64,000 nt of DNA, taken from IMG/VR virus record IMGVR_UViG_3300025141_000020, positions 124,001 to 188,000 of that record; one strand, written 5' to 3'. Of this stretch, positions 1-64,000 are shown piece after piece. The notes beneath the pieces were generated by a model. That model was not told where the DNA came from. It saw only the letters and a program-made list of their open reading frames with translations, and did not search any database. Position 1 is the first letter of the stretch. Every line of letters starts with the position of its first letter. This stretch comes from a virus. Position numbers and translations under genes: made by a program.

Positions 1-293
1 AGGAACAAACAATACCCACTTTATTCCATAATCTATATAATGATAAAGACCTTAAAATCTCCCCAACATCAGTGTGGATGAATCTTTATTTGTCACTTGA
101 TGAGATTTCAGCTATGAAACTTATATTAGATTCTGAATATGAGAAATTACGTGGATATGTACGTTACGGTTTAGCTGATAGTACTAACACCCCTCTTAGA
201 GATGTTATGTTGTCTGGTGATTTTTTATTTGGGATTAAACGGGTTGGTAGGACTATGGATTGTCCAACCAGGTCATTCATTAACGGCTTATGA
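1..293 (+). CDS. C-terminal part of an unidentified cassette protein (truncated by window start)
   Basis: An open frame enters from the left edge (codons in phase with base 3) and ends at TGA 291-293. About 96 residues are visible, including GYVRYGLAD and, near the end, GDFLFGIKRVGR. An internal ATG at 72 exists, but the frame is open back to the edge, so the true start lies outside the window. The next gene starts two bases after the stop, so this is probably the preceding member of the glycan cassette. I do not recognise the fold and assign no function. Confidence 0.6.
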   Translation, partial: EQTIPTLFHNLYNDKDLKISPTSVWMNLYLSLDEISAMKLILDSEYEKLRGYVRYGLADSTNTPLRDVMLSGDFLFGIKRVGRTMDCPTRSFINGL

Positions 294-294
294 T

Positions 295-1113
295 ATGAAT
301 AGTATATTAGGCTTAAAGGGAAATTCAGGTTGTGAGTTAGCTATTTTAGGAGATACGATTCGAAAGTCTTGCGAACGTAACTATAACGATAGGTTAAAAT
401 TACAGTGTAAAAAACAAACTGATTTTAATAATGGTATATTTAGTACACCAAAAGTTTATGAATCTGGTATAGACAATCAAGGAAAATTCTTTTTTAATAT
501 GGAATTCATGCCGTGTAAAACGTTTGATAGGGTATTTAATACTGCAACTAAGGCTTATTTAGATACTATTATAGGAAAACTCTTGGATTTCACAATAGCG
601 AATACTAAAAAAACAACGGATTTTTCAAGTAAGATAATAACCACCAAATATGAATCAGTAAAAAATAACATAAGGGCACAGAAAAATATTGATGTTAGCT
701 ATTTAGACGATATTTTTTATTCATTAGATGAAACTATAAACATACCTGAAGGTTATTGTCATGGAGATTTAACATTTTCTAATTTATTATTCGATGGAGA
801 TAATATAGTTTTGTTAGATTTTTTAGATACCTATCTAGACTCACCAATGCAGGACATTGTAAAAATTAGACAAGATACAAAATATCATTGGTCTATAAGA
901 ATGTTAGATTGTAAGTTTGATGGAGTAAAATTGACTCAGTGCCTAAATTATATTGATAAAAAAATAGATTATGAGTTCTCAAAAAATGAGTACTATGTAG
1001 AATACTATGCAGTTTTTCAGATTCTAAATTTACTTAGAATAGTACCATACTGTAAAGAAATAAAGAATGTTAATTATTTAATAAATGAAGTAGATAAGTT
1101 ATGTCAACACTAA
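295..1113 (+). CDS. Phosphotransferase of the aminoglycoside/choline kinase-like fold
   Basis: The protein has about 272 residues from ATG 295. The motif YCHGDLTFSNLLF near residue 160 is the kinase catalytic loop (HGDLxxxN), followed by VLLDFLDT, a DFG-like metal-binding segment. The N-terminal part (LGLKGNSGCELAIL, then VRK-like IRKSCE) fits the nucleotide-binding lobe. A start at 202 would add 31 residues that overlap the previous gene and look unlike the family, so 295 is preferred. It overlaps the next gene by 13 bases. In a cassette of sugar-nucleotide genes it may phosphorylate a sugar or alcohol before activation by the adjacent nucleotidyltransferase. The substrate is inference. Confidence 0.7.
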   Translation: MNSILGLKGNSGCELAILGDTIRKSCERNYNDRLKLQCKKQTDFNNGIFSTPKVYESGIDNQGKFFFNMEFMPCKTFDRVFNTATKAYLDTIIGKLLDFTIANTKKTTDFSSKIITTKYESVKNNIRAQKNIDVSYLDDIFYSLDETINIPEGYCHGDLTFSNLLFDGDNIVLLDFLDTYLDSPMQDIVKIRQDTKYHWSIRMLDCKFDGVKLTQCLNYIDKKIDYEFSKNEYYVEYYAVFQILNLLRIVPYCKEIKNVNYLINEVDKLCQH

Positions 1114-2159
1114 TAATACCATGTGCAGGTAGAAGCACAAGATTCCCTAACTCTAGGCCTAAATGGTCTCTTACCCATCCTTACGGAGACTTAATGTTTA
1201 TTCAGTCGATTAAGGGGTTAGATTTAAGCAAATACTCAGAAATAGTATCAGTTTTTCTAAAAGAAGACATCGAAAAGTTTAATTTATTAGATGGGCTTAA
1301 TCAGTCTCTTGGAGAAATAGACGTGAAAACATCAATAGTTTTACTTGAGGAACCAACATCTAGCCAAAGCGAAACTGTTTCAGAAGCTATAAAGGCATTA
1401 AACCTTAAGGGAGATATCCTAATAAAAGATTGTGACGCATATTTTACAGCTGAATATAGTACTGGAAATTTTGTTTATACTTCAAATCTTAGAGATGTTT
1501 CAAACATCAAAGCAAGTAGTAAGAGTTATGTTGATGTGGATAAGAATGGAATAATACAAACAGTAGTAGAAAAAGATGTAATTAGTAATGAATTTTGCTG
1601 CGGTGGATATGGATTTTCAGACGCAGAAAAGTTTGTACAGACCTATGATAAGCTAAAAGATTCTGCAGAAGGAGAAATTTATATTTCACATATAATTTTT
1701 CAACAACTACTAGATGGAGAACAGTTTATTACTTGTAGTACTTCAAACTTCAATGATTGGGGAACATTAAAGGATTGGAATGAGTATAAAAAACAATATA
1801 AAACTTTATTTTTAGACTTGGATGGTGTATTGGTGGAAAATTCGGGAGAATATATAGGAAAAAGATGGGGCACCACTGATGCTCTAGAATCAAATAAAGA
1901 CTACATAAACAATTTGTATGAAACAGGCAAGGTGAGAATAATATTCACAACTTCTAGAAAGAGTAAATTTAAAGGTGAAACTATTTCACAACTAGAAAAA
2001 TGTGGAATAAAGTATCACAACATAATATTCGATTTACTACATTGTCAGAGAATATTAGTGAATGATTTTTCTAGCAGTAATTCATTTCCAACAGCTAAGG
2101 CGGTTAATCTTCCAAGAAACAATGACAATCTAGAACAATATCTATCGGATAGTTTTTAA
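1101..2159 (+). CDS. Bifunctional sugar nucleotidyltransferase and HAD-like protein
   Basis: Residues 1 to about 230 form a nucleotidyltransferase domain: the start LIIPCAGRSTRFP is the nucleotide-binding signature, DILIKDCDAYF supplies a metal-binding Asp region, and NDWGTLKDWNEY is typical of the end of such domains. From about residue 235, TLFLDLDGVLVENSG is motif I of a HAD phosphatase, followed by IIFTTSRKS (motif II region) and a C-terminal LVNDFSSSN segment. Capsule loci contain similar two-domain proteins that activate a sugar phosphate and dephosphorylate an intermediate. It is translationally coupled to the upstream kinase-like gene. The exact nucleotide and sugar cannot be read from the sequence. 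Confidence 0.75.
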   Translation: MSTLIIPCAGRSTRFPNSRPKWSLTHPYGDLMFIQSIKGLDLSKYSEIVSVFLKEDIEKFNLLDGLNQSLGEIDVKTSIVLLEEPTSSQSETVSEAIKALNLKGDILIKDCDAYFTAEYSTGNFVYTSNLRDVSNIKASSKSYVDVDKNGIIQTVVEKDVISNEFCCGGYGFSDAEKFVQTYDKLKDSAEGEIYISHIIFQQLLDGEQFITCSTSNFNDWGTLKDWNEYKKQYKTLFLDLDGVLVENSGEYIGKRWGTTDALESNKDYINNLYETGKVRIIFTTSRKSKFKGETISQLEKCGIKYHNIIFDLLHCQRILVNDFSSSNSFPTAKAVNLPRNNDNLEQYLSDSF

Positions 2160-2171
2160 AAATAATTAATT

Positions 2172-2987
2172 ATGAAAATACCAGTAATTTTAATACATAA
2201 AGGATACCAAGACTACTTGGGTTGTGCAATTAACCAAGCACTTAAAAATAACCCGGTACGATTAATCGGTGATACTTCACCACCCATAACACATGATAGT
2301 TTTAAATTTGTTAACCTAAATAACTATTGTTTAGAGTGTGACGAATTTAGGTCACATTATGAGCACTTAAATACCACACCTGTTGAGTTTGAGATTTTTT
2401 GTTACCAAAGATGGTTCATATTAAAGAATTATATGCTAAGCAATAATTTAGATAAGATATTTTATATTGACTCTGATGTATTACTTTTTGCGAATATGAC
2501 CACTGAGTGGGAAAAATTTAATCAGTATGAAATGACTTTGTTACATAGGACAGCCGCTATATCTTCATTTATTACTTTAAGGGGGGTTACAGATTTTTGT
2601 AATTTTTTAATGTCGACATATGGAGATAAAAATACTTATAATTATAAAAAAATTGCCTCACATTATCAGGTTAGAAAAGAATGTGGTTTAGCTGGTGGTG
2701 TTTGTGACATGACACTCCTAGAATTCTTTCATTATTGTTCTGAGTGTGGGGGTGGTCCTGGTAAGGTTGGTGAAATGATGCAAATAATAGATGATTCCAC
2801 TTATGACCATAATATAAATGTTCCTGACCAAGGATTTGCATTTATTAATGGTAGAAAAGACTTCAAAATAAAAGGAGGCATTCCCTATGTTTATAATGAA
2901 AGATTAGGTAAGGAGATAAAATTTAATTCTCTACATTTTCAAGGTGGAGCTAAACAATTAATGAGAAGTGTGTATGACCAATGTTAA
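2172..2987 (+). CDS. Putative GT-A-fold glycosyltransferase
   Basis: This 271-residue protein starts KIPVILIHKGYQDYL and carries IFYIDSDVLLFANM near residue 100. The DSD in a beta-strand context is the DxD metal/nucleotide-sugar motif of GT-A glycosyltransferases. No transmembrane segment or signal peptide is seen. It lies between an NTP-transferase gene and a methyltransferase gene, as expected for assembly of a decorated sugar chain. The family assignment rests on the DxD context alone, so donor and acceptor are unknown. Confidence 0.55.
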   Translation: MKIPVILIHKGYQDYLGCAINQALKNNPVRLIGDTSPPITHDSFKFVNLNNYCLECDEFRSHYEHLNTTPVEFEIFCYQRWFILKNYMLSNNLDKIFYIDSDVLLFANMTTEWEKFNQYEMTLLHRTAAISSFITLRGVTDFCNFLMSTYGDKNTYNYKKIASHYQVRKECGLAGGVCDMTLLEFFHYCSECGGGPGKVGEMMQIIDDSTYDHNINVPDQGFAFINGRKDFKIKGGIPYVYNERLGKEIKFNSLHFQGGAKQLMRSVYDQC

Positions 2988-3576
2988 CGATTCCTGGAAA
3001 AATAAGAATGTCTTTAAAAAACAATTAAATTTTAATATATCCGAATTATCTTCTAAATCCACATACCCAAACCATTGGATTGATTTCATAACATTAATAA
3101 ATCTATTCAACCCTAAGTCGATATTGGATGTAGGATGTGGATGTGGTGCTATATACGAATTATGTAAAAAAGAACTTCCCAATTTACAATATTATGGTGT
3201 AGATTATTCTGAAGACGCGATAAATTTAGCTAAAGAGCATTGGAATAAGGATGTGTTTAGTGTTTGTGACTATAAGGATTTAACCAAGTCATATATCTCT
3301 AATTTTGACCTTATTCATCTTGGGGCTGTATTAGATGTGTTGGATAATGGTGATGAAGCTTTGGAGTACCTACTTTCATTATCTCCTAAAAATATTCTAA
3401 TCGGTAGAATGAAAATAACGGATAAAGATAGTCACTACACAACCTACCAAGCTTACGATGAGATAACTACTTGTGCCTATTACCATAGTAAAAATAATTT
3501 CTTATCTTTATGTGATAAATATGGTTACAATATACGTAACATAAATGATAATTTTTATTTAAACAAAAAAATATGA
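2974..3576 (+). CDS. Class I SAM-dependent methyltransferase
   Basis: The protein has about 200 residues. ILDVGCGCGAIYELC is motif I of Rossmann-fold methyltransferases (DxGxGxG), followed by YYGVDYSEDAINLA, whose acidic residue should bind the SAM ribose, and FDLIHLGAVLDVL (motif IV region). A GTG at 2968 is in frame, but ATG 2974 gives the cleaner start, overlapping the preceding gene by 14 bases. It overlaps the following gene by 4 bases, so the three are likely one transcription unit. It probably methylates a sugar of the cassette product; the acceptor is unknown. Confidence 0.75.
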   Translation: MTNVNDSWKNKNVFKKQLNFNISELSSKSTYPNHWIDFITLINLFNPKSILDVGCGCGAIYELCKKELPNLQYYGVDYSEDAINLAKEHWNKDVFSVCDYKDLTKSYISNFDLIHLGAVLDVLDNGDEALEYLLSLSPKNILIGRMKITDKDSHYTTYQAYDEITTCAYYHSKNNFLSLCDKYGYNIRNINDNFYLNKKI

Positions 3577-4325
3577 CAGAATTTCTAGAAAAGTGGGATA
3601 GGGTAGATTTGATAAATTCTTTAGATGAATTTAATGAATTATATAAAAGTAGGCCCATAAAAGATAATGACGGTGGTATGAAATCACCCCACATGTTTTC
3701 CGCTTGGTTTATTGTAAAACAACTTAAGCCTGAATATCTAATAGAGAGTGGTGTTTGGAAGGGTTTGGGTACTTGGTTCTTTGAGAAGGCTAGTCCTGAA
3801 ACAAAGATAATTTCTATTGACCCGGCACCACATTTTAGAAAATATACAAGCCCTAATGCCACTTACCAAACAGAGGATTTTTTGGTGTCGGACTGGAGTC
3901 ATTTACCTAAAGAAGATACTTTTATTTTCTTTGATGACCATCAAAACTTTCTTGAGCGAATGAAGCATGCTTATAGTCTTGGGTTTAAAAAAATGATTAC
4001 GGAGGACAATTACCCTTACCAACAAGGAGATTGTTATACACCTAAAAAAATATTGGCTAATTGTAAGTATGTTATTGATTTAGCTGGTTCTAGAACTTGG
4101 TATGACAAAGTAGATGAGGACAATGAATATTTTAAAAATAATGTATCTGTGTATCAAGAAATGCCTCCAATATTTAAAGGTGAAGTGACTAGGTGGGGAG
4201 ATTTGTGGGGTGATGATTACCCAACACCAGAACCACTTTTAAAATTAGAAGATAGTATAAAATACTCAACTTTTTTTGGTGAAAAGGATGATTATACCTG
4301 GATTTGTTATCTTGAGTTAACATGA
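3573..4325 (+). CDS. Rossmann-fold methyltransferase-like protein of the cephalosporin-hydroxylase/rhamnosyl-methyltransferase type
   Basis: Of the 250 residues, YLIESGVWKGLGTWFF (about residues 55-70) has the glycine-rich loop and IISIDPAPHF the acidic second strand of a class I methyltransferase. TFIFFDDHQNF and MITEDNYPYQQGDCYTP resemble the metal-binding acidic segments of CmcI-like enzymes. It overlaps both neighbours by 4 bases (ATGA-type junctions), so it is translationally coupled. A sugar O-methyltransferase role is likely from context. The catalytic residues cannot be assigned with confidence. Confidence 0.6.
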   Translation: MTEFLEKWDRVDLINSLDEFNELYKSRPIKDNDGGMKSPHMFSAWFIVKQLKPEYLIESGVWKGLGTWFFEKASPETKIISIDPAPHFRKYTSPNATYQTEDFLVSDWSHLPKEDTFIFFDDHQNFLERMKHAYSLGFKKMITEDNYPYQQGDCYTPKKILANCKYVIDLAGSRTWYDKVDEDNEYFKNNVSVYQEMPPIFKGEVTRWGDLWGDDYPTPEPLLKLEDSIKYSTFFGEKDDYTWICYLELT

Positions 4326-5245
4326 TAGGGTTATTTAACATAAATACCCATACCTTAGATACGTCTAGGTACACCAATTTACTTCACGATAATATCGTTA
4401 CTGAGTTTGAGGATTCCATCAAAAGTTATGTGGGGGCTAAATATGCTGTTAGCTTTAATAGTGCTACTAGCGCTATTTTTCTATCTTTATTAAATAAAAA
4501 TACAATTTTAGATGTTCCTAGTATGATACCACCAGTGGTTTTAAATGCTATAGTAACATCTGGAAATAAATATACCTTTAACGACAATACGGGTTGGGTT
4601 GGTGATTCATACGTCTTACACGATTTTGGAGATTATAAAATAGTGGACTCAGCTCAAAAATTAGAAAAAAACCAATTTAAGTCAGAGTGTAATGATGGGG
4701 ATTTAATGGTCTTTAGTTTTTACCCTACTAAACCTGTTGGTGGGTCTGATGGTGGTATTATAGTCTCCAACGATATAGATAAGATTACGTTATTAAAGGA
4801 AATGGCTCTTAATGGTATGACTTATTCACATAATAACTGGGAAAGAAAAATTAGGTTTCCTGGGTATAAAATGTATATGAACAGTATTCAAGCTGATATA
4901 GCTATGAATAATTTTAATCTGTATGAGGAAAAGTTATCGTCACTTAAAAAAATTAGAGACATATATAATAACAAGTTAGGTTATTCAAATACTAGTAACC
5001 ACCTATATAGAATAGAAGTGGATAAGAGGGAAAATTTTATAGAGTATATGAAAACAAATGGTGTGTGGTGTGGAATACATTATGAAGCTGCTCATCTTAA
5101 CTCAGTATACTCTTTGGGTAATGTTAACTGTCCATTGTCAGAGAAAAAAAGTTTAAGAACTGTTTCTATACCTTTTCATGAACGATTGACTATTTCTGAA
5201 GTTAATATTATCATTAATGCAGTAAAAGAATATCGTGAAAAATAA
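4322..5245 (+). CDS. DegT/DnrJ/EryC1/StrS-family PLP aminotransferase
   Basis: This 307-residue protein contains YAVSFNSATSAIFLSLL (cofactor phosphate-binding region), VVDSAQ-like IVDSAQKL, and FSFYPTKPVGGSDGGIIV, where the Lys of YPTK is the expected Schiff-base lysine. It is about 60 residues shorter than most family members, mainly in the middle and C-terminal region. The family transaminates keto-sugars on nucleotide carriers. With the ketoisomerase downstream and GDP-mannose dehydratase after that, it most likely makes an amino-deoxyhexose. The start overlaps the previous gene by 4 bases. Confidence 0.85.
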   Translation: MIGLFNINTHTLDTSRYTNLLHDNIVTEFEDSIKSYVGAKYAVSFNSATSAIFLSLLNKNTILDVPSMIPPVVLNAIVTSGNKYTFNDNTGWVGDSYVLHDFGDYKIVDSAQKLEKNQFKSECNDGDLMVFSFYPTKPVGGSDGGIIVSNDIDKITLLKEMALNGMTYSHNNWERKIRFPGYKMYMNSIQADIAMNNFNLYEEKLSSLKKIRDIYNNKLGYSNTSNHLYRIEVDKRENFIEYMKTNGVWCGIHYEAAHLNSVYSLGNVNCPLSEKKSLRTVSIPFHERLTISEVNIIINAVKEYREK

Positions 5246-5633
5246 TATAAAGTGTACATTGGATGTCTTCGAGGATTATAGGGGTTGTTTATTGCCTATA
5301 GAATTTACTGGACTAGGTTTTGAACCTAAGAGAGTTTTTGTGGTCAATAGTGTTCCTGTTGGTGACATTCGTGGAAATCACTCACACCATAAAACTAAAC
5401 AGTATATAATTTGTACTAATGGGTCGGTTAATGTTATGTTAGATGACGGTAAAACTAAAAAAACAACAAAACTAAATAGAAACCAGTCTATTATGGTTCC
5501 AGAGTTAGTGTGGGATTCTCAAGAATTTTTAACGGAAGACGCTGAAATATTAGTTATATGTTCAACAGAATACAACATAGAAGATTATATACTAACCTAT
5601 GATGAATTTATTAAAGTGATTAACCAAAGATGA
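5235..5633 (+). CDS. WxcM/FdtA-like cupin, probable nucleotide-keto-sugar 3,4-isomerase
   Basis: The 132-residue single-domain cupin has the FdtA/WxcM hallmark RGNHSHHKTKQYIIC (about residues 50-65), where the histidines sit in the active site, and a second strand set ending MVPELVWDSQEF. Known relatives convert TDP-4-keto-6-deoxyglucose to the 3-keto isomer before transamination. Its position between the aminotransferase and the GDP-mannose dehydratase fits that order, though the carrier here may be GDP rather than TDP. It overlaps both neighbours (11 and 4 bases). Confidence 0.8.
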   Translation: MKNNIKCTLDVFEDYRGCLLPIEFTGLGFEPKRVFVVNSVPVGDIRGNHSHHKTKQYIICTNGSVNVMLDDGKTKKTTKLNRNQSIMVPELVWDSQEFLTEDAEILVICSTEYNIEDYILTYDEFIKVINQR

Positions 5634-6631
5634 AGAAAACAGCTTTAATAACAGGGATAAATGGGCAAGATGGTTCATATCTAGCTGAGTTACTACTTGC
5701 TAAAGGATATGAGGTCTGGGGCATACTAAAAAGAAATTCTGTAGCAGAAAATCAAACAGCTAGAATTCCAGATGATGTCTACAAAAAGTTAAATCTAGTT
5801 TATGGTGACATGACTGACATACCATCACTAATTAATGTAATCCAAAAGTGTAAACCACAAGAAATATACAATCTAGCTGCTCAATCACATGTTAGAATAA
5901 GTTTTGACCAACCTATTTATACGGCTCAAGTAACTGGTATAGGCACATTAAATTTATTAGAGTCTGTTCGGTTAACGGACCCTAAAATCAAAATATACCA
6001 GGCTAGTAGTTCAGAAATGTTTGGCAATAATATAGATAATGATGGTTATCAAAGAGAGACAACTCCATTAAATCCTGTATCACCTTATGGATGTGCAAAA
6101 GTATTTTCATACAACATAAGTAGGAATTATAGAAATTCTTACGGGATGTTTATTTCTAACGGAATACTATTTAATCACGAATCCCCTAGAAGAGGTGCTA
6201 ATTTCGTAACTAGTAAAGTATGTAAAGAAGCGGTTAAGATTAAATTAGGTTTGTCTGATAGGTTAAGTTTGGGTAATATGGATTCTAGTAGGGATTGGGG
6301 TCATGCAAAAGATTATGTGGAGGCTATGTGGTTAATATTACAACAAGATAAACCAAATGATTTTGTTTGTTCAACTGGTATATCACATACTGTTAAAGAT
6401 TTAGTAATATATGTTTTTGGTGAACTTGAACTGGATTGGGAAAAATATGTTGTTCAAGATAAAAAATACTTAAGGCCAGAAGAATTAACTCACTTAAAGG
6501 GTGATTGTAGTAAAATAACTTCAGAATTAGGGTGGAAACATAAATACACATTTGAGTCTATGTTAGATGAAATGATTGGCTATTGGTTAGATAAATTAAA
6601 AAATAATAAAAACGATGAATATAGAAAATAA
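5630..6631 (+). CDS. gmd: GDP-mannose 4,6-dehydratase
   Basis: The protein has 333 residues, near the family's usual 340-370. TGINGQDGSYLAELLL is the NADP-binding GxxGxxG. YQASSSEMFGN carries the catalytic Ser/Glu, YGCAKVFSYN the YxxxK pair, and NHESPRRGANFVTSK is diagnostic for GMD. It converts GDP-mannose to GDP-4-keto-6-deoxymannose, the branch point to fucose, rhamnose, perosamine and related sugars. The adjacent cupin and aminotransferase indicate an amino sugar. No GDP-fucose synthase is seen in the window. Confidence 0.93.
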   Translation: MKKTALITGINGQDGSYLAELLLAKGYEVWGILKRNSVAENQTARIPDDVYKKLNLVYGDMTDIPSLINVIQKCKPQEIYNLAAQSHVRISFDQPIYTAQVTGIGTLNLLESVRLTDPKIKIYQASSSEMFGNNIDNDGYQRETTPLNPVSPYGCAKVFSYNISRNYRNSYGMFISNGILFNHESPRRGANFVTSKVCKEAVKIKLGLSDRLSLGNMDSSRDWGHAKDYVEAMWLILQQDKPNDFVCSTGISHTVKDLVIYVFGELELDWEKYVVQDKKYLRPEELTHLKGDCSKITSELGWKHKYTFESMLDEMIGYWLDKLKNNKNDEYRK

Positions 6632-7199
6632 TAAATTATGGTGTGAAGAAGGTCATATGAATATAGACCAGGCAAATTTTATACAAAAATTATCAAAAGA
6701 ACAAAAGCCAAAATATTGTTTAGAGACTGGTTTTTGTACTGGTAGAAGTTCATTATCTGTAATACTAGGTAATGAAGATAATATTGAAAAATTTATAACA
6801 ATTGATATTAACTTTGATTATTGGCCTCCTTCTAGAAAATCTCTTGGTGAATTTGAATCTAAATATAGTTTTTATCGTGGAATTGAAAATAATTCTGCTG
6901 AAGTTTTAACTAAAGAATTTTTTGAATCAGAGTACCCTAATGGAATTGATTGGTTTACTGTGGATGGGGACCATTCATATGCTGGTTGTAAAAATGACTT
7001 ATGGACGGCTCTCCCCCACATGAATAAAAATTCAATCATGATTATTGATGATTATGAATCAAACACCCCAAATGGTTGTCCAATACCAGAAGTCACCAAT
7101 GCGTGTGATGATTTTTATAAAGAAAATTCAGATAAACTAAGTAGAGAAAAATGGAATAAGTTAGGTAAAGGGTTTTGTGTATTTAGAGTTAAACAATGA
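6615..7199 (+). CDS. Class I SAM-dependent methyltransferase (Methyltransf_24-like)
   Basis: In 194 residues, YCLETGFCTGRSSLSVIL is motif I, FITIDINFD the acidic strand 2, and DWFTVDGDHSYAGCKNDL plus SIMIIDDY the conserved VDGDHSY..DD core of this methyltransferase subgroup. That core binds a divalent metal in relatives. It overlaps gmd by 17 bases and the next gene by 4. A sugar or sugar-nucleotide methyltransferase is the simplest reading; the substrate is unknown. Confidence 0.75.
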   Translation: MNIENNKLWCEEGHMNIDQANFIQKLSKEQKPKYCLETGFCTGRSSLSVILGNEDNIEKFITIDINFDYWPPSRKSLGEFESKYSFYRGIENNSAEVLTKEFFESEYPNGIDWFTVDGDHSYAGCKNDLWTALPHMNKNSIMIIDDYESNTPNGCPIPEVTNACDDFYKENSDKLSREKWNKLGKGFCVFRVKQ

Positions 7200-7876
7200 A
7201 AGGTAAAAAAGTTTTAGTTTTGGGAAATAAACCCTATAGTAATTTCAAACTCAATAATATTATTGATAGCTTTGATATAATTTACAGATGTAACCTTGCT
7301 TGGCCTGGTAAGAACAATGGAACAAAATTTGGTAAATTAGCAATGTGTAATCATATATATGAAAATTTCGTAAAAAAATCTGTTAGTAAAGAACAATCCA
7401 TCAAGCCATATGAAAATGATTATGATAATGCATATTTAAGTGATTGGTATGATTGGTTTCAAGTAAATAAAGAAAATTTTGATGAGGTATTTCATCAAAA
7501 TGAACAGACTGGTAATCAATGGAATGAAATGCTTAAAAACTATGGCTGTCCACATAAATTTACAAGAACACCAAGAACAGGATATTCAACTATTTTTAGA
7601 AATTTAATAAACAATAATAGTGAAATATATGTTTCATCTTTTAGTTTGGATGATGATGAAATTAGAGAATCAATTGGGCTAAAAATTGATAAAGCAAAAT
7701 CAGAAGGTAGCGGTTGTCATTCAAAGTCAGACGAAACAAATATATTAACTTGGTTGCATAACAATGAAAAAATTGACGCGTCACTGTGTATGCTTGAAGA
7801 CACTGAAGAAATTAGTATCAAAAGTAATAATATGAAGTTTTCTAAGTTTATACTTGATTTAGTAAAAAAGAAATAA
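7196..7876 (+). CDS. GT29 (sialyltransferase)-like glycosyltransferase
   Basis: This 226-residue protein resembles a minimal GT29 catalytic core. VLVLGNKPYSNFKLNNIID followed by FDIIYRCNLAWPGKNNGTKFG matches the sialylmotif-L pattern (VGN, IDxxDxVxRxN, GxK). TPRTGYSTIFRNL with a later CHSKSDETNILTWLH matches the motif-S region and the downstream His. It has no signal anchor, unlike eukaryotic enzymes. The next gene contains a CMP-sugar synthetase-like domain, so a donor and transferase would be encoded side by side. The similarity was judged by eye and needs a profile search. Confidence 0.55.
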   Translation: MKGKKVLVLGNKPYSNFKLNNIIDSFDIIYRCNLAWPGKNNGTKFGKLAMCNHIYENFVKKSVSKEQSIKPYENDYDNAYLSDWYDWFQVNKENFDEVFHQNEQTGNQWNEMLKNYGCPHKFTRTPRTGYSTIFRNLINNNSEIYVSSFSLDDDEIRESIGLKIDKAKSEGSGCHSKSDETNILTWLHNNEKIDASLCMLEDTEEISIKSNNMKFSKFILDLVKKK

Positions 7877-7878
7877 TT

Positions 7879-9486
7879 ATGAAAAAGCCTTTAATTTTAG
7901 ATTGCACAATCCGTGATGGTGGAATAGTAAATGATTTTAATTTTGACATTAACTTTGTTAAGAAATGTATGGATACAATAGAAAAAAGTGATTGTAATTA
8001 TTGTGAATTAGGATATATACATGATAAAAAATATATCAATTCATATGACACGTTTTGGAAAAATATAAATATTGTGGAGTTATCATCAATGCTTAAAAAA
8101 TCTAATATTAAATTATCTGTAATGGGTGATATGGGAAAATTTAGTTTAGATTTAATTCCAGAAAAAACATCTAATATTGTTGTAGACTTAATTAGAGTAG
8201 CTGGAACAGAAGATAAATTACTAGGTATGTTGGATTTAACTAAAAAAATATCGTCGAAGGGTTACGAAACATCAATCAACTTAATGGCATCTTCACATTA
8301 TTCTAAAGATGATTGGGAACGCATAGTAGATATTGTTAATAAATCTAGCTTCAAGCCCACATTTATTTATTTTGCAGATAGTTTTGGTAACTTAAAGCCT
8401 AGTGATGTTTTAAGTATAGTTAATAAACTTAAAAAATTAAACGATGTCAAAATTGGCTTTCATAGCCACAACCAACTACAATTAGCTTTTGCTAATACAT
8501 TAAAAGCAATCGAGCTGGATATAGATATAGTAGATTCAACAATAACAGGAATGGGAAAAGGCCCAGGAAATTTACCCACTGAATTATTATTAGGATATTA
8601 TAATCATGATTTGAAATATGTTAATAAATTTATTGACAATGAAATGAAATCACTAATGAATAAATATGAATGGGGTTATTTACATAAATATTTTATTTGT
8701 GGTTTATATAATGCAACACCTAGATATGGTGAATTCATTATGCGAGATAAAAATTCATCCTTGAATGATGTTGTTGATAGTGTTAAAAATAAATCTTTAG
8801 GTGATAAAATTAGTTATAAAAAAGATATTTCTAATGTAAGAATAACAGCTGTTATACCAATAAAAATGAACAATGAAAGATTACCAGGTAAAAACACAAA
8901 TAATTTAGGAGATAAGCCTCTGTGTCAATATATATTTAATACTTTATTAAAAGTTAAAGAGCGTTATAAAAATTTAGACATTATAGTTTATTGTAGTAGT
9001 GATGAGATAAAACAATATTTATTACCTGGTATCAAATTCCTAAAACGAGATAAAAGACTAGATGAAAATAATACAAACTATACAGATATATTTTCTGAAT
9101 TTATTAAAGAAGCTGATAGTGATATATACATTTATACGCATGCAACTAGCCCTTTTATAAAAGCAGATAGTATTATAAATTCAATTAAAAAGGTCTTAAT
9201 AGAAGGTTATGATAGTTCTTTTTCAGTTTTGAAAAAAAATGTTTTTTATTGGGCTGATGACAAGTCAAATTATAACACAAATAATGTACCTCGAACCCAA
9301 GATTTGGACCCTATATTTATAGAGACCAGTGGTTTTTATGTATATAGAAAAGACGTTTTTGAAAATACGGGTACAAGAATAGGAAAAACTCCTTTCCTTT
9401 ATTGTGTTGATGAAGAAGAAGGTATCGATATAGATGATAAAAAAGATTTTGTACTAGCTCAAAATATAATTTGTAGTGTTAAATAG
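7879..9486 (+). CDS. Fusion of HMGL-like (4-hydroxy-2-oxovalerate-type) aldolase and CMP-sugar cytidylyltransferase
   Basis: Residues 1 to about 300 form a DRE-TIM aldolase: LDCTIRDGGIVNDF supplies the catalytic Arg-Asp, GFHSHNQLQLAFAN the metal-binding HxH, and TGMGKGPGNLPTELL the typical C-terminal loop. Residues from about 318 form a NeuA-like cytidylyltransferase: AVIPIKMNNERLPGKN (CTP-binding), a HATSPFI segment, and a final EEEGIDIDDKKDF. A short linker separates the domains. A reasonable hypothesis is that it condenses pyruvate with a sugar aldehyde and activates the 2-keto acid product as a CMP-sugar for the sialyltransferase-like enzyme encoded just upstream. The fusion is seen directly; the reaction is inference. 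Confidence 0.75.
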   Translation: MKKPLILDCTIRDGGIVNDFNFDINFVKKCMDTIEKSDCNYCELGYIHDKKYINSYDTFWKNINIVELSSMLKKSNIKLSVMGDMGKFSLDLIPEKTSNIVVDLIRVAGTEDKLLGMLDLTKKISSKGYETSINLMASSHYSKDDWERIVDIVNKSSFKPTFIYFADSFGNLKPSDVLSIVNKLKKLNDVKIGFHSHNQLQLAFANTLKAIELDIDIVDSTITGMGKGPGNLPTELLLGYYNHDLKYVNKFIDNEMKSLMNKYEWGYLHKYFICGLYNATPRYGEFIMRDKNSSLNDVVDSVKNKSLGDKISYKKDISNVRITAVIPIKMNNERLPGKNTNNLGDKPLCQYIFNTLLKVKERYKNLDIIVYCSSDEIKQYLLPGIKFLKRDKRLDENNTNYTDIFSEFIKEADSDIYIYTHATSPFIKADSIINSIKKVLIEGYDSSFSVLKKNVFYWADDKSNYNTNNVPRTQDLDPIFIETSGFYVYRKDVFENTGTRIGKTPFLYCVDEEEGIDIDDKKDFVLAQNIICSVK

Positions 9487-9509
9487 AGATTAAAAGTAAT
9501 AATAAACTA

Positions 9510-10256
9510 ATGGGAAGAAGAAGTAAGAAATTATCTAGAGAAGAACAACGAGAGGTTGAGGAATGGATTTACCAGAATAATACTGAAGAAACTAGAATGA
9601 CTGACACTATGACTATTCGTGTTAAGTGTAAAACAGAAAATCAGAAGTCTCTAGTTAACGCGATTAAAGAAAAAGAAGTAATTATATGTTCTGGGCCTGC
9701 TGGAACAGGTAAAACTTATCTAGCGTGTGCTGAAGCTTTAAAATTAATTAAAAAATATGCAAAATATAAAAAGATTGTAATTGTAAAGTCAGTCACTACT
9801 TTAAAGAATGAAGAGATTGGTTTTTTAAAAGGTAATTTACGTGAAAAAATGGAGCCTTTTATGTTTTCTTTTGTTCATAACTTTGAAAAATTGGTTGGTC
9901 AGTCTATAACTTCTAAATTAAGAGAATTAAAAACTATAGAAGAAATGCCTATTGCGTACATGAGAGGAATCAATTTAGATAGGTCAATTATAATAATAGA
10001 TGAGGCACAAAACATTTCACAAGAGAATATAAGGACTATTATGACTAGGTTAGGGAGAGACTCTAAAATGATATTTCTTGGTGATGAAAGACAGCAAGAT
10101 TCTAAGGGTGGTAACGGATTAACATTTTTAATGGACCACTTTCAAGACATAGAAGAAATAGGGTGTGTACAATTCACTAAATCGGACGTGGTTAGAAATC
10201 CATTAGTAGCTAAAATAGAGAGGGTATTTGATTCTTTACAAAAGAACATTAAATAA
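9510..10256 (+). CDS. phoH: PhoH-like ATPase
   Basis: The 248-residue protein has Walker A GPAGTGKT at residues 62-69 and Walker B IIIIDEAQN around 160-168. TIMTRLGRDSKMIFLGDERQQD supplies the sensor region typical of PhoH. PhoH-like ATPases are common in large marine tailed phages; proposed roles are RNA-related or stress functions, and none is established here. It follows the cassette after a 23-base gap with a run of A/T and starts the block of phage core genes. Confidence 0.92.
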   Translation: MGRRSKKLSREEQREVEEWIYQNNTEETRMTDTMTIRVKCKTENQKSLVNAIKEKEVIICSGPAGTGKTYLACAEALKLIKKYAKYKKIVIVKSVTTLKNEEIGFLKGNLREKMEPFMFSFVHNFEKLVGQSITSKLRELKTIEEMPIAYMRGINLDRSIIIIDEAQNISQENIRTIMTRLGRDSKMIFLGDERQQDSKGGNGLTFLMDHFQDIEEIGCVQFTKSDVVRNPLVAKIERVFDSLQKNIK

Positions 10257-10268
10257 TTAAGTTTAAAT

Positions 10269-10847
10269 ATGGTAATTAGTGTAAGTATAAATGGTGTGTT
10301 AAGAGATGTTCTATCTAGATTTGAGGATGTGTATAACAAATACTTTGAGGATGGTGTAAAATCTGAAGTGGTAACCTCTGATTTACTTAAGTACACCCAT
10401 TTTGAAACACCTGAAGAGTTATTTGAGTTTATGTATGAAGAATCTCCTATGGAGATATTTGGACAGGCTAAGGAGACCCATATCAACGTAATGACACACC
10501 TAACAGATTTATATAAAGAAATGCCTAAAGGATATAAATTGCGTGTTGTTGGCGATGATTTAGGTAGAGCTAAATCATCAACCTTGTGGTTTTTAGCTAA
10601 ATATGGTTGTTCGTGTGATGAAATATCATTTTACAACACTTCTACTATAAATGAAATATGGGAAAAAACAGATTTATTTATAACATCTGATTTAGATATT
10701 ATAAAATCTAAACCCGAAGATAAAACATTAATAATCGTAGATAAAGTTTACAATTCCGATTTGGTTTGTAATTTACGTATAAACACAATTAAAGACATTG
10801 AGTCGTTTGAAAACATACATGAAAAACTTGAGTGCGTTAAATCTTAG
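10269..10847 (+). CDS. HAD-superfamily-like phage protein lacking the usual catalytic Asp
   Basis: The 192-residue protein begins VISVSINGVLRDVLSRFEDVY, which resembles the phage HAD motif DIDGVLRD but with Ser and Asn where the two aspartates should be. LRVVGDDLGRAKSSTLWFLAKYG and DLFITSDLDII resemble the middle and motif-IV segments of 5'-nucleotidase-like HAD proteins. If homologous, it has lost motif-I chemistry and may be a structural or binding protein. It sits between PhoH and a small unknown gene, both on the same strand. Confidence 0.45.
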   Translation: MVISVSINGVLRDVLSRFEDVYNKYFEDGVKSEVVTSDLLKYTHFETPEELFEFMYEESPMEIFGQAKETHINVMTHLTDLYKEMPKGYKLRVVGDDLGRAKSSTLWFLAKYGCSCDEISFYNTSTINEIWEKTDLFITSDLDIIKSKPEDKTLIIVDKVYNSDLVCNLRINTIKDIESFENIHEKLECVKS

Positions 10848-11133
10848 AATAGGTAATGAAGTATTATATTATGATGTTGATGAGTTTATGAACCAAGTAA
10901 CATATAAACCTATTACAACTGATGAAAAAACTGTTGTCGTTGATTCGGATATTAAAAATACCGACATAATGTTACCTAAGTTTGAGTTTTTTAAACTTAT
11001 GATTGATACGACATGTAATGTAATAGAAGATGTTGACCCTACTTTAGGTTCTTTATCTTTAGAAAAAATGTCGGTGTCTTATAAATTAGCCCTAAATACC
11101 TTAATAAAGTATAAAATAATTAAAAAAAAATAA
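10819..11133 (+). CDS. Small protein of unknown function
   Basis: About 104 residues from ATG 10819. A TTG at 10798 would add seven residues, but ATG gives a shorter overlap (29 bases) with the previous gene. It begins MKNLSALNLRIGNEVLYYDVDEF and later has FFKLMIDTTCNVIEDVD. No signal peptide or membrane segment is visible. I do not recognise it. Its place between PhoH/HAD-like genes and a glycosyltransferase suggests a phage core protein. Confidence 0.6.
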   Translation: MKNLSALNLRIGNEVLYYDVDEFMNQVTYKPITTDEKTVVVDSDIKNTDIMLPKFEFFKLMIDTTCNVIEDVDPTLGSLSLEKMSVSYKLALNTLIKYKIIKKK

Positions 11134-11139
11134 TAAATA

Positions 11140-12198
11140 ATGGAACAATTAGAACAATTAGAAAATGCCTTGTCTAAACTAAAAAACAAAGAGTCAAAAC
11201 TTTATTTTTTAACCCAGGACACCGTTGGTAATGCTGCTGCGTCAGTAAACACCAATTACCAATACGTAAAACATCTTAACGAGGCGGGGTATAAAGCGTA
11301 TATACTACACGAAAAAACTGAGTATAAAGGTGTTAGTTCTTGGTTAGATGAAGAGTACTCGAATCTACCTCACGCTAATATTGAAGGTGGTGAGTTAAAG
11401 GTGGGTCCACAGGATTTTGTGATAATCCCTGAGCTGTTTGGTCATGTTTTAGAACAGTTAAAAGATATGCCTTGCACTAAAATTATGTTATCACAATGTT
11501 ATGATTACATATTAGAAACTCTACAGCCCGGTTTTGGTTGGCCTAATTATAATGTACATAAATGTTTAACTACAACAGAAGAACAAGCTGCCCACATAAA
11601 AAAATTCTTTCCTTCAGTAGAAACTACGGTTATAACACCAACAATTCCAGAATATTTTAAAGATTCAGAAAAACCTAAAAAACCTATAATCGGTGTTCAT
11701 ACTAGAGACCAAAGAGAAACTATGAAACTTATAAAAGGTTTTTATCTACAGAACCCACAATTTAAATGGGTCACATTTAAAGACCTTAGAGGTTTATCTA
11801 GAAAAGATTTTGCTAAGAGTTTAGGTGAGTGTTGTGCTTCTGTGTGGGTTGACAGAATTAGTAGTTACGGTACTTTTCCTTTGGAATCTATGAAGTGTAA
11901 AACTCCGGTGATTGGGGTGTTACCTATAATGAAACCTTCATGGTTAACAAATGAGAATGGTGTTTGGGCTTTTGATGAATCTAAACTTATCGAGGTCTTG
12001 GGTAATTATATGAAGAACTGGTTGGAGGATTCTTTACCTGATTCTTTATATGAAAAGATGGCGGAGACCGTGAAAGCCTTGCCTAAAGACTCTGAACGCG
12101 AGGGCATTATTTCTTATTTTGATAAGTTAGTGTCTGATAAAATATCGGAAATGGATATTTCTATAAATAAACTTAAACCTGTAGAGGAAACTATTTAA
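11140..12198 (+). CDS. GT-B-fold glycosyltransferase
   Basis: The 352-residue protein looks like a two-Rossmann-domain glycosyltransferase. The N-terminal part has FLTQDTVGNAAASVNTNYQYVKHL (donor-side helix after strand 1). The C-terminal part has PIIGVHTRDQRET, then VWVDRISSYGTFPLESMKCKTPVIG, where the Glu and downstream Pro-Val-Ile-Gly match the nucleotide-sugar-binding region of GT4-type enzymes. It is followed four bases later by a GT-A enzyme. These two lie among baseplate and sigma genes rather than in the cassette, suggesting a virion-modifying role (inference). Confidence 0.65.
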   Translation: MEQLEQLENALSKLKNKESKLYFLTQDTVGNAAASVNTNYQYVKHLNEAGYKAYILHEKTEYKGVSSWLDEEYSNLPHANIEGGELKVGPQDFVIIPELFGHVLEQLKDMPCTKIMLSQCYDYILETLQPGFGWPNYNVHKCLTTTEEQAAHIKKFFPSVETTVITPTIPEYFKDSEKPKKPIIGVHTRDQRETMKLIKGFYLQNPQFKWVTFKDLRGLSRKDFAKSLGECCASVWVDRISSYGTFPLESMKCKTPVIGVLPIMKPSWLTNENGVWAFDESKLIEVLGNYMKNWLEDSLPDSLYEKMAETVKALPKDSEREGIISYFDKLVSDKISEMDISINKLKPVEETI

Positions 12199-12202
12199 TA
12201 TT

Positions 12203-13000
12203 ATGAAAAATGAAAATGTTAGTGTAATTTTACCGGTACACGATGTATCTGGTGATTTTGATGTGTGGTTTAAAAAAGCCATAAGAAGTGTTGAACAATC
12301 AGTGGTTAAGCCTAGTAAGTTACTGATTATCTGTGCTGATAATAAAGAGATTAAACAATACATGGATTCTTGGGAAAAACCTACCGATTTAGGGTTATCC
12401 ATACTATATAATGATGATAAGACTGATTATTGTGGTCAAGTAAACTATGGTGTTGATAAATGTGAGACAGAGTATTTTTCTATTTTAGAGTTTGATGATG
12501 AGTATTCCAATATCTGGTTTAAGAATTTTGATGAGTACTTAAAACATTATCCCGATGTGGATATGTTCTTGCCTTTGGTTGTTGATACTGATGAGCAAGG
12601 TCAGTTTCTAGGTTTCACAAATGAAGCTTTATGGGCTATGGGATTCTCAGAGGAACAAGGTTACTTAGATAATAATACCTTATTAAAATTTCAGAATTTC
12701 CAAGTAAGTGGTTTTATCATGAAAAAAGAAAAGTTTGAGGAAATAGGTGGGATGAAACCTTCTATTAAATTAACCTTTAATTATGAGTTTTTATTAAGAG
12801 CAACCTATAATGATACTACCATTATGACCATACCTAAAGTAGGGTATAAACATACTAACCAAAGAACTAACTCTTTATTCTGGGATTATAAGTATTCAAA
12901 TGAAATCTTGTTAAGTCCTGATGAAGCTAAGTTTTGGGTTGATACAGCAAAAAAAGAATATTTCTTTACCACTGACAGGGAAGTATCTTTTAATTCATAA
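12203..13000 (+). CDS. Family-2-like (GT-A) glycosyltransferase
   Basis: The 265-residue protein starts NVSVILPVHDVSGDFDVWF, the typical GT2 first strand, and has FSILEFDDEYSNIWF near residue 95 as the DxD-equivalent (DDE). A later region, FQVSGFIMKKEKFEEIGGM, matches the acceptor-side segment of GT2 enzymes, and HTNQRTNSLFW near the end gives the conserved His/Arg. It has no membrane helices, so it is probably soluble. It is paired with the preceding GT-B gene. Confidence 0.75.
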   Translation: MKNENVSVILPVHDVSGDFDVWFKKAIRSVEQSVVKPSKLLIICADNKEIKQYMDSWEKPTDLGLSILYNDDKTDYCGQVNYGVDKCETEYFSILEFDDEYSNIWFKNFDEYLKHYPDVDMFLPLVVDTDEQGQFLGFTNEALWAMGFSEEQGYLDNNTLLKFQNFQVSGFIMKKEKFEEIGGMKPSIKLTFNYEFLLRATYNDTTIMTIPKVGYKHTNQRTNSLFWDYKYSNEILLSPDEAKFWVDTAKKEYFFTTDREVSFNS

Positions 13001-13006
13001 ATTAAA

Positions 13007-13708
13007 ATGGGTAGGAAACCTTTAACTAAGCAGTATTTTGGTCCACCTCAAGAAGAAGCGGTAAGAATATTTCTTACTGCGAGTACCTGGGATGAAAAAA
13101 ACTTAGTATATAATGACTACCTTAGGGACCCATTAATTAAGATGATTGAAAGTATAATAAGAAGGTATAAGCTATATAGACCAAATATGGATTTTACTGA
13201 TATACACACTGACACCCTATCTTTTCTAGTTACTAAAATGGAAAAGTTTAAACCCGCTAAAGGAAAAAAAGCTTATTCGTATTTTGGTACTATCTGTAAG
13301 AATTATCTAATGGGTCAAATAATGAAAGACAATAGGGATAGAAATAGAAAAATTTCTTATGAAGATATATCCTATAGCTTAGAACAAAACGAAAAGTATT
13401 CCTACACTATTCTTGATAATGATATTGAGGCTGAGACTGTGATGTCTTCTTTAGTGGAAGAACTTAAACAATTTACTGTTGATAATAGGTTAAATGTTAA
13501 TGAAGAAAAAATCGGGTATTGTTTAATCGACGTTTTTGAAAACTACGAATCCATATTTATTGCCGGGAAAGGAAACAAGTTTAACAAGAATATAATACTT
13601 TACCAATTAAGAGAGATGAGTGGATTAACTACAAAAGAAATTCGTTCCGCTCTTAAACCATTTAAATCCTTATACAAAGAGCTTGTAGAGAAATTGGTAA
13701 ATAGATAA
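13007..13708 (+). CDS. gp55: T4 gp55-like late-transcription sigma factor
   Basis: In 233 residues, KFKPAKGKKAYSYFGTICKNYL (about 83-104) is the phage version of sigma-70 region 2, as found in gp55 of T4-like phages. It is followed by a basic stretch (MKDNRDRNRK) and a C-terminal helical region, LREMSGLTTKEIRSALKPF, resembling a region-4/HTH remnant. gp55 directs host RNA polymerase to late promoters. The recurrent TATTTATA element upstream of structural genes in this window is its best candidate target. It is encoded next to baseplate genes on the plus strand. Confidence 0.75.
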   Translation: MGRKPLTKQYFGPPQEEAVRIFLTASTWDEKNLVYNDYLRDPLIKMIESIIRRYKLYRPNMDFTDIHTDTLSFLVTKMEKFKPAKGKKAYSYFGTICKNYLMGQIMKDNRDRNRKISYEDISYSLEQNEKYSYTILDNDIEAETVMSSLVEELKQFTVDNRLNVNEEKIGYCLIDVFENYESIFIAGKGNKFNKNIILYQLREMSGLTTKEIRSALKPFKSLYKELVEKLVNR

Positions 13709-13725
13709 TACAGATATTTATTAGT

Positions 13726-14109
13726 ATGCCAAGACCTAAAAGAAAACAAATAAATTTAACTAACGAAAGTGCTTTAAGTTTAATGCAGGAAATTTATAAT
13801 GAATGTGTTGAACAACGTACTACCGCTATCCGTATCCAAAATAAAATGATTGGGTTTATGAAAGAAGCTGCTGATATGGCTTTGATTGGTCCTGTATTGA
13901 AGGAACAACAAAAAATTATCGACTCCGCTATAGACAAAAAATTACAATTATCTAAACTAATGGCTACTATTATGAGTAAAAATAATGAAGGTAAGATTGC
14001 TGGTTCTGTCCTTGACGGTGATGTTAGAGAAACTTTAACGGAGTTACTTAGTGATATTAGTAAAGACACTAAAGATGATGGTGATAATAGTTTAGAATAT
14101 AAGATGTAA
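13726..14109 (+). CDS. Small helical phage protein of unknown function
   Basis: The 127-residue protein has a basic N-terminus (MPRPKRKQIN), long amphipathic helices in the middle (RIQNKMIGFMKEAADMAL and LKEQQKIIDSAIDKKLQL), and an acidic tail. A TATTTAT element lies three bases before the ATG. The stop overlaps the next start. The size and helical character could fit a small terminase subunit or a baseplate chaperone, but I see no diagnostic motif. Confidence 0.6.
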   Translation: MPRPKRKQINLTNESALSLMQEIYNECVEQRTTAIRIQNKMIGFMKEAADMALIGPVLKEQQKIIDSAIDKKLQLSKLMATIMSKNNEGKIAGSVLDGDVRETLTELLSDISKDTKDDGDNSLEYKM

Positions 14110-16265
14110 TGCCAGATACTCAAAACACCCAAAAAGACATATTTTCAAAAGTAGAAGGTTTAATAGCTTTTTTAGATACTACTGATGAGAAAAAAGTTCG
14201 TGAAAATACTAAAGAATGGCAAGATACCCTGGAGGCTTTAAGGGATATAACAAATAATCCTCTCCCTTTTTTGTTGGGTTTGTTAAAAGAATTACAAGAG
14301 AGTAAGTTTGGTCAGAATGTTACCGCTAAAATTAAAGGTTTTAAAGCGGCAAAACGTAAAAAAAGAAAAGGTAAGGAGGGTGATGCAGATTTTAAAGAAA
14401 CTAAAAAATCTTTTAAAGAAAAACATTTAAAAGATAATTACGCTAATGTATGGTTAACTACACTCAATAGGTTAATTAAGAATGCGGTATTAACTGTACT
14501 GCCAAGAGTTAAAGACATTCTGGTCGAAGAAATAATAAAAGCTTTCAATTGTGATTTAACAACTTTAGTTCCTGTTGTGGGTGATGGGTTGTCTGGACCT
14601 CTTGTTATTGAGGTTGCGGAAATAGACTTACTTAAACAATTGTTTAATGACCCTTTACCAACCGCTGTACCTCCTAATCCTGCAGCTAAATACATGTATG
14701 AACAAAACCCACTTAATGGTGGTGCATACCCAGTTGGTACTAGCCCTTATCCAGTTAATCGTTTTTTACGGGACTTAATATATAATAACGCTACTCTTAT
14801 AGGTAACGGAGTTCCTGCAGCACCAAATACTATTAGAACAATATACGGTAAGAGTGGTAAAGCTTTATTTGATGTTGAGGTTCTTGCTGTGTTAGGTAAT
14901 CCGACAATCCTAAAGATATACCCTTATTATAAAACTGAAACGGGTAATACCCAATTTGCTAATGCTCCAGGGTGTAACGGTACTCCCCCTGCTGTTCCAG
15001 GTCAAGGAAGTAAATTTACTTTTATAGACTTCTTACACGACTATTTCAACAATATAGTGTTAATAGAATTACAAAATTTAGCGGGTGCTTTGTTGGAGAT
15101 ATTAACTGGTTTTATGAGTACCACAAATAAGGCTTTCAGCATTCAAGATTCAAAACACCTACAATGGTTTGTTGGTTTTGTTGAAAATGTTCTAAAGGCT
15201 TGTGATGGAGATGATTTAATAGGTCCTAATAGTGAGTCTATTGGTCACCACGCAGAATTAACAGATGAGGACAATTATTTTAACTTTACAGTAGAAGAAG
15301 AGCGTGCTATGATGTTAGAGGTAAGTCGTAAACAAAATAATGTATTAACCTTACAAAGTTGTGGTTCTTTGGATATCCCTATAGATAATAGTATGGTGGA
15401 TAAGGCTGTAGATGACATGCTAGCTACACAAGTAATGGAAGAGAAATTGCAAATATTTGATTTGCTACTTCAAAAACTGGCTAGGTCCTCAGCAAAAAAA
15501 GCTGGATATGATTTAGGATTAGGCACTATTACTTTACCTGTAGAAATTGATTTTAAAGAAAATATAATAAAAAAATTACCTCAGATATTGGTTTATTGTA
15601 TTATGAACCCTAAAGCCGTCCTTCCTTTAGTTATAACCGGTAAGATATTAAATCAAAATGGTCAATTATGTAGTTCTATAGACTTATTTGCAAAAGTATT
15701 TAGACGAGTTATTATTCGTGTTATCAAAGAAATACTTCAAGAAGTAACAAAAGAAATTATGAAAATGGTTAAACAGTATTTGTTACAAAAAATACGAGAG
15801 TTGATTAGAAGGAAATTAAGTGAACAAGCAAAGAAAAAAATACGAATGATTCGTAGATTATTAGATTTATTATTACCATTAATAAGTGCTTTAAATAACG
15901 CAAAAAACTGTCAAGAAATATATAACATATTATTAGGTTTACTAATGGCTAATATGCCTGACATACCCTTTAAAGTGCCAGCATTTTTAGTTTCTGCTGC
16001 AGAACTGAGAGCTGGAACCACTGCTTTAGGTACGTTTGAGAGATTTTTGACCAAGTGTCAACAAGATGGTATTCCTATAGGGGATTTACCTGATGGTAGT
16101 TCTAATATGATATTACCTGCATTTCGTAAAGCTTTTGAGGCTAAGGAAGAGGAGGATAGTGACCATAAAAAACTATTAGGTGTTATACCCCAAGGTCAAG
16201 TTATTACAGCTTTTGGTCCTGCGTCAATTGTGCCATTTACAAAGGTAACTGGTACGTCAGCTTAA
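14109..16265 (+). CDS. Large virion protein, probably baseplate-associated
   Basis: This 718-residue protein has a lysine-rich stretch near residue 75-100 (KRKKRKGKEG), a middle with many Pro and Gly, and a basic helical region around residues 530-590 (VIRVIKEILQEVTKEIMKM, then LIRRKLSEQAKKKIRMI). The hydrophobic segment after it (LLDLLLPLISALNNAK) could insert in or near a membrane. It lies between a small helical protein and the OB-fold baseplate gene, on the same strand with little spacing, so a baseplate or tail role is likely. No family is recognised. Confidence 0.6.
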   Translation: MPDTQNTQKDIFSKVEGLIAFLDTTDEKKVRENTKEWQDTLEALRDITNNPLPFLLGLLKELQESKFGQNVTAKIKGFKAAKRKKRKGKEGDADFKETKKSFKEKHLKDNYANVWLTTLNRLIKNAVLTVLPRVKDILVEEIIKAFNCDLTTLVPVVGDGLSGPLVIEVAEIDLLKQLFNDPLPTAVPPNPAAKYMYEQNPLNGGAYPVGTSPYPVNRFLRDLIYNNATLIGNGVPAAPNTIRTIYGKSGKALFDVEVLAVLGNPTILKIYPYYKTETGNTQFANAPGCNGTPPAVPGQGSKFTFIDFLHDYFNNIVLIELQNLAGALLEILTGFMSTTNKAFSIQDSKHLQWFVGFVENVLKACDGDDLIGPNSESIGHHAELTDEDNYFNFTVEEERAMMLEVSRKQNNVLTLQSCGSLDIPIDNSMVDKAVDDMLATQVMEEKLQIFDLLLQKLARSSAKKAGYDLGLGTITLPVEIDFKENIIKKLPQILVYCIMNPKAVLPLVITGKILNQNGQLCSSIDLFAKVFRRVIIRVIKEILQEVTKEIMKMVKQYLLQKIRELIRRKLSEQAKKKIRMIRRLLDLLLPLISALNNAKNCQEIYNILLGLLMANMPDIPFKVPAFLVSAAELRAGTTALGTFERFLTKCQQDGIPIGDLPDGSSNMILPAFRKAFEAKEEEDSDHKKLLGVIPQGQVITAFGPASIVPFTKVTGTSA

Positions 16266-16277
16266 AAAAAATAAATT

Positions 16278-16460
16278 ATGGAGTTTTTTAAAATATATAA
16301 GGAAAAATCAAATAAGGAGTTATCTGATATGTTGACTAACTTAAAGACTGAGTTTGATAAGACTAAGTCTTTATTAATTGGTTTGACACACCATTTAGAT
16401 GATATAGAAAAGAAATTTAAACTTATCGAGTCTGAATTAAAAAAACGTAAAGTTAATTAA
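16278..16460 (+). CDS. Short coiled-coil protein
   Basis: The 60 residues are almost entirely heptad-like: MLTNLKTEFDKTKSLLIGL, then LDDIEKKFKLIESELKKRK. It begins 12 bases after the large virion protein and ends two bases before the OB-fold baseplate gene, so it is clearly part of that unit. Such small coiled coils may be assembly or trimerisation partners. No family is recognised. Confidence 0.65.
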   Translation: MEFFKIYKEKSNKELSDMLTNLKTEFDKTKSLLIGLTHHLDDIEKKFKLIESELKKRKVN

Positions 16461-16462
16461 CT

Positions 16463-18259
16463 ATGAAGTACTATTTCCAAAAATCTGATGATAGTATGTT
16501 CTCTAAAGACCAAAATAGAGGGGCTTATGATGTTAGTTATAAGTCATTTACTTTTGTTGTTTGTGTTGATAATGCTGACCCATTGCGATTAGGTAGAATT
16601 CGTGGTGTATCACCTTTCGGTGGTGGGACTACTGGAAGTAGAAAAAACGACCCTACTGTTGCAGATGCGTCTAGAGATGAAAATGGAAATAAAGTAAAGC
16701 CATGGGATAAAGACGACCCTTATTTGTTTAATTCCCTATTACCTTATAATTTAAACGTTATACCAATGGTGAAAGAGTTATTTACAGCATTTTCTCAACA
16801 GTCACCCAAAAGTAGTCTAAATAAATTCTATATTGGGCCTGTAATATCCCACCCATCTAATGTTAAAATGGATAAATGGACTAACGCTTTAAGTATTACA
16901 GCATCTCAAAAACAAAATAGTCGTTTGGGTGAACCGTATTTAAAAGGTACTCCTAGTGCATCAGGTGAGACCTCGTTGGTTCCAATAATTAGTAAAAAAG
17001 GGGTTTTTCCTAATCCTGAGGATATAGCTATTGTTGGTAGGTATAACACAGATATTGTTTTAGGTATGCGAGAATACTCCTTGCCTGACGATAATGAAGG
17101 AAGCGAAGTACAGAACTGGTACCCTCAAATCCTTATTCGTTCAGGTAAATTTAAAAAGGTTAAGGGTAGTGAAGTTCCTGATACTAACCCTAAATCTACC
17201 TTTATACAATTAAATACATTTCCTACTACAATGGAACGAGTTGAAGTTGATGAACCGGAAATTAGTAGCAACGACGATAATCTTAGAACTATGATTGTTT
17301 ACCATCTAGATTCGTCTAATTTAGTGGATGGGGCTGGTTTAGAATGGGACAACCTAACTGGTTGGGTTGCGGCGTATAGTATGATTAGTAGTGTGAGTGG
17401 TACTACCGTTGGTTATGACCCAGGTTCTGTTAAATCTTATATGGCTGGAGATTACGATTTAAGTCAAGATGTTCCGGGGATAACAACATCTCCAACACCA
17501 CCTAATCCAGATAATTATTGGGTTAAGTATTCTTTTAGTGGGTTTAATAAAAAGAAGGTTGCAAGCCAAATAGAAAAATTTATTTCTTATATCGATGAGG
17601 GTGAATGGGATAAATTAACAAAGATGTTAGATAGTAATGCTGCCCCACCAGAAAAAATTAAAACTTTACCAAAAATATTTCCCATGTATTTTAGGCCTGA
17701 TAGAGCTACTCTAGATATAATGGATAAAAACGATAGTGCTGTACCAACCCCATTTTTTCAAGCTAAAAAAGATGTTGCTAATTTTATAAAATCTAATATT
17801 GAGTTGGATGGTGTTACTACTGAAGGGTATGGGTTAGCTTTGACCGAAAATTCTGGGAAACGAGATGTTGAGGTTAATTCTACCACTAGGAAAGTTTTTA
17901 AAGTAAATTCTGGTCTACGTGGCCAACAAGGTATTGTTTCCGTTGGGTCTGAAAAAATCTACCTGTTGTCACATTCAATAGATTATCTGGGTAACCTTAA
18001 TCTTAAAGATAATCATTATGGTGTAACTCAAGAAACTTATATAACTGATATTGACCCAAAAACAAATTCTATTGTACGTGGTGAAGAATTAATAAAATTA
18101 TTAGAAAAGATTGTAGATTTTATGCAAAATCATTGTCATGCCTTCCCTGGTTTAGCTCCAGTTCCTCAAGCCCATGGAGGAACTAGAATTGAGGATGTAA
18201 GTAGATTGTTGTTAGATGCCCCTAAAACAATCCTAAATAAAAATATTAGGATTAACTAG
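16463..18259 (+). CDS. Baseplate hub/spike protein with gp5-like OB-fold domain
   Basis: The 598-residue protein has an N-terminal OB-fold signature, DPLRLGRIRGVSPFGGG (about residues 34-50), as in gp5/VgrG-type spikes. Long insertions follow, and a C-terminal region from about 540 (ELIKLLEKIVDFMQNHCHAFPGLAP) resembles the metal-binding HxH segment at the end of many phage spike proteins. A central part (PMYFRPDRATLDIMDKND, then FQAKKDVANFI) recalls OmpA-like or peptidoglycan-facing domains but is uncertain. It probably sits at the tail tip. No lysozyme motif was recognised. Confidence 0.65.
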   Translation: MKYYFQKSDDSMFSKDQNRGAYDVSYKSFTFVVCVDNADPLRLGRIRGVSPFGGGTTGSRKNDPTVADASRDENGNKVKPWDKDDPYLFNSLLPYNLNVIPMVKELFTAFSQQSPKSSLNKFYIGPVISHPSNVKMDKWTNALSITASQKQNSRLGEPYLKGTPSASGETSLVPIISKKGVFPNPEDIAIVGRYNTDIVLGMREYSLPDDNEGSEVQNWYPQILIRSGKFKKVKGSEVPDTNPKSTFIQLNTFPTTMERVEVDEPEISSNDDNLRTMIVYHLDSSNLVDGAGLEWDNLTGWVAAYSMISSVSGTTVGYDPGSVKSYMAGDYDLSQDVPGITTSPTPPNPDNYWVKYSFSGFNKKKVASQIEKFISYIDEGEWDKLTKMLDSNAAPPEKIKTLPKIFPMYFRPDRATLDIMDKNDSAVPTPFFQAKKDVANFIKSNIELDGVTTEGYGLALTENSGKRDVEVNSTTRKVFKVNSGLRGQQGIVSVGSEKIYLLSHSIDYLGNLNLKDNHYGVTQETYITDIDPKTNSIVRGEELIKLLEKIVDFMQNHCHAFPGLAPVPQAHGGTRIEDVSRLLLDAPKTILNKNIRIN

Positions 18260-18283
18260 ATATTTATATATAAACATAATTTA

Positions 18284-20308
18284 ATGTCTATACACAGGTC
18301 ATATTTCAGTAAAAATAATACAATAATATCTAATAGTGCTACTAACACTGGTAGAAATCCCGTAACTCAATTATTTTATGGTAGAAATAGTTCACGATGC
18401 AAATTTACTGGATATAGTGGTGATACTTGTAATGATAAAACTGGATTCACTAAAACAGCTATTCATGGTTATAGTAGATTTATTTTTGATTTGGATTTAT
18501 CTGACTTAAGAACTAAATATACCAATTGTTGTATGCCTTTAACTTCTTGTACATATACTGGTGTATATGATGAGGCGGCGACCTTTAATTTTACATTTAC
18601 ATCTACAGGAGATACCATTAATTATATGAGTTTAGTTGACTCTGTTGGTTTAACTGTTAGTTATGTTAACATTTCTGCTAACACCGCCACTACTATTAAT
18701 GGTTCACACATTACTGATGGTGGTGGTAACCTATATACACAATTTATATATAATATAGGTACTACGTTATCAAATCAAGCTACAAATTTTTGTTTAGCTG
18801 TTAATGGTGTTAGTGGACATAATGGTAGTATTTTATGTACGTCTGATGGTGCTAATGTTACTTTAACACAAGCAGGTTTAGGTGCTTCAGGAAATACTCC
18901 TGTGTATCCTGGAAATCTTAGTAATTTAAGTGTTAATACTGGTAATTTTCAACTTATCTCAGATATAGTATTTAGTGCGACAACAAATCCTTGTTCTAAC
19001 GAATTTTGTGGTGGAGGGATAGGTACGGGCTTTGATACTTGTGATGGACAACCCTATTATTCAATAACTTACAACCCAGACGTTAAACACACTTTACGTA
19101 TGACAAATACGTCTAGTTTTGATGACCAATTGATAAATGGTAAGATTTTAGTTAATGATACTAGAAGAGCTACATCATTTACTCTGATGTTATATAAAGT
19201 GCCTACTTCAAAAACTTCATTATGGGATGAAGGTGTTGGGTATGACTATGAAGTACCTGCTGTTTCTCTTGAACCTGAGTATAACCTCACACAATCTAAT
19301 AGACCTAGTAATTGGATTAATAGTACAACTCTTTCGACTTGGCCTAACCCAGGAACTTATAATAACTTACTTCCCTCTTCTTACACTGTTTTAGCCACCC
19401 AAAGTTTTGATGCTGGTAATGAAGACATAGCTTTTAGTAGTATAGCTTTAAATAATGAAATTGGTAGTCAGTTAGCATCACCACAAACTGGTGTTACCTA
19501 TGGTATAGCTTTTTTACCACAATTTGAATTATTATCTGGTTTAACAGAAGCTTATTCTGTTGGTTTCTTTTCTAGGCACACCCAAACATATTTTGAGCCT
19601 TTCTTGGAAACTTCTTTTAATGATTATATAAATGATAGTAGGAACCACTTTGAGGTTGGGTGTGAAAATAGGTTATTTTTATACGCTTATGACTGCAATG
19701 GTGACCCTATGTGTTTCACACAGGACCCTGTGGTTTATATTAGAGATTGTAATGATATTGTAACTTCTACTATAACCGCTTCTACATTAACGTGTGGTGC
19801 TTACTACGTAGATTATACGATATTACCACCGTTACCACAGACGCCGCCTGTTCAATACACAGACGAATGGTCTAACCTTTTTGTGGGAGGCATATCACAA
19901 CCAAATATAACTAACGAGTTTATAATTCACACTAACGGTTATACTATAGGCACTACTGTTGTGAAACCAAAGATATTTGGTTATTCTGTTTCTGGTATTA
20001 AGAACGATGAAAAGATTAAAGCTGGTGATACTAGAAAAATATTTGTCTCTACTAGGGTTCCTTATACGGTAAATCAAGAAGTGTTAGTGGATAATATACA
20101 ATATAGGATATATGTTAAACAGGGTACTACTGAGGTGAGTGTTATTCCTTGGTCTAAAATAAACAAAACTTTTACTGATAATTACTTCTTATTAGATACT
20201 TCCTGGATGATACCTAACGAATATTACCTAGATATAAAAGCAACTTCTAATCAACAAGTAGATACTTATAGTAAAGTGATAAAATTTCAAATAACTAACC
20301 AATTATGA
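18284..20308 (+). CDS. Large beta-rich virion protein (tail or surface structure)
   Basis: The 674-residue protein is Ser/Thr/Asn/Gly-rich with scattered cysteine pairs (NCCMPLTSC, CSNEFCGG, YDCNGDPMC). Its last 100 residues resemble an Ig-like beta-sandwich (DEKIKAGDTRKIFVSTRVPY to YSKVIKFQI). The composition fits an extracellular virion component such as a tail sheath initiator, wedge or fibre. It has its own TATTTATA element 16 bases upstream and overlaps the following gene by 4 bases. No family is recognised. Confidence 0.6.
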   Translation: MSIHRSYFSKNNTIISNSATNTGRNPVTQLFYGRNSSRCKFTGYSGDTCNDKTGFTKTAIHGYSRFIFDLDLSDLRTKYTNCCMPLTSCTYTGVYDEAATFNFTFTSTGDTINYMSLVDSVGLTVSYVNISANTATTINGSHITDGGGNLYTQFIYNIGTTLSNQATNFCLAVNGVSGHNGSILCTSDGANVTLTQAGLGASGNTPVYPGNLSNLSVNTGNFQLISDIVFSATTNPCSNEFCGGGIGTGFDTCDGQPYYSITYNPDVKHTLRMTNTSSFDDQLINGKILVNDTRRATSFTLMLYKVPTSKTSLWDEGVGYDYEVPAVSLEPEYNLTQSNRPSNWINSTTLSTWPNPGTYNNLLPSSYTVLATQSFDAGNEDIAFSSIALNNEIGSQLASPQTGVTYGIAFLPQFELLSGLTEAYSVGFFSRHTQTYFEPFLETSFNDYINDSRNHFEVGCENRLFLYAYDCNGDPMCFTQDPVVYIRDCNDIVTSTITASTLTCGAYYVDYTILPPLPQTPPVQYTDEWSNLFVGGISQPNITNEFIIHTNGYTIGTTVVKPKIFGYSVSGIKNDEKIKAGDTRKIFVSTRVPYTVNQEVLVDNIQYRIYVKQGTTEVSVIPWSKINKTFTDNYFLLDTSWMIPNEYYLDIKATSNQQVDTYSKVIKFQITNQL

Positions 20309-20766
20309 AAAATATAAAAATAACTGAAAATGAATTAATCTCTCTTATAGAGAAAGTGGTTAATGAAAATCTAGGCTCAACACCATCATTAAGTGCTCAT
20401 GGAGGTGGTTTTGCAAATTTAGGAATGGCAAAACCAACTGATAAGTATAAAGACCTATATGAAGATGATGATATAGAAACTGAAGTAGATGAAGACTACG
20501 ACCAAGACCCTGAAGCTGAAAAATCAGCTGATATTACAGTAACAACACAACCTGGTTCAGATGATGAGGATGCGTGGATGGAAAGTATTGTTGATAGATT
20601 AAAAAGTAAACTAACCGAGGGTAAATGTCCTAAAAGTGGGTGTGTAACTAAACGTGGTAATAAATGGAGAGTCATTAGTAATAAAACTGGAAAACTGTGG
20701 GATGCTGAATATGATAGTAAAGCTGATGCGGAGTCGGGTTTAGAGGCTTATCACGCAAATCAATAA
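20305..20766 (+). CDS. Putative head-packaged protein with N-terminal leader
   Basis: The 153-residue protein starts with a class-B leader: KNIKITENELISLIEKVVNE, ending V-N-E at residues 19-21, followed by a Gly/Ser region. A central acidic stretch (YEDDDIETEVDEDYDQDPE) leads to a C-terminal domain, CVTKRGNKWRVISNKTGKLW, then YDSKADAESGLEAYHA, a small basic-aromatic fold of unknown function. It overlaps the previous gene by 4 bases. By analogy with T4 the leader would target it to the prohead and be removed by the prohead protease; this is inference. Confidence 0.65.
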   Translation: MKNIKITENELISLIEKVVNENLGSTPSLSAHGGGFANLGMAKPTDKYKDLYEDDDIETEVDEDYDQDPEAEKSADITVTTQPGSDDEDAWMESIVDRLKSKLTEGKCPKSGCVTKRGNKWRVISNKTGKLWDAEYDSKADAESGLEAYHANQ

Positions 20767-20809
20767 TAGAAAATATATATAATAAATAAAACCTAAAAAA
20801 TTAAAAATT

Positions 20810-20875
20810 ATGAAATGTGATTGTCAAATATGTAAGTGTGGTACGACATGTGACTGTACTTGTTGCGACTGTTAA
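20810..20875 (+). CDS. Cysteine-rich metallothionein-like micropeptide
   Basis: An ATG at 20810 opens a 21-codon frame ending at TAA 20873-20875. Nine of the 21 residues are cysteine, as CxC, CxxC and CC arrangements: CDCQICKCG, then CDCTCCDC. It is followed by a strong hairpin terminator, and a 43-base A/T-rich leader separates it from the previous gene. The density and spacing of cysteines are those of metallothioneins or small metal-cluster peptides. Without homologues, expression is not proven, but chance occurrence of this pattern in such AT-rich DNA is unlikely. Confidence 0.6.
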   Translation: MKCDCQICKCGTTCDCTCCDC

Positions 20876-20903
20876 ATAACAGTTAATTAAAAAATAAAGA
20901 TAT

Positions 20904-20931
20904 AAAAAAACCACTTATTAGGTGGTTTTTT
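20904..20931 (+). terminator. Bidirectional intrinsic terminator
   Basis: AAAAAACCAC and GTGGTTTTTT form a perfect stem around a seven-base loop, flanked by A and T runs. It separates the plus-strand baseplate block from the convergent minus-strand membrane gene. Confidence 0.85.
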
Positions 20932-20936
20932 TGTTT

Positions 20937-21242
20937 TTATATATCATCATGTTCATCGTGGTCCTCGTAATCATATTCATGAGTTACTGTTGTATGAGAC
21001 GGTTTTGGTTCTTCCGGCTCTACTGGTTCTGGTGGTGTGTTACCAAAATTTTCAGATGCTGTAAACCCTAACCCAGCCATTACAATCCACTGTAAAGATT
21101 CAAACATATTGGATGCTACTTCAAAATTCCAGAACAGATTAGCTACATACCCTATTATCATAAATAATAGACATATAAATGTTACAACTCTTTTACTAGA
21201 GACTTTACTCCCACTACTTAACATGTTTTTAAGAAAATGCAT
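20937..21242 (-). CDS. Small membrane protein, possible holin
   Basis: The 101-residue protein has two predicted membrane segments: VVTFICLLFMIIGYVANLF (about residues 19-37) and SLQWIVMAGLGFTAS (49-63). Before them is a basic N-terminus, and after them a Pro/Glu-rich tail ending in a His/Asp/Glu-rich run (EYDYEDHDEHDD). The layout resembles small phage holins and other two-helix phage membrane proteins. It lies just downstream of a leader-bearing protein on the same strand. The holin role is a guess from size and topology. Confidence 0.5.
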   Translation of the reverse strand: MHFLKNMLSSGSKVSSKRVVTFICLLFMIIGYVANLFWNFEVASNMFESLQWIVMAGLGFTASENFGNTPPEPVEPEEPKPSHTTVTHEYDYEDHDEHDDI

Positions 21243-21253
21243 AATATTTGTTT

Positions 21254-21841
21254 TTAAACTTTTGAAGCTGTTACATTGTCACCAATATAAAACTGATTAC
21301 TTCCTTCTAGTCCTTGCCACATTGCCTGACGTACATCTGTTGCTTCATCAAAAACAACTTTAATTTTTAACGTATAGTAATTTGGGTAGGATATGTATAA
21401 CCCATTTTGTGCCATCTCCTCTTCATCTAATAATGCTCTTGCTACATTTGTTTTAACCGTTCCAGCTTCCGACTTTAGTATCATCGCTACATTACCTTCA
21501 GTTATATATGCATCATCAACTGGTAAGTCATAACCTCCAGCCTCAAGACTATAATAATTAGTTTTATGTCTTCCACCTACTGTACCTGTTATTTTTAAAT
21601 TCTTTGAGCTGGTATCGTAAACAAATAAATCTCTAGGTAGTCCATTCAGTAAGTTACCACCTAGGTTTCTCTCTACACCTGCTTCCGGGTCCGCCATTAC
21701 GTCTACATCGATTTCTATTTCTGGTTTTCTGTCCTCAACTTCAGTTAATACTGATGTAATTCGGTTATCTTTAGACTCTACTAAATGTAGCCCTCTAATC
21801 CTGTTCTTTTCTTCTTCTGTTAAACTAAATATATTTTTCAT
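21254..21841 (-). CDS. Putative head-packaged protein with N-terminal leader
   Basis: The 195 residues begin KNIFSLTEEEKNRIRGLHLVE. The segment EEKNRIRGL matches the class-A leader core (INRxREIMGL), and L-V-E at residues 20-22 would be the protease site. The rest is beta-rich (NLKITGTVGGRHKTNYYSL, then LYISYPNYYTLKIKVVF) without a recognised family. A TATTTATAAATA element lies about 10 bases upstream of the ATG. Probably virion-internal; unknown activity. Confidence 0.6.
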   Translation of the reverse strand: MKNIFSLTEEEKNRIRGLHLVESKDNRITSVLTEVEDRKPEIEIDVDVMADPEAGVERNLGGNLLNGLPRDLFVYDTSSKNLKITGTVGGRHKTNYYSLEAGGYDLPVDDAYITEGNVAMILKSEAGTVKTNVARALLDEEEMAQNGLYISYPNYYTLKIKVVFDEATDVRQAMWQGLEGSNQFYIGDNVTASKV

Positions 21842-21850
21842 AATATGGTT

Positions 21851-21864
21851 TATTTATAAATATC
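21851..21864 (-). promoter_or_regulatory. Candidate late promoter element
   Basis: On the minus strand this reads GATATTTATAAATA, about 10 bases ahead of the leader-protein gene starting at 21841. The core TATTTATA followed by AATA is partly palindromic. Confidence 0.5.
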
Positions 21865-21890
21865 TAGTAGCAATAAAAAGGTTAATATGT

Positions 21891-21921
21891 TTGGTTATTA
21901 AAAAAATTATATTTATCTTTG
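21891..21921 (+). promoter_or_regulatory. Bacteroidota-type promoter
   Basis: TTG at 21891-21893, 20 bases, then TATCTTTG at 21914-21921 match the -33/-7 elements of Bacteroidota sigma factor promoters. It drives the three-gene membrane/envelope operon starting at 21962. Confidence 0.7.
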
Positions 21922-21961
21922 TAGTACAATTATCGGAAGTTTAATTATAAAATCAAAAAAA

Positions 21962-22189
21962 ATGAATAAAAAGAAAATTTTAATATGGTCAGTTATTATA
22001 ATAGCTCTAGTATATTTTAGACATGCAATCCTTGCTGGTCTTGTAATGGCATATATGTATCTGTTCCAAGCGGATAAAATAGATTCTATAAAAAATATAG
22101 AATTTATTCCTGTAGAAGAAGTGGAAATGATAGATACAATACCTACTGACACTCTTATTATTAATACCGACACCTCAAATTTACAATAA
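21962..22189 (+). CDS. Small single-pass membrane protein
   Basis: The 75 residues have a basic start (MNKKKI), one or two hydrophobic stretches (LIWSVIIIALVYF, then AILAGLVMAYMYLF) and an acidic tail with Glu/Asp and Thr. It is first in an operon with two envelope-type genes that follow after gaps of 2 and 5 bases. It could be a lysis or superinfection-type membrane protein; no family is recognised. Confidence 0.55.
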   Translation: MNKKKILIWSVIIIALVYFRHAILAGLVMAYMYLFQADKIDSIKNIEFIPVEEVEMIDTIPTDTLIINTDTSNLQ

Positions 22190-22191
22190 AA

Positions 22192-22797
22192 ATGAAAAAA
22201 ATACTTAAGTGGGTTTTCTATGCCTTAATTGCAAAGATAATGTTATTTATTAGTTTTATTATTCTGTCTTTAATATTAACATATATTACTGTGGATTCGG
22301 ATGCTCAAGGACCTTTTAATAAAGAAATTTATTTAAGTGATAATGGAATACACGTAGACTTAGTTATACCTGATAATGGGAAATACATTGCTTATGGATG
22401 GGGAAGTGAAATATTTTATATAAATACACCGACCTGGGATGAACTAACTATAAGTAATGCTTACAAAGCCTTATTTACTGAACCTTCTAGTGTAATGCAT
22501 GTAACTACCTACAATCAAATAGAAAGCTCGTGGATAAAAATAGAAGTAAATGAGAAACAATTATCTAATATAAAACGTTTAATTAATAAGTCATTTAAAT
22601 TAGATGATAACAAAAATAGAATAAGGTTTGAAGGAGCAGGTTATTATCATAATGATGAATTCTACAAAGCGGTTGGTCGATATTCTTTTTTCAGAACTTG
22701 TAACTCATGGACCAACGAACTACTTAAAAAAAGTAATATTAAATCTTGTTATTGGACACCCTATAGTTTTGGTGTTGTTAATAACCACAAAAATTAA
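22192..22797 (+). CDS. DUF2459-like membrane-anchored protein
   Basis: The 201 residues start with a membrane anchor (WVFYALIAKIMLFISFIILSL). The soluble part shows the DUF2459 pattern: GIHVDLVIP, AYGWGSEIFYINTPTWDEL, and a terminal YKAVGRYSFFRTCNSWTNELL, then WTPYSFG. The order His...Cys-Asn-Ser-Trp suggests a papain-like (NlpC/P60-related) fold facing the periplasm. The family is mostly bacterial; finding it in a phage operon is notable. Possible roles are envelope modification or lysis (inference). Confidence 0.65.
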   Translation: MKKILKWVFYALIAKIMLFISFIILSLILTYITVDSDAQGPFNKEIYLSDNGIHVDLVIPDNGKYIAYGWGSEIFYINTPTWDELTISNAYKALFTEPSSVMHVTTYNQIESSWIKIEVNEKQLSNIKRLINKSFKLDDNKNRIRFEGAGYYHNDEFYKAVGRYSFFRTCNSWTNELLKKSNIKSCYWTPYSFGVVNNHKN

Positions 22798-22802
22798 ATA
22801 AA

Positions 22803-23351
22803 ATGAAAAAATTATTATTGTTATTATTCCTATTAGTTTATAGTATTAGTTATTCTTCGGGTGTGATGGATTCTTTACATCCTGTTAAAGTAACTCTTTA
22901 CACACCTCTAATGTCAGAAAAATATCTTCCTGGACATATAGAAGCTGAAATACTTAATGTAGATGGTTTACCTAATTCTATAAAAATAAATTATGATTTC
23001 ACAAAAAGTCCTCAAAAAGGTGGTGATTATTATTATGTAAATTACTGGCCTTCAGGAAATAAAAAACCAGAAGTAAATCCTAGTAAAAAATATAAGGGTA
23101 TAAAAACAATAATAATATATCTTAACGAGACACAATTAGTTAAATTTATTAAAAATGCTAACAAAATTGCTAAGGAAATAACCAATAAAACATTTGGTGA
23201 CTATAGGGTGGGTTATAACTTAATAAAGAATAATTGTGCTGACGCTTTATTACTTTCGTTAGGTTTAACCCCTAAACCTTACAAGTCTTTAGGCATTACC
23301 ATTCCTGGTAATGTATATAATGGAATCGTACTAAACTTTAGTGATTACTAA
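22803..23351 (+). CDS. Secreted protein with papain-like C-terminal motif
   Basis: The 182 residues begin with a clear signal peptide (KKLLLLLFLLVYSISYSSG). The mature part is beta-rich, with GGDYYYVNYWPSG and VGYNLIKNNCADALLLSLGL near residue 140. NNCADAL resembles the Cys nucleophile region of NlpC/P60- or DUF4105-like proteins. Together with the upstream DUF2459-like gene, it gives two exported Cys-containing proteins in one operon. It ends at a strong terminator. Confidence 0.55.
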   Translation: MKKLLLLLFLLVYSISYSSGVMDSLHPVKVTLYTPLMSEKYLPGHIEAEILNVDGLPNSIKINYDFTKSPQKGGDYYYVNYWPSGNKKPEVNPSKKYKGIKTIIIYLNETQLVKFIKNANKIAKEITNKTFGDYRVGYNLIKNNCADALLLSLGLTPKPYKSLGITIPGNVYNGIVLNFSDY

Positions 23352-23383
23352 AAAAAAAAGCCCTCTTACGAGGGCTTTTTTTA
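23351..23383 (+). terminator. Bidirectional intrinsic terminator
   Basis: AAAAAAAGCCCTC, a TTAC loop and GAGGGCTTTTTTT form a long stem flanked by A and T runs. It ends both the plus-strand envelope operon and the minus-strand capsid gene. Confidence 0.92.
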
Positions 23384-23400
23384 ATATATTAGATTAATAA

Positions 23401-25197
23401 CTATCTAAGTTCTCTAACATCAAACGTTCTAACTCCGTCAACAGTGATTCTTCCGTAGAATCTATTGTTCACCATTTTCTTAGCGTATCTAGTCATGATA
23501 CCTTTGATTGGTGTAAAGTTGAATGGGTTATACATTGTAGGAGTTAACTGTAATGGTACATACGGTGCGTAAACGTACCCAGTATCCAATAAAGATGTTC
23601 CTTTATGTCCAATTAACACTTGGTTAGCTGGGAAGTAAGGGTCTCTATATACAGTAAATCTTCCTGATAATGTTCCAATTTTCTCAATACCCATATTGTA
23701 TTGGTCTTGGTCCGCTGCTGCGTTAGAAACGTGGAAGTATTCCAAGTCATCAAATATCGCAGAAACTTCAGAAGAACATACAATCCAGTTAGCCCCACCT
23801 CTTAAAGTAGACTTGTGGATTTGAGCTGAAATTTGGTTAACCGCTGTGATTAATGTTTGGTTCCAGTCTTTTTGAGTATATGGAGCTTGACCAGCTGAGA
23901 ATCTCTTCCAACCGTTGTAGTCCCATCTTAAATCCCAAGCTGCACCTTTTCTAAGGTCTCTTAAGATTTCTCTATCAATCTCTGCAGCAACTTCTTCAGA
24001 TAATAAAGCTGTTAATTCAGCTTCAGCATCTATGTTGTGGAATGCAGAAACGTCTTGTGCAAGTTCTGGTGACCATTGAGCTCTTAATTTTCTTTCACTT
24101 ACAGAAACTGTAACACCTTGAAGGTCGAAAGAAACTTCTCCCATATCTTCTTCAAATTCTAATGTAGCGTATTGTCTCCATTCTGCATTGAACTCAAAGT
24201 TTGCACCAGTTCCAGTCATACCAACATAACCATCAACTGAAGTACAACTAATACAAGCTGGACAAGAAGTATCAACCTCTAAATAGATATCTCCATTTGC
24301 GTCACACGTATCAGCTCTATCTACAATACCAAAACCGTATTTCTGTGTAACAACACGGAATAGGATTGGTGTTTGTGTTCCATACCCTAACGTTGAAGCT
24401 GCAATCTGATTACTTGTAGTTGCCGTAACAGAGTCACAACAAGATAAAATGTTAGCTGTAGTTAATTGTAATGAAGATAAGAAATCTTCTGTATCTTGCT
24501 CATTTCCATCAGGCCCAGTTAAAGTACCAACACCTGTTTGTGAGAAACCAGATAACTTAACAATAACACCTCTAGTACAAACTGTTACATCTCTTTGACC
24601 ATCACTTAATGCTGGTGGAACTGCTCCATTCCAGATAACCTCTACAGTACCTGCCGTTACGTTAGTGTATTTACCTCTAGAATAATCATAAGTACCATTA
24701 TCCATTTCTTGTGGTGAATTACCTGCATAGTAAGCGTCATATAGATTTCCTGTCGCTGCTGATACTGGATTAGCGTTGTTTGGATTTCCTGTTGACCCCA
24801 TTGGTGCTCCGTGAGTACCTGTACCAGGAGGTCCTACCTCTGTTCCTGCTACTACAGTTCTAGGTGTAATTTTAGGTACGAAGTAGAACAATTTACCAAT
24901 TGGTAAGTTCATAGCTTGTACAGAAACGATATCGTTAGCTAACAATTTCGAGAATACTCTTCTAATGATTGGAAATACAACCGTTTCGAAGGACCCTGAA
25001 TCACCAGCCGTCGTTGCTTCGTTTATTAAATTTGTTGCTTGGTTTTCATATAACTGTGCAACATTTTCTTTGACATGCCCTTTAAGTCCATCTAAGAACC
25101 CAAGACCATCCCATTTTTTTAAGGTATCTTCCTTGATAACTTTAAGGTGTTTTAAACCTATGTTACCAACCATACCTGATTCTAATAGTGCTCCCAT
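23401..25197 (-). CDS. gp23: Major capsid protein, T4 gp23-like
   Basis: The 598-residue protein has the gp23 N-terminal plan: a helical, charged propeptide, then NLINE at residues 56-60 and ATTAGDSGSFETVVFPIIRRVF, aligning with the T4 maturation region. DIVSVQAMNLPIGKLFYFVP is highly characteristic. The expected protease cut is after E60 (I-N-E). The middle contains an insertion with CxxC-type pairs (CCDS, CPACISC). C-terminal parts (LRKGAAWDLRWDYNGWKRF, YAPYVPLQLTPTMYNPFNF) also match the family. Codons are richer in C-ending forms than in neighbours, fitting very high expression. Confidence 0.95.
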   Translation of the reverse strand: MGALLESGMVGNIGLKHLKVIKEDTLKKWDGLGFLDGLKGHVKENVAQLYENQATNLINEATTAGDSGSFETVVFPIIRRVFSKLLANDIVSVQAMNLPIGKLFYFVPKITPRTVVAGTEVGPPGTGTHGAPMGSTGNPNNANPVSAATGNLYDAYYAGNSPQEMDNGTYDYSRGKYTNVTAGTVEVIWNGAVPPALSDGQRDVTVCTRGVIVKLSGFSQTGVGTLTGPDGNEQDTEDFLSSLQLTTANILSCCDSVTATTSNQIAASTLGYGTQTPILFRVVTQKYGFGIVDRADTCDANGDIYLEVDTSCPACISCTSVDGYVGMTGTGANFEFNAEWRQYATLEFEEDMGEVSFDLQGVTVSVSERKLRAQWSPELAQDVSAFHNIDAEAELTALLSEEVAAEIDREILRDLRKGAAWDLRWDYNGWKRFSAGQAPYTQKDWNQTLITAVNQISAQIHKSTLRGGANWIVCSSEVSAIFDDLEYFHVSNAAADQDQYNMGIEKIGTLSGRFTVYRDPYFPANQVLIGHKGTSLLDTGYVYAPYVPLQLTPTMYNPFNFTPIKGIMTRYAKKMVNNRFYGRITVDGVRTFDVRELR

Positions 25198-25231
25198 AAT
25201 TTTTTTAATTTTTTTAAGCGTTTATTTATTA

Positions 25232-26758
25232 TTATAATTTAGACATTAAGTCTTTCATTCTACTAAATTGAGGGTTTTCATATACTTTTGATTCCAAAAG
25301 TTTTCCGCCACTCCCACTAGTAGATGATTTAGTAATTTTTCTTTCAACAGCTTCAGAAATAGTTTTGGTTTTATCCTTAACTTCTTGTGAAAACTCTTGT
25401 CTGATTACCTTATACAACCCTTTAGATTCCTTCAATGTTTTAACATTGTCGAAACGCTTTAAGATGTTGATTTTCTCCTGCTTAGTAGTTGAATGTTCAG
25501 TGAATACTCTGGTAACGTAAGCAAGGTTAGAATTAAACACACCCACTTCATTCAATTTATCTTTAAAAGTAATTAATGCTTTTTTATACTCAACATTTTT
25601 TGATTTTAAAGAGTCTACTTCTTCTTTAAGAAGATTGTAGGACTTTCTTATACGACTTTCACCTAGGTTAGCTTTTCTTGGTCTACGAGATTCTCTTTGT
25701 TTCCCCCATTTACCTTGTCCAGCCATTCTAGAAAATGAACTATTCGGTCCAGCTTTTAATCTACTAGTTTCCTCTATTTCACCTTCCATTTCATAATCCT
25801 TATAATGCCCATCGACATCACCAGATTTATGACCCTTAGTTCTTTTGTACTCATCTTTCTTACTACCCCAAGTTTCTTCAACTTCACCTTCAACATCATC
25901 GCCTTCTCTATGTAACATACCTAAAGATTCGTCTTCTCTATCATCATAACCTTGTTCACCTCCAGATAATCGATGTAAAGCATCTGGTGTTTCACCATAA
26001 TGTTTTCTCATCCCTTCTCTTTCATGTCTTCTATCACCATAAGATTGTCTTTCGTCCATTTCCATTGAGTCGTCTGTTTCGTCTAACTCATCGTCATATG
26101 AAGATAAAGCTCTTTCTGATTCAGGAGCATCTACGCCCATTACACCAGTTTCGTCAAAATCTTCGTCCATCTCGATTTCATAGACTACTTCGTCAAGTCC
26201 TTCTTCGTTATCAGTAGTTTCGTCTTCAGTCTCAACCACTTCTTCTGTGTCATTAATGGATTCTTCTTCTCTCATGATTTTTGATTTTTTAGATTGTTCC
26301 AACTTAATTAGGTATTCAGTATCCGTATTTGTATCGGTCAAATCGATTTCATTATCGTCCTGTTGGATAATAATTCCGTCTTCGTCACCCATGGCTTTGA
26401 ATACTTTTAATACTTCAGCATCTGATGCTAATGTTAAATCTAGAGGTGGTAACTCTAGTGATACTTCGTCGTCTTCAGTATCGTCCTCCACATCAAGTCC
26501 TAAATCGAGGTCCATTGTCGGTTCTTCTAAATCCACCGTATCGGCTTCATCTTCCAAATCTTCAATATCTAAATCGATTTCAACTTCTTGTTCGTCTTCT
26601 TGCTCTTCTAGGTAATCATTTTCGCTTAATGATTCTTTTACTAATTCATGAATTTCTTCCTTCATAGTTGATGAAAGTATTTCTTTTGCATTAGACCTCA
26701 TAGTTTCTTCTAACTGTTCGGCCTCGAGCAACGCTTTTTCTAAGATTGTTTTACTCAC
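25232..26758 (-). CDS. gp22: Prohead scaffold/core protein, gp22-like
   Basis: This 508-residue protein lies between the prohead protease and capsid genes, the gp22 position. It is extremely acidic in the first half (EEQEDEQEVEIDLDIEDLED and similar), contains a charged repeat-like middle, and ends in a basic helical domain (RIRKSYNLLKEEVDSLKSKN to SRMKDLMSKL). T4 gp22 is also a helical, highly charged scaffold destroyed by gp21. Many hydrophobic-x-Glu triplets are present, offering multiple cleavage sites. It is about twice the length of T4 gp22. Confidence 0.75.
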   Translation of the reverse strand: MSKTILEKALLEAEQLEETMRSNAKEILSSTMKEEIHELVKESLSENDYLEEQEDEQEVEIDLDIEDLEDEADTVDLEEPTMDLDLGLDVEDDTEDDEVSLELPPLDLTLASDAEVLKVFKAMGDEDGIIIQQDDNEIDLTDTNTDTEYLIKLEQSKKSKIMREEESINDTEEVVETEDETTDNEEGLDEVVYEIEMDEDFDETGVMGVDAPESERALSSYDDELDETDDSMEMDERQSYGDRRHEREGMRKHYGETPDALHRLSGGEQGYDDREDESLGMLHREGDDVEGEVEETWGSKKDEYKRTKGHKSGDVDGHYKDYEMEGEIEETSRLKAGPNSSFSRMAGQGKWGKQRESRRPRKANLGESRIRKSYNLLKEEVDSLKSKNVEYKKALITFKDKLNEVGVFNSNLAYVTRVFTEHSTTKQEKINILKRFDNVKTLKESKGLYKVIRQEFSQEVKDKTKTISEAVERKITKSSTSGSGGKLLESKVYENPQFSRMKDLMSKL

Positions 26759-26812
26759 GTTTTTTATTTTTTTTAAAAATTGTTAGGTGCATACATAGTA
26801 TATGCACGGTTT

Positions 26813-26826
26813 TATTATAAATATAA
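26813..26826 (-). promoter_or_regulatory. Candidate late promoter element
   Basis: The minus strand reads TTATATTTATAATA about 55 bases upstream of the scaffold start, so a longer leader than at other sites would result. Confidence 0.45.
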
Positions 26827-26868
26827 GTTTATTGTAAAAAATCCTTCTTAGGATTGAATTAAAGTGAT

Positions 26869-27570
26869 TTACTGACTTAAGAAATTATTTAATCTATTCA
26901 TTAGATTAACTGACTTGTCAACATTTAGTGATTTGTTAGATTTTTTTGTTTCTACTACTGGTAATTCTTCGTCAACACTGTCAGGGGTTTCGTCCTCTTT
27001 AAATAAGTATGAACCTGGTGTAGATGGTGACGAAACTAAATCAAAACATACCAGTTCAAAGTCTTCCTGGACTTCGTTGTACTCACCATTTTTTGTTAGT
27101 GAGCCCACACCTCGAGATGAGATACCTAATGTAACACCTTGTCTTAGTAGATTAGCTGCCATATCACCAACACAAGAAATAACACCTTCTTTAAGATATC
27201 CTGGTGAAGTTAATAATTTTAATTTGCCTACTAATCTATTTCCGTCCCACCATGTCTCTGTTATTATATGCGAAGCTCGGTCTAAATCAATTAAAGATGA
27301 TTCTGGGTGGTTCAATTCTGATATAGCTCCCCCTTTCTTTATAACTTCTTGATATCTCTCATTTTCTCTTTTAAGAATACTTTCTGGATATACTCTACCA
27401 TTTCTGTTTGGTACCCCGTATTTTTGTAATATAGCATTCATATATATCTCCCCGTCGAAGTTATCTTTTGCCATCTCTTTAATTATGCCCTTATTATCTA
27501 TCGGTGAAATATAACCATCACTTTCGACTAATATGCCGTGACCTATCTCTCTAGCTTCTAAAATTTTCAT
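26869..27570 (-). CDS. gp21: Prohead protease, T4 gp21-like (S78/herpesvirus-type serine protease)
   Basis: The 233-residue protein has NRNGRVYPESIL, SELNHPESSLIDLD with the catalytic His at about residue 88, and LGISSRGVGSL with the catalytic Ser near residue 151-152, all typical of gp21-type proteases. It should degrade the scaffold and cut capsid and internal proteins after hydrophobic-x-Glu. The gene lies upstream of the scaffold and capsid genes, exactly as in T4. The last 35 residues are charged and may be an autocleaved tail. Confidence 0.92.
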   Translation of the reverse strand: MKILEAREIGHGILVESDGYISPIDNKGIIKEMAKDNFDGEIYMNAILQKYGVPNRNGRVYPESILKRENERYQEVIKKGGAISELNHPESSLIDLDRASHIITETWWDGNRLVGKLKLLTSPGYLKEGVISCVGDMAANLLRQGVTLGISSRGVGSLTKNGEYNEVQEDFELVCFDLVSSPSTPGSYLFKEDETPDSVDEELPVVETKKSNKSLNVDKSVNLMNRLNNFLSQ

Positions 27571-27582
27571 ATTTCTCTTTTT

Positions 27583-27594
27583 TTATAAATATAA
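27583..27594 (-). promoter_or_regulatory. Candidate late promoter element
   Basis: The minus strand reads TTATATTTATAA about 12 bases ahead of the prohead protease start codon. Confidence 0.5.
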
Positions 27595-27637
27595 AACTAG
27601 ATAAAAAAAACTATTAATGTTTAAGTATTGTTTTAAA

Positions 27638-28075
27638 TTATTTTTTCTTTTTGTGAAACTTAAATGTGTTGGTTGTAGATAGTGGCCCATTTATGACTTT
27701 TCTGGTTATTTTGTTGATTGTATCTGATAATATTCTGGATTTTATGTGGTATTTATTTTTATAATTTAAAAACATTGTCACCTCACACCTCATAAAACTA
27801 CGTTTCCCTATTTTCATACCACTAGCTCTAAGGTCTAAATCTACTATAGCTTTTTCTTTAAATTCAGTATCTTTTAGTTCTTTGTGTATAAGATTATCTA
27901 TGTTATATTTGAACTTTTTTATTGGGGTTGCCCAATTATCAACTTCTTCAAGCGGTTCTACCCAAGTACTTAAATTTAAGTATAATGATTTTAATGTGGT
28001 AGAGTCTACCGTACCATATGATGTTCTAAATACATCTGAAATGTTAGTTCTAACTTCTCTTCCTTGTTTTCCCAT
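27638..28075 (-). CDS. Conserved-position head-region protein of unknown function
   Basis: The 145-residue basic protein (MGKQGREVRTNISDVFRTSY at the start, TFKFHKKKK at the end) sits between the portal-side core protein and the prohead protease, where T4 encodes gp67/gp68. It contains ATPIKKFKYNIDNLIHKELK and KRSFMRCEVTMFLNYKNKYH. No motif gives a function, and it carries no clear leader. A head-assembly role is inferred from position. Confidence 0.6.
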   Translation of the reverse strand: MGKQGREVRTNISDVFRTSYGTVDSTTLKSLYLNLSTWVEPLEEVDNWATPIKKFKYNIDNLIHKELKDTEFKEKAIVDLDLRASGMKIGKRSFMRCEVTMFLNYKNKYHIKSRILSDTINKITRKVINGPLSTTNTFKFHKKKK

Positions 28076-28119
28076 AATATTAACTTTTTACTTAAGTTAA
28101 TAATAACAATTGTGATGTT

Positions 28120-28866
28120 TTAGTTCAAGTCCTCTAAGAAGCCCCTAACCCTAATGTAGTTAGTTTTGGAGCTTGTTAATGTGTTAATTTCGTTCTTGGT
28201 TTCGACTAATTTAGCGGAAATATTGTCGTCTTTTGAATCGGATAGAAGTTTGTTTAATGTGGTAATTGCTGTATCTTTTACATTATTAAATTCTTTTATT
28301 ATACTATCTTCAGTCATTAATAATGTATTTTTAAGGATGCCTTTTTCCGATTCAGTTAATTTACCACCAAATTCCTTTTCATAATTTTTAGAAATTACGT
28401 GTGCCAACACCTTTGGTGTTATGGTCTTCTTTATTCTCTGTTTGGTGTTTTTCTGAATCATGGCCTCAGATAAGAATTTTTTTGATTTTACATTATCCTC
28501 TAACCTTTTTACACTATTATTAAATATTAAGCTGTCTATCTCTTCGTAAATTTTATTGGTTGTGTTGGTGCATAAGTCTTTTCTATCACCGATAATTTTA
28601 TCTAGTACGTTTTTAACCTTAGTTAATTCTTTTTTATTTCTTTTAAGGTGTCCTAAAGCTTCAGATATATAGACTCTACTATCCTCGATAGTCTCAAATC
28701 TTTTACTTTCTATTTCATTGTATAGGGTAAAGAATTCTCTAAGTGGTTTGGAAAATTTCATAGCTCCCATAATTACAGAAAGATTTTTTTTAAAATCTTC
28801 TTTATCTCCATAAGAGTTTTCTAAAATATTGTCTAAATTTTGTTTGTATTTGGCAAATCCTTTCAT
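28120..28866 (-). CDS. Helical head-core protein candidate
   Basis: The 248-residue, mostly helical and charged protein begins KGFAKYKQNLDNILE, with I-L-E at residues 14-16 a possible cleavage site. It then has long helices (ALGHLKRNKKELTKVKNVLD). It lies directly downstream of the portal gene, the usual place for prohead core components. No family is recognised. A TATTTATA element lies about 15 bases upstream. Confidence 0.6.
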   Translation of the reverse strand: MKGFAKYKQNLDNILENSYGDKEDFKKNLSVIMGAMKFSKPLREFFTLYNEIESKRFETIEDSRVYISEALGHLKRNKKELTKVKNVLDKIIGDRKDLCTNTTNKIYEEIDSLIFNNSVKRLEDNVKSKKFLSEAMIQKNTKQRIKKTITPKVLAHVISKNYEKEFGGKLTESEKGILKNTLLMTEDSIIKEFNNVKDTAITTLNKLLSDSKDDNISAKLVETKNEINTLTSSKTNYIRVRGFLEDLN

Positions 28867-28880
28867 AAGTATGGTTTATA

Positions 28881-28891
28881 TATAAATATAC
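28881..28891 (-). promoter_or_regulatory. Candidate late promoter element
   Basis: The minus strand reads GTATATTTATA, continuing TATAAACC, ahead of the core-protein start at 28866. The same 14-base context (TATTTATATATAAAC) occurs on the plus strand at 18260. Confidence 0.5.
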
Positions 28892-30727
28892 CTAATCCTT
28901 TAATAAGGTGTCTACTTCAGTGTTAATCTTATCTATGTTCTTATTACTTTTATTGATAGCGTCTTTTAAACCCTCTAAATCCATACCTTTTCTTTCCATT
29001 AATAATGGAAGTCCTTTTTCTACATTATATCCCTCTGCAGCTGGTTCAGGTATTTCTACATCTGTTTCTGCTGTGTCTGTTTCACCACCGGTATCATCAC
29101 CCATACCAAAATCCATTCCAGCATCTGAGTCATCACCAACATCTGCACTATCATCTGTAGCCCCTTCTTCACCTTCTTTTTTAGGTATGCCATATAAATT
29201 ATCAATATTACTAAAGATTCCAGTTTTCTGTATTACTTCTGCCGTTTTTTCTAATTCACCAGCTAAAGCTTTTTCAAATCTTTGTTGTTGTAAATCTAAT
29301 TTAATTTCTTCATCACTCATACCTAAGATTTCTTTCTTAGCCCAAGTAGTAGATACAGCCTGTAGGCCATTTCCTGGGTCAGTTACAGCGTCTCTATATA
29401 ACGCGATTCTTTCTTTCCATTGTTCTATTTTTAATAGGTCTGTTTGTGTAGATGGGTTAGATAAAGCTAATTTAAAATTAGTAAGTTCATCCTGAAAGCC
29501 TAAAACATATAAATGTATTATAGCAATTTTATTTAATTCTGCCACAATAGCTTTTTGTATTCTATTAATTGTTCTTGCAAATCTAATGTCTAGTAAAGCT
29601 AAATTTTTACCTTCACCGACAACTTCCTCAAAACCAAGAAAGGCTTTAGGAATTCTTAATGATGCAAGTAACTTTTTTTGGATGTATTCTATATCTGCTA
29701 TTTCACTTAAATTTGTAGCTCCTGGTAAGGTATCTATCGGACTTGCCGCAGCTGGGTCTCTAACCGGTATAAAATAATCTTGGTCTACAGCCATCTGATT
29801 CATTCTTAAGTCCACATTTCCATTCTGTGGGTCTACAACAGCGTCTCTTTTAAATTTATTAGCTACTTTTTGGATGTATGCTTCAACATCTTTATCGTCC
29901 ATGTTACCCACAAATACTTTAAATACTCTTCTTTCAGGAGCTCTTGACGTTCTATACACCAACATTGCGTCTTCCGCTAACAATAACTGTTTCCAAATTC
30001 TTCTTGCTTTTTCCAACATAGAAGTACCATAAGGAAGTCTTCTATCATCACCTAATATCCTGAAATGTGCTATTTCCCATGTATTAAACTCTAACTCTTT
30101 TTCTCTCCACTTAAATTCAACCTTAGGTTCTTTTTCATCTTGTTTTTCTCCATGTAATGTAAAATAGTTAGATTGGTCTCCTCTTTCCATTTCAATATTT
30201 GGTAACTGGTTACATCCTATAATACCTTTTTCTGGGTCAATTTTAAGATACACAAAATTGTCACCATATTTACATGTGTTTCTAACCCACATAGCTAAAT
30301 TAGTATTGACGTCCAATATATTATTAAATAAATCTGCTAATATAGATTTTATTCTTGCTGATTCGGAAAAAATTGTTAATGTGTGACCTTTTTCTGATGG
30401 TGTTGTACATTCCTCAGCATATATATCTAAAGCTGCGGATATTTCTGGTGTAAATTCCATAGATTCATAATCGTAATATGAAGCTAAACGAGTTGGTTCA
30501 TAATATATGGATTTAGTATATAGTTCATTATCTACTTTTTGCCATTGGTTGGCAAGATAGGCGGCTTGTTGAAATTCTAACTTTTTTTCGTCGTAATCTT
30601 GTTTATTTGTAGTTTTAAGAATTTCTTGTGACCCTACTGTAAATTGTTGTATAGAACTCTTTGGTGCTGTTGGTCCTCCTGTCCCAAAAAGCTTACCTAA
30701 TCTTTGATATATTGTGAATTTTGCCAT
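28892..30727 (-). CDS. gp20: Portal protein, T4 gp20-like
   Basis: The 611-residue protein shows the gp20 pattern: RLASYYDYESMEFTPEISAA, DIYAEECTT, NTCKYGDNFVYLKID, EIAHFRILGDDRRLPYGTSM and the very characteristic LRIPKAFLGFEEV. The C-terminal 80 residues are acidic and Gly-rich, an extension beyond T4 length. It forms the dodecameric DNA entry channel on which the prohead is nucleated. It follows the terminase gene on the same strand. Confidence 0.95.
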   Translation of the reverse strand: MAKFTIYQRLGKLFGTGGPTAPKSSIQQFTVGSQEILKTTNKQDYDEKKLEFQQAAYLANQWQKVDNELYTKSIYYEPTRLASYYDYESMEFTPEISAALDIYAEECTTPSEKGHTLTIFSESARIKSILADLFNNILDVNTNLAMWVRNTCKYGDNFVYLKIDPEKGIIGCNQLPNIEMERGDQSNYFTLHGEKQDEKEPKVEFKWREKELEFNTWEIAHFRILGDDRRLPYGTSMLEKARRIWKQLLLAEDAMLVYRTSRAPERRVFKVFVGNMDDKDVEAYIQKVANKFKRDAVVDPQNGNVDLRMNQMAVDQDYFIPVRDPAAASPIDTLPGATNLSEIADIEYIQKKLLASLRIPKAFLGFEEVVGEGKNLALLDIRFARTINRIQKAIVAELNKIAIIHLYVLGFQDELTNFKLALSNPSTQTDLLKIEQWKERIALYRDAVTDPGNGLQAVSTTWAKKEILGMSDEEIKLDLQQQRFEKALAGELEKTAEVIQKTGIFSNIDNLYGIPKKEGEEGATDDSADVGDDSDAGMDFGMGDDTGGETDTAETDVEIPEPAAEGYNVEKGLPLLMERKGMDLEGLKDAINKSNKNIDKINTEVDTLLKD

Positions 30728-30748
30728 TGCTTGTAATAATATATATTA

Positions 30749-30761
30749 TATTATAAATAGT
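30749..30761 (-). promoter_or_regulatory. Candidate late promoter element
   Basis: The minus strand reads ACTATTTATAATA about 22 bases ahead of the portal start. Confidence 0.5.
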
Positions 30762-30771
30762 ATACCTTTCC

Positions 30772-32493
30772 CTAACGTCTTTTAGTGAATAGCCAGCTAT
30801 TTTCGATATATTGTTTTTTTATTTCATTATTGCCTGCCCCTGTAACCCCAAATACTGGTTCAGAAGAAGGCATGTCACTATTTTCATGAGAATTTGACGT
30901 CCAACCGTCTAACATTGCTTTGGTTAAATCATTTGCCTTATTTAAATCTGTAAATGAATGTTCTCCAACATATAAGGCCATAGCTAGTGCCATAATCAAA
31001 TCATCGTGTTTTCCTTTCATATGGTTAGGTCTACCGTTTATATAAACGAAGGTATACATCTCATTTAATAACCTTTTAGACCTAACTATAAAGTCATGTC
31101 TTAGCGCTTCTTCAAACGCTGATATTATTTGTACCCTTTTATTATTAAATGCTAACCCTGGGATTTTATTTTGTGTGTTATTATTGTATTTCCATTTATC
31201 CGCGGTATTAATCCCTTCAACATATAAATCCTTATACCCCAATTCTTGTAATTTACGGGAAGTTGCTACTCCCATACCTCCGGTGATATCTGTAACCACG
31301 TACGCGTTATACATACCGCCCCATTTGTATATTATATCTGCTGCAAGGTCTGGTGGTATTTTGCCTAAATATTCTGCTACTTGGTGTCGTGTATCGAAAT
31401 CAATAATAACGATAGATGTAAAATCTTCTGAGTCCCCTCTACTTACATCACACCCCAAAATGTATCTATGACCCTCAATAGGTTTTTCCCATATCCACAT
31501 TTGATTACCAACAAACATATCGTCCGGTTCTCTAATATCTTCATTTTTTATTTTTTCTATTGTTTCTACTGGTACCACATTATCCCCGGAACCTAAAAAC
31601 GCGCTTTCTAACTCTTGTTGTACTTTTCTTCTATCATATTTAAGTTTCTTAACCATACTTTCAAACCAAGAAGAACATGGTTTATACCCATTTCTCCCTA
31701 GTTCTTCAAATTTTGTTTGGTCTAATTCATGGATAAATTCTTTTTCATCATAATCTTCTCTATTTAATAGGAAGTGTACTATGTCCTTTGTTTTTACCCA
31801 GAAAATATCTTTTGTAAATCTAGGGTCATTCTCCCAATGAAGTTCTGATATATGAAAACTGTTTAACCCTTTTACTGATTGTTCGTATATTTCATAATAA
31901 ATTTTATCATATCCGTTTGGTGTAGATATTACTATTACTTTTCCTCCAGTTGATAGTGATGCCATACAAGCTGCCCAAAAATCGTCTCCCGCTTCAATAT
32001 ATGCAGCTTCATCAAATATAAGTGTGGTTGGTGTGTACCCTCTTAAAGCATCTACTGATGTAGCCACAGCTTTAACTTCACACCCATTATTTAATTTAAA
32101 GTGTTTTTGGGAATCCTTGTCTTTTGAAAATCCTACATTAACCCAGTCAGGCCATTGATTCAAAAAACCTCTGACTTTATTTGCAAACTCAGATGCTGTA
32201 TCTAATTTATTTGCTATAATTAATATTTTTTCTGGTCTTGTTTTGGGGGCAAATTGTAGATTTTTAGATACCCAAGCGGCAGTAGCGGTGGATACTCCCG
32301 CTTGACGATACTTTTTTGTTATGTTGTCATTATATTTATCGAAATTGTTTAACATCATTTCCTGTTCGGGAAATAATATAAACGGCACGTATTTAGATTT
32401 GGTATTGTCATACGTTTCTAAATAAGTCTTTATAGCGTATGATGTGTCATTATAACATTGTGCGTATTCTTGTATTAATTCTTGTTGGGTCAT
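30772..32493 (-). CDS. gp17: Terminase large subunit, T4 gp17-like
   Basis: The 573-residue packaging ATPase/nuclease has a variant Walker A, RQAGVST, at residues 63-69, Walker B LIFDEAAY near 158-165, and the coupling segment VIVISTPNG. The C-terminal RNase H-like nuclease shows ILGCDVSRGDSEDFTS and GKHDDLIMALAMALY with the expected acidic residues. It powers headful DNA packaging through the portal. The length is close to T4 gp17 (610). Confidence 0.95.
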   Translation of the reverse strand: MTQQELIQEYAQCYNDTSYAIKTYLETYDNTKSKYVPFILFPEQEMMLNNFDKYNDNITKKYRQAGVSTATAAWVSKNLQFAPKTRPEKILIIANKLDTASEFANKVRGFLNQWPDWVNVGFSKDKDSQKHFKLNNGCEVKAVATSVDALRGYTPTTLIFDEAAYIEAGDDFWAACMASLSTGGKVIVISTPNGYDKIYYEIYEQSVKGLNSFHISELHWENDPRFTKDIFWVKTKDIVHFLLNREDYDEKEFIHELDQTKFEELGRNGYKPCSSWFESMVKKLKYDRRKVQQELESAFLGSGDNVVPVETIEKIKNEDIREPDDMFVGNQMWIWEKPIEGHRYILGCDVSRGDSEDFTSIVIIDFDTRHQVAEYLGKIPPDLAADIIYKWGGMYNAYVVTDITGGMGVATSRKLQELGYKDLYVEGINTADKWKYNNNTQNKIPGLAFNNKRVQIISAFEEALRHDFIVRSKRLLNEMYTFVYINGRPNHMKGKHDDLIMALAMALYVGEHSFTDLNKANDLTKAMLDGWTSNSHENSDMPSSEPVFGVTGAGNNEIKKQYIENSWLFTKRR

Positions 32494-32494
32494 A

Positions 32495-32508
32495 TATTAT
32501 AAATATAA
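32495..32508 (-). promoter_or_regulatory. Candidate late promoter element
   Basis: The minus strand reads TTATATTTATAATA, only two bases before the terminase ATG triplet, which would give a very short or absent leader. Confidence 0.45.
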
Positions 32509-32525
32509 TCGTTAGGTAATAATAG

Positions 32526-32547
32526 AAAAGGTCCGTAAGGACCTTTT
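32526..32547 (-). terminator. Intrinsic terminator
   Basis: AAAAGGTCC, GTAA loop and GGACCTTTT form a stem between the end of the 438-residue virion gene and the terminase start. Confidence 0.7.
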
Positions 32548-32571
32548 AAATATAATTGTGTTAATTAGAAA

Positions 32572-33888
32572 TTATAAATTATATAAAAAGTCTTTCTCTT
32601 CTTGTGTTAAAGACTCCATTCCAGTTTTATTTATTTTGTCTAAAATAGTGTCCATGTCTAAAAATACCTCTTCACTATCAGGTATGTCTATTTGTGGTTC
32701 TATAACTTCTCCTGTGGCATCCTCATAATCCTCATCTTTTAATTGTTTTTTAATATCACCAACAATTTTTGCTACCATTTCTTTACCTCTTTGTGACCCC
32801 GATAAAATTTCTTTGGCTAAACCGATAAATGGTTCTGGTTCTAAAGAAACAATATTATAATATAAATAATTTTTTATTCTACCATAATCTTCACTATTTA
32901 ATAAATCCTCAGGATAGGACTCTAAGAATTTTTCCCAAATAATCGGCCCTAATCTTAAATCCCATACCTCAGCTGGTAATGTATCTTCTGTACCAATTAC
33001 TTCTTCCGCGAATTCTGGGTCTGAAGGTAGTCCATGCATTGAAACGTACTCCATAACACCTTTCCATAATTCATGTACTAGAATAGGAAACATTATTCCT
33101 TTTGCTTTAATTGTTGGTGGGTCGGTCTCTAAATCTACCTCTTCTCGTCCCGCTGCTAATGAGTCACCACCACCAGCACCTAACATACCTTCCATATCAG
33201 GCATAATCCAATACATTAAATCATTTACTGCCATAATTAAAGAATATAGATTTACTAAGTCTGGGTTAATTTCATTCAGTGTTTCATTTACTAAATGATA
33301 CATATAGTGAGCTTTTTTTGATGAGCCTTGTATTAAAGAATTAATTAATCGTCTTTTTTGTTTTTCTAAATCTAATTTTGCTAATCTTTCAGCCGCTTCT
33401 TTATCTTCGGTATCTGGTTGTTTAAACTCTAGTTCTTTTTTCTTTTTTTCTTTAGGTTTTTTCTGCATTCCCTCTAAAGTGGGTTTTTCTAACTTTGCAT
33501 CAAATTGTAAATCACCTTCTGGTATTGACATTTGGTCAACTACTAATGAAACCGCTAAATCCTCTAGTTTTTGTTTATTTTGGGACTCTATTTCCATTGT
33601 CCTTTGTACCGCACTCATTAACATTGGTTGTAATGACATTGCTGATTGTGGGTTTATCTCTTCTAACCCAGTAGCATCTTTAACTTTATTAATAACATCC
33701 TGAAATCTTTTTGAAGCTATAATTTCCTCAAAATTATTCTCATCTCCTTCTTCCCCAGGAAATGCTTGGTGACCGCCTAGCGGGTGTTCTCTAGACCTTA
33801 ATTTTCTTTCAATGTCCGGCGACATTCTCTCTGGCCTATCATTATAGTCTATAGGGGGTGCTTCGGTTAATTTTATCTTCTTAGACAT
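32572..33888 (-). CDS. Virion or head-assembly protein of unknown function
   Basis: The 438-residue acidic protein begins SKKIKLTEAPPIDYND, where L-T-E at residues 7-9 could be a short leader end. A lysine-rich helix (KKPKEKKKKELEF) lies near residue 145, and a folded hydrophobic domain near 200-330 (LVNLYSLIMAVNDLMYWIM, FPILVHELWKGVMEYVSMHG). It is immediately downstream (3 bases) of a leader-bearing protein and upstream of the terminase gene. No family is recognised. Confidence 0.6.
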   Translation of the reverse strand: MSKKIKLTEAPPIDYNDRPERMSPDIERKLRSREHPLGGHQAFPGEEGDENNFEEIIASKRFQDVINKVKDATGLEEINPQSAMSLQPMLMSAVQRTMEIESQNKQKLEDLAVSLVVDQMSIPEGDLQFDAKLEKPTLEGMQKKPKEKKKKELEFKQPDTEDKEAAERLAKLDLEKQKRRLINSLIQGSSKKAHYMYHLVNETLNEINPDLVNLYSLIMAVNDLMYWIMPDMEGMLGAGGGDSLAAGREEVDLETDPPTIKAKGIMFPILVHELWKGVMEYVSMHGLPSDPEFAEEVIGTEDTLPAEVWDLRLGPIIWEKFLESYPEDLLNSEDYGRIKNYLYYNIVSLEPEPFIGLAKEILSGSQRGKEMVAKIVGDIKKQLKDEDYEDATGEVIEPQIDIPDSEEVFLDMDTILDKINKTGMESLTQEEKDFLYNL

Positions 33889-33891
33889 ATT

Positions 33892-34842
33892 CTAATCCTC
33901 TGTTAAGTTGTCAAATTTTAGCCAATCAGGTAATTCATTGTCCCGTGCTTTAGGTTTTGGGTTTGTGTTTGGATTGGGCACTTTAAATGGCCCTCTTCTT
34001 TTTTTTTCTCCTGGTTTGGTGGTTGGTGGTGCTATAGTCGGCGTTGGGGTTTCTAATGGAGATTGTTCATCCAATTCTTCTTCACCAACAACAACGCCAT
34101 CTAAGTATACTTCACCAGATTCTTTAATAAGTAGTTCTATTACTTTTTTTTTAGATTTTAAATACCCTTTAATATTGCCTTTAATATTTTCAACAACAAC
34201 TTTCATTGGTGGGTCCATTTCTTTAGCAGACTCATTAATCATTTTAAATGAGTTTTTCTGTTTATCTATTTTTTTACCCTTCCTATTTTGTTGTGCTTCT
34301 TTTACTGTTTTAACAAACTTTGATTTTGTTATCTCAGCTGGTTGATTCTCCTCGACTAAGGACATAATCCAATTTTCTAATATTTCTTCTTCATTAACTC
34401 TTTCAGGTAAATCTTCGTAATCTTTTTTAGTCATTTTAGACGCTAATTTTTCAGCAGCTGCTGGATTAACAGCGTAAAGATATCCTTGTTGTGCTTTAGA
34501 AGCGAAATCTTCACTAATCTCAGTATCGTCACCAGAATTTAATAATGTTTTTTCTTCACCATCAGGATACTCAAATTTTGTTACAGGGTCTCCATCTTTG
34601 TCAACCTCTATTTCATCTGCTTTTTCCTCTTCAGGTATTTCTAATTTTAATGCGTCTAACTCTTCTTGTTTTGCACTGATTAAATCTTCATAAGCTTGTT
34701 TAGTTTTTTCTGTAGTATCTTGTTCAAATAATATTTTTTTACCTAATACGTTTAATTGTTTGTCTGAAAACAAAGATAGGGTCCTATGTGTGAACCCTTC
34801 ATTTATTAACTTTGTTATTAATTTTTTTCTATTTTTTGGCAT
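33892..34842 (-). CDS. Putative head-packaged protein with N-terminal leader
   Basis: About 316 residues from ATG 34842; an upstream TTG at 34860 is less likely. The start PKNRKKLITKLINE ends in I-N-E at 13-15, identical in its last four residues (LINE) to the capsid protein maturation site. Later ILFE near residue 40 is another candidate. The rest is Lys/Glu-rich with a Pro-rich C-terminus (TPTPTIAPPTTKPGEKKRRG). It overlaps the upstream gene by 14 bases. It is probably a head-internal protein with no visible enzymatic motif. Confidence 0.6.
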   Translation of the reverse strand: MPKNRKKLITKLINEGFTHRTLSLFSDKQLNVLGKKILFEQDTTEKTKQAYEDLISAKQEELDALKLEIPEEEKADEIEVDKDGDPVTKFEYPDGEEKTLLNSGDDTEISEDFASKAQQGYLYAVNPAAAEKLASKMTKKDYEDLPERVNEEEILENWIMSLVEENQPAEITKSKFVKTVKEAQQNRKGKKIDKQKNSFKMINESAKEMDPPMKVVVENIKGNIKGYLKSKKKVIELLIKESGEVYLDGVVVGEEELDEQSPLETPTPTIAPPTTKPGEKKRRGPFKVPNPNTNPKPKARDNELPDWLKFDNLTED

Positions 34843-35239
34843 TTTCAAAAAGTTTATCAAATTTTAATATTATATCTCTAGAATATAATTTATCTTTAAC
34901 ATTCTCTAGCTCGTCACCGTAGTGGAAGACTAGTCTTTCTTCGTTATCGTTTTCATACTCACCATCATAACTTTCCCAACCTAAAGCTACAACATTGTCT
35001 AAAGCATGTTCCATTCCAAAGTAGTCAGAGTTCTGAACTAAATCTAATTTTAGACTTGTTCCTTCTAAAATCCCAACTTTTTTTATATACACCATTTCTG
35101 GTGGTCCTGGTTTTCCGTGTGCTGGACTAGAATCCCAATCTTCACCCCATAATTCATCTGAGTTTTGGCCAAATATAAATTCGTAAATATTTTCTTGTTT
35201 ATAATTAGGGCCTAATTCATTAATGAATATAAGTTTCAT
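34829..35239 (-). CDS. Small acidic phage protein of unknown function
   Basis: The 136 residues begin KLIFINELGPNYKQENIYEF, so I-N-E falls at residues 6-8, perhaps by chance. The sequence is rich in Trp, Tyr and acidic residues (SDELWGEDWDSSPAHG, VVALGWESYDGEYEND). Its start overlaps the stop of the 563-residue gene by one base, so it is translationally coupled. No family is recognised. Confidence 0.6.
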   Translation of the reverse strand: MKLIFINELGPNYKQENIYEFIFGQNSDELWGEDWDSSPAHGKPGPPEMVYIKKVGILEGTSLKLDLVQNSDYFGMEHALDNVVALGWESYDGEYENDNEERLVFHYGDELENVKDKLYSRDIILKFDKLFENAKK

Positions 35240-36930
35240 TACTTTATACTACCTTCTCTCGTAATAAATATATTTTTGTTATCTGACAATATAGCTATAT
35301 CACCCCTTTTAGTTACCCCTTTAAGTTTAGAATATTTATTTTCGTTTAAATATTTTTTAACACCTAACTCTTGTTCAACAGTTTTAGATAACTTTTTTAT
35401 AGTTTCGTTAGTTTGGTTTTTTCCAATTTTTTCTTTTATGTACTGTTGTGGTGTTTGTTTTGTAACATAAGATTCTAATAGCTTTGATACTCTATTTTTT
35501 AAGGATTTCATCGCTACACCTTCTTTTACAGCTGCTTTTCCTCCGTCTTTTGCTTTATATGTCTTTATAATATGTTTAAGAGCTTTTAAGATAACCCCAC
35601 CTGGGAACACTAACGCAGCTGCTTCAATCATTTTAATTTGTGCGGCAGTGAATTTTTGTATTGCTTTTTCATCTTTAGCTTTTTTTATTAGTTTAGCTAA
35701 CTCTGGTTTTACAAATGGTAACATTGGTAGTACTGGGGCCAGCAGAAATTGTTCTTTAAGAGGTAGTTTTGTACCTTTCGTAAGAGTTTTCCCTACGAAT
35801 CTGAGTGCTTTTTTACCTTTTTTAGATTTTAATGAGTCAACTGCTTTTAATATTGCTGTAATCCCGACAAATATAGGTCCTGATGGAAATGCGGCTAGAC
35901 CTGCCGTTAGTAGGGCTATCTCTGTCTTAGTTAGTGTGGATGCATCTTTCTCACCTTTAGCAATTGCGTCTTTGAGTTTCTTACTAATAAATTCTAACAT
36001 CTTCTTAGCCATCTTATGTTGTTCTGACATAATATTTTTACGTCTTCTCCTTGATTCTGGTAACATTACGTCCATATCAAATTCTTCACCTTCACCTTCA
36101 TCCTCAAGACCTTCCATGTCTTCAGTATCATCTATTGCTAACTCATCGTCATCTATAGCTAATTCTTCATCACCTAGTTCTTCATCACCGTATGCAGTTT
36201 CGTCTTCTTCGAATCTTGATAATATATCTTCTCTGTCTTCGTCATCTAACACATCTAAATCTACAGCGGATATAACTGAATTTATAACATACTTTATATC
36301 TGCACTTCCTATCTCTTCTCCAGCGTCTCTAAGTTTTTGACCTAATTTACCGGTAAGTTTTTGAATTGGTTTCATAAACCCTTCCATTTCTTCTTCCTCC
36401 TCACCTTCTTCATCATCCATCGCTAACTCTTCATCATCCATCGCTAACTCTTCATCATCCATCGCTAACTCTTCATCATCACCTAAATCAAAATCCTCTT
36501 CACCACCAATTTCGTCAGTTGTAACATCTACTTCAGCTTCAGGTGTTTTTAAAACAAATTTGTTTTCTTCACTAGCTTGTTCAAATATTGGGTCTGATTC
36601 ACCATTATTAAATTCTTCATTTATTGGTTTAAAAATTAAATTCATTCTTTTTAATGCTGAACTATAACTTCTAAATCTATTTCTTTTTTTGTTGTGTAGT
36701 CCATCAAGATAATCTAACTCCGATTCATTAATCCCTCTTTTTAGGTAGTATCCATCTTTTTCTTGAATAATAGCGTACGTGTTTCCATCACTAGCTTTTT
36801 TACTAAACGATAACGTTTTAGTGTGGTAAGAATCATTTTTCTTTGTCTCACCATAGGTCGCGATTTCCATAATTCTCTTAATCTTATCTTGACCTGTTAA
36901 TTTTTCACTTCCGATTGGTTTTAATCCCAT
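35239..36930 (-). CDS. Large virion/core protein with acidic repeats
   Basis: In this 563-residue protein, residues 1-110 look like a small folded domain (YAIIQEKDGYYLKRGINESE). An acidic region follows with three exact copies of a seven-residue ELAMDDE unit and later variants. A C-terminal part has helical, partly hydrophobic segments (TEIALLTAGLAAFPSGPIFVG, KMIEAAALVFPGGVILKAL). It has many hydrophobic-x-Glu sites (PINE, LPES, YLNE), so it may be extensively processed. It could be a core or DNA-companion protein. No family is recognised. Confidence 0.6.
   Translation of the reverse strand: MGLKPIGSEKLTGQDKIKRIMEIATYGETKKNDSYHTKTLSFSKKASDGNTYAIIQEKDGYYLKRGINESELDYLDGLHNKKRNRFRSYSSALKRMNLIFKPINEEFNNGESDPIFEQASEENKFVLKTPEAEVDVTTDEIGGEEDFDLGDDEELAMDDEELAMDDEELAMDDEEGEEEEEMEGFMKPIQKLTGKLGQKLRDAGEEIGSADIKYVINSVISAVDLDVLDDEDREDILSRFEEDETAYGDEELGDEELAIDDDELAIDDTEDMEGLEDEGEGEEFDMDVMLPESRRRRKNIMSEQHKMAKKMLEFISKKLKDAIAKGEKDASTLTKTEIALLTAGLAAFPSGPIFVGITAILKAVDSLKSKKGKKALRFVGKTLTKGTKLPLKEQFLLAPVLPMLPFVKPELAKLIKKAKDEKAIQKFTAAQIKMIEAAALVFPGGVILKALKHIIKTYKAKDGGKAAVKEGVAMKSLKNRVSKLLESYVTKQTPQQYIKEKIGKNQTNETIKKLSKTVEQELGVKKYLNENKYSKLKGVTKRGDIAILSDNKNIFITREGSIK
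36410..36480 (-). repeat. Three tandem 21-base coding repeats
   Basis: The unit CTTCATCATCCATCGCTAA plus CT is repeated about three times without change and encodes ELAMDDE on the minus strand. Near-identity at DNA level points to recent slippage or duplication. Confidence 0.8.
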
Positions 36931-36960
36931 TTTAATTTCTTTTTTTTATAAATTATTATT

Positions 36961-37320
36961 TTAACTATTTAATCCTTCACCTCCTATTATTGTTGGGGCG
37001 TACATTTGTGCCCCAGAATATGTTACTGATGATGGTGCTGTCGTACCTGACATTGTTGAATCACATGAGCAGTCGTAACAAAGAAATATTGCTTCTGCAT
37101 GTGCCGTATCTAGTAGACGTGGTTCAATTATTAAATCTAATTTCGTCCCTATTGTTGCCATAGGTATCACAACACCTTTATACGTAAATGTAGCGGCTGC
37201 ACCAATTGATAACACTGAAGTACACATATAATTTGCGTATGTTGTTGCTTTTCCAGTATTTAATGTACCTCCAGCAATAGGTGTTGTTGGTATTGAACTT
37301 CCTCCATAGTTTCCTGCCAT
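36961..37320 (-). CDS. Small Gly/Thr/Ala-rich structural protein
   Basis: The 119-residue protein has low charge and a beta-type composition (AATFTYKGVVIPMATIGTKLDLII). It has a cysteine cluster, FLCYDCSCDS, near residue 80, and a Gly-rich start and end. A TATTTATA element lies upstream. Size and composition would fit a capsid decoration or tail-tube-like component. No family is recognised. Confidence 0.55.
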   Translation of the reverse strand: MAGNYGGSSIPTTPIAGGTLNTGKATTYANYMCTSVLSIGAAATFTYKGVVIPMATIGTKLDLIIEPRLLDTAHAEAIFLCYDCSCDSTMSGTTAPSSVTYSGAQMYAPTIIGGEGLNS

Positions 37321-37337
37321 AACTAAATATTCTTTTG

Positions 37338-37348
37338 TTATAAATAGT
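37338..37348 (-). promoter_or_regulatory. Candidate late promoter element
   Basis: The minus strand reads ACTATTTATAA about 17 bases upstream of the small Gly-rich protein. Confidence 0.5.
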
Positions 37349-37349
37349 C

Positions 37350-38096
37350 CTAACTATCAGAAACGGAAGTTTCTAATGTAAGACTTTTATCTATTAATTT
37401 ATTTTTTAAATCGTTTAATTTGCCTAAATAACCATTTCTTCTTAAAAATTTAAAACTTAGGTTCTCATAAGAGTATTCTCCTTTATCTTTAAGACCTGTA
37501 CCTCTATATTTTTTTAGCTTCTTTTTTACTTCGTTAATAGCGGACATTAGAGATTCCTCATCCATCCTTTCTATATTGTCTTCAATGTTATCAATAGCTT
37601 CAATCCATTGTTTAGATTTACTTAAAATTTTATGAGAATCTAATACAACATTTTCTAACTCAGGCTCTACAATCCATTCGTCAAACATAACTGAATACAC
37701 ACCACTAGCAAAATGTGGTTCATCCATATCTTGTACATAAATTTCTACTTCAAATCCCTTAACTTCTATGTCTCGTAAAGAATTCCAAATAATTCTACGA
37801 CTATCTAAATATTTTTTTAGTAAGGAATCCTTGTCACCACCAAAATCCAATAATAAATGTAAATCAACATCTGAGAAGTTAGACCAATTAAAGTTAGATA
37901 ATGAACCTGTGAGAGTTATGTTTTCAATATCCATATCCACATCAACAAAATTACTAAAATCTTCTACTATTGCCAATAAAGAATCCCTAATTTCTGGTTT
38001 CATCTTATAACTTCCGTCATCTAAAAACCAAATATCAGGGTTTAATTCATCATGCACTTGAAAGCTGTTCAGGATATTTTTTGAGTTGTTTGCCAT
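37350..38096 (-). CDS. Nucleotidyltransferase-fold (pol beta superfamily) protein
   Basis: In 248 residues, ITLTGSLSNFNWSNFSDVDLHLLLDF holds the NTase signature: G64-S65 and the acidic pair D76/D78. A third acidic residue is expected in FEVEIYVQDMDE. The C-terminal half is helical. Phage proteins of this type are known, but their substrates are not. It may modify tRNA, nucleotides or proteins. It starts its own unit, with a TATTTATTAATATG arrangement at the start codon. Confidence 0.75.
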   Translation of the reverse strand: MANNSKNILNSFQVHDELNPDIWFLDDGSYKMKPEIRDSLLAIVEDFSNFVDVDMDIENITLTGSLSNFNWSNFSDVDLHLLLDFGGDKDSLLKKYLDSRRIIWNSLRDIEVKGFEVEIYVQDMDEPHFASGVYSVMFDEWIVEPELENVVLDSHKILSKSKQWIEAIDNIEDNIERMDEESLMSAINEVKKKLKKYRGTGLKDKGEYSYENLSFKFLRRNGYLGKLNDLKNKLIDKSLTLETSVSDS

Positions 38097-38097
38097 A

Positions 38098-38110
38098 TTA
38101 ATAAATATAT
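38098..38110 (-). promoter_or_regulatory. Candidate late promoter element
   Basis: The minus strand reads ATATATTTATTAA directly ahead of the NTase-fold gene start. Confidence 0.4.
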
Positions 38111-38121
38111 GGACTTTATTA

Positions 38122-38367
38122 CTATACCAATTTTTTATATTTGTAAGTTCTAGATATATTTTTAGAAAAATATTTACCTTGGCTTTCAGCCATTCTCATT
38201 TTAGTAAAAATAGCTATGGGCACTTTTTCATAAATGTATGACCCTCCTTTTGCAAACTCCACAATCAATTCATTTGTTTCTGTATTATATTTAGTTTTAC
38301 CTAAATTTGTAGAATTATATTCATTTATTATAAATTTGCCTTCTATTTTTTCTGATTTTATTGCCAT
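38122..38367 (-). CDS. KTSC-domain protein
   Basis: The 81 residues match the KTSC domain plan: YNTETNELIVEFAKGGSYIYEKVP, FTKMRMAESQGKYFSKNI and a final YKY. KTSC is a small domain also found at the C-terminus of some lysyl-tRNA synthetases and as stand-alone phage proteins, with RNA binding proposed. It overlaps the upstream glutaredoxin-like gene by one base, so the two are co-translated. Confidence 0.75.
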   Translation of the reverse strand: MAIKSEKIEGKFIINEYNSTNLGKTKYNTETNELIVEFAKGGSYIYEKVPIAIFTKMRMAESQGKYFSKNISRTYKYKKLV

Positions 38368-38804
38368 TATTGTTGTGTTGCTTGTTGTGGTATTGGGTGT
38401 GGTGGTGGTGTTACATTAGGTGTTGCTGATGCATTTACCTGTTGTTGTAAAGTTTGTAATGTTTGGTTTGTTTGATTTAGTAATAATGTTATATTCTTAA
38501 CAGCATTATTTACTTGGTCTATCCTTTCTTCAAACCCTAGTCGTTTCATTGGGTGTTCAGCGAAATGTTTAACTCTAGCAATTAGTTCCTCTGCGGTTCT
38601 AAAGTCTCTATTTGGCATCCATATTTCTTCTTGGTAAACAATTGTTGGTGTCATACCTAACCCAGTAATTCTAATTATTTCGTTCCAATCACCTATATGT
38701 TCAGAAGTAATTATTTCTTCATATTCTATTTCTGCTTTTGTTAACTCAGTTTTTATTTTATTACAGTAATGACATGTCGGGTTTGTATATATTTTCATTT
38801 TCAT
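38367..38804 (-). CDS. Glutaredoxin-like protein with C-terminal coiled coil
   Basis: Of 145 residues, the first 80 are a glutaredoxin fold: KIYTNPTCHYCNKIKTEL with the CxxC redox pair at about residues 11-14, then GMTPTIVYQ carrying the conserved cis-Pro (TP). The remaining residues form a helix (VNNAVKNITLLLNQTNQTLQ) and a Pro/Gln tail. It probably reduces disulfides or supports ribonucleotide reductase; the coiled coil suggests oligomerisation or tethering. Confidence 0.85.
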   Translation of the reverse strand: MKMKIYTNPTCHYCNKIKTELTKAEIEYEEIITSEHIGDWNEIIRITGLGMTPTIVYQEEIWMPNRDFRTAEELIARVKHFAEHPMKRLGFEERIDQVNNAVKNITLLLNQTNQTLQTLQQQVNASATPNVTPPPHPIPQQATQQ

Positions 38805-38877
38805 AATCTTTTTTTTTTAATATTACTAATTTATAAAGTGAATGGGAAGGTATTCCCTCCCCAAACACATATTATTT

Positions 38878-40749
38878 TTACTTAACTTCTTCAAATTCCA
38901 CATCTGTAGAATCCTGGGGGTCATTCTCCGTAGTATCGTCATTAGATTCTTCGGTTTGCTGGTATAACTTTGTACTAATTTCTTGCCATACACTATTTAA
39001 TTTTTCTGACAAGTCTTCAATGCCTTCCATGTCTTCTGCCTCAATAACTTCTTTAAGTTCTTTAATGGTATTTTCTAATCTAGATTTATCTGTTTCCTCT
39101 AACTTATCCCCAAAATCTTCCATTTGTTTTTCTGTTTGAAATATTAGTGCGTCAACCTCATTTAATTTATTAATTTTTTCTAGTTTTTCGTTGTCGGTTT
39201 TAGCGTTTGCTTCAGCCTCTTTTTTCATTCTTTCAACTTCTTCATCTGATAAACTACTTCCAGACTCAATTTTAATATTTTGAGACTTACCAGTTCCTTT
39301 ATCGACCGCTTTAACATCAATAATACCGTTTGCGTCAATATCAAAAGTAACCTCAATCTGTGGTATCCCTCTGTGTGCTGGTGGTATGTCGGTTAGTTGA
39401 AATCTACCTAATGTTCTATTGTCTCCAGCCATTGGTCTTTCCCCTTGTAGTACGTGAATATCTACTGCTGGTTGATTATCTACCGCTGTAGAAAATACTT
39501 GACTTTTGGATGTTGGTATTGTTGTGTTAGCGTCTATTAGTTTAGTCATTACAGCTCCCATAGTTTCAATACCTAAGGAAAGTGGTGTTACGTCCAATAA
39601 TAGCACATCATTTACATCACCAGCTAATACCCCTCCTTGAATTGCTGCTCCCATAGCTACCACTTCATCAGGATTTACTCCTTTTGATGGGTCTTTTCCA
39701 AATAATTTTTTAACGGCCTCTTGTACCGCTGGAATCCTAGTAGAACCACCAACCAATAAAATCTCATCTATGTCACTAATCTTTAATCCAGAATCTTTTA
39801 AAGCTTTTCTACATGGTGTTAAACTTCTCTTAACTAAATTACTAACCATTGACTCAAATTTTGCTCTGGATAACGTGCGTACTAAATGTTTAGGTCCTGT
39901 ACTATCTGCGGTAATATACGGTAAATTAATTTCTGTTGTTGTAGAGTTTGATAATTCTACTTTTGCTTTTTCAGCTGACTCTCTTAACCTTTGTAGTGCT
40001 GATGGGTCTTTAGTTAGGTCCATACCGTTCTCAGTTTTAAACTCGTCAACTAACCAGTCTATAATTTTTTCGTCAAAATTATCTCCACCTAGGTGAGTAT
40101 CACCATTAGTAGATTTTACTTCAAATACTCCATCTCCAAGTTCTAAGATTGAAACGTCAAATGTACCACCTCCAAGGTCATAAACGGCAACAGTCATATC
40201 TTTATCTTTCTTATCCATTCCATAAGCAAGGGCTGCAGCAGTAGGTTCATTAATAATCCTAAGAACTTTTAATCCAGCTATTTCTCCCGCTTCTTTTGTT
40301 GCATTTCTTTGTTCGTCATTAAAATAAGCCGGTACAGTTATAACCGCTTCTGTTACTTTTTCACCCAAATAATCTTCAGCTGTCTTTTTTAAATTTTGTA
40401 ATACCACAGCGGAAATTTCTTGTGGTACATAAGTTTTATCACCAACCTTTATAGTTACAACATCTTTTTTTCCTTTAAGTACTGAGTAAGGCATTTTTTT
40501 TAACTCCTTACTTATTTCACTAAACTTACTACCTATAAATCTTTTTACTGAATATATAGTATTTGTAGGGTTTGTTACAGATTGTCTTTTAGCTGGGTCA
40601 CCTACACTTCTATCCCCGTCTTTAAACGATACTATAGAAGGTGTTGTTCTTCTTCCTTCTGAGTTTACGATTATTTCTGGGTTTCCACCCTCTATTACTG
40701 AAACACACGAATTCGTTGTTCCTAAATCAATTCCAATTACTTTTGCCAT
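38878..40749 (-). CDS. dnaK: Full-length Hsp70 chaperone DnaK
   Basis: The 623 residues cover both DnaK domains. [43 protein letters not shown] and [16 protein letters not shown] are the nucleotide-binding motifs. [17 protein letters not shown] is the linker region, [19 protein letters not shown] lies in the substrate-binding beta domain, and the C-terminus ends FEEVK as in bacterial DnaK. All key residues appear intact, so it should be active, using host DnaJ and GrpE since neither is seen here. Its gene is divergent from the ClpC-like gene. The close match to bacterial DnaK indicates acquisition from a host. Confidence 0.96.
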
Positions 40750-40836
40750 TTTTAATTTTATTTTTAAATTATTGTCTCTTTAAGTATAAGACATTTATTG
40801 TTATTTGTCACCCCCATATAAAAAAAATTTATATTG

Positions 40837-40868
40837 TTTTGTTGGTTAACATATTTTTATTACTTTTG
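40837..40868 (+). promoter_or_regulatory. Bacteroidota-type promoter
   Basis: TTTTG at 40837-40841, 19 bases, then TACTTTTG at 40861-40868. It drives the ClpC-like gene at 40993, leaving an untranslated leader of about 120 bases in the dnaK/clpC divergent region. Confidence 0.65.
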
Positions 40869-40992
40869 TAGTACAAATAGTATACCGTTGGTGTACTTTT
40901 AAGTAAAGTGTGTCATAATGTCAATAGTTGGTGACAGTTTGTCAGTTATTGATATTTGTAACTTTTTATATTAACTTTAAATAAAAAAATAT

Positions 40993-43035
40993 ATGATAGA
41001 ATTTAGAGATTCAGATGCAGACGTAGAGGATTTAGGTGGTCCTGGGCAACCGGGTAAAGAATTGCCTAATAGTAGTACCCCTATTTTAGATAATTTTTCT
41101 AGGGATTTAACTTCCTTAGCTATTGAAGGTAAGTTGGACCCAGTGATAGGAAGAACGGAGGAGGTTAAACGTTTAGTTCAGATTCTTTCGAGAAGAAAGA
41201 AGAACAACCCTGTTCTTATTGGAGAACCTGGTGTTGGTAAGACTTCTGTTGTAGAGATGTTAGCTACCATAATTAATTCTGGTAAGTGTCCACGTACTTT
41301 ATTGGGTAAACGCATTATTTTATTAGAATTATCATCTTTAGTGGCTGGAACTAAATATAGGGGTCAGTTTGAGGAGAGAATGAAAGCTATAATAGATGAG
41401 TTACGAGATAATAAAGATGTTATTATTTTTATAGATGAGATACACACAGTTATTGGTACTGGTAATTCATCTGGTAATTTAGATGCTGCAAATATCTTTA
41501 AACCTCCTTTGGCGAGGGGTGAAGTTCAATGTATTGGTGCTACCACATTAGATGAATATAGAGAAAAAATAGAAAAAGACGGAGCTTTAGAAAGAAGGTT
41601 TCAAAAAGTTATTATAGAACCACCTTCGGTTATAGACACAATAGAAATATTAAACAACATAAAATATGTTTATGAAAATCATCATAATGTTAGTTATTCA
41701 GAAGAGGTAGTAAATTTATGTGTTAGATTAGCGGAAAGATATATTACAGATAGAGCTTTTCCAGATAAAGCTATTGATATACTGGATGAGGTTGGAGCTA
41801 CTGTCCAAATAGAGGTTAAAACCCCCAAATCTATAACAAAACTTAAATCGGAAATAGAAAGTGTAAAACAAGAAAAGATTAATGTTGTTAAATCACAGAT
41901 GTATGAGAAAGCTGCTGACCTAAGGGATGTAGAAAAGAAATTAAAAGATAAGTTATGTAGTGTAACCAATAAATGGGAAGAAAAACAATCTGACAATAAG
42001 ATTGCCATAACTATTTATGATGTTATGTCTGTAGTATCTAGAATAACTAGAATACCTTTAAATAGGATGGACCATGGTGAAATAAAGAATTTATTAAATT
42101 TAGATAAACAATTAAAGAAGTCTGTAATTGGTCAAGATAAAGCAATTGAAACTATAGTTAAGTCTATAAGACGAAATTCTGTCGGTATAAAAGAGTTAAA
42201 TAAGCCTGTTGGTTCTTTTATTTGTCTAGGTCCTACTGGGGTTGGAAAGACCCATATTGCTAAAAAATTAGCTGAATTAATGTTTGGTTCTGAAGAATCT
42301 TTAATCCGTGTTGATATGTCCGAATTTCAAGAAAAACATTCACTTTCTAGACTTATAGGTTCTCCTCCTGGTTATGTTGGTTATAGTGAAGGTGGCCAAT
42401 TTACAGAAAAAGTAAGACAGAAGCCTTATTCCTTAATATTATTTGACGAGATAGAGAAGGGGCATAAAGATATATTTAATGTTCTATTACAGATATTAGA
42501 TGATGGTTATGTTACCGACGCTTCAGGGAGGAAAATTAATTTTAGAAATACTCTAATTATGATGACATCTAATATAGGAGTTAGACAATCTCAGGACTTC
42601 GGCACTGGTTTAGGGTTTGCAACTAAAGCAACTCAGCAGACAGATAAAGAACGTGTTAGAACAATTATTTCTAAATCATTAAAGGATACTTTTAATCCAG
42701 AATTTTTAAATCGTTTAGATGATGTTATATTTTTTGAGTCCTTAGAGGGTGATAGTATTAAAAAAATAGTAAGATTAGAATTATCACACTTATTAGATAG
42801 GTTAAGGGAAAAGAAATATAATATTAAATTTGGCCCTAGTGTGGTAGACCATATTAGTAAGATTGGTTATGACCCCAAATTTGGGGCTAGACCATTAAAA
42901 AGAGCTATACAATCTGAGGTTGAAGATTACATCTCTGAAGAAATTTTAAGGGGCACTATAGTTGAGGATATGTCCTATTCTATTGGTTATAACAAATCTA
43001 CTGAGAAGTTTAAACTGACAGAAAAAGGTAGATAG
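40993..43035 (+). CDS. clpC: ClpC-like AAA+ protein unfoldase without N-domain
   Basis: The 680-residue protein has two AAA+ modules. The first has Walker A GEPGVGKT (77-84), pore loop KYRG (about 121) and Walker B FIDEIH. The second has Walker A GPTGVGKT (413-420), pore loop GYVG (about 460) and LFDEIE. Between them, residues about 300-317 (SQMYEKAADLRDVEKKL) form a UVR motif, pointing to ClpC rather than ClpA/ClpB. LGF at 540-542 matches the ClpP-docking tripeptide. The usual N-terminal substrate domain is absent, replaced by about 30 acidic/Gly/Pro residues. It may recruit host ClpP to phage-chosen substrates. Confidence 0.9.
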   Translation: MIEFRDSDADVEDLGGPGQPGKELPNSSTPILDNFSRDLTSLAIEGKLDPVIGRTEEVKRLVQILSRRKKNNPVLIGEPGVGKTSVVEMLATIINSGKCPRTLLGKRIILLELSSLVAGTKYRGQFEERMKAIIDELRDNKDVIIFIDEIHTVIGTGNSSGNLDAANIFKPPLARGEVQCIGATTLDEYREKIEKDGALERRFQKVIIEPPSVIDTIEILNNIKYVYENHHNVSYSEEVVNLCVRLAERYITDRAFPDKAIDILDEVGATVQIEVKTPKSITKLKSEIESVKQEKINVVKSQMYEKAADLRDVEKKLKDKLCSVTNKWEEKQSDNKIAITIYDVMSVVSRITRIPLNRMDHGEIKNLLNLDKQLKKSVIGQDKAIETIVKSIRRNSVGIKELNKPVGSFICLGPTGVGKTHIAKKLAELMFGSEESLIRVDMSEFQEKHSLSRLIGSPPGYVGYSEGGQFTEKVRQKPYSLILFDEIEKGHKDIFNVLLQILDDGYVTDASGRKINFRNTLIMMTSNIGVRQSQDFGTGLGFATKATQQTDKERVRTIISKSLKDTFNPEFLNRLDDVIFFESLEGDSIKKIVRLELSHLLDRLREKKYNIKFGPSVVDHISKIGYDPKFGARPLKRAIQSEVEDYISEEILRGTIVEDMSYSIGYNKSTEKFKLTEKGR

Positions 43036-43038
43036 GGT

Positions 43039-43048
43039 GATATTTATT
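43039..43048 (+). promoter_or_regulatory. Candidate late promoter element
   Basis: GATATTTATT lies five bases before the ATG of the leader-bearing metallopeptidase-like gene. Confidence 0.4.
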
Positions 43049-43052
43049 GCCA

Positions 43053-44153
43053 ATGAAACTAATAATAACACAAAGACAATCTAACCTACTAATAAAGGAG
43101 GCTATGGGGGTACCCAAACCTATCGAATTCTGGGTTGACTCTTTATCTTCTTTAATTAGAGATGGTTTATTAATGATGGTGTCTTCTGATAATACTTCTG
43201 AATACTTTGATGGTGAAGATGTTCAAGAAAAGGTAACTTCTTTGGGTTGGAATACTTCTAGTGAAGACTTTATAAAATTTCCTCTTGCCGAACCAAAACT
43301 AAAATTAGACTTAGTTATTGTGCCAGATGAAGACATTAAAATTGGTGATGATTATATAAATAATGCGTCCTTTGATACTGCCGATATGGATATCAGGGAT
43401 GCTACCTTTGACGATGGAACCACAAGACCTTTATTGGTTGGTGGTACCATAACCATAGAAATATCAATCCCACAATCTTCTTACGATAGTGCGACATTTG
43501 TTGAGTTATTTGATACTGAAATTAAACCTTATGTGGAATCGGTCTTATTTCACGAACTAACCCACGTATATGAATTCTACAATAGGTTATTAACCTCGTC
43601 TTTGGACCCTAGTTTTGAGAATATTAGTAGTGCTTCTTCTATGGTTAATAAAATGGGTTTAGTAGATGATTGGGACGAATTGATGTTTTTAATTTATCTG
43701 CACCTATCTTTTGAGTTGAATGCTAGGGTGTCTGAGGTTTATGGTTTAATTAGAAATAAGAATATTCGGTCTAAGAAAGAGTTCTTAGATTTTTTAAAGA
43801 CTTCTAGGGCTTTTTCTTACGCTAAAAGGTTAAGAAACTTCAACTCAGAAACTTACTATAATGATTTTGAGGTTCCTCAAGATAACATAGATAGGGTTAG
43901 GCAGTATGATGGTAAAGAAACCCCAATAGAAGAAATAAAAGAAATAGTTATGCAACAACTGGTTGATAATTGGGTTGTGTCGTATAAGCAACTATTAGAT
44001 GATTTTTCCGATGATGAGACTTTGTCGGTTCCAACCCTACCTTCTAAAGCAACTTCTTCACCTAAAAACTTTTTAAAATTTTGGCAAAAAAGATTTAATA
44101 GAGCTGGTGAAGACTCAATAAGAAAAATTTCAAAACTATATTCGTTACTTTAA
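43053..44153 (+). CDS. Leader-bearing putative zinc metallopeptidase, probable head cargo
   Basis: About 366 residues from ATG 43053 (a TTG at 43047 is in frame but less likely). The start KLIITQRQSNLLIKE is a class-B leader ending I-K-E at 14-16. VLFHELTHVYEFY has the zinc motif HExxH at 167-171, and LSFELNARVSEVYG could provide the third ligand Glu. If packaged and injected, it would act early on host proteins. The substrate is unknown, and the peptidase reading depends on the HExxH context alone. Confidence 0.65.
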   Translation: MKLIITQRQSNLLIKEAMGVPKPIEFWVDSLSSLIRDGLLMMVSSDNTSEYFDGEDVQEKVTSLGWNTSSEDFIKFPLAEPKLKLDLVIVPDEDIKIGDDYINNASFDTADMDIRDATFDDGTTRPLLVGGTITIEISIPQSSYDSATFVELFDTEIKPYVESVLFHELTHVYEFYNRLLTSSLDPSFENISSASSMVNKMGLVDDWDELMFLIYLHLSFELNARVSEVYGLIRNKNIRSKKEFLDFLKTSRAFSYAKRLRNFNSETYYNDFEVPQDNIDRVRQYDGKETPIEEIKEIVMQQLVDNWVVSYKQLLDDFSDDETLSVPTLPSKATSSPKNFLKFWQKRFNRAGEDSIRKISKLYSLL

Positions 44154-44164
44154 TATTTTTTTTA

Positions 44165-44172
44165 TATCTTTG
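44165..44172 (+). promoter_or_regulatory. Bacteroidota-type -7 element
   Basis: TATCTTTG lies 25 bases ahead of the GIY-YIG-like gene; a matching TTG about 20 bases further upstream is not evident, so the -33 element is weak. Confidence 0.45.
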
Positions 44173-44197
44173 TATTATACAATAAAAAAAATTAAAT

Positions 44198-44800
44198 ATG
44201 GAAGGATACATTTATTTAGGAGAACATTATGATGTTCTTAATCGAGAAATAGGTATTTCTGATAAAAAAATAGGCTTGTCTATAGACCCTATTAGTAGAG
44301 AAAACTCTTTAACTAAAACTAAATCCCCTATTAGATATAGAATTGTTGCTGTTTATAAAGTAGATAATATGCGAAGAGTTGAAAAAATGTTACATAGTAT
44401 CTTAGACAGTAGGAGGGTTTTTGGTGAGTGGTTTAAAGATGATGACGATACTTTAGAAGGCGACTTTATTAACTTTATGAACGCATACGGGGCGGAAGTT
44501 TATAATATACAAGAAATTAAAGAAGAAAATATTTTATTAAAAGAAGATACCAGATTATTAGAAGTTGTTAAAAAACATGGAGCTCCCCTTAATTTAGTTA
44601 GAAAATATCTAGGAATAGAATATGATGTTTTACTAGATAAGAATGGTCTTCTACATTTTAATGGTGATGTTTTTGATACCCCAAATAAACTTTACAACAA
44701 TGGTATTGTCTTTCACGTTAAAAAGAAACGAGGTGGAAGTGGTACTAACAACTTATCTCAATTTAAAATCAAAGAAACTGGCGAAAGATTAGTAGATTAA
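44198..44800 (+). CDS. GIY-YIG-like (T5orf172/MUG113-type) protein
   Basis: The 200 residues start GYIYLGEHYDVLNREIG, followed by KIGLSIDPISREN and VAVYKVDNMRRVEKMLHSIL, then GEWFKDD, the pattern of the T5orf172/MUG113 GIY-YIG subfamily. The C-terminal 70 residues (LHFNGDVFDTPNKLYN) resemble a RAMA-like DNA-modification-reading module, less certain. It might be a nuclease or DNA-binding regulator. It has its own host-type -7 element. Confidence 0.6.
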   Translation: MEGYIYLGEHYDVLNREIGISDKKIGLSIDPISRENSLTKTKSPIRYRIVAVYKVDNMRRVEKMLHSILDSRRVFGEWFKDDDDTLEGDFINFMNAYGAEVYNIQEIKEENILLKEDTRLLEVVKKHGAPLNLVRKYLGIEYDVLLDKNGLLHFNGDVFDTPNKLYNNGIVFHVKKKRGGSGTNNLSQFKIKETGERLVD

Positions 44801-44801
44801 C

Positions 44802-44832
44802 TTGGTGGTGTCATTTATTTTTCTTATCTTTG
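44802..44832 (+). promoter_or_regulatory. Bacteroidota-type promoter giving a near-leaderless mRNA
   Basis: TTG at 44802-44804, 20 bases, then TATCTTTG at 44825-44832, with the ATG of the SprT-like gene at 44837. The expected transcription start falls on or next to the start codon. Confidence 0.7.
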
Positions 44833-44836
44833 TAGT

Positions 44837-45337
44837 ATGAATTTAGAAAAAACACGAAATATGGCACTTAAACTAATGAGACAACACGGTCTTATTAGTT
44901 ATACTTTTAAATGGGATAGAGCGGTAAGAAGATTTGGTTCCCATAATGGAGGAAGCTGCACTATTTCTCTTTCTAGACCTTTAACTTTACACGAAACTAA
45001 CGAGTGTAGAGTTAAAAATACTATTTTACATGAAATCGCACACGCTTTAGACCACCAACAACGTGGTTATTCTAATCACGATGCTAACTGGAAAAGAATT
45101 GCAAGGTCTATTGGGTGTAATGGTGAAAGATGTAGTAGTAGTTCAGGTGTAGATAAATCTAAAATATTAAAATGGGTGGCTACTTGTCCTAGTTGTGAAA
45201 GAAAAGTTTACTACGCAAGACAAAAAGCAAAAGATGTAGCTTGTGGTAAATGTTGTAAAAAACATAATAATAACAAGTATACCCCTGAGTATAAATTTAA
45301 TTGGAAATTAAATAGAAATGTCGTAAAATATATATAA
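44837..45337 (+). CDS. SprT-like zinc metallopeptidase domain protein
   Basis: The 166-residue protein has HEIAH at residues 65-69, a further His in YSNHDANWKRIA as third ligand, and a C-terminal zinc ribbon with CPSC (117-120) and CGKC (136-139). This is the SprT/Spartan core layout. Spartan relatives cleave DNA-bound proteins, so a role in clearing DNA-protein crosslinks is possible. It overlaps the following gene by one base. Confidence 0.8.
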   Translation: MNLEKTRNMALKLMRQHGLISYTFKWDRAVRRFGSHNGGSCTISLSRPLTLHETNECRVKNTILHEIAHALDHQQRGYSNHDANWKRIARSIGCNGERCSSSSGVDKSKILKWVATCPSCERKVYYARQKAKDVACGKCCKKHNNNKYTPEYKFNWKLNRNVVKYI

Positions 45338-45867
45338 TGGAAAAATTACAATATAAAATAAAAAACGGACCAAGAGTAGAGTCTCTCAATCAATTTGAGT
45401 TGTCTGATGGTACCATAGTAGCAATCTTTCAAGGTTTTAGGGGTGAAAACCCTGACTTAGACTTTATTGTGAAATATAAAGAACCTGGGAAAAGATTAAG
45501 AACTCCGTCACATACTCATTGGATTGTTGATTTAATAGTTAAGGGTGAAATTAATAGACCTAGTACATTAGATTTAGTTAAAGAACTAATAGAAGTTTAT
45601 GATGCTATTGACCCATTTCAGACTGTAGAAGAAAGGGATAATTATGAATTGGTATACGCTAGTGAGATAGCTAGAGATTTTTCATGGTTAGATGGAACCG
45701 GTTCTTTATCATTAGAATTAATAGGTACTTTAGTAGAATTATTCTCTAAATGTGAAAAACAAACAACCGGTGCATTTATGTTTAAAAGTATGTTAACCTT
45801 ATCAAAAGATTATCTGGAAGGCAAAAAAGATTATTATCAAATAATAGGAACCTCAAAAAGAGTTTAA
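45337..45867 (+). CDS. Unknown protein in the peptidase operon
   Basis: The 176 residues contain VAIFQGFRGENPDLDFIVKY and KRLRTPSHTHWIVDLIVKGE, followed by helices (LDLVKELIEVYDAIDPF). The His-Thr-His pair could bind a metal, but no known family is recognised. It is co-translated with the SprT-like gene (one-base overlap) and followed one base later by the M20-like peptidase, suggesting a shared pathway. Confidence 0.6.
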   Translation: MEKLQYKIKNGPRVESLNQFELSDGTIVAIFQGFRGENPDLDFIVKYKEPGKRLRTPSHTHWIVDLIVKGEINRPSTLDLVKELIEVYDAIDPFQTVEERDNYELVYASEIARDFSWLDGTGSLSLELIGTLVELFSKCEKQTTGAFMFKSMLTLSKDYLEGKKDYYQIIGTSKRV

Positions 45868-45868
45868 T

Positions 45869-46678
45869 ATGATTAAAGAAAAATTAAAAGAATTATTGGC
45901 TATCCCAACTAAGACCTGGGAAGAGGACCGACTTATATCTTATTTAATAGAACATTTTGAGGCTCGTGGGTATCATTACGAATTAGATGAGATGGGTAAC
46001 TTATATGTAACTAAAGGCATTTCCGAATACTATCCTTTAGTTTTAGCTCATACTGATAGTGTGCACGATATTAAAGAAATGGTAGTAAAAGAAGAATACC
46101 TACCTAATTCACAGGGGGATAAAAAACTAGCCCTCAAAGCTTATACTAAAGACGGTAATCTCCCTACTGGTATAGGAGGTGACGATAAAGCAGGCGTATT
46201 TATTTGTTTACAACTTTTAGAACGGTTTAATGTTATTAAAGGGTTTTTCCCAGTCGCAGAAGAAACCGGATGTCATGGTAGTAGAGGAGCAAAAGAATCA
46301 TTCTTTAATAATGTAGGTTATGCTATCCAGTTTGATTCTACCGAAAATGATACTATGTCACTCTCACTTATGGGTACGCAGTTATTTGAACAGGATTCTG
46401 AATTTTTTAATAAAGCTAAGAGTTTAATATTAGAACACGGTTTTACTGAGTGGAAACATCATCCGTACACCGACACAATGGTGTTAAAAGAAAGATTTAA
46501 TTTTGCTTGTTTAAATTTTGCTGCGGGATATTACAACTATCACTCAGATAACGAATATGTAATTGTTGAAGATGTGTTGAACTCTATACTTTTAGGTGAG
46601 AGTGTGATAAAAAAATTAGGTAATAACTTTTACGAATTTAGGGTATCTAAAAAAGATTCTTTTGATTGGTTTGATTAG
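45869..46678 (+). CDS. M20-family (peptidase T/PepD-like) metallopeptidase
   Basis: The 269 residues contain the di-zinc site of M20/M28-type enzymes: VLAHTDSVHD, IGGDDKAGVF, VAEETGCHGSRG and YYNYHSDNEYV. The lid/dimerisation domain of typical 400-residue M20 enzymes is missing, so it is a compact form. It probably cleaves peptides from larger digestion products. In a phage this would supply amino acids or remove inhibitory peptides (inference). It converges with a minus-strand gene, overlapping it by 4 bases. Confidence 0.8.
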   Translation: MIKEKLKELLAIPTKTWEEDRLISYLIEHFEARGYHYELDEMGNLYVTKGISEYYPLVLAHTDSVHDIKEMVVKEEYLPNSQGDKKLALKAYTKDGNLPTGIGGDDKAGVFICLQLLERFNVIKGFFPVAEETGCHGSRGAKESFFNNVGYAIQFDSTENDTMSLSLMGTQLFEQDSEFFNKAKSLILEHGFTEWKHHPYTDTMVLKERFNFACLNFAAGYYNYHSDNEYVIVEDVLNSILLGESVIKKLGNNFYEFRVSKKDSFDWFD

Positions 46679-47292
46679 TAGTCTTCGTGAGGTGTAACAT
46701 CAAAAAATGTTTTTGAACTTTTATAATTATCTAACTTTAACCCATGTTTTTCTTCTGATTTAACAACATTATTTATCCATTCTGAGACAGGTTTATAGAT
46801 AAACGTACCGGAATCACCAAATATTTGTTCGAAATCCTCATATTCAACCGTACCCTTTTCTGGGTTACTTTTGAAGTCTATTTCTGGGTATAATCCTAGT
46901 TTTTCCACATCTTGTATCATATCCGCGATTGTAGACGATAACCAATGACTAACATAATTAAATCCTTTAGCTTCTCTTAATCTTTTTACTAGGGTTTCCC
47001 TCCACTCTTTATCTAAATAATTCAATAAATAAAAATCTTTAGTTTCTTTTCGTTTTTCTGGAGTTAGAACTAAGGTTTGTTCTTCCATTGGTAATTTTCT
47101 ACTTATGTCCTCTAGCCTATTAAGTGCTTCTGGATTCCAGCTAGAATCTTTATTAACAAAATGTAACATTATAGCAGTTTTTTTATCCACATCCAATATT
47201 TCACTTATATTAGTTATTTCTATAAGAACCTCATCATCCGAATTTTCTACTATTCTACCTACCTTATCTAATATTCTACTTAATTTACCCAT
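46675..47292 (-). CDS. Unknown phage protein
   Basis: The 205-residue protein starts GKLSRILDKVGRIVENSDDE, with DSSWNPEALNRLEDISRKL in the middle and FDVTPHEDY at the end. It is soluble, helical and mildly acidic. No motif is recognised. A TATTTATA element upstream suggests late expression. Confidence 0.6.
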   Translation of the reverse strand: MGKLSRILDKVGRIVENSDDEVLIEITNISEILDVDKKTAIMLHFVNKDSSWNPEALNRLEDISRKLPMEEQTLVLTPEKRKETKDFYLLNYLDKEWRETLVKRLREAKGFNYVSHWLSSTIADMIQDVEKLGLYPEIDFKSNPEKGTVEYEDFEQIFGDSGTFIYKPVSEWINNVVKSEEKHGLKLDNYKSSKTFFDVTPHEDY

Positions 47293-47300
47293 ACTTATTT

Positions 47301-47313
47301 TATTATAAATATT
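47301..47313 (-). promoter_or_regulatory. Candidate late promoter element
   Basis: The minus strand reads AATATTTATAATA about 8 bases before the gene that starts at 47292. Confidence 0.45.
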
Positions 47314-47343
47314 TTGTTTTATATAATAATTTACCTATATTTG
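47313..47343 (+). promoter_or_regulatory. Bacteroidota-type promoter
   Basis: TTTG at 47313-47316, 19 bases, then TATATTTG at 47336-47343. It precedes the small basic protein and could also drive the tmRNA gene that follows it. Confidence 0.65.
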
Positions 47344-47364
47344 TACTATATATAAATAAATATT

Positions 47365-47553
47365 ATGCCTAAATCAAGAAATAGAAAAAATCACAGTAAA
47401 AAAGTTTTAGCGAGAAACTTAAGGTTAAAACAACAACAAAATTCCATGAATAAACAAATGGAGTTGATGAAAGAAGAATATATAAAAAAAATGGCTGAAA
47501 AAGCTAAAGAAAAAGAAACCGATGCTGGGGAAGTACCTTTGACATTGGGTTAG
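47365..47553 (+). CDS. Small basic protein preceding tmRNA
   Basis: The 62 residues begin PKSRNRKNHSKKVLARNLRL and continue as a charged helix (MKEEYIKKMAEKAKEKE). High Lys/Arg content suggests nucleic-acid binding. It ends five bases before the mature 5' end of the tmRNA and so shares its transcript. Whether it helps the tmRNA (for example in an SmpB-like manner) is open; it is far shorter than SmpB (about 150 residues). Confidence 0.6.
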   Translation: MPKSRNRKNHSKKVLARNLRLKQQQNSMNKQMELMKEEYIKKMAEKAKEKETDAGEVPLTLG

Positions 47554-47558
47554 AATAC

Positions 47559-47967
47559 GGGGGTGACTGGAATTGATTGGCGTCAGTCGATTAATGTCAG
47601 CACGTCGAGCCTGAATTAAGCTCGTAAAATCTGATTCATTTTTTTAACTGGCAAAACAATTGCTAAGTTGGCGACTTTAGGACTTGTCCGTGAGGGGTCA
47701 ACAGTGGCTATCGCGTAACTAAGTTACGATATAGCTCCGTTTTCGTTAAAGTCTCTTAAGATTTGTAACTTTATATATGAAAACGTCATTTAGACAAATC
47801 GACCCCACCCTCTACTGTTTGGGTGGTAAAATATAAGATGGTCTAGGTTACTTTGAGGGTTGTTTATTCTGTAAAAGTAACTGAATAGTTAGAATAAACT
47901 AAACGTGTAGGATAGATGTTAGTAGAAGATGAACAAGACGGGGGTTCGATACCCCCCACCTCCACCA
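47559..47967 (+). ncRNA. ssrA: tmRNA (ssrA), complete one-piece, 22-codon tag
   Basis: The 5' GGGGGTG (47559-47565) pairs fully (one G-U) with CACCTCC (47957-47963), followed by encoded ACCA. The T-arm is GGGGG, TTCGATA loop, CCCCC. The resume codon GGC is at 47650-47652 (RNA position 92, as expected), preceded by TAACT, which aligns with the E. coli TAGTC. The tag frame runs 22 codons, starting GKTIAKLATL and ending GSTVAIA, to TAA 47716-47718 inside a strong hairpin (CGTAAC/GTTACG), as in helix 5. Bacterial tags in this phylum are short and end ALAA; this one is longer and ends AIA. Confidence 0.93.
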
Positions 47968-47972
47968 AAAAG

Positions 47973-47997
47973 AAAAGGACCTAACGGTCCTTTTTTT
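47973..47997 (+). terminator. Bidirectional intrinsic terminator
   Basis: AAAAGGACC, TAAC loop, GGTCCTTTT and a T run follow the tmRNA by five bases and also end the converging minus-strand gene. Confidence 0.9.
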
Positions 47998-49276
47998 ATT
48001 TTAATAGTTTTCCTAAACCAATAACCTTGGTTTCTAGTAATGTTCCCAAACCAACCGTAGTTATATTTTCTTGTAAAGTTATTTTACCATTACTATCTAT
48101 GGTGATGTTTTTAACTTCTTTAAATCTATATGACCCTCTATTATTTTCTGTGTTTAGTAAATACTTTCTTAAAACATCAATATGGTTTTCTTGTGTGTAA
48201 CCACCAGCGTTCTGTGACAATCTAAGATGTATTATAGGTAGTGTTAATTGTAATTTAATATCTCCAAACCTTGGAGATGTTAAAGCTGTCCCTTTAAAAA
48301 ATCCTAGGTAGTTTCCATTAGGGCTATACATAACTAAGTCACTCTCTTTACTAATATTACCTTCAGAGGCTCTATTTAAAGAGTACCTTCTATAATGTAA
48401 GATAGTTAAAGCTTTTGCTAAATCTTTAACTTCATCCGCTGTGGGTCCGTTTGGTGAATAAAATCCTTTTTCAGTACTTATTTTTGTGGTTGGTGGCGAC
48501 ATATTCACTATAGCGGCTATGGCATCCTGATATATAGAATTATATTTCTCTTCAAAAGATTTATAACTACTATTACCTGATTCTATTGCTTGTTTTCCTG
48601 TAATACAATTACCCCCACCTGTTTCGTGACAAGTATCCTTAATACAAAAACAAAATTTATTTACTAAGTCTAAAACTTTAACAAATCTACACCCATAATT
48701 AACTGTTGCTAATGGGTCATAGGGAGTATCAACATGTAAGGTAACATCCTCTGGTAGTCCTTCGGGATTTACCATACAACCTCTTATTTCTTCAACTGGT
48801 GCAACATCACCTTCTTCAATTTCCTCACACTCACACTTACTTTTAACCCATTTGAAGTCTTCTCCATTCGATATTAATGACTCACAATCTTCCTTTCTCT
48901 TATTATATTCTTTATCTCCTATTAACTCTTTACACGTTTTCTTTTTTACTACATTATCTTTACATGCTTGTTTTAGTGTTGTTATGTATGAACTAATATT
49001 GTGACCATCCCATACACGTCCCGTTACCGCTTTAACTAATGTATTGTAAATTAAACATAGGTCTGCAGCTTTTTCTTCACCCATCTTAGCCTTTTTAACC
49101 TTTTCTATTGCTTCATTAAAAGTATCACCTTTATCAAAATAATTACCGTCTTTTTGAATTGTTGCATGGTCACCAATGTCCGTTTTGGGTGCAATAGACT
49201 TAATACTCGCGTACGATTTATTAACCGCTTCCCCTTCTGGTGTACAACAACTTAATTCTCCTAACTTTGCTGCCAT
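47996..49276 (-). CDS. Cysteine-containing virion-type protein of unknown function
   Basis: The 426-residue protein starts AAKLGELSCCTPEGEAVNKS and has many cysteines in the first 240 residues (KSKCECEEIEEG, FCFCIKDTCHETGGGNC). A basic C-terminal half follows, with YSPNGNYLGFFKGTALTSPR. It starts four bases after the leader-bearing 790-residue protein on the same strand, so it probably belongs to the same virion-internal group, though it lacks a leader itself. No family is recognised. Confidence 0.55.
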   Translation of the reverse strand: MAAKLGELSCCTPEGEAVNKSYASIKSIAPKTDIGDHATIQKDGNYFDKGDTFNEAIEKVKKAKMGEEKAADLCLIYNTLVKAVTGRVWDGHNISSYITTLKQACKDNVVKKKTCKELIGDKEYNKRKEDCESLISNGEDFKWVKSKCECEEIEEGDVAPVEEIRGCMVNPEGLPEDVTLHVDTPYDPLATVNYGCRFVKVLDLVNKFCFCIKDTCHETGGGNCITGKQAIESGNSSYKSFEEKYNSIYQDAIAAIVNMSPPTTKISTEKGFYSPNGPTADEVKDLAKALTILHYRRYSLNRASEGNISKESDLVMYSPNGNYLGFFKGTALTSPRFGDIKLQLTLPIIHLRLSQNAGGYTQENHIDVLRKYLLNTENNRGSYRFKEVKNITIDSNGKITLQENITTVGLGTLLETKVIGLGKLLK

Positions 49277-49280
49277 TATT

Positions 49281-51653
49281 TTATTTGGTGTTTAGTACAT
49301 TTATTAGACCTTCATATATGTTTGGGCTTGGGTTCCTTCCTTTTTCTTCTTTTTTATCTTCTTTTTTATCTTCTTCATTCCATTCGTTTATTTGGTCTCT
49401 AACAGCACCAAACCCTCCCTCCTGAAACGCTTTCGTAAGGTCTTTTATTATATTTGAGAATTCTAGCTGAATGTCTTTGATTGCTGCACCACTTCTCTTA
49501 CCTACATCCTCATGGTCAGGGTCTGTCGTAAAATAAACTTCGGGACATTTACCCCCTGTTTTATTACAACATTGTCCTTTGTTAAAGTCTTCAGAAGTTA
49601 GTCCGTTTAAAAACTCTTGGAAGTCGTTGGACCACTTATTAGTAGCGTCTCCTTCTGGTTTATAATCATTACACATTGCTAACCTAGATAGATTATCTGT
49701 ACTAATTAGAGCTTCTGGTTTGTAACGACCATATACTGTTTGACCACGTTCATTTTCTCTTGTTTCTGCGTATTCTGGCCAGAAGTCTGTCAACATTTTT
49801 GCTGCTTTATCCAGAGAATCATCGTCCGAGTCCGAACCAACTACCCACGACTTCTCCCCAATCCAATCCAACGCGTCACCTTTATCTGTTGTTACCAGAT
49901 TTATCAGCAAACCTATTAGTGGGATTTTCTTATTCATTAACCCTAAATCATCTATAAATTTAGTTTTTCCAATTTTATTATAAAAGAAAACTATTTGTGA
50001 CATTGCTAAAACTGTTGGTGCGGCATCTATAACCGCTTCAATACTCCAGTCATCCACACCAGTTATCCATTTAAGGAATGTGTTTGATTCAAATACCCAA
50101 GTATCACTATATCTTGCCATCTCACCTATAAGTTCCTTTCTAAAAGCTTCTCTATCTTTGTTTGGTATTCCAGCTATTGTTTTTTTGCCCGCGTCATCTT
50201 CTATCGCATATTTGTTAATTAATTCTGTCATGTCATCAGATTCATCAAAATCTCTAACAACCATATAACCTCTAAGGTAGACATGTAATTTGTCAGCTAG
50301 TGCTTCTGCTTCAGAGTCTGATAGTCCACCCAGTTGATAAATAGCGTCTTTATTCCCTTGGAATTTTTTATATAGTTGTTCGGTTGCACCAGCTATTGAT
50401 TTATTACTAGCTGTCAAGGTCATGAGTGATTGGATAAGTTGGTCTATAAGGACAGCTCCAGTTATCCCTAGTGCTGTATACATGAGCCCTTTTTTTGTTT
50501 TTGGGATAATTTTAAGTAAGGTACCTCCAACAGTAAATTTGTCTTTTAACATGTTTCTCAACATTGATATGAGGTCAGTGGTTGCGTTCTTTTCTCCACC
50601 TAACAGAGTTCTAAGTGCGGCATCGTCTAGTGTACCATTTTTAGCTGCTCTACGTGTTGCTGCATCAGAGTTTTTCCATATTAATTTAATAATGTTATCT
50701 TGTTGGTCGGACCTTGATAGTATCCCTATCAAATCATCAAGAACTTCAGGTGGTATCACTCTGTCTTTTTCAATTGCCCTACCTATAAGAGCTACTAGTT
50801 CATCTACCGACCTTGGTAACGTGTGAGTGGACTGACTTGCTAATTCCGTTAATTCTTTTTGTAATGATTTAAGGTTAGTAACTCCATTTGTTGGGTCATC
50901 TATCCAAGCCTTAAATACTTTTTGTTTAGTTCCACTAGCACCTGCTGATTTTGTTTTCCATATAAAGGCTTTCAAATCCTTAGTAAAAGTCTCTAACCAT
51001 GTGGTTGATTTAAGTGTAGTCAAGTCAACTGCTTCTTTTTCTGCCTTTTCAATTGCTTCTCTTTCTGCTTTCTCAATTGCTTCTCTTTCTGCTTTCTCAA
51101 TTGCTTCTCTTTCTGCTTTCTCAATTGCTTCTCTTTCTGCTTTCTCAATTGCTTCTTTTTCTAACTTTTCCGCAATTTCTTTTTGTACTTTTGCTTCCAA
51201 AAGTTTCATTTGTTTGCTGAATGAGGTAGCAAATCCATCTCCATTTTTTAAAAAATATGGCATCCAGGCTAAAAAATCATCTAACTGCTTTCCACTAAGA
51301 GACCCATCTGCCACCTTAGTCATTACCTTTTTTATAGTTGCCATGTCATAGAGTTCTCCGTTTCTACCAACTAAAGCTATAATAGTTTCTCCATCAGCAG
51401 CAAATTTAACATTAGCTTTTCTTGTCATTCTATCGAATACGTTAGCTACTGCTTGTGAACCTTCCTTTCCTACAAGTTTTATCATCCTGTCTGCTAATGC
51501 TTGTGAGATTTCTTTTCCTCCTTTTTTAGTGAATAGTTTTTGGAAAAATTTAACTATATCATCTCTTTGTTCTGTTATTAGGTTATTAGTAGGTTGTTTT
51601 AAGCCCATTATTTCGCGGGCTCTTTCTAATTCGTATATAATTTTTTTATTCAT
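49281..51653 (-). CDS. Large leader-bearing internal protein with KAEREAIE repeats
   Basis: About 790 residues from ATG 51653; an ATG at 51671 is also in frame, but the shorter start aligns with other leaders. The leader is NKKIIYELERAREIMGL, with I-T-E at residues 26-28. After about residue 160 there are five near-identical eight-residue units (KAEREAIE). Later come helical domains with one or two hydrophobic stretches (MYTALGITGAVLIDQLI) and a Lys/Glu-rich end. It is probably a head-internal or ejection protein; the hydrophobic segment could help membrane passage (inference). Confidence 0.65.
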   Translation of the reverse strand: MNKKIIYELERAREIMGLKQPTNNLITEQRDDIVKFFQKLFTKKGGKEISQALADRMIKLVGKEGSQAVANVFDRMTRKANVKFAADGETIIALVGRNGELYDMATIKKVMTKVADGSLSGKQLDDFLAWMPYFLKNGDGFATSFSKQMKLLEAKVQKEIAEKLEKEAIEKAEREAIEKAEREAIEKAEREAIEKAEREAIEKAEKEAVDLTTLKSTTWLETFTKDLKAFIWKTKSAGASGTKQKVFKAWIDDPTNGVTNLKSLQKELTELASQSTHTLPRSVDELVALIGRAIEKDRVIPPEVLDDLIGILSRSDQQDNIIKLIWKNSDAATRRAAKNGTLDDAALRTLLGGEKNATTDLISMLRNMLKDKFTVGGTLLKIIPKTKKGLMYTALGITGAVLIDQLIQSLMTLTASNKSIAGATEQLYKKFQGNKDAIYQLGGLSDSEAEALADKLHVYLRGYMVVRDFDESDDMTELINKYAIEDDAGKKTIAGIPNKDREAFRKELIGEMARYSDTWVFESNTFLKWITGVDDWSIEAVIDAAPTVLAMSQIVFFYNKIGKTKFIDDLGLMNKKIPLIGLLINLVTTDKGDALDWIGEKSWVVGSDSDDDSLDKAAKMLTDFWPEYAETRENERGQTVYGRYKPEALISTDNLSRLAMCNDYKPEGDATNKWSNDFQEFLNGLTSEDFNKGQCCNKTGGKCPEVYFTTDPDHEDVGKRSGAAIKDIQLEFSNIIKDLTKAFQEGGFGAVRDQINEWNEEDKKEDKKEEKGRNPSPNIYEGLINVLNTK
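51031..51170 (-). repeat. Tandem 24-base coding repeats
   Basis: The unit AATTGCTTCTCTTTCTGC plus TTTCTC recurs about five times almost unchanged and encodes the KAEREAIE units of the internal protein. DNA-level identity implies recent expansion. Confidence 0.85.
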
Positions 51654-51664
51654 AATTGTTTTTT

Positions 51665-52117
51665 TTACCATAGAGGGTTGGATTTACCTCTACTTGGTTG
51701 GTAGCTGTCTGCCCATTTACTATTTATTATTTGGTTTGCGCTGCCTCTGGTTATTCCACTTTCCCAAACACCGACTGATGCTGTACCAGCACCCGCTCCA
51801 TCATCAGATTCACCTGTTCCTGCCCCATCATCCTGCTCCATAAATTCTTCTGGGGCATAACTATCTTGTGGACCATCACTATAAAAATCATATGCTTGGT
51901 CTTCTTTAGAGTAGTTGGTTTCTGGTTCTGTAAACCCTTCTTCATCTAGTTCTGGTTCAGAACCTAAAGCTCCTTTACTAGTAAAGTTATATTCACTTGC
52001 ACCATCTGTATCCGCGTAACCACCTTGTAAGCCAGACATAATATCTTCATTTAATGGTTCACCATCAAACATTATTTCCTTAACTCTATTTATATTTTCT
52101 TGTAACGACTCACGCAT
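51665..52117 (-). CDS. Small acidic leader-bearing protein
   Basis: The 150 residues begin RESLQENINRVKEIMFDGEP, a class-A leader ending L-N-E at 22-24. After that the protein is acidic and Gly/Ser-rich (EPELDEEGFTEPETNYSKED, DDGAGTGESDDGAGAG), likely unstructured, ending in a basic-aromatic tail (WADSYQPSRGKSNPLW). Head-internal cargo or a core protein is likely. A TATTTATA-type element precedes it. Confidence 0.6.
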   Translation of the reverse strand: MRESLQENINRVKEIMFDGEPLNEDIMSGLQGGYADTDGASEYNFTSKGALGSEPELDEEGFTEPETNYSKEDQAYDFYSDGPQDSYAPEEFMEQDDGAGTGESDDGAGAGTASVGVWESGITRGSANQIINSKWADSYQPSRGKSNPLW

Positions 52118-52126
52118 ATCTATACT

Positions 52127-52143
52127 ATATAAATATAAATACC
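52127..52143 (-). promoter_or_regulatory. Candidate late promoter element
   Basis: The minus strand reads GGTATTTATATTTATATA, a double version of the element, about 9 bases upstream of the acidic leader protein. Confidence 0.5.
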
Positions 52144-52147
52144 GAAA

Positions 52148-52167
52148 AAGGTGGAATAATCCACCTT
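52148..52167 (-). terminator. Intrinsic hairpin terminator
   Basis: AAGGTGGA, ATAA loop, TCCACCTT lies just downstream of the 93-residue minus-strand gene, before the element for the next gene. Confidence 0.7.
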
Positions 52168-52171
52168 CAAT

Positions 52172-52453
52172 TTAATAATCTAAAACTCCTTTATTTTGAT
52201 TAATGTATGTGATTAACCCTTCACTAAGTTGTGATTCATCTACATCATTTTTAATTGTGGTTACTTCCATGTCGTCATCACCATCGTTAAACCATTCTCT
52301 TTCATAAAAAAGGTCGCACAATTCTTCTAATTCTTCAAGTGGAATTTCTAACTCATACTCATCACAGATATCCTCATAACATAAGTTAAATTCTACAAAA
52401 ATTGTTCCTCTGTCCTTATATATAGAATAAGAATGTATTTCTTCAATTACCAT
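52172..52453 (-). CDS. Small acidic protein of unknown function
   Basis: The 93-residue strongly acidic protein contains YEDICDEYELEIPLEELEEL and EREWFNDGDDDMEV, with SEGLITYINQNKGVLDY at the end. The composition recalls DNA-mimic or protein-inhibitor proteins, but that is only a composition argument. It is a single-gene unit ending at a hairpin terminator. Confidence 0.55.
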   Translation of the reverse strand: MVIEEIHSYSIYKDRGTIFVEFNLCYEDICDEYELEIPLEELEELCDLFYEREWFNDGDDDMEVTTIKNDVDESQLSEGLITYINQNKGVLDY

Positions 52454-52495
52454 AATATCTTTTTTAGTTTAAATATATGGTATTAAAGTAAAGTG

Positions 52496-52912
52496 CTAAA
52501 GTCTACGGGATTTTAACCAAAATATTTCTCTTCCGGCTCTAGTTTCTAACGCTCTTAATTTTTGTTTAGACTTTTTCATATCTAAGTCTTTGTTGGTGTC
52601 TAAATCCAGCATTTGATATTCGTTAAATTCTAATATGTCCGCAAGTAATTCTTCAGTATATTGTACTCTGTCTTGTAATTGTTCTATTTGGTCTTGTTGT
52701 AAGCCCATAATCTCTTCTGGTGATAAGAGTTGTTCTAACTCGTCCTCAATACCACTGATATCATCTTCAGCGTCATAAACCTCCTCCCCTTCATCATTAA
52801 TCATATTAGCTCTATCTAAAACTCTAAGAACCTCATCTTCACCGGTCTCTTGTTCTAGTATGTTCTTAAGCACACCATCTAATTGTTCTTCGGAAATTTT
52901 AATTCTTTTCAT
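52496..52912 (-). CDS. Leader-bearing helical protein
   Basis: The 138 residues begin KRIKISEEQLDGVLKNILE, a class-B leader ending I-L-E at 18-20. It is followed by acidic (DEGEEVYDAEDDISGIEDEL) and helical (GLQQDQIEQLQDRVQYTEEL) parts and a basic end (GREIFWLKSRRL). It is a probable head-internal protein with no known family. Confidence 0.6.
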   Translation of the reverse strand: MKRIKISEEQLDGVLKNILEQETGEDEVLRVLDRANMINDEGEEVYDAEDDISGIEDELEQLLSPEEIMGLQQDQIEQLQDRVQYTEELLADILEFNEYQMLDLDTNKDLDMKKSKQKLRALETRAGREIFWLKSRRL

Positions 52913-52921
52913 CTTTGTTTT

Positions 52922-52937
52922 TATTATAAATATAACC
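52922..52937 (-). promoter_or_regulatory. Candidate late promoter element
   Basis: The minus strand reads TTATATTTATAATA about 10 bases upstream of the leader-bearing helical protein. It lies back to back with a host-type promoter on the plus strand. Confidence 0.5.
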
Positions 52938-52946
52938 TAATATTTA

Positions 52947-52977
52947 TTTGTCAATTAAATTATTTTTATTATCTTTG
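52947..52977 (+). promoter_or_regulatory. Bacteroidota-type promoter giving a leaderless mRNA
   Basis: TTTG at 52947-52950, 19 bases, then TATCTTTG at 52970-52977, with ATG at 52982. Confidence 0.75.
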
Positions 52978-52981
52978 TAAT

Positions 52982-64000: not shown

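Follow-up and report, generated by a model that had tools for sequence, protein, structure and literature searches.

A nine-cysteine micro-gene of about 21 codons, with a putative metallothionein-like product, in uncultivated phages and small-genome marine Flavobacteriales

Can an open reading frame (ORF) of 21 codons, nine of which specify Cys, be a real gene, and what might its product do? The question is raised by a locus within a 64,000-nucleotide (nt) stretch of DNA (here, the window) that belongs to a 210,568-bp virus record. An earlier note on this DNA, made from the letters alone, had pointed out a 21-residue, nine-Cys ORF, and translation of positions 20810-20875 on the plus strand confirmed it: the ORF runs from an ATG start to a TAA stop and yields the 21-amino-acid (aa) product MKCDCQICKCGTTCDCTCCDC. 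The features of the locus and its surroundings are as follows.

18284..20308, plus strand: conserved tail-region gene, 674 aa, no family assigned; used as the bait for fetching relatives
20305..20766, plus strand: gene directly upstream of the micro-gene, 153 aa, no assigned family (PHROG matches weak); a relative precedes the micro-gene in the phage group of the window
20767..20809, plus strand: A-rich leader with ATAATAAATAAAACCTAAAAAATTAAAAATT immediately before the ATG; probable late promoter/leader, from its match to the leader of the major head gene
20810..20875, plus strand: micro-gene for the nine-Cys peptide, from ORF translation, same-site relatives (L001, L002, L003, L006, and L007), and the wider family
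20902..20934, plus strand: intrinsic-terminator-like hairpin with a T-run and terminator features in both directions, between convergent genes
20937..21242, minus strand: convergent gene, 101 aa, membrane-protein-like, which follows the micro-gene in close relatives too
23401-25197, minus strand: major head protein, T4-like head gene
25201..25240, minus strand: leader of the major head protein gene, which resembles the micro-gene leader (upstream-region comparison)
26869-27570, minus strand: protease, T4-like head gene
28892-30727, minus strand: portal, T4-like head gene

The ATG of the micro-gene lies 43 nt past the stop codon of the gene before it. The hairpin with its T-run begins 27 nt after the micro-gene stop, in agreement with the downstream terminator of the earlier note. 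The block sits in a T4-like structural region, with the head genes on the opposite strand downstream. Its assignment to the end of a baseplate block was not confirmed, as the genes at 14109-20766 upstream of the micro-gene gave no significant Pfam or PHROG assignment. When the 60 nt upstream of the micro-gene were compared with the 105 upstream regions of the window, the leader that precedes the major head (capsid) gene came first, with a score of 47; the next-best region scored 34, and 2,000 shuffles of the head-gene leader scored 42 at most. This likeness to the capsid-gene leader suggests strong and abundant late expression of the micro-gene, which lends circumstantial support to the proposal that the peptide is late and highly expressed. 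Further upstream, an ORF at 13007-13708 (plus strand) is weakly similar to a T4-type late sigma factor (phrog_234; E value of 8e-4), which would agree with the presence of late promoters in the phage. A TATTTATA-like motif recurs upstream of 18284, 26869, 28120, 28892, 30772, 36961, and 37350, close to the start codons of several structural genes; this motif differs from the ATAATAAATAAA leader common to the capsid gene and the micro-gene, and the two possibly represent separate promoter classes. The phage genome also carries a tmRNA gene at 47559-47967 of the window (plus strand), with the ARAGORN tag AKLATLGLVREGSTVAIA and a match to Rfam RF00023 at 123 bits.

The nine Cys residues of the peptide form a CxCxxCxCxxxCxCxCCxC register with a 19-residue core. 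In 180 windows simulated by Markov models of orders 2, 3, and 5, not a single ATG-initiated ORF of 15 to 60 aa with at least seven Cys and 30% Cys was obtained, and the top Cys fraction in these windows was 0.33 versus 0.43 for the micro-peptide. Within the window the micro-gene is the sole ORF of such Cys content, and the nine-Cys register occurs once in the whole 210,568-bp record, even with three mismatches tolerated.

Relatives of the locus were fetched through the upstream 674-aa gene, that is, by a search blind to the peptide. The micro-gene was present in six of the seven closest relatives of this gene; five of the copies occupied the same site, flanked by a relative of the 153-aa gene and a terminator, and had all nine Cys, while the sixth lay elsewhere in its contig, again behind a relative of the 153-aa gene. 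No copy was found in the records searched for 32 more distant relatives of the 674-aa gene, many of which are fragments, or in the whole record of Flavobacterium phage immuto, which is related by its primase and capsid. A direct tblastn search of the peptide against isolated phages gave no match, which says little in view of the shortness of the query and the low-complexity filter. The neighborhoods of the micro-gene in phages contain many different genes, as expected for a stand-alone function, and no recurrent metal-transport or metal-regulator neighbor was recognized among neighbor clusters that are mostly without annotation.

Register scans of IMG/VR, filtered to remove TGY microsatellites, revealed 132 or more different coding sequences. 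The different 19-residue cores numbered at least 121, and the consensus is MK-CNCK[VI]CNCGTSC[DE]C[TS]CC[DN]C. The peptides are generally 19 to 23 aa long with nine Cys, and their genes of 60 to 72 nt fall below the size limit of the usual gene callers, which is why the family has been overlooked. Because these first scans themselves required nine Cys, the invariance of the register was tested in other ways. In a relaxed scan, which required C1, C3, C6, C8, C16, C17, and C19 and permitted any gap of 3 to 27 nt, the gap was 21 nt in all 84 distinct sequences. Every one of them had Cys at C12, and 83 of the 84 had Cys at C14; the remaining one has a His there (L610, MKCDCKECNCGTTCEHTCCNC), which lies two base changes from a Cys codon. 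His is itself a metal ligand. The second test set consisted of 71 phage loci fetched via a FAD-dependent dehydrogenase only. A micro-gene lay within 1.5 kb upstream in 14 of them, and each of these copies kept the nine Cys in register; as no half-decayed or degenerate copies were found in the 71 loci, the presence of the micro-gene appears to be all or none, like that of a cassette. A sister form has one residue fewer in the C8-to-C12 interval and retains the nine Cys (MCECKQCECESCNCSCCEC and others), and a version of 36 aa with additional N-terminal CxC units was found in L150. The sister micro-peptides of L486, L497, L512, L514, and L578 have 19 to 20 aa in a CxCxxCxCxxCxCxCCxC register, and in some sister loci the downstream gene is preceded by a GGAG Shine-Dalgarno-like motif, a hint of other hosts.

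Constraint was also visible at the codon level. Across the viral copies, TGT and TGC are freely interchanged at the Cys codons (877:311), and synonymous differences there approach saturation in distant comparisons. The non-Cys codons have a dN/dS of 0.45 to 0.5, with conserved preferences for G9, S11, and D/N at positions 2, 13, and 18. The drift of Cys codons while Cys is kept, together with a dN/dS of about 0.5 at the remaining codons, places the constraint on the peptide rather than the RNA. The 20 nt upstream of the copies are 58% A, and a Shine-Dalgarno-like motif precedes 2 of 139 copies; such scarcity is usual in Bacteroidota. A terminator-like hairpin follows 38 of 156 distinct copies, versus 1 to 3 in shuffled controls, and copies are often located at operon ends. 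No Rfam families were detected near the copies in phage loci. A RiPP precursor finds no support: in nearly every copy the stretch before the Cys core is four residues or fewer, which leaves no leader region, and no recurrent RiPP-modifying enzyme was recognized among the varied neighbors, most of whose clusters are unannotated. Collectively, these data showed that 20810-20875 is a real gene that standard annotation misses. The earlier note had proposed such a gene and had staked it on conservation of the Cys pattern and on copies at the same position in related phages; the pattern is kept, same-site copies are present in five of the seven closest relatives, and the codon-level signature of coding adds strong support.

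The breadth of this family goes beyond what had been anticipated, as do the copies on bacterial chromosomes. The one genuine match of a scan of genome contigs, whose output consisted largely of TGY microsatellites, lay in a Cryomorphaceae bin (L316). In the corresponding clade of small-genome (0.8- to 1.3-Mb) marine Flavobacteriales, 18 of 25 genomes (the L316 genome and its 24 nearest relatives), about two thirds, carry one copy each; the other seven, some of which are probably incomplete, had no copy with three mismatches allowed. An extra copy, in a different context, was found in a 1.9-Mb relative. The gene order prfA-purM-glnA-Ca antiporter-micro-gene-pirin is kept in the sixteen clade loci examined, as far as the contigs reach, with a 119-aa gene between the Ca antiporter and the micro-gene in part of the clade loci. 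A tRNA gene lies near the bacterial micro-gene in all five loci checked and was the sole RNA family match there. In 397 other genomes drawn from the order, the register was absent, the three matches being microsatellites. The bacterial copies have T/N and K at positions 9 and 10, versus G and T in most viral ones. Nearly all clade genomes (L428, L434-L450) also contain a conserved AAAGTTATTAACAATTT-like stretch 30 to 70 nt after the micro-gene, possibly a promoter or protein-binding site.

The fixed spacing of the nine Cys, the looseness of the other positions, the Cys-to-His change, the varied phage cassettes, and the fixed bacterial locus all point to a metal-thiolate peptide, and we consider it likely that the micro-gene encodes a phage-borne, stand-alone, miniature metallothionein-like one. 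Metallothioneins as a class are recognized by composition, namely small size, about 30% Cys or more, CxC/CC motifs, and few or no aromatic residues; the window copy has 9 Cys among 21 residues, four CxC and one CC motif, and no Phe, Trp, or Tyr. The nine Cys and the one Cys-to-His variant are compatible with putative Zn, Cd, or Cu binding in a thiolate cluster. The resemblance to a minimal metallothionein, suggested in the earlier note, thus stands as the best-supported reading of the sequence, whereas no known metallothionein family was matched by profile. Searches of Pfam, NCBIfam, and PHROGs, which include the known metallothionein models, gave no match up to an E value of 10 for three to four representatives, and phmmer gave none against metallothioneins of solved structure. 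The sole match of the family profile in the PDB was the wheat Ec metallothionein 2kak, at a nonsignificant E value of 3.2. On present evidence the micro-peptide would work like a metallothionein, while its membership in any named metallothionein family is not supported by profiles.

Among known systems, the Neurospora/Agaricus copper metallothionein (fungal family 8) is similar in being a very short, CxC-rich, stand-alone metal-thiolate peptide with few other conserved features. However, it is eukaryotic and has seven Cys in a CxC-x5-CxC-x3-CxC-x2-C arrangement, whereas the phage and bacterial micro-peptides have nine Cys in 19 to 23 aa, a CC pair, and other spacing. Fungal metallothioneins of 26 aa and 7 Cys have been reported as the shortest (PMC4755600). 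The M3Cys9 beta-type domains of animal metallothioneins and wheat Ec are likewise small, CxC-dominated, and built on nine Cys, but their spacing differs and homology is not detectable. These domains are longer and form part of two-domain proteins. In animal and plant metallothioneins, the nine Cys of M(II)3Cys9 clusters hold three divalent metals (PMC10612145). The micro-peptide shares a likeness in Cys clusters with the bacterial metallothioneins SmtA/BmtA and MymT, though no Pfam or NCBIfam model reaches it. SmtA/BmtA and MymT are longer proteins, with His ligands in the SmtA type. Their Cys clusters buffer soft metals, Zn in SmtA/BmtA and Cu in MymT (PMC7387436). As a cassette gene common to phages and a bacterial clade, the micro-gene further resembles the auxiliary metabolic genes of marine phages, but with only about 21 codons it lies below the usual gene-calling limit. 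No phage or viral metallothionein was found in the mostly open-access literature searched, and earlier reports may exist. A published catalogue of small ORFs predicts ORFs of 30 bp or more and may hold the nine-Cys peptides unnamed (PMC11364881). The nine-Cys peptides constitute an apparently undescribed family, shorter and with more Cys than the 26-residue fungal metallothioneins.

In the proposed mechanism, the whole 19-residue core would wrap a small metal-thiolate cluster, which could be M(II)3Cys9-like or, equally possibly, of the Cu(I) type. The phage would make the peptide late and in quantity from the capsid-like leader, and the peptide would buffer or sequester soft metals (Zn and Cu) during degradation of host metalloproteins and virion assembly. 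The copy on the bacterial chromosome would serve the same purpose with a minimum of coding sequence and nitrogen. Taken as a whole, the proposal of a smallest metallothionein family, with a single 19-residue nine-thiolate cluster, shared by diverse uncultivated phages and a fixed site in Flavobacteriales and serving a late takeover of the Zn/Cu pool, seems to us about evenly poised between right and wrong.

Alternatively, metal could be structural only, folding a peptide that binds a host or phage protein in takeover, in anti-defence, or as a part of the virion. Small phage proteins often target host factors, and the conserved non-Cys preferences (G9, S11, and D/N at 2, 13, and 18) would suit such a role; however, the non-Cys positions are loosely constrained overall, the same peptide is chromosomal in bacteria at fixed synteny, and the phage gene neighborhoods are highly varied, and we regard this explanation as unlikely. 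The very high thiol content and the abundant late expression suggested by the capsid-like leader could also be expected of a redox peptide that acts by thiol-disulfide cycling (glutathione- or thioredoxin-like buffering), with metal incidental. Such a thiol buffer would not need exact spacing, yet the spacing is invariant; moreover, nine is an odd number for disulfides, and the lone Cys-to-His change loses a thiol but keeps a metal ligand, which leaves this function improbable. A short ORF rich in Cys codons, the terminator 27 nt beyond it, and the terminators after many other copies recall an attenuator leader peptide whose Cys codons sense charged tRNA-Cys and thereby control the terminator. 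This highly improbable function was rejected, since the gene past the window terminator is convergent and no same-direction gene is left to regulate, since the exact register (conserved at the peptide level), the conserved G/S/D/N residues, and the Cys-to-His change would serve no purpose in codon counting, for which a run of one kind of codon is enough, and since the terminator element of related phages precedes a dehydrogenase gene with or without the micro-gene. A chance ORF or a noncoding stretch with TGY periodicity, favored by the very short length of the micro-gene, was rejected as having a negligible chance of being true, given the empty simulations, the conservation in many phages and bacteria, and the codon constraint.

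If the metallothionein-like reading of the micro-peptide is true, metal buffering would join the functions carried by phages, and the smallest metallothionein-like peptide would be found in phages and small-genome bacteria. More generally, clearly selected genes of some 20 codons go unannotated, even in large phage collections, and the family would provide a system of synthetic-peptide size for testing the minimum metal-thiolate cluster.

A separate RNA element was observed in related phages, in which a hairpin (for example, GTCCG-ATTCATAGC-CGGAC) lies between the micro-gene, where present, and the FAD-dependent dehydrogenase gene. The nine-base loop of this hairpin pairs with the 5′ arm of the next hairpin, an intrinsic terminator.

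L660, about 305-390, before the ORF at 412: pseudoknot/terminator RNA; 53 further distinct elements in L661-L737, and also in L140, L110, and L322

The pseudoknot between loop and terminator had six of six pairs in all 54 distinct elements, with the compensatory types TCATAG/CTGTGG, TCATAA/TTGTGG, CTATAG/CTGTAG, TTATAG/CTGTAA, and TCATAT/ATGTGG. When the partners were re-dealt, 96.2% were paired on average and 97.5% at most, versus 100% observed. Because the elements were selected for pairing within the first hairpin, that pairing is not independent evidence. Rfam gave no match for the phage loci holding the element, and the element was not found in the window. It represents a candidate for a new, covarying structured RNA, which could work as a riboswitch or attenuator. 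A different Cys peptide, MKRFICDLVYALSFRNICFGWCGSKIKCDCNCNC (34 aa, 7 Cys, with a CDCNCNC tail), is encoded in L661, L677, L678, L680, and L723, where its ORF ends 114 to 121 nt before the dehydrogenase gene, in the slot held elsewhere by the nine-Cys micro-gene. The FAD-dependent dehydrogenase genes are common in these phages (e.g., L140 3414-4776 and L369 411-1755), and their products share 26 to 28% identity with Campylobacter phage proteins that carry the annotation NAD(FAD)-utilizing dehydrogenase.
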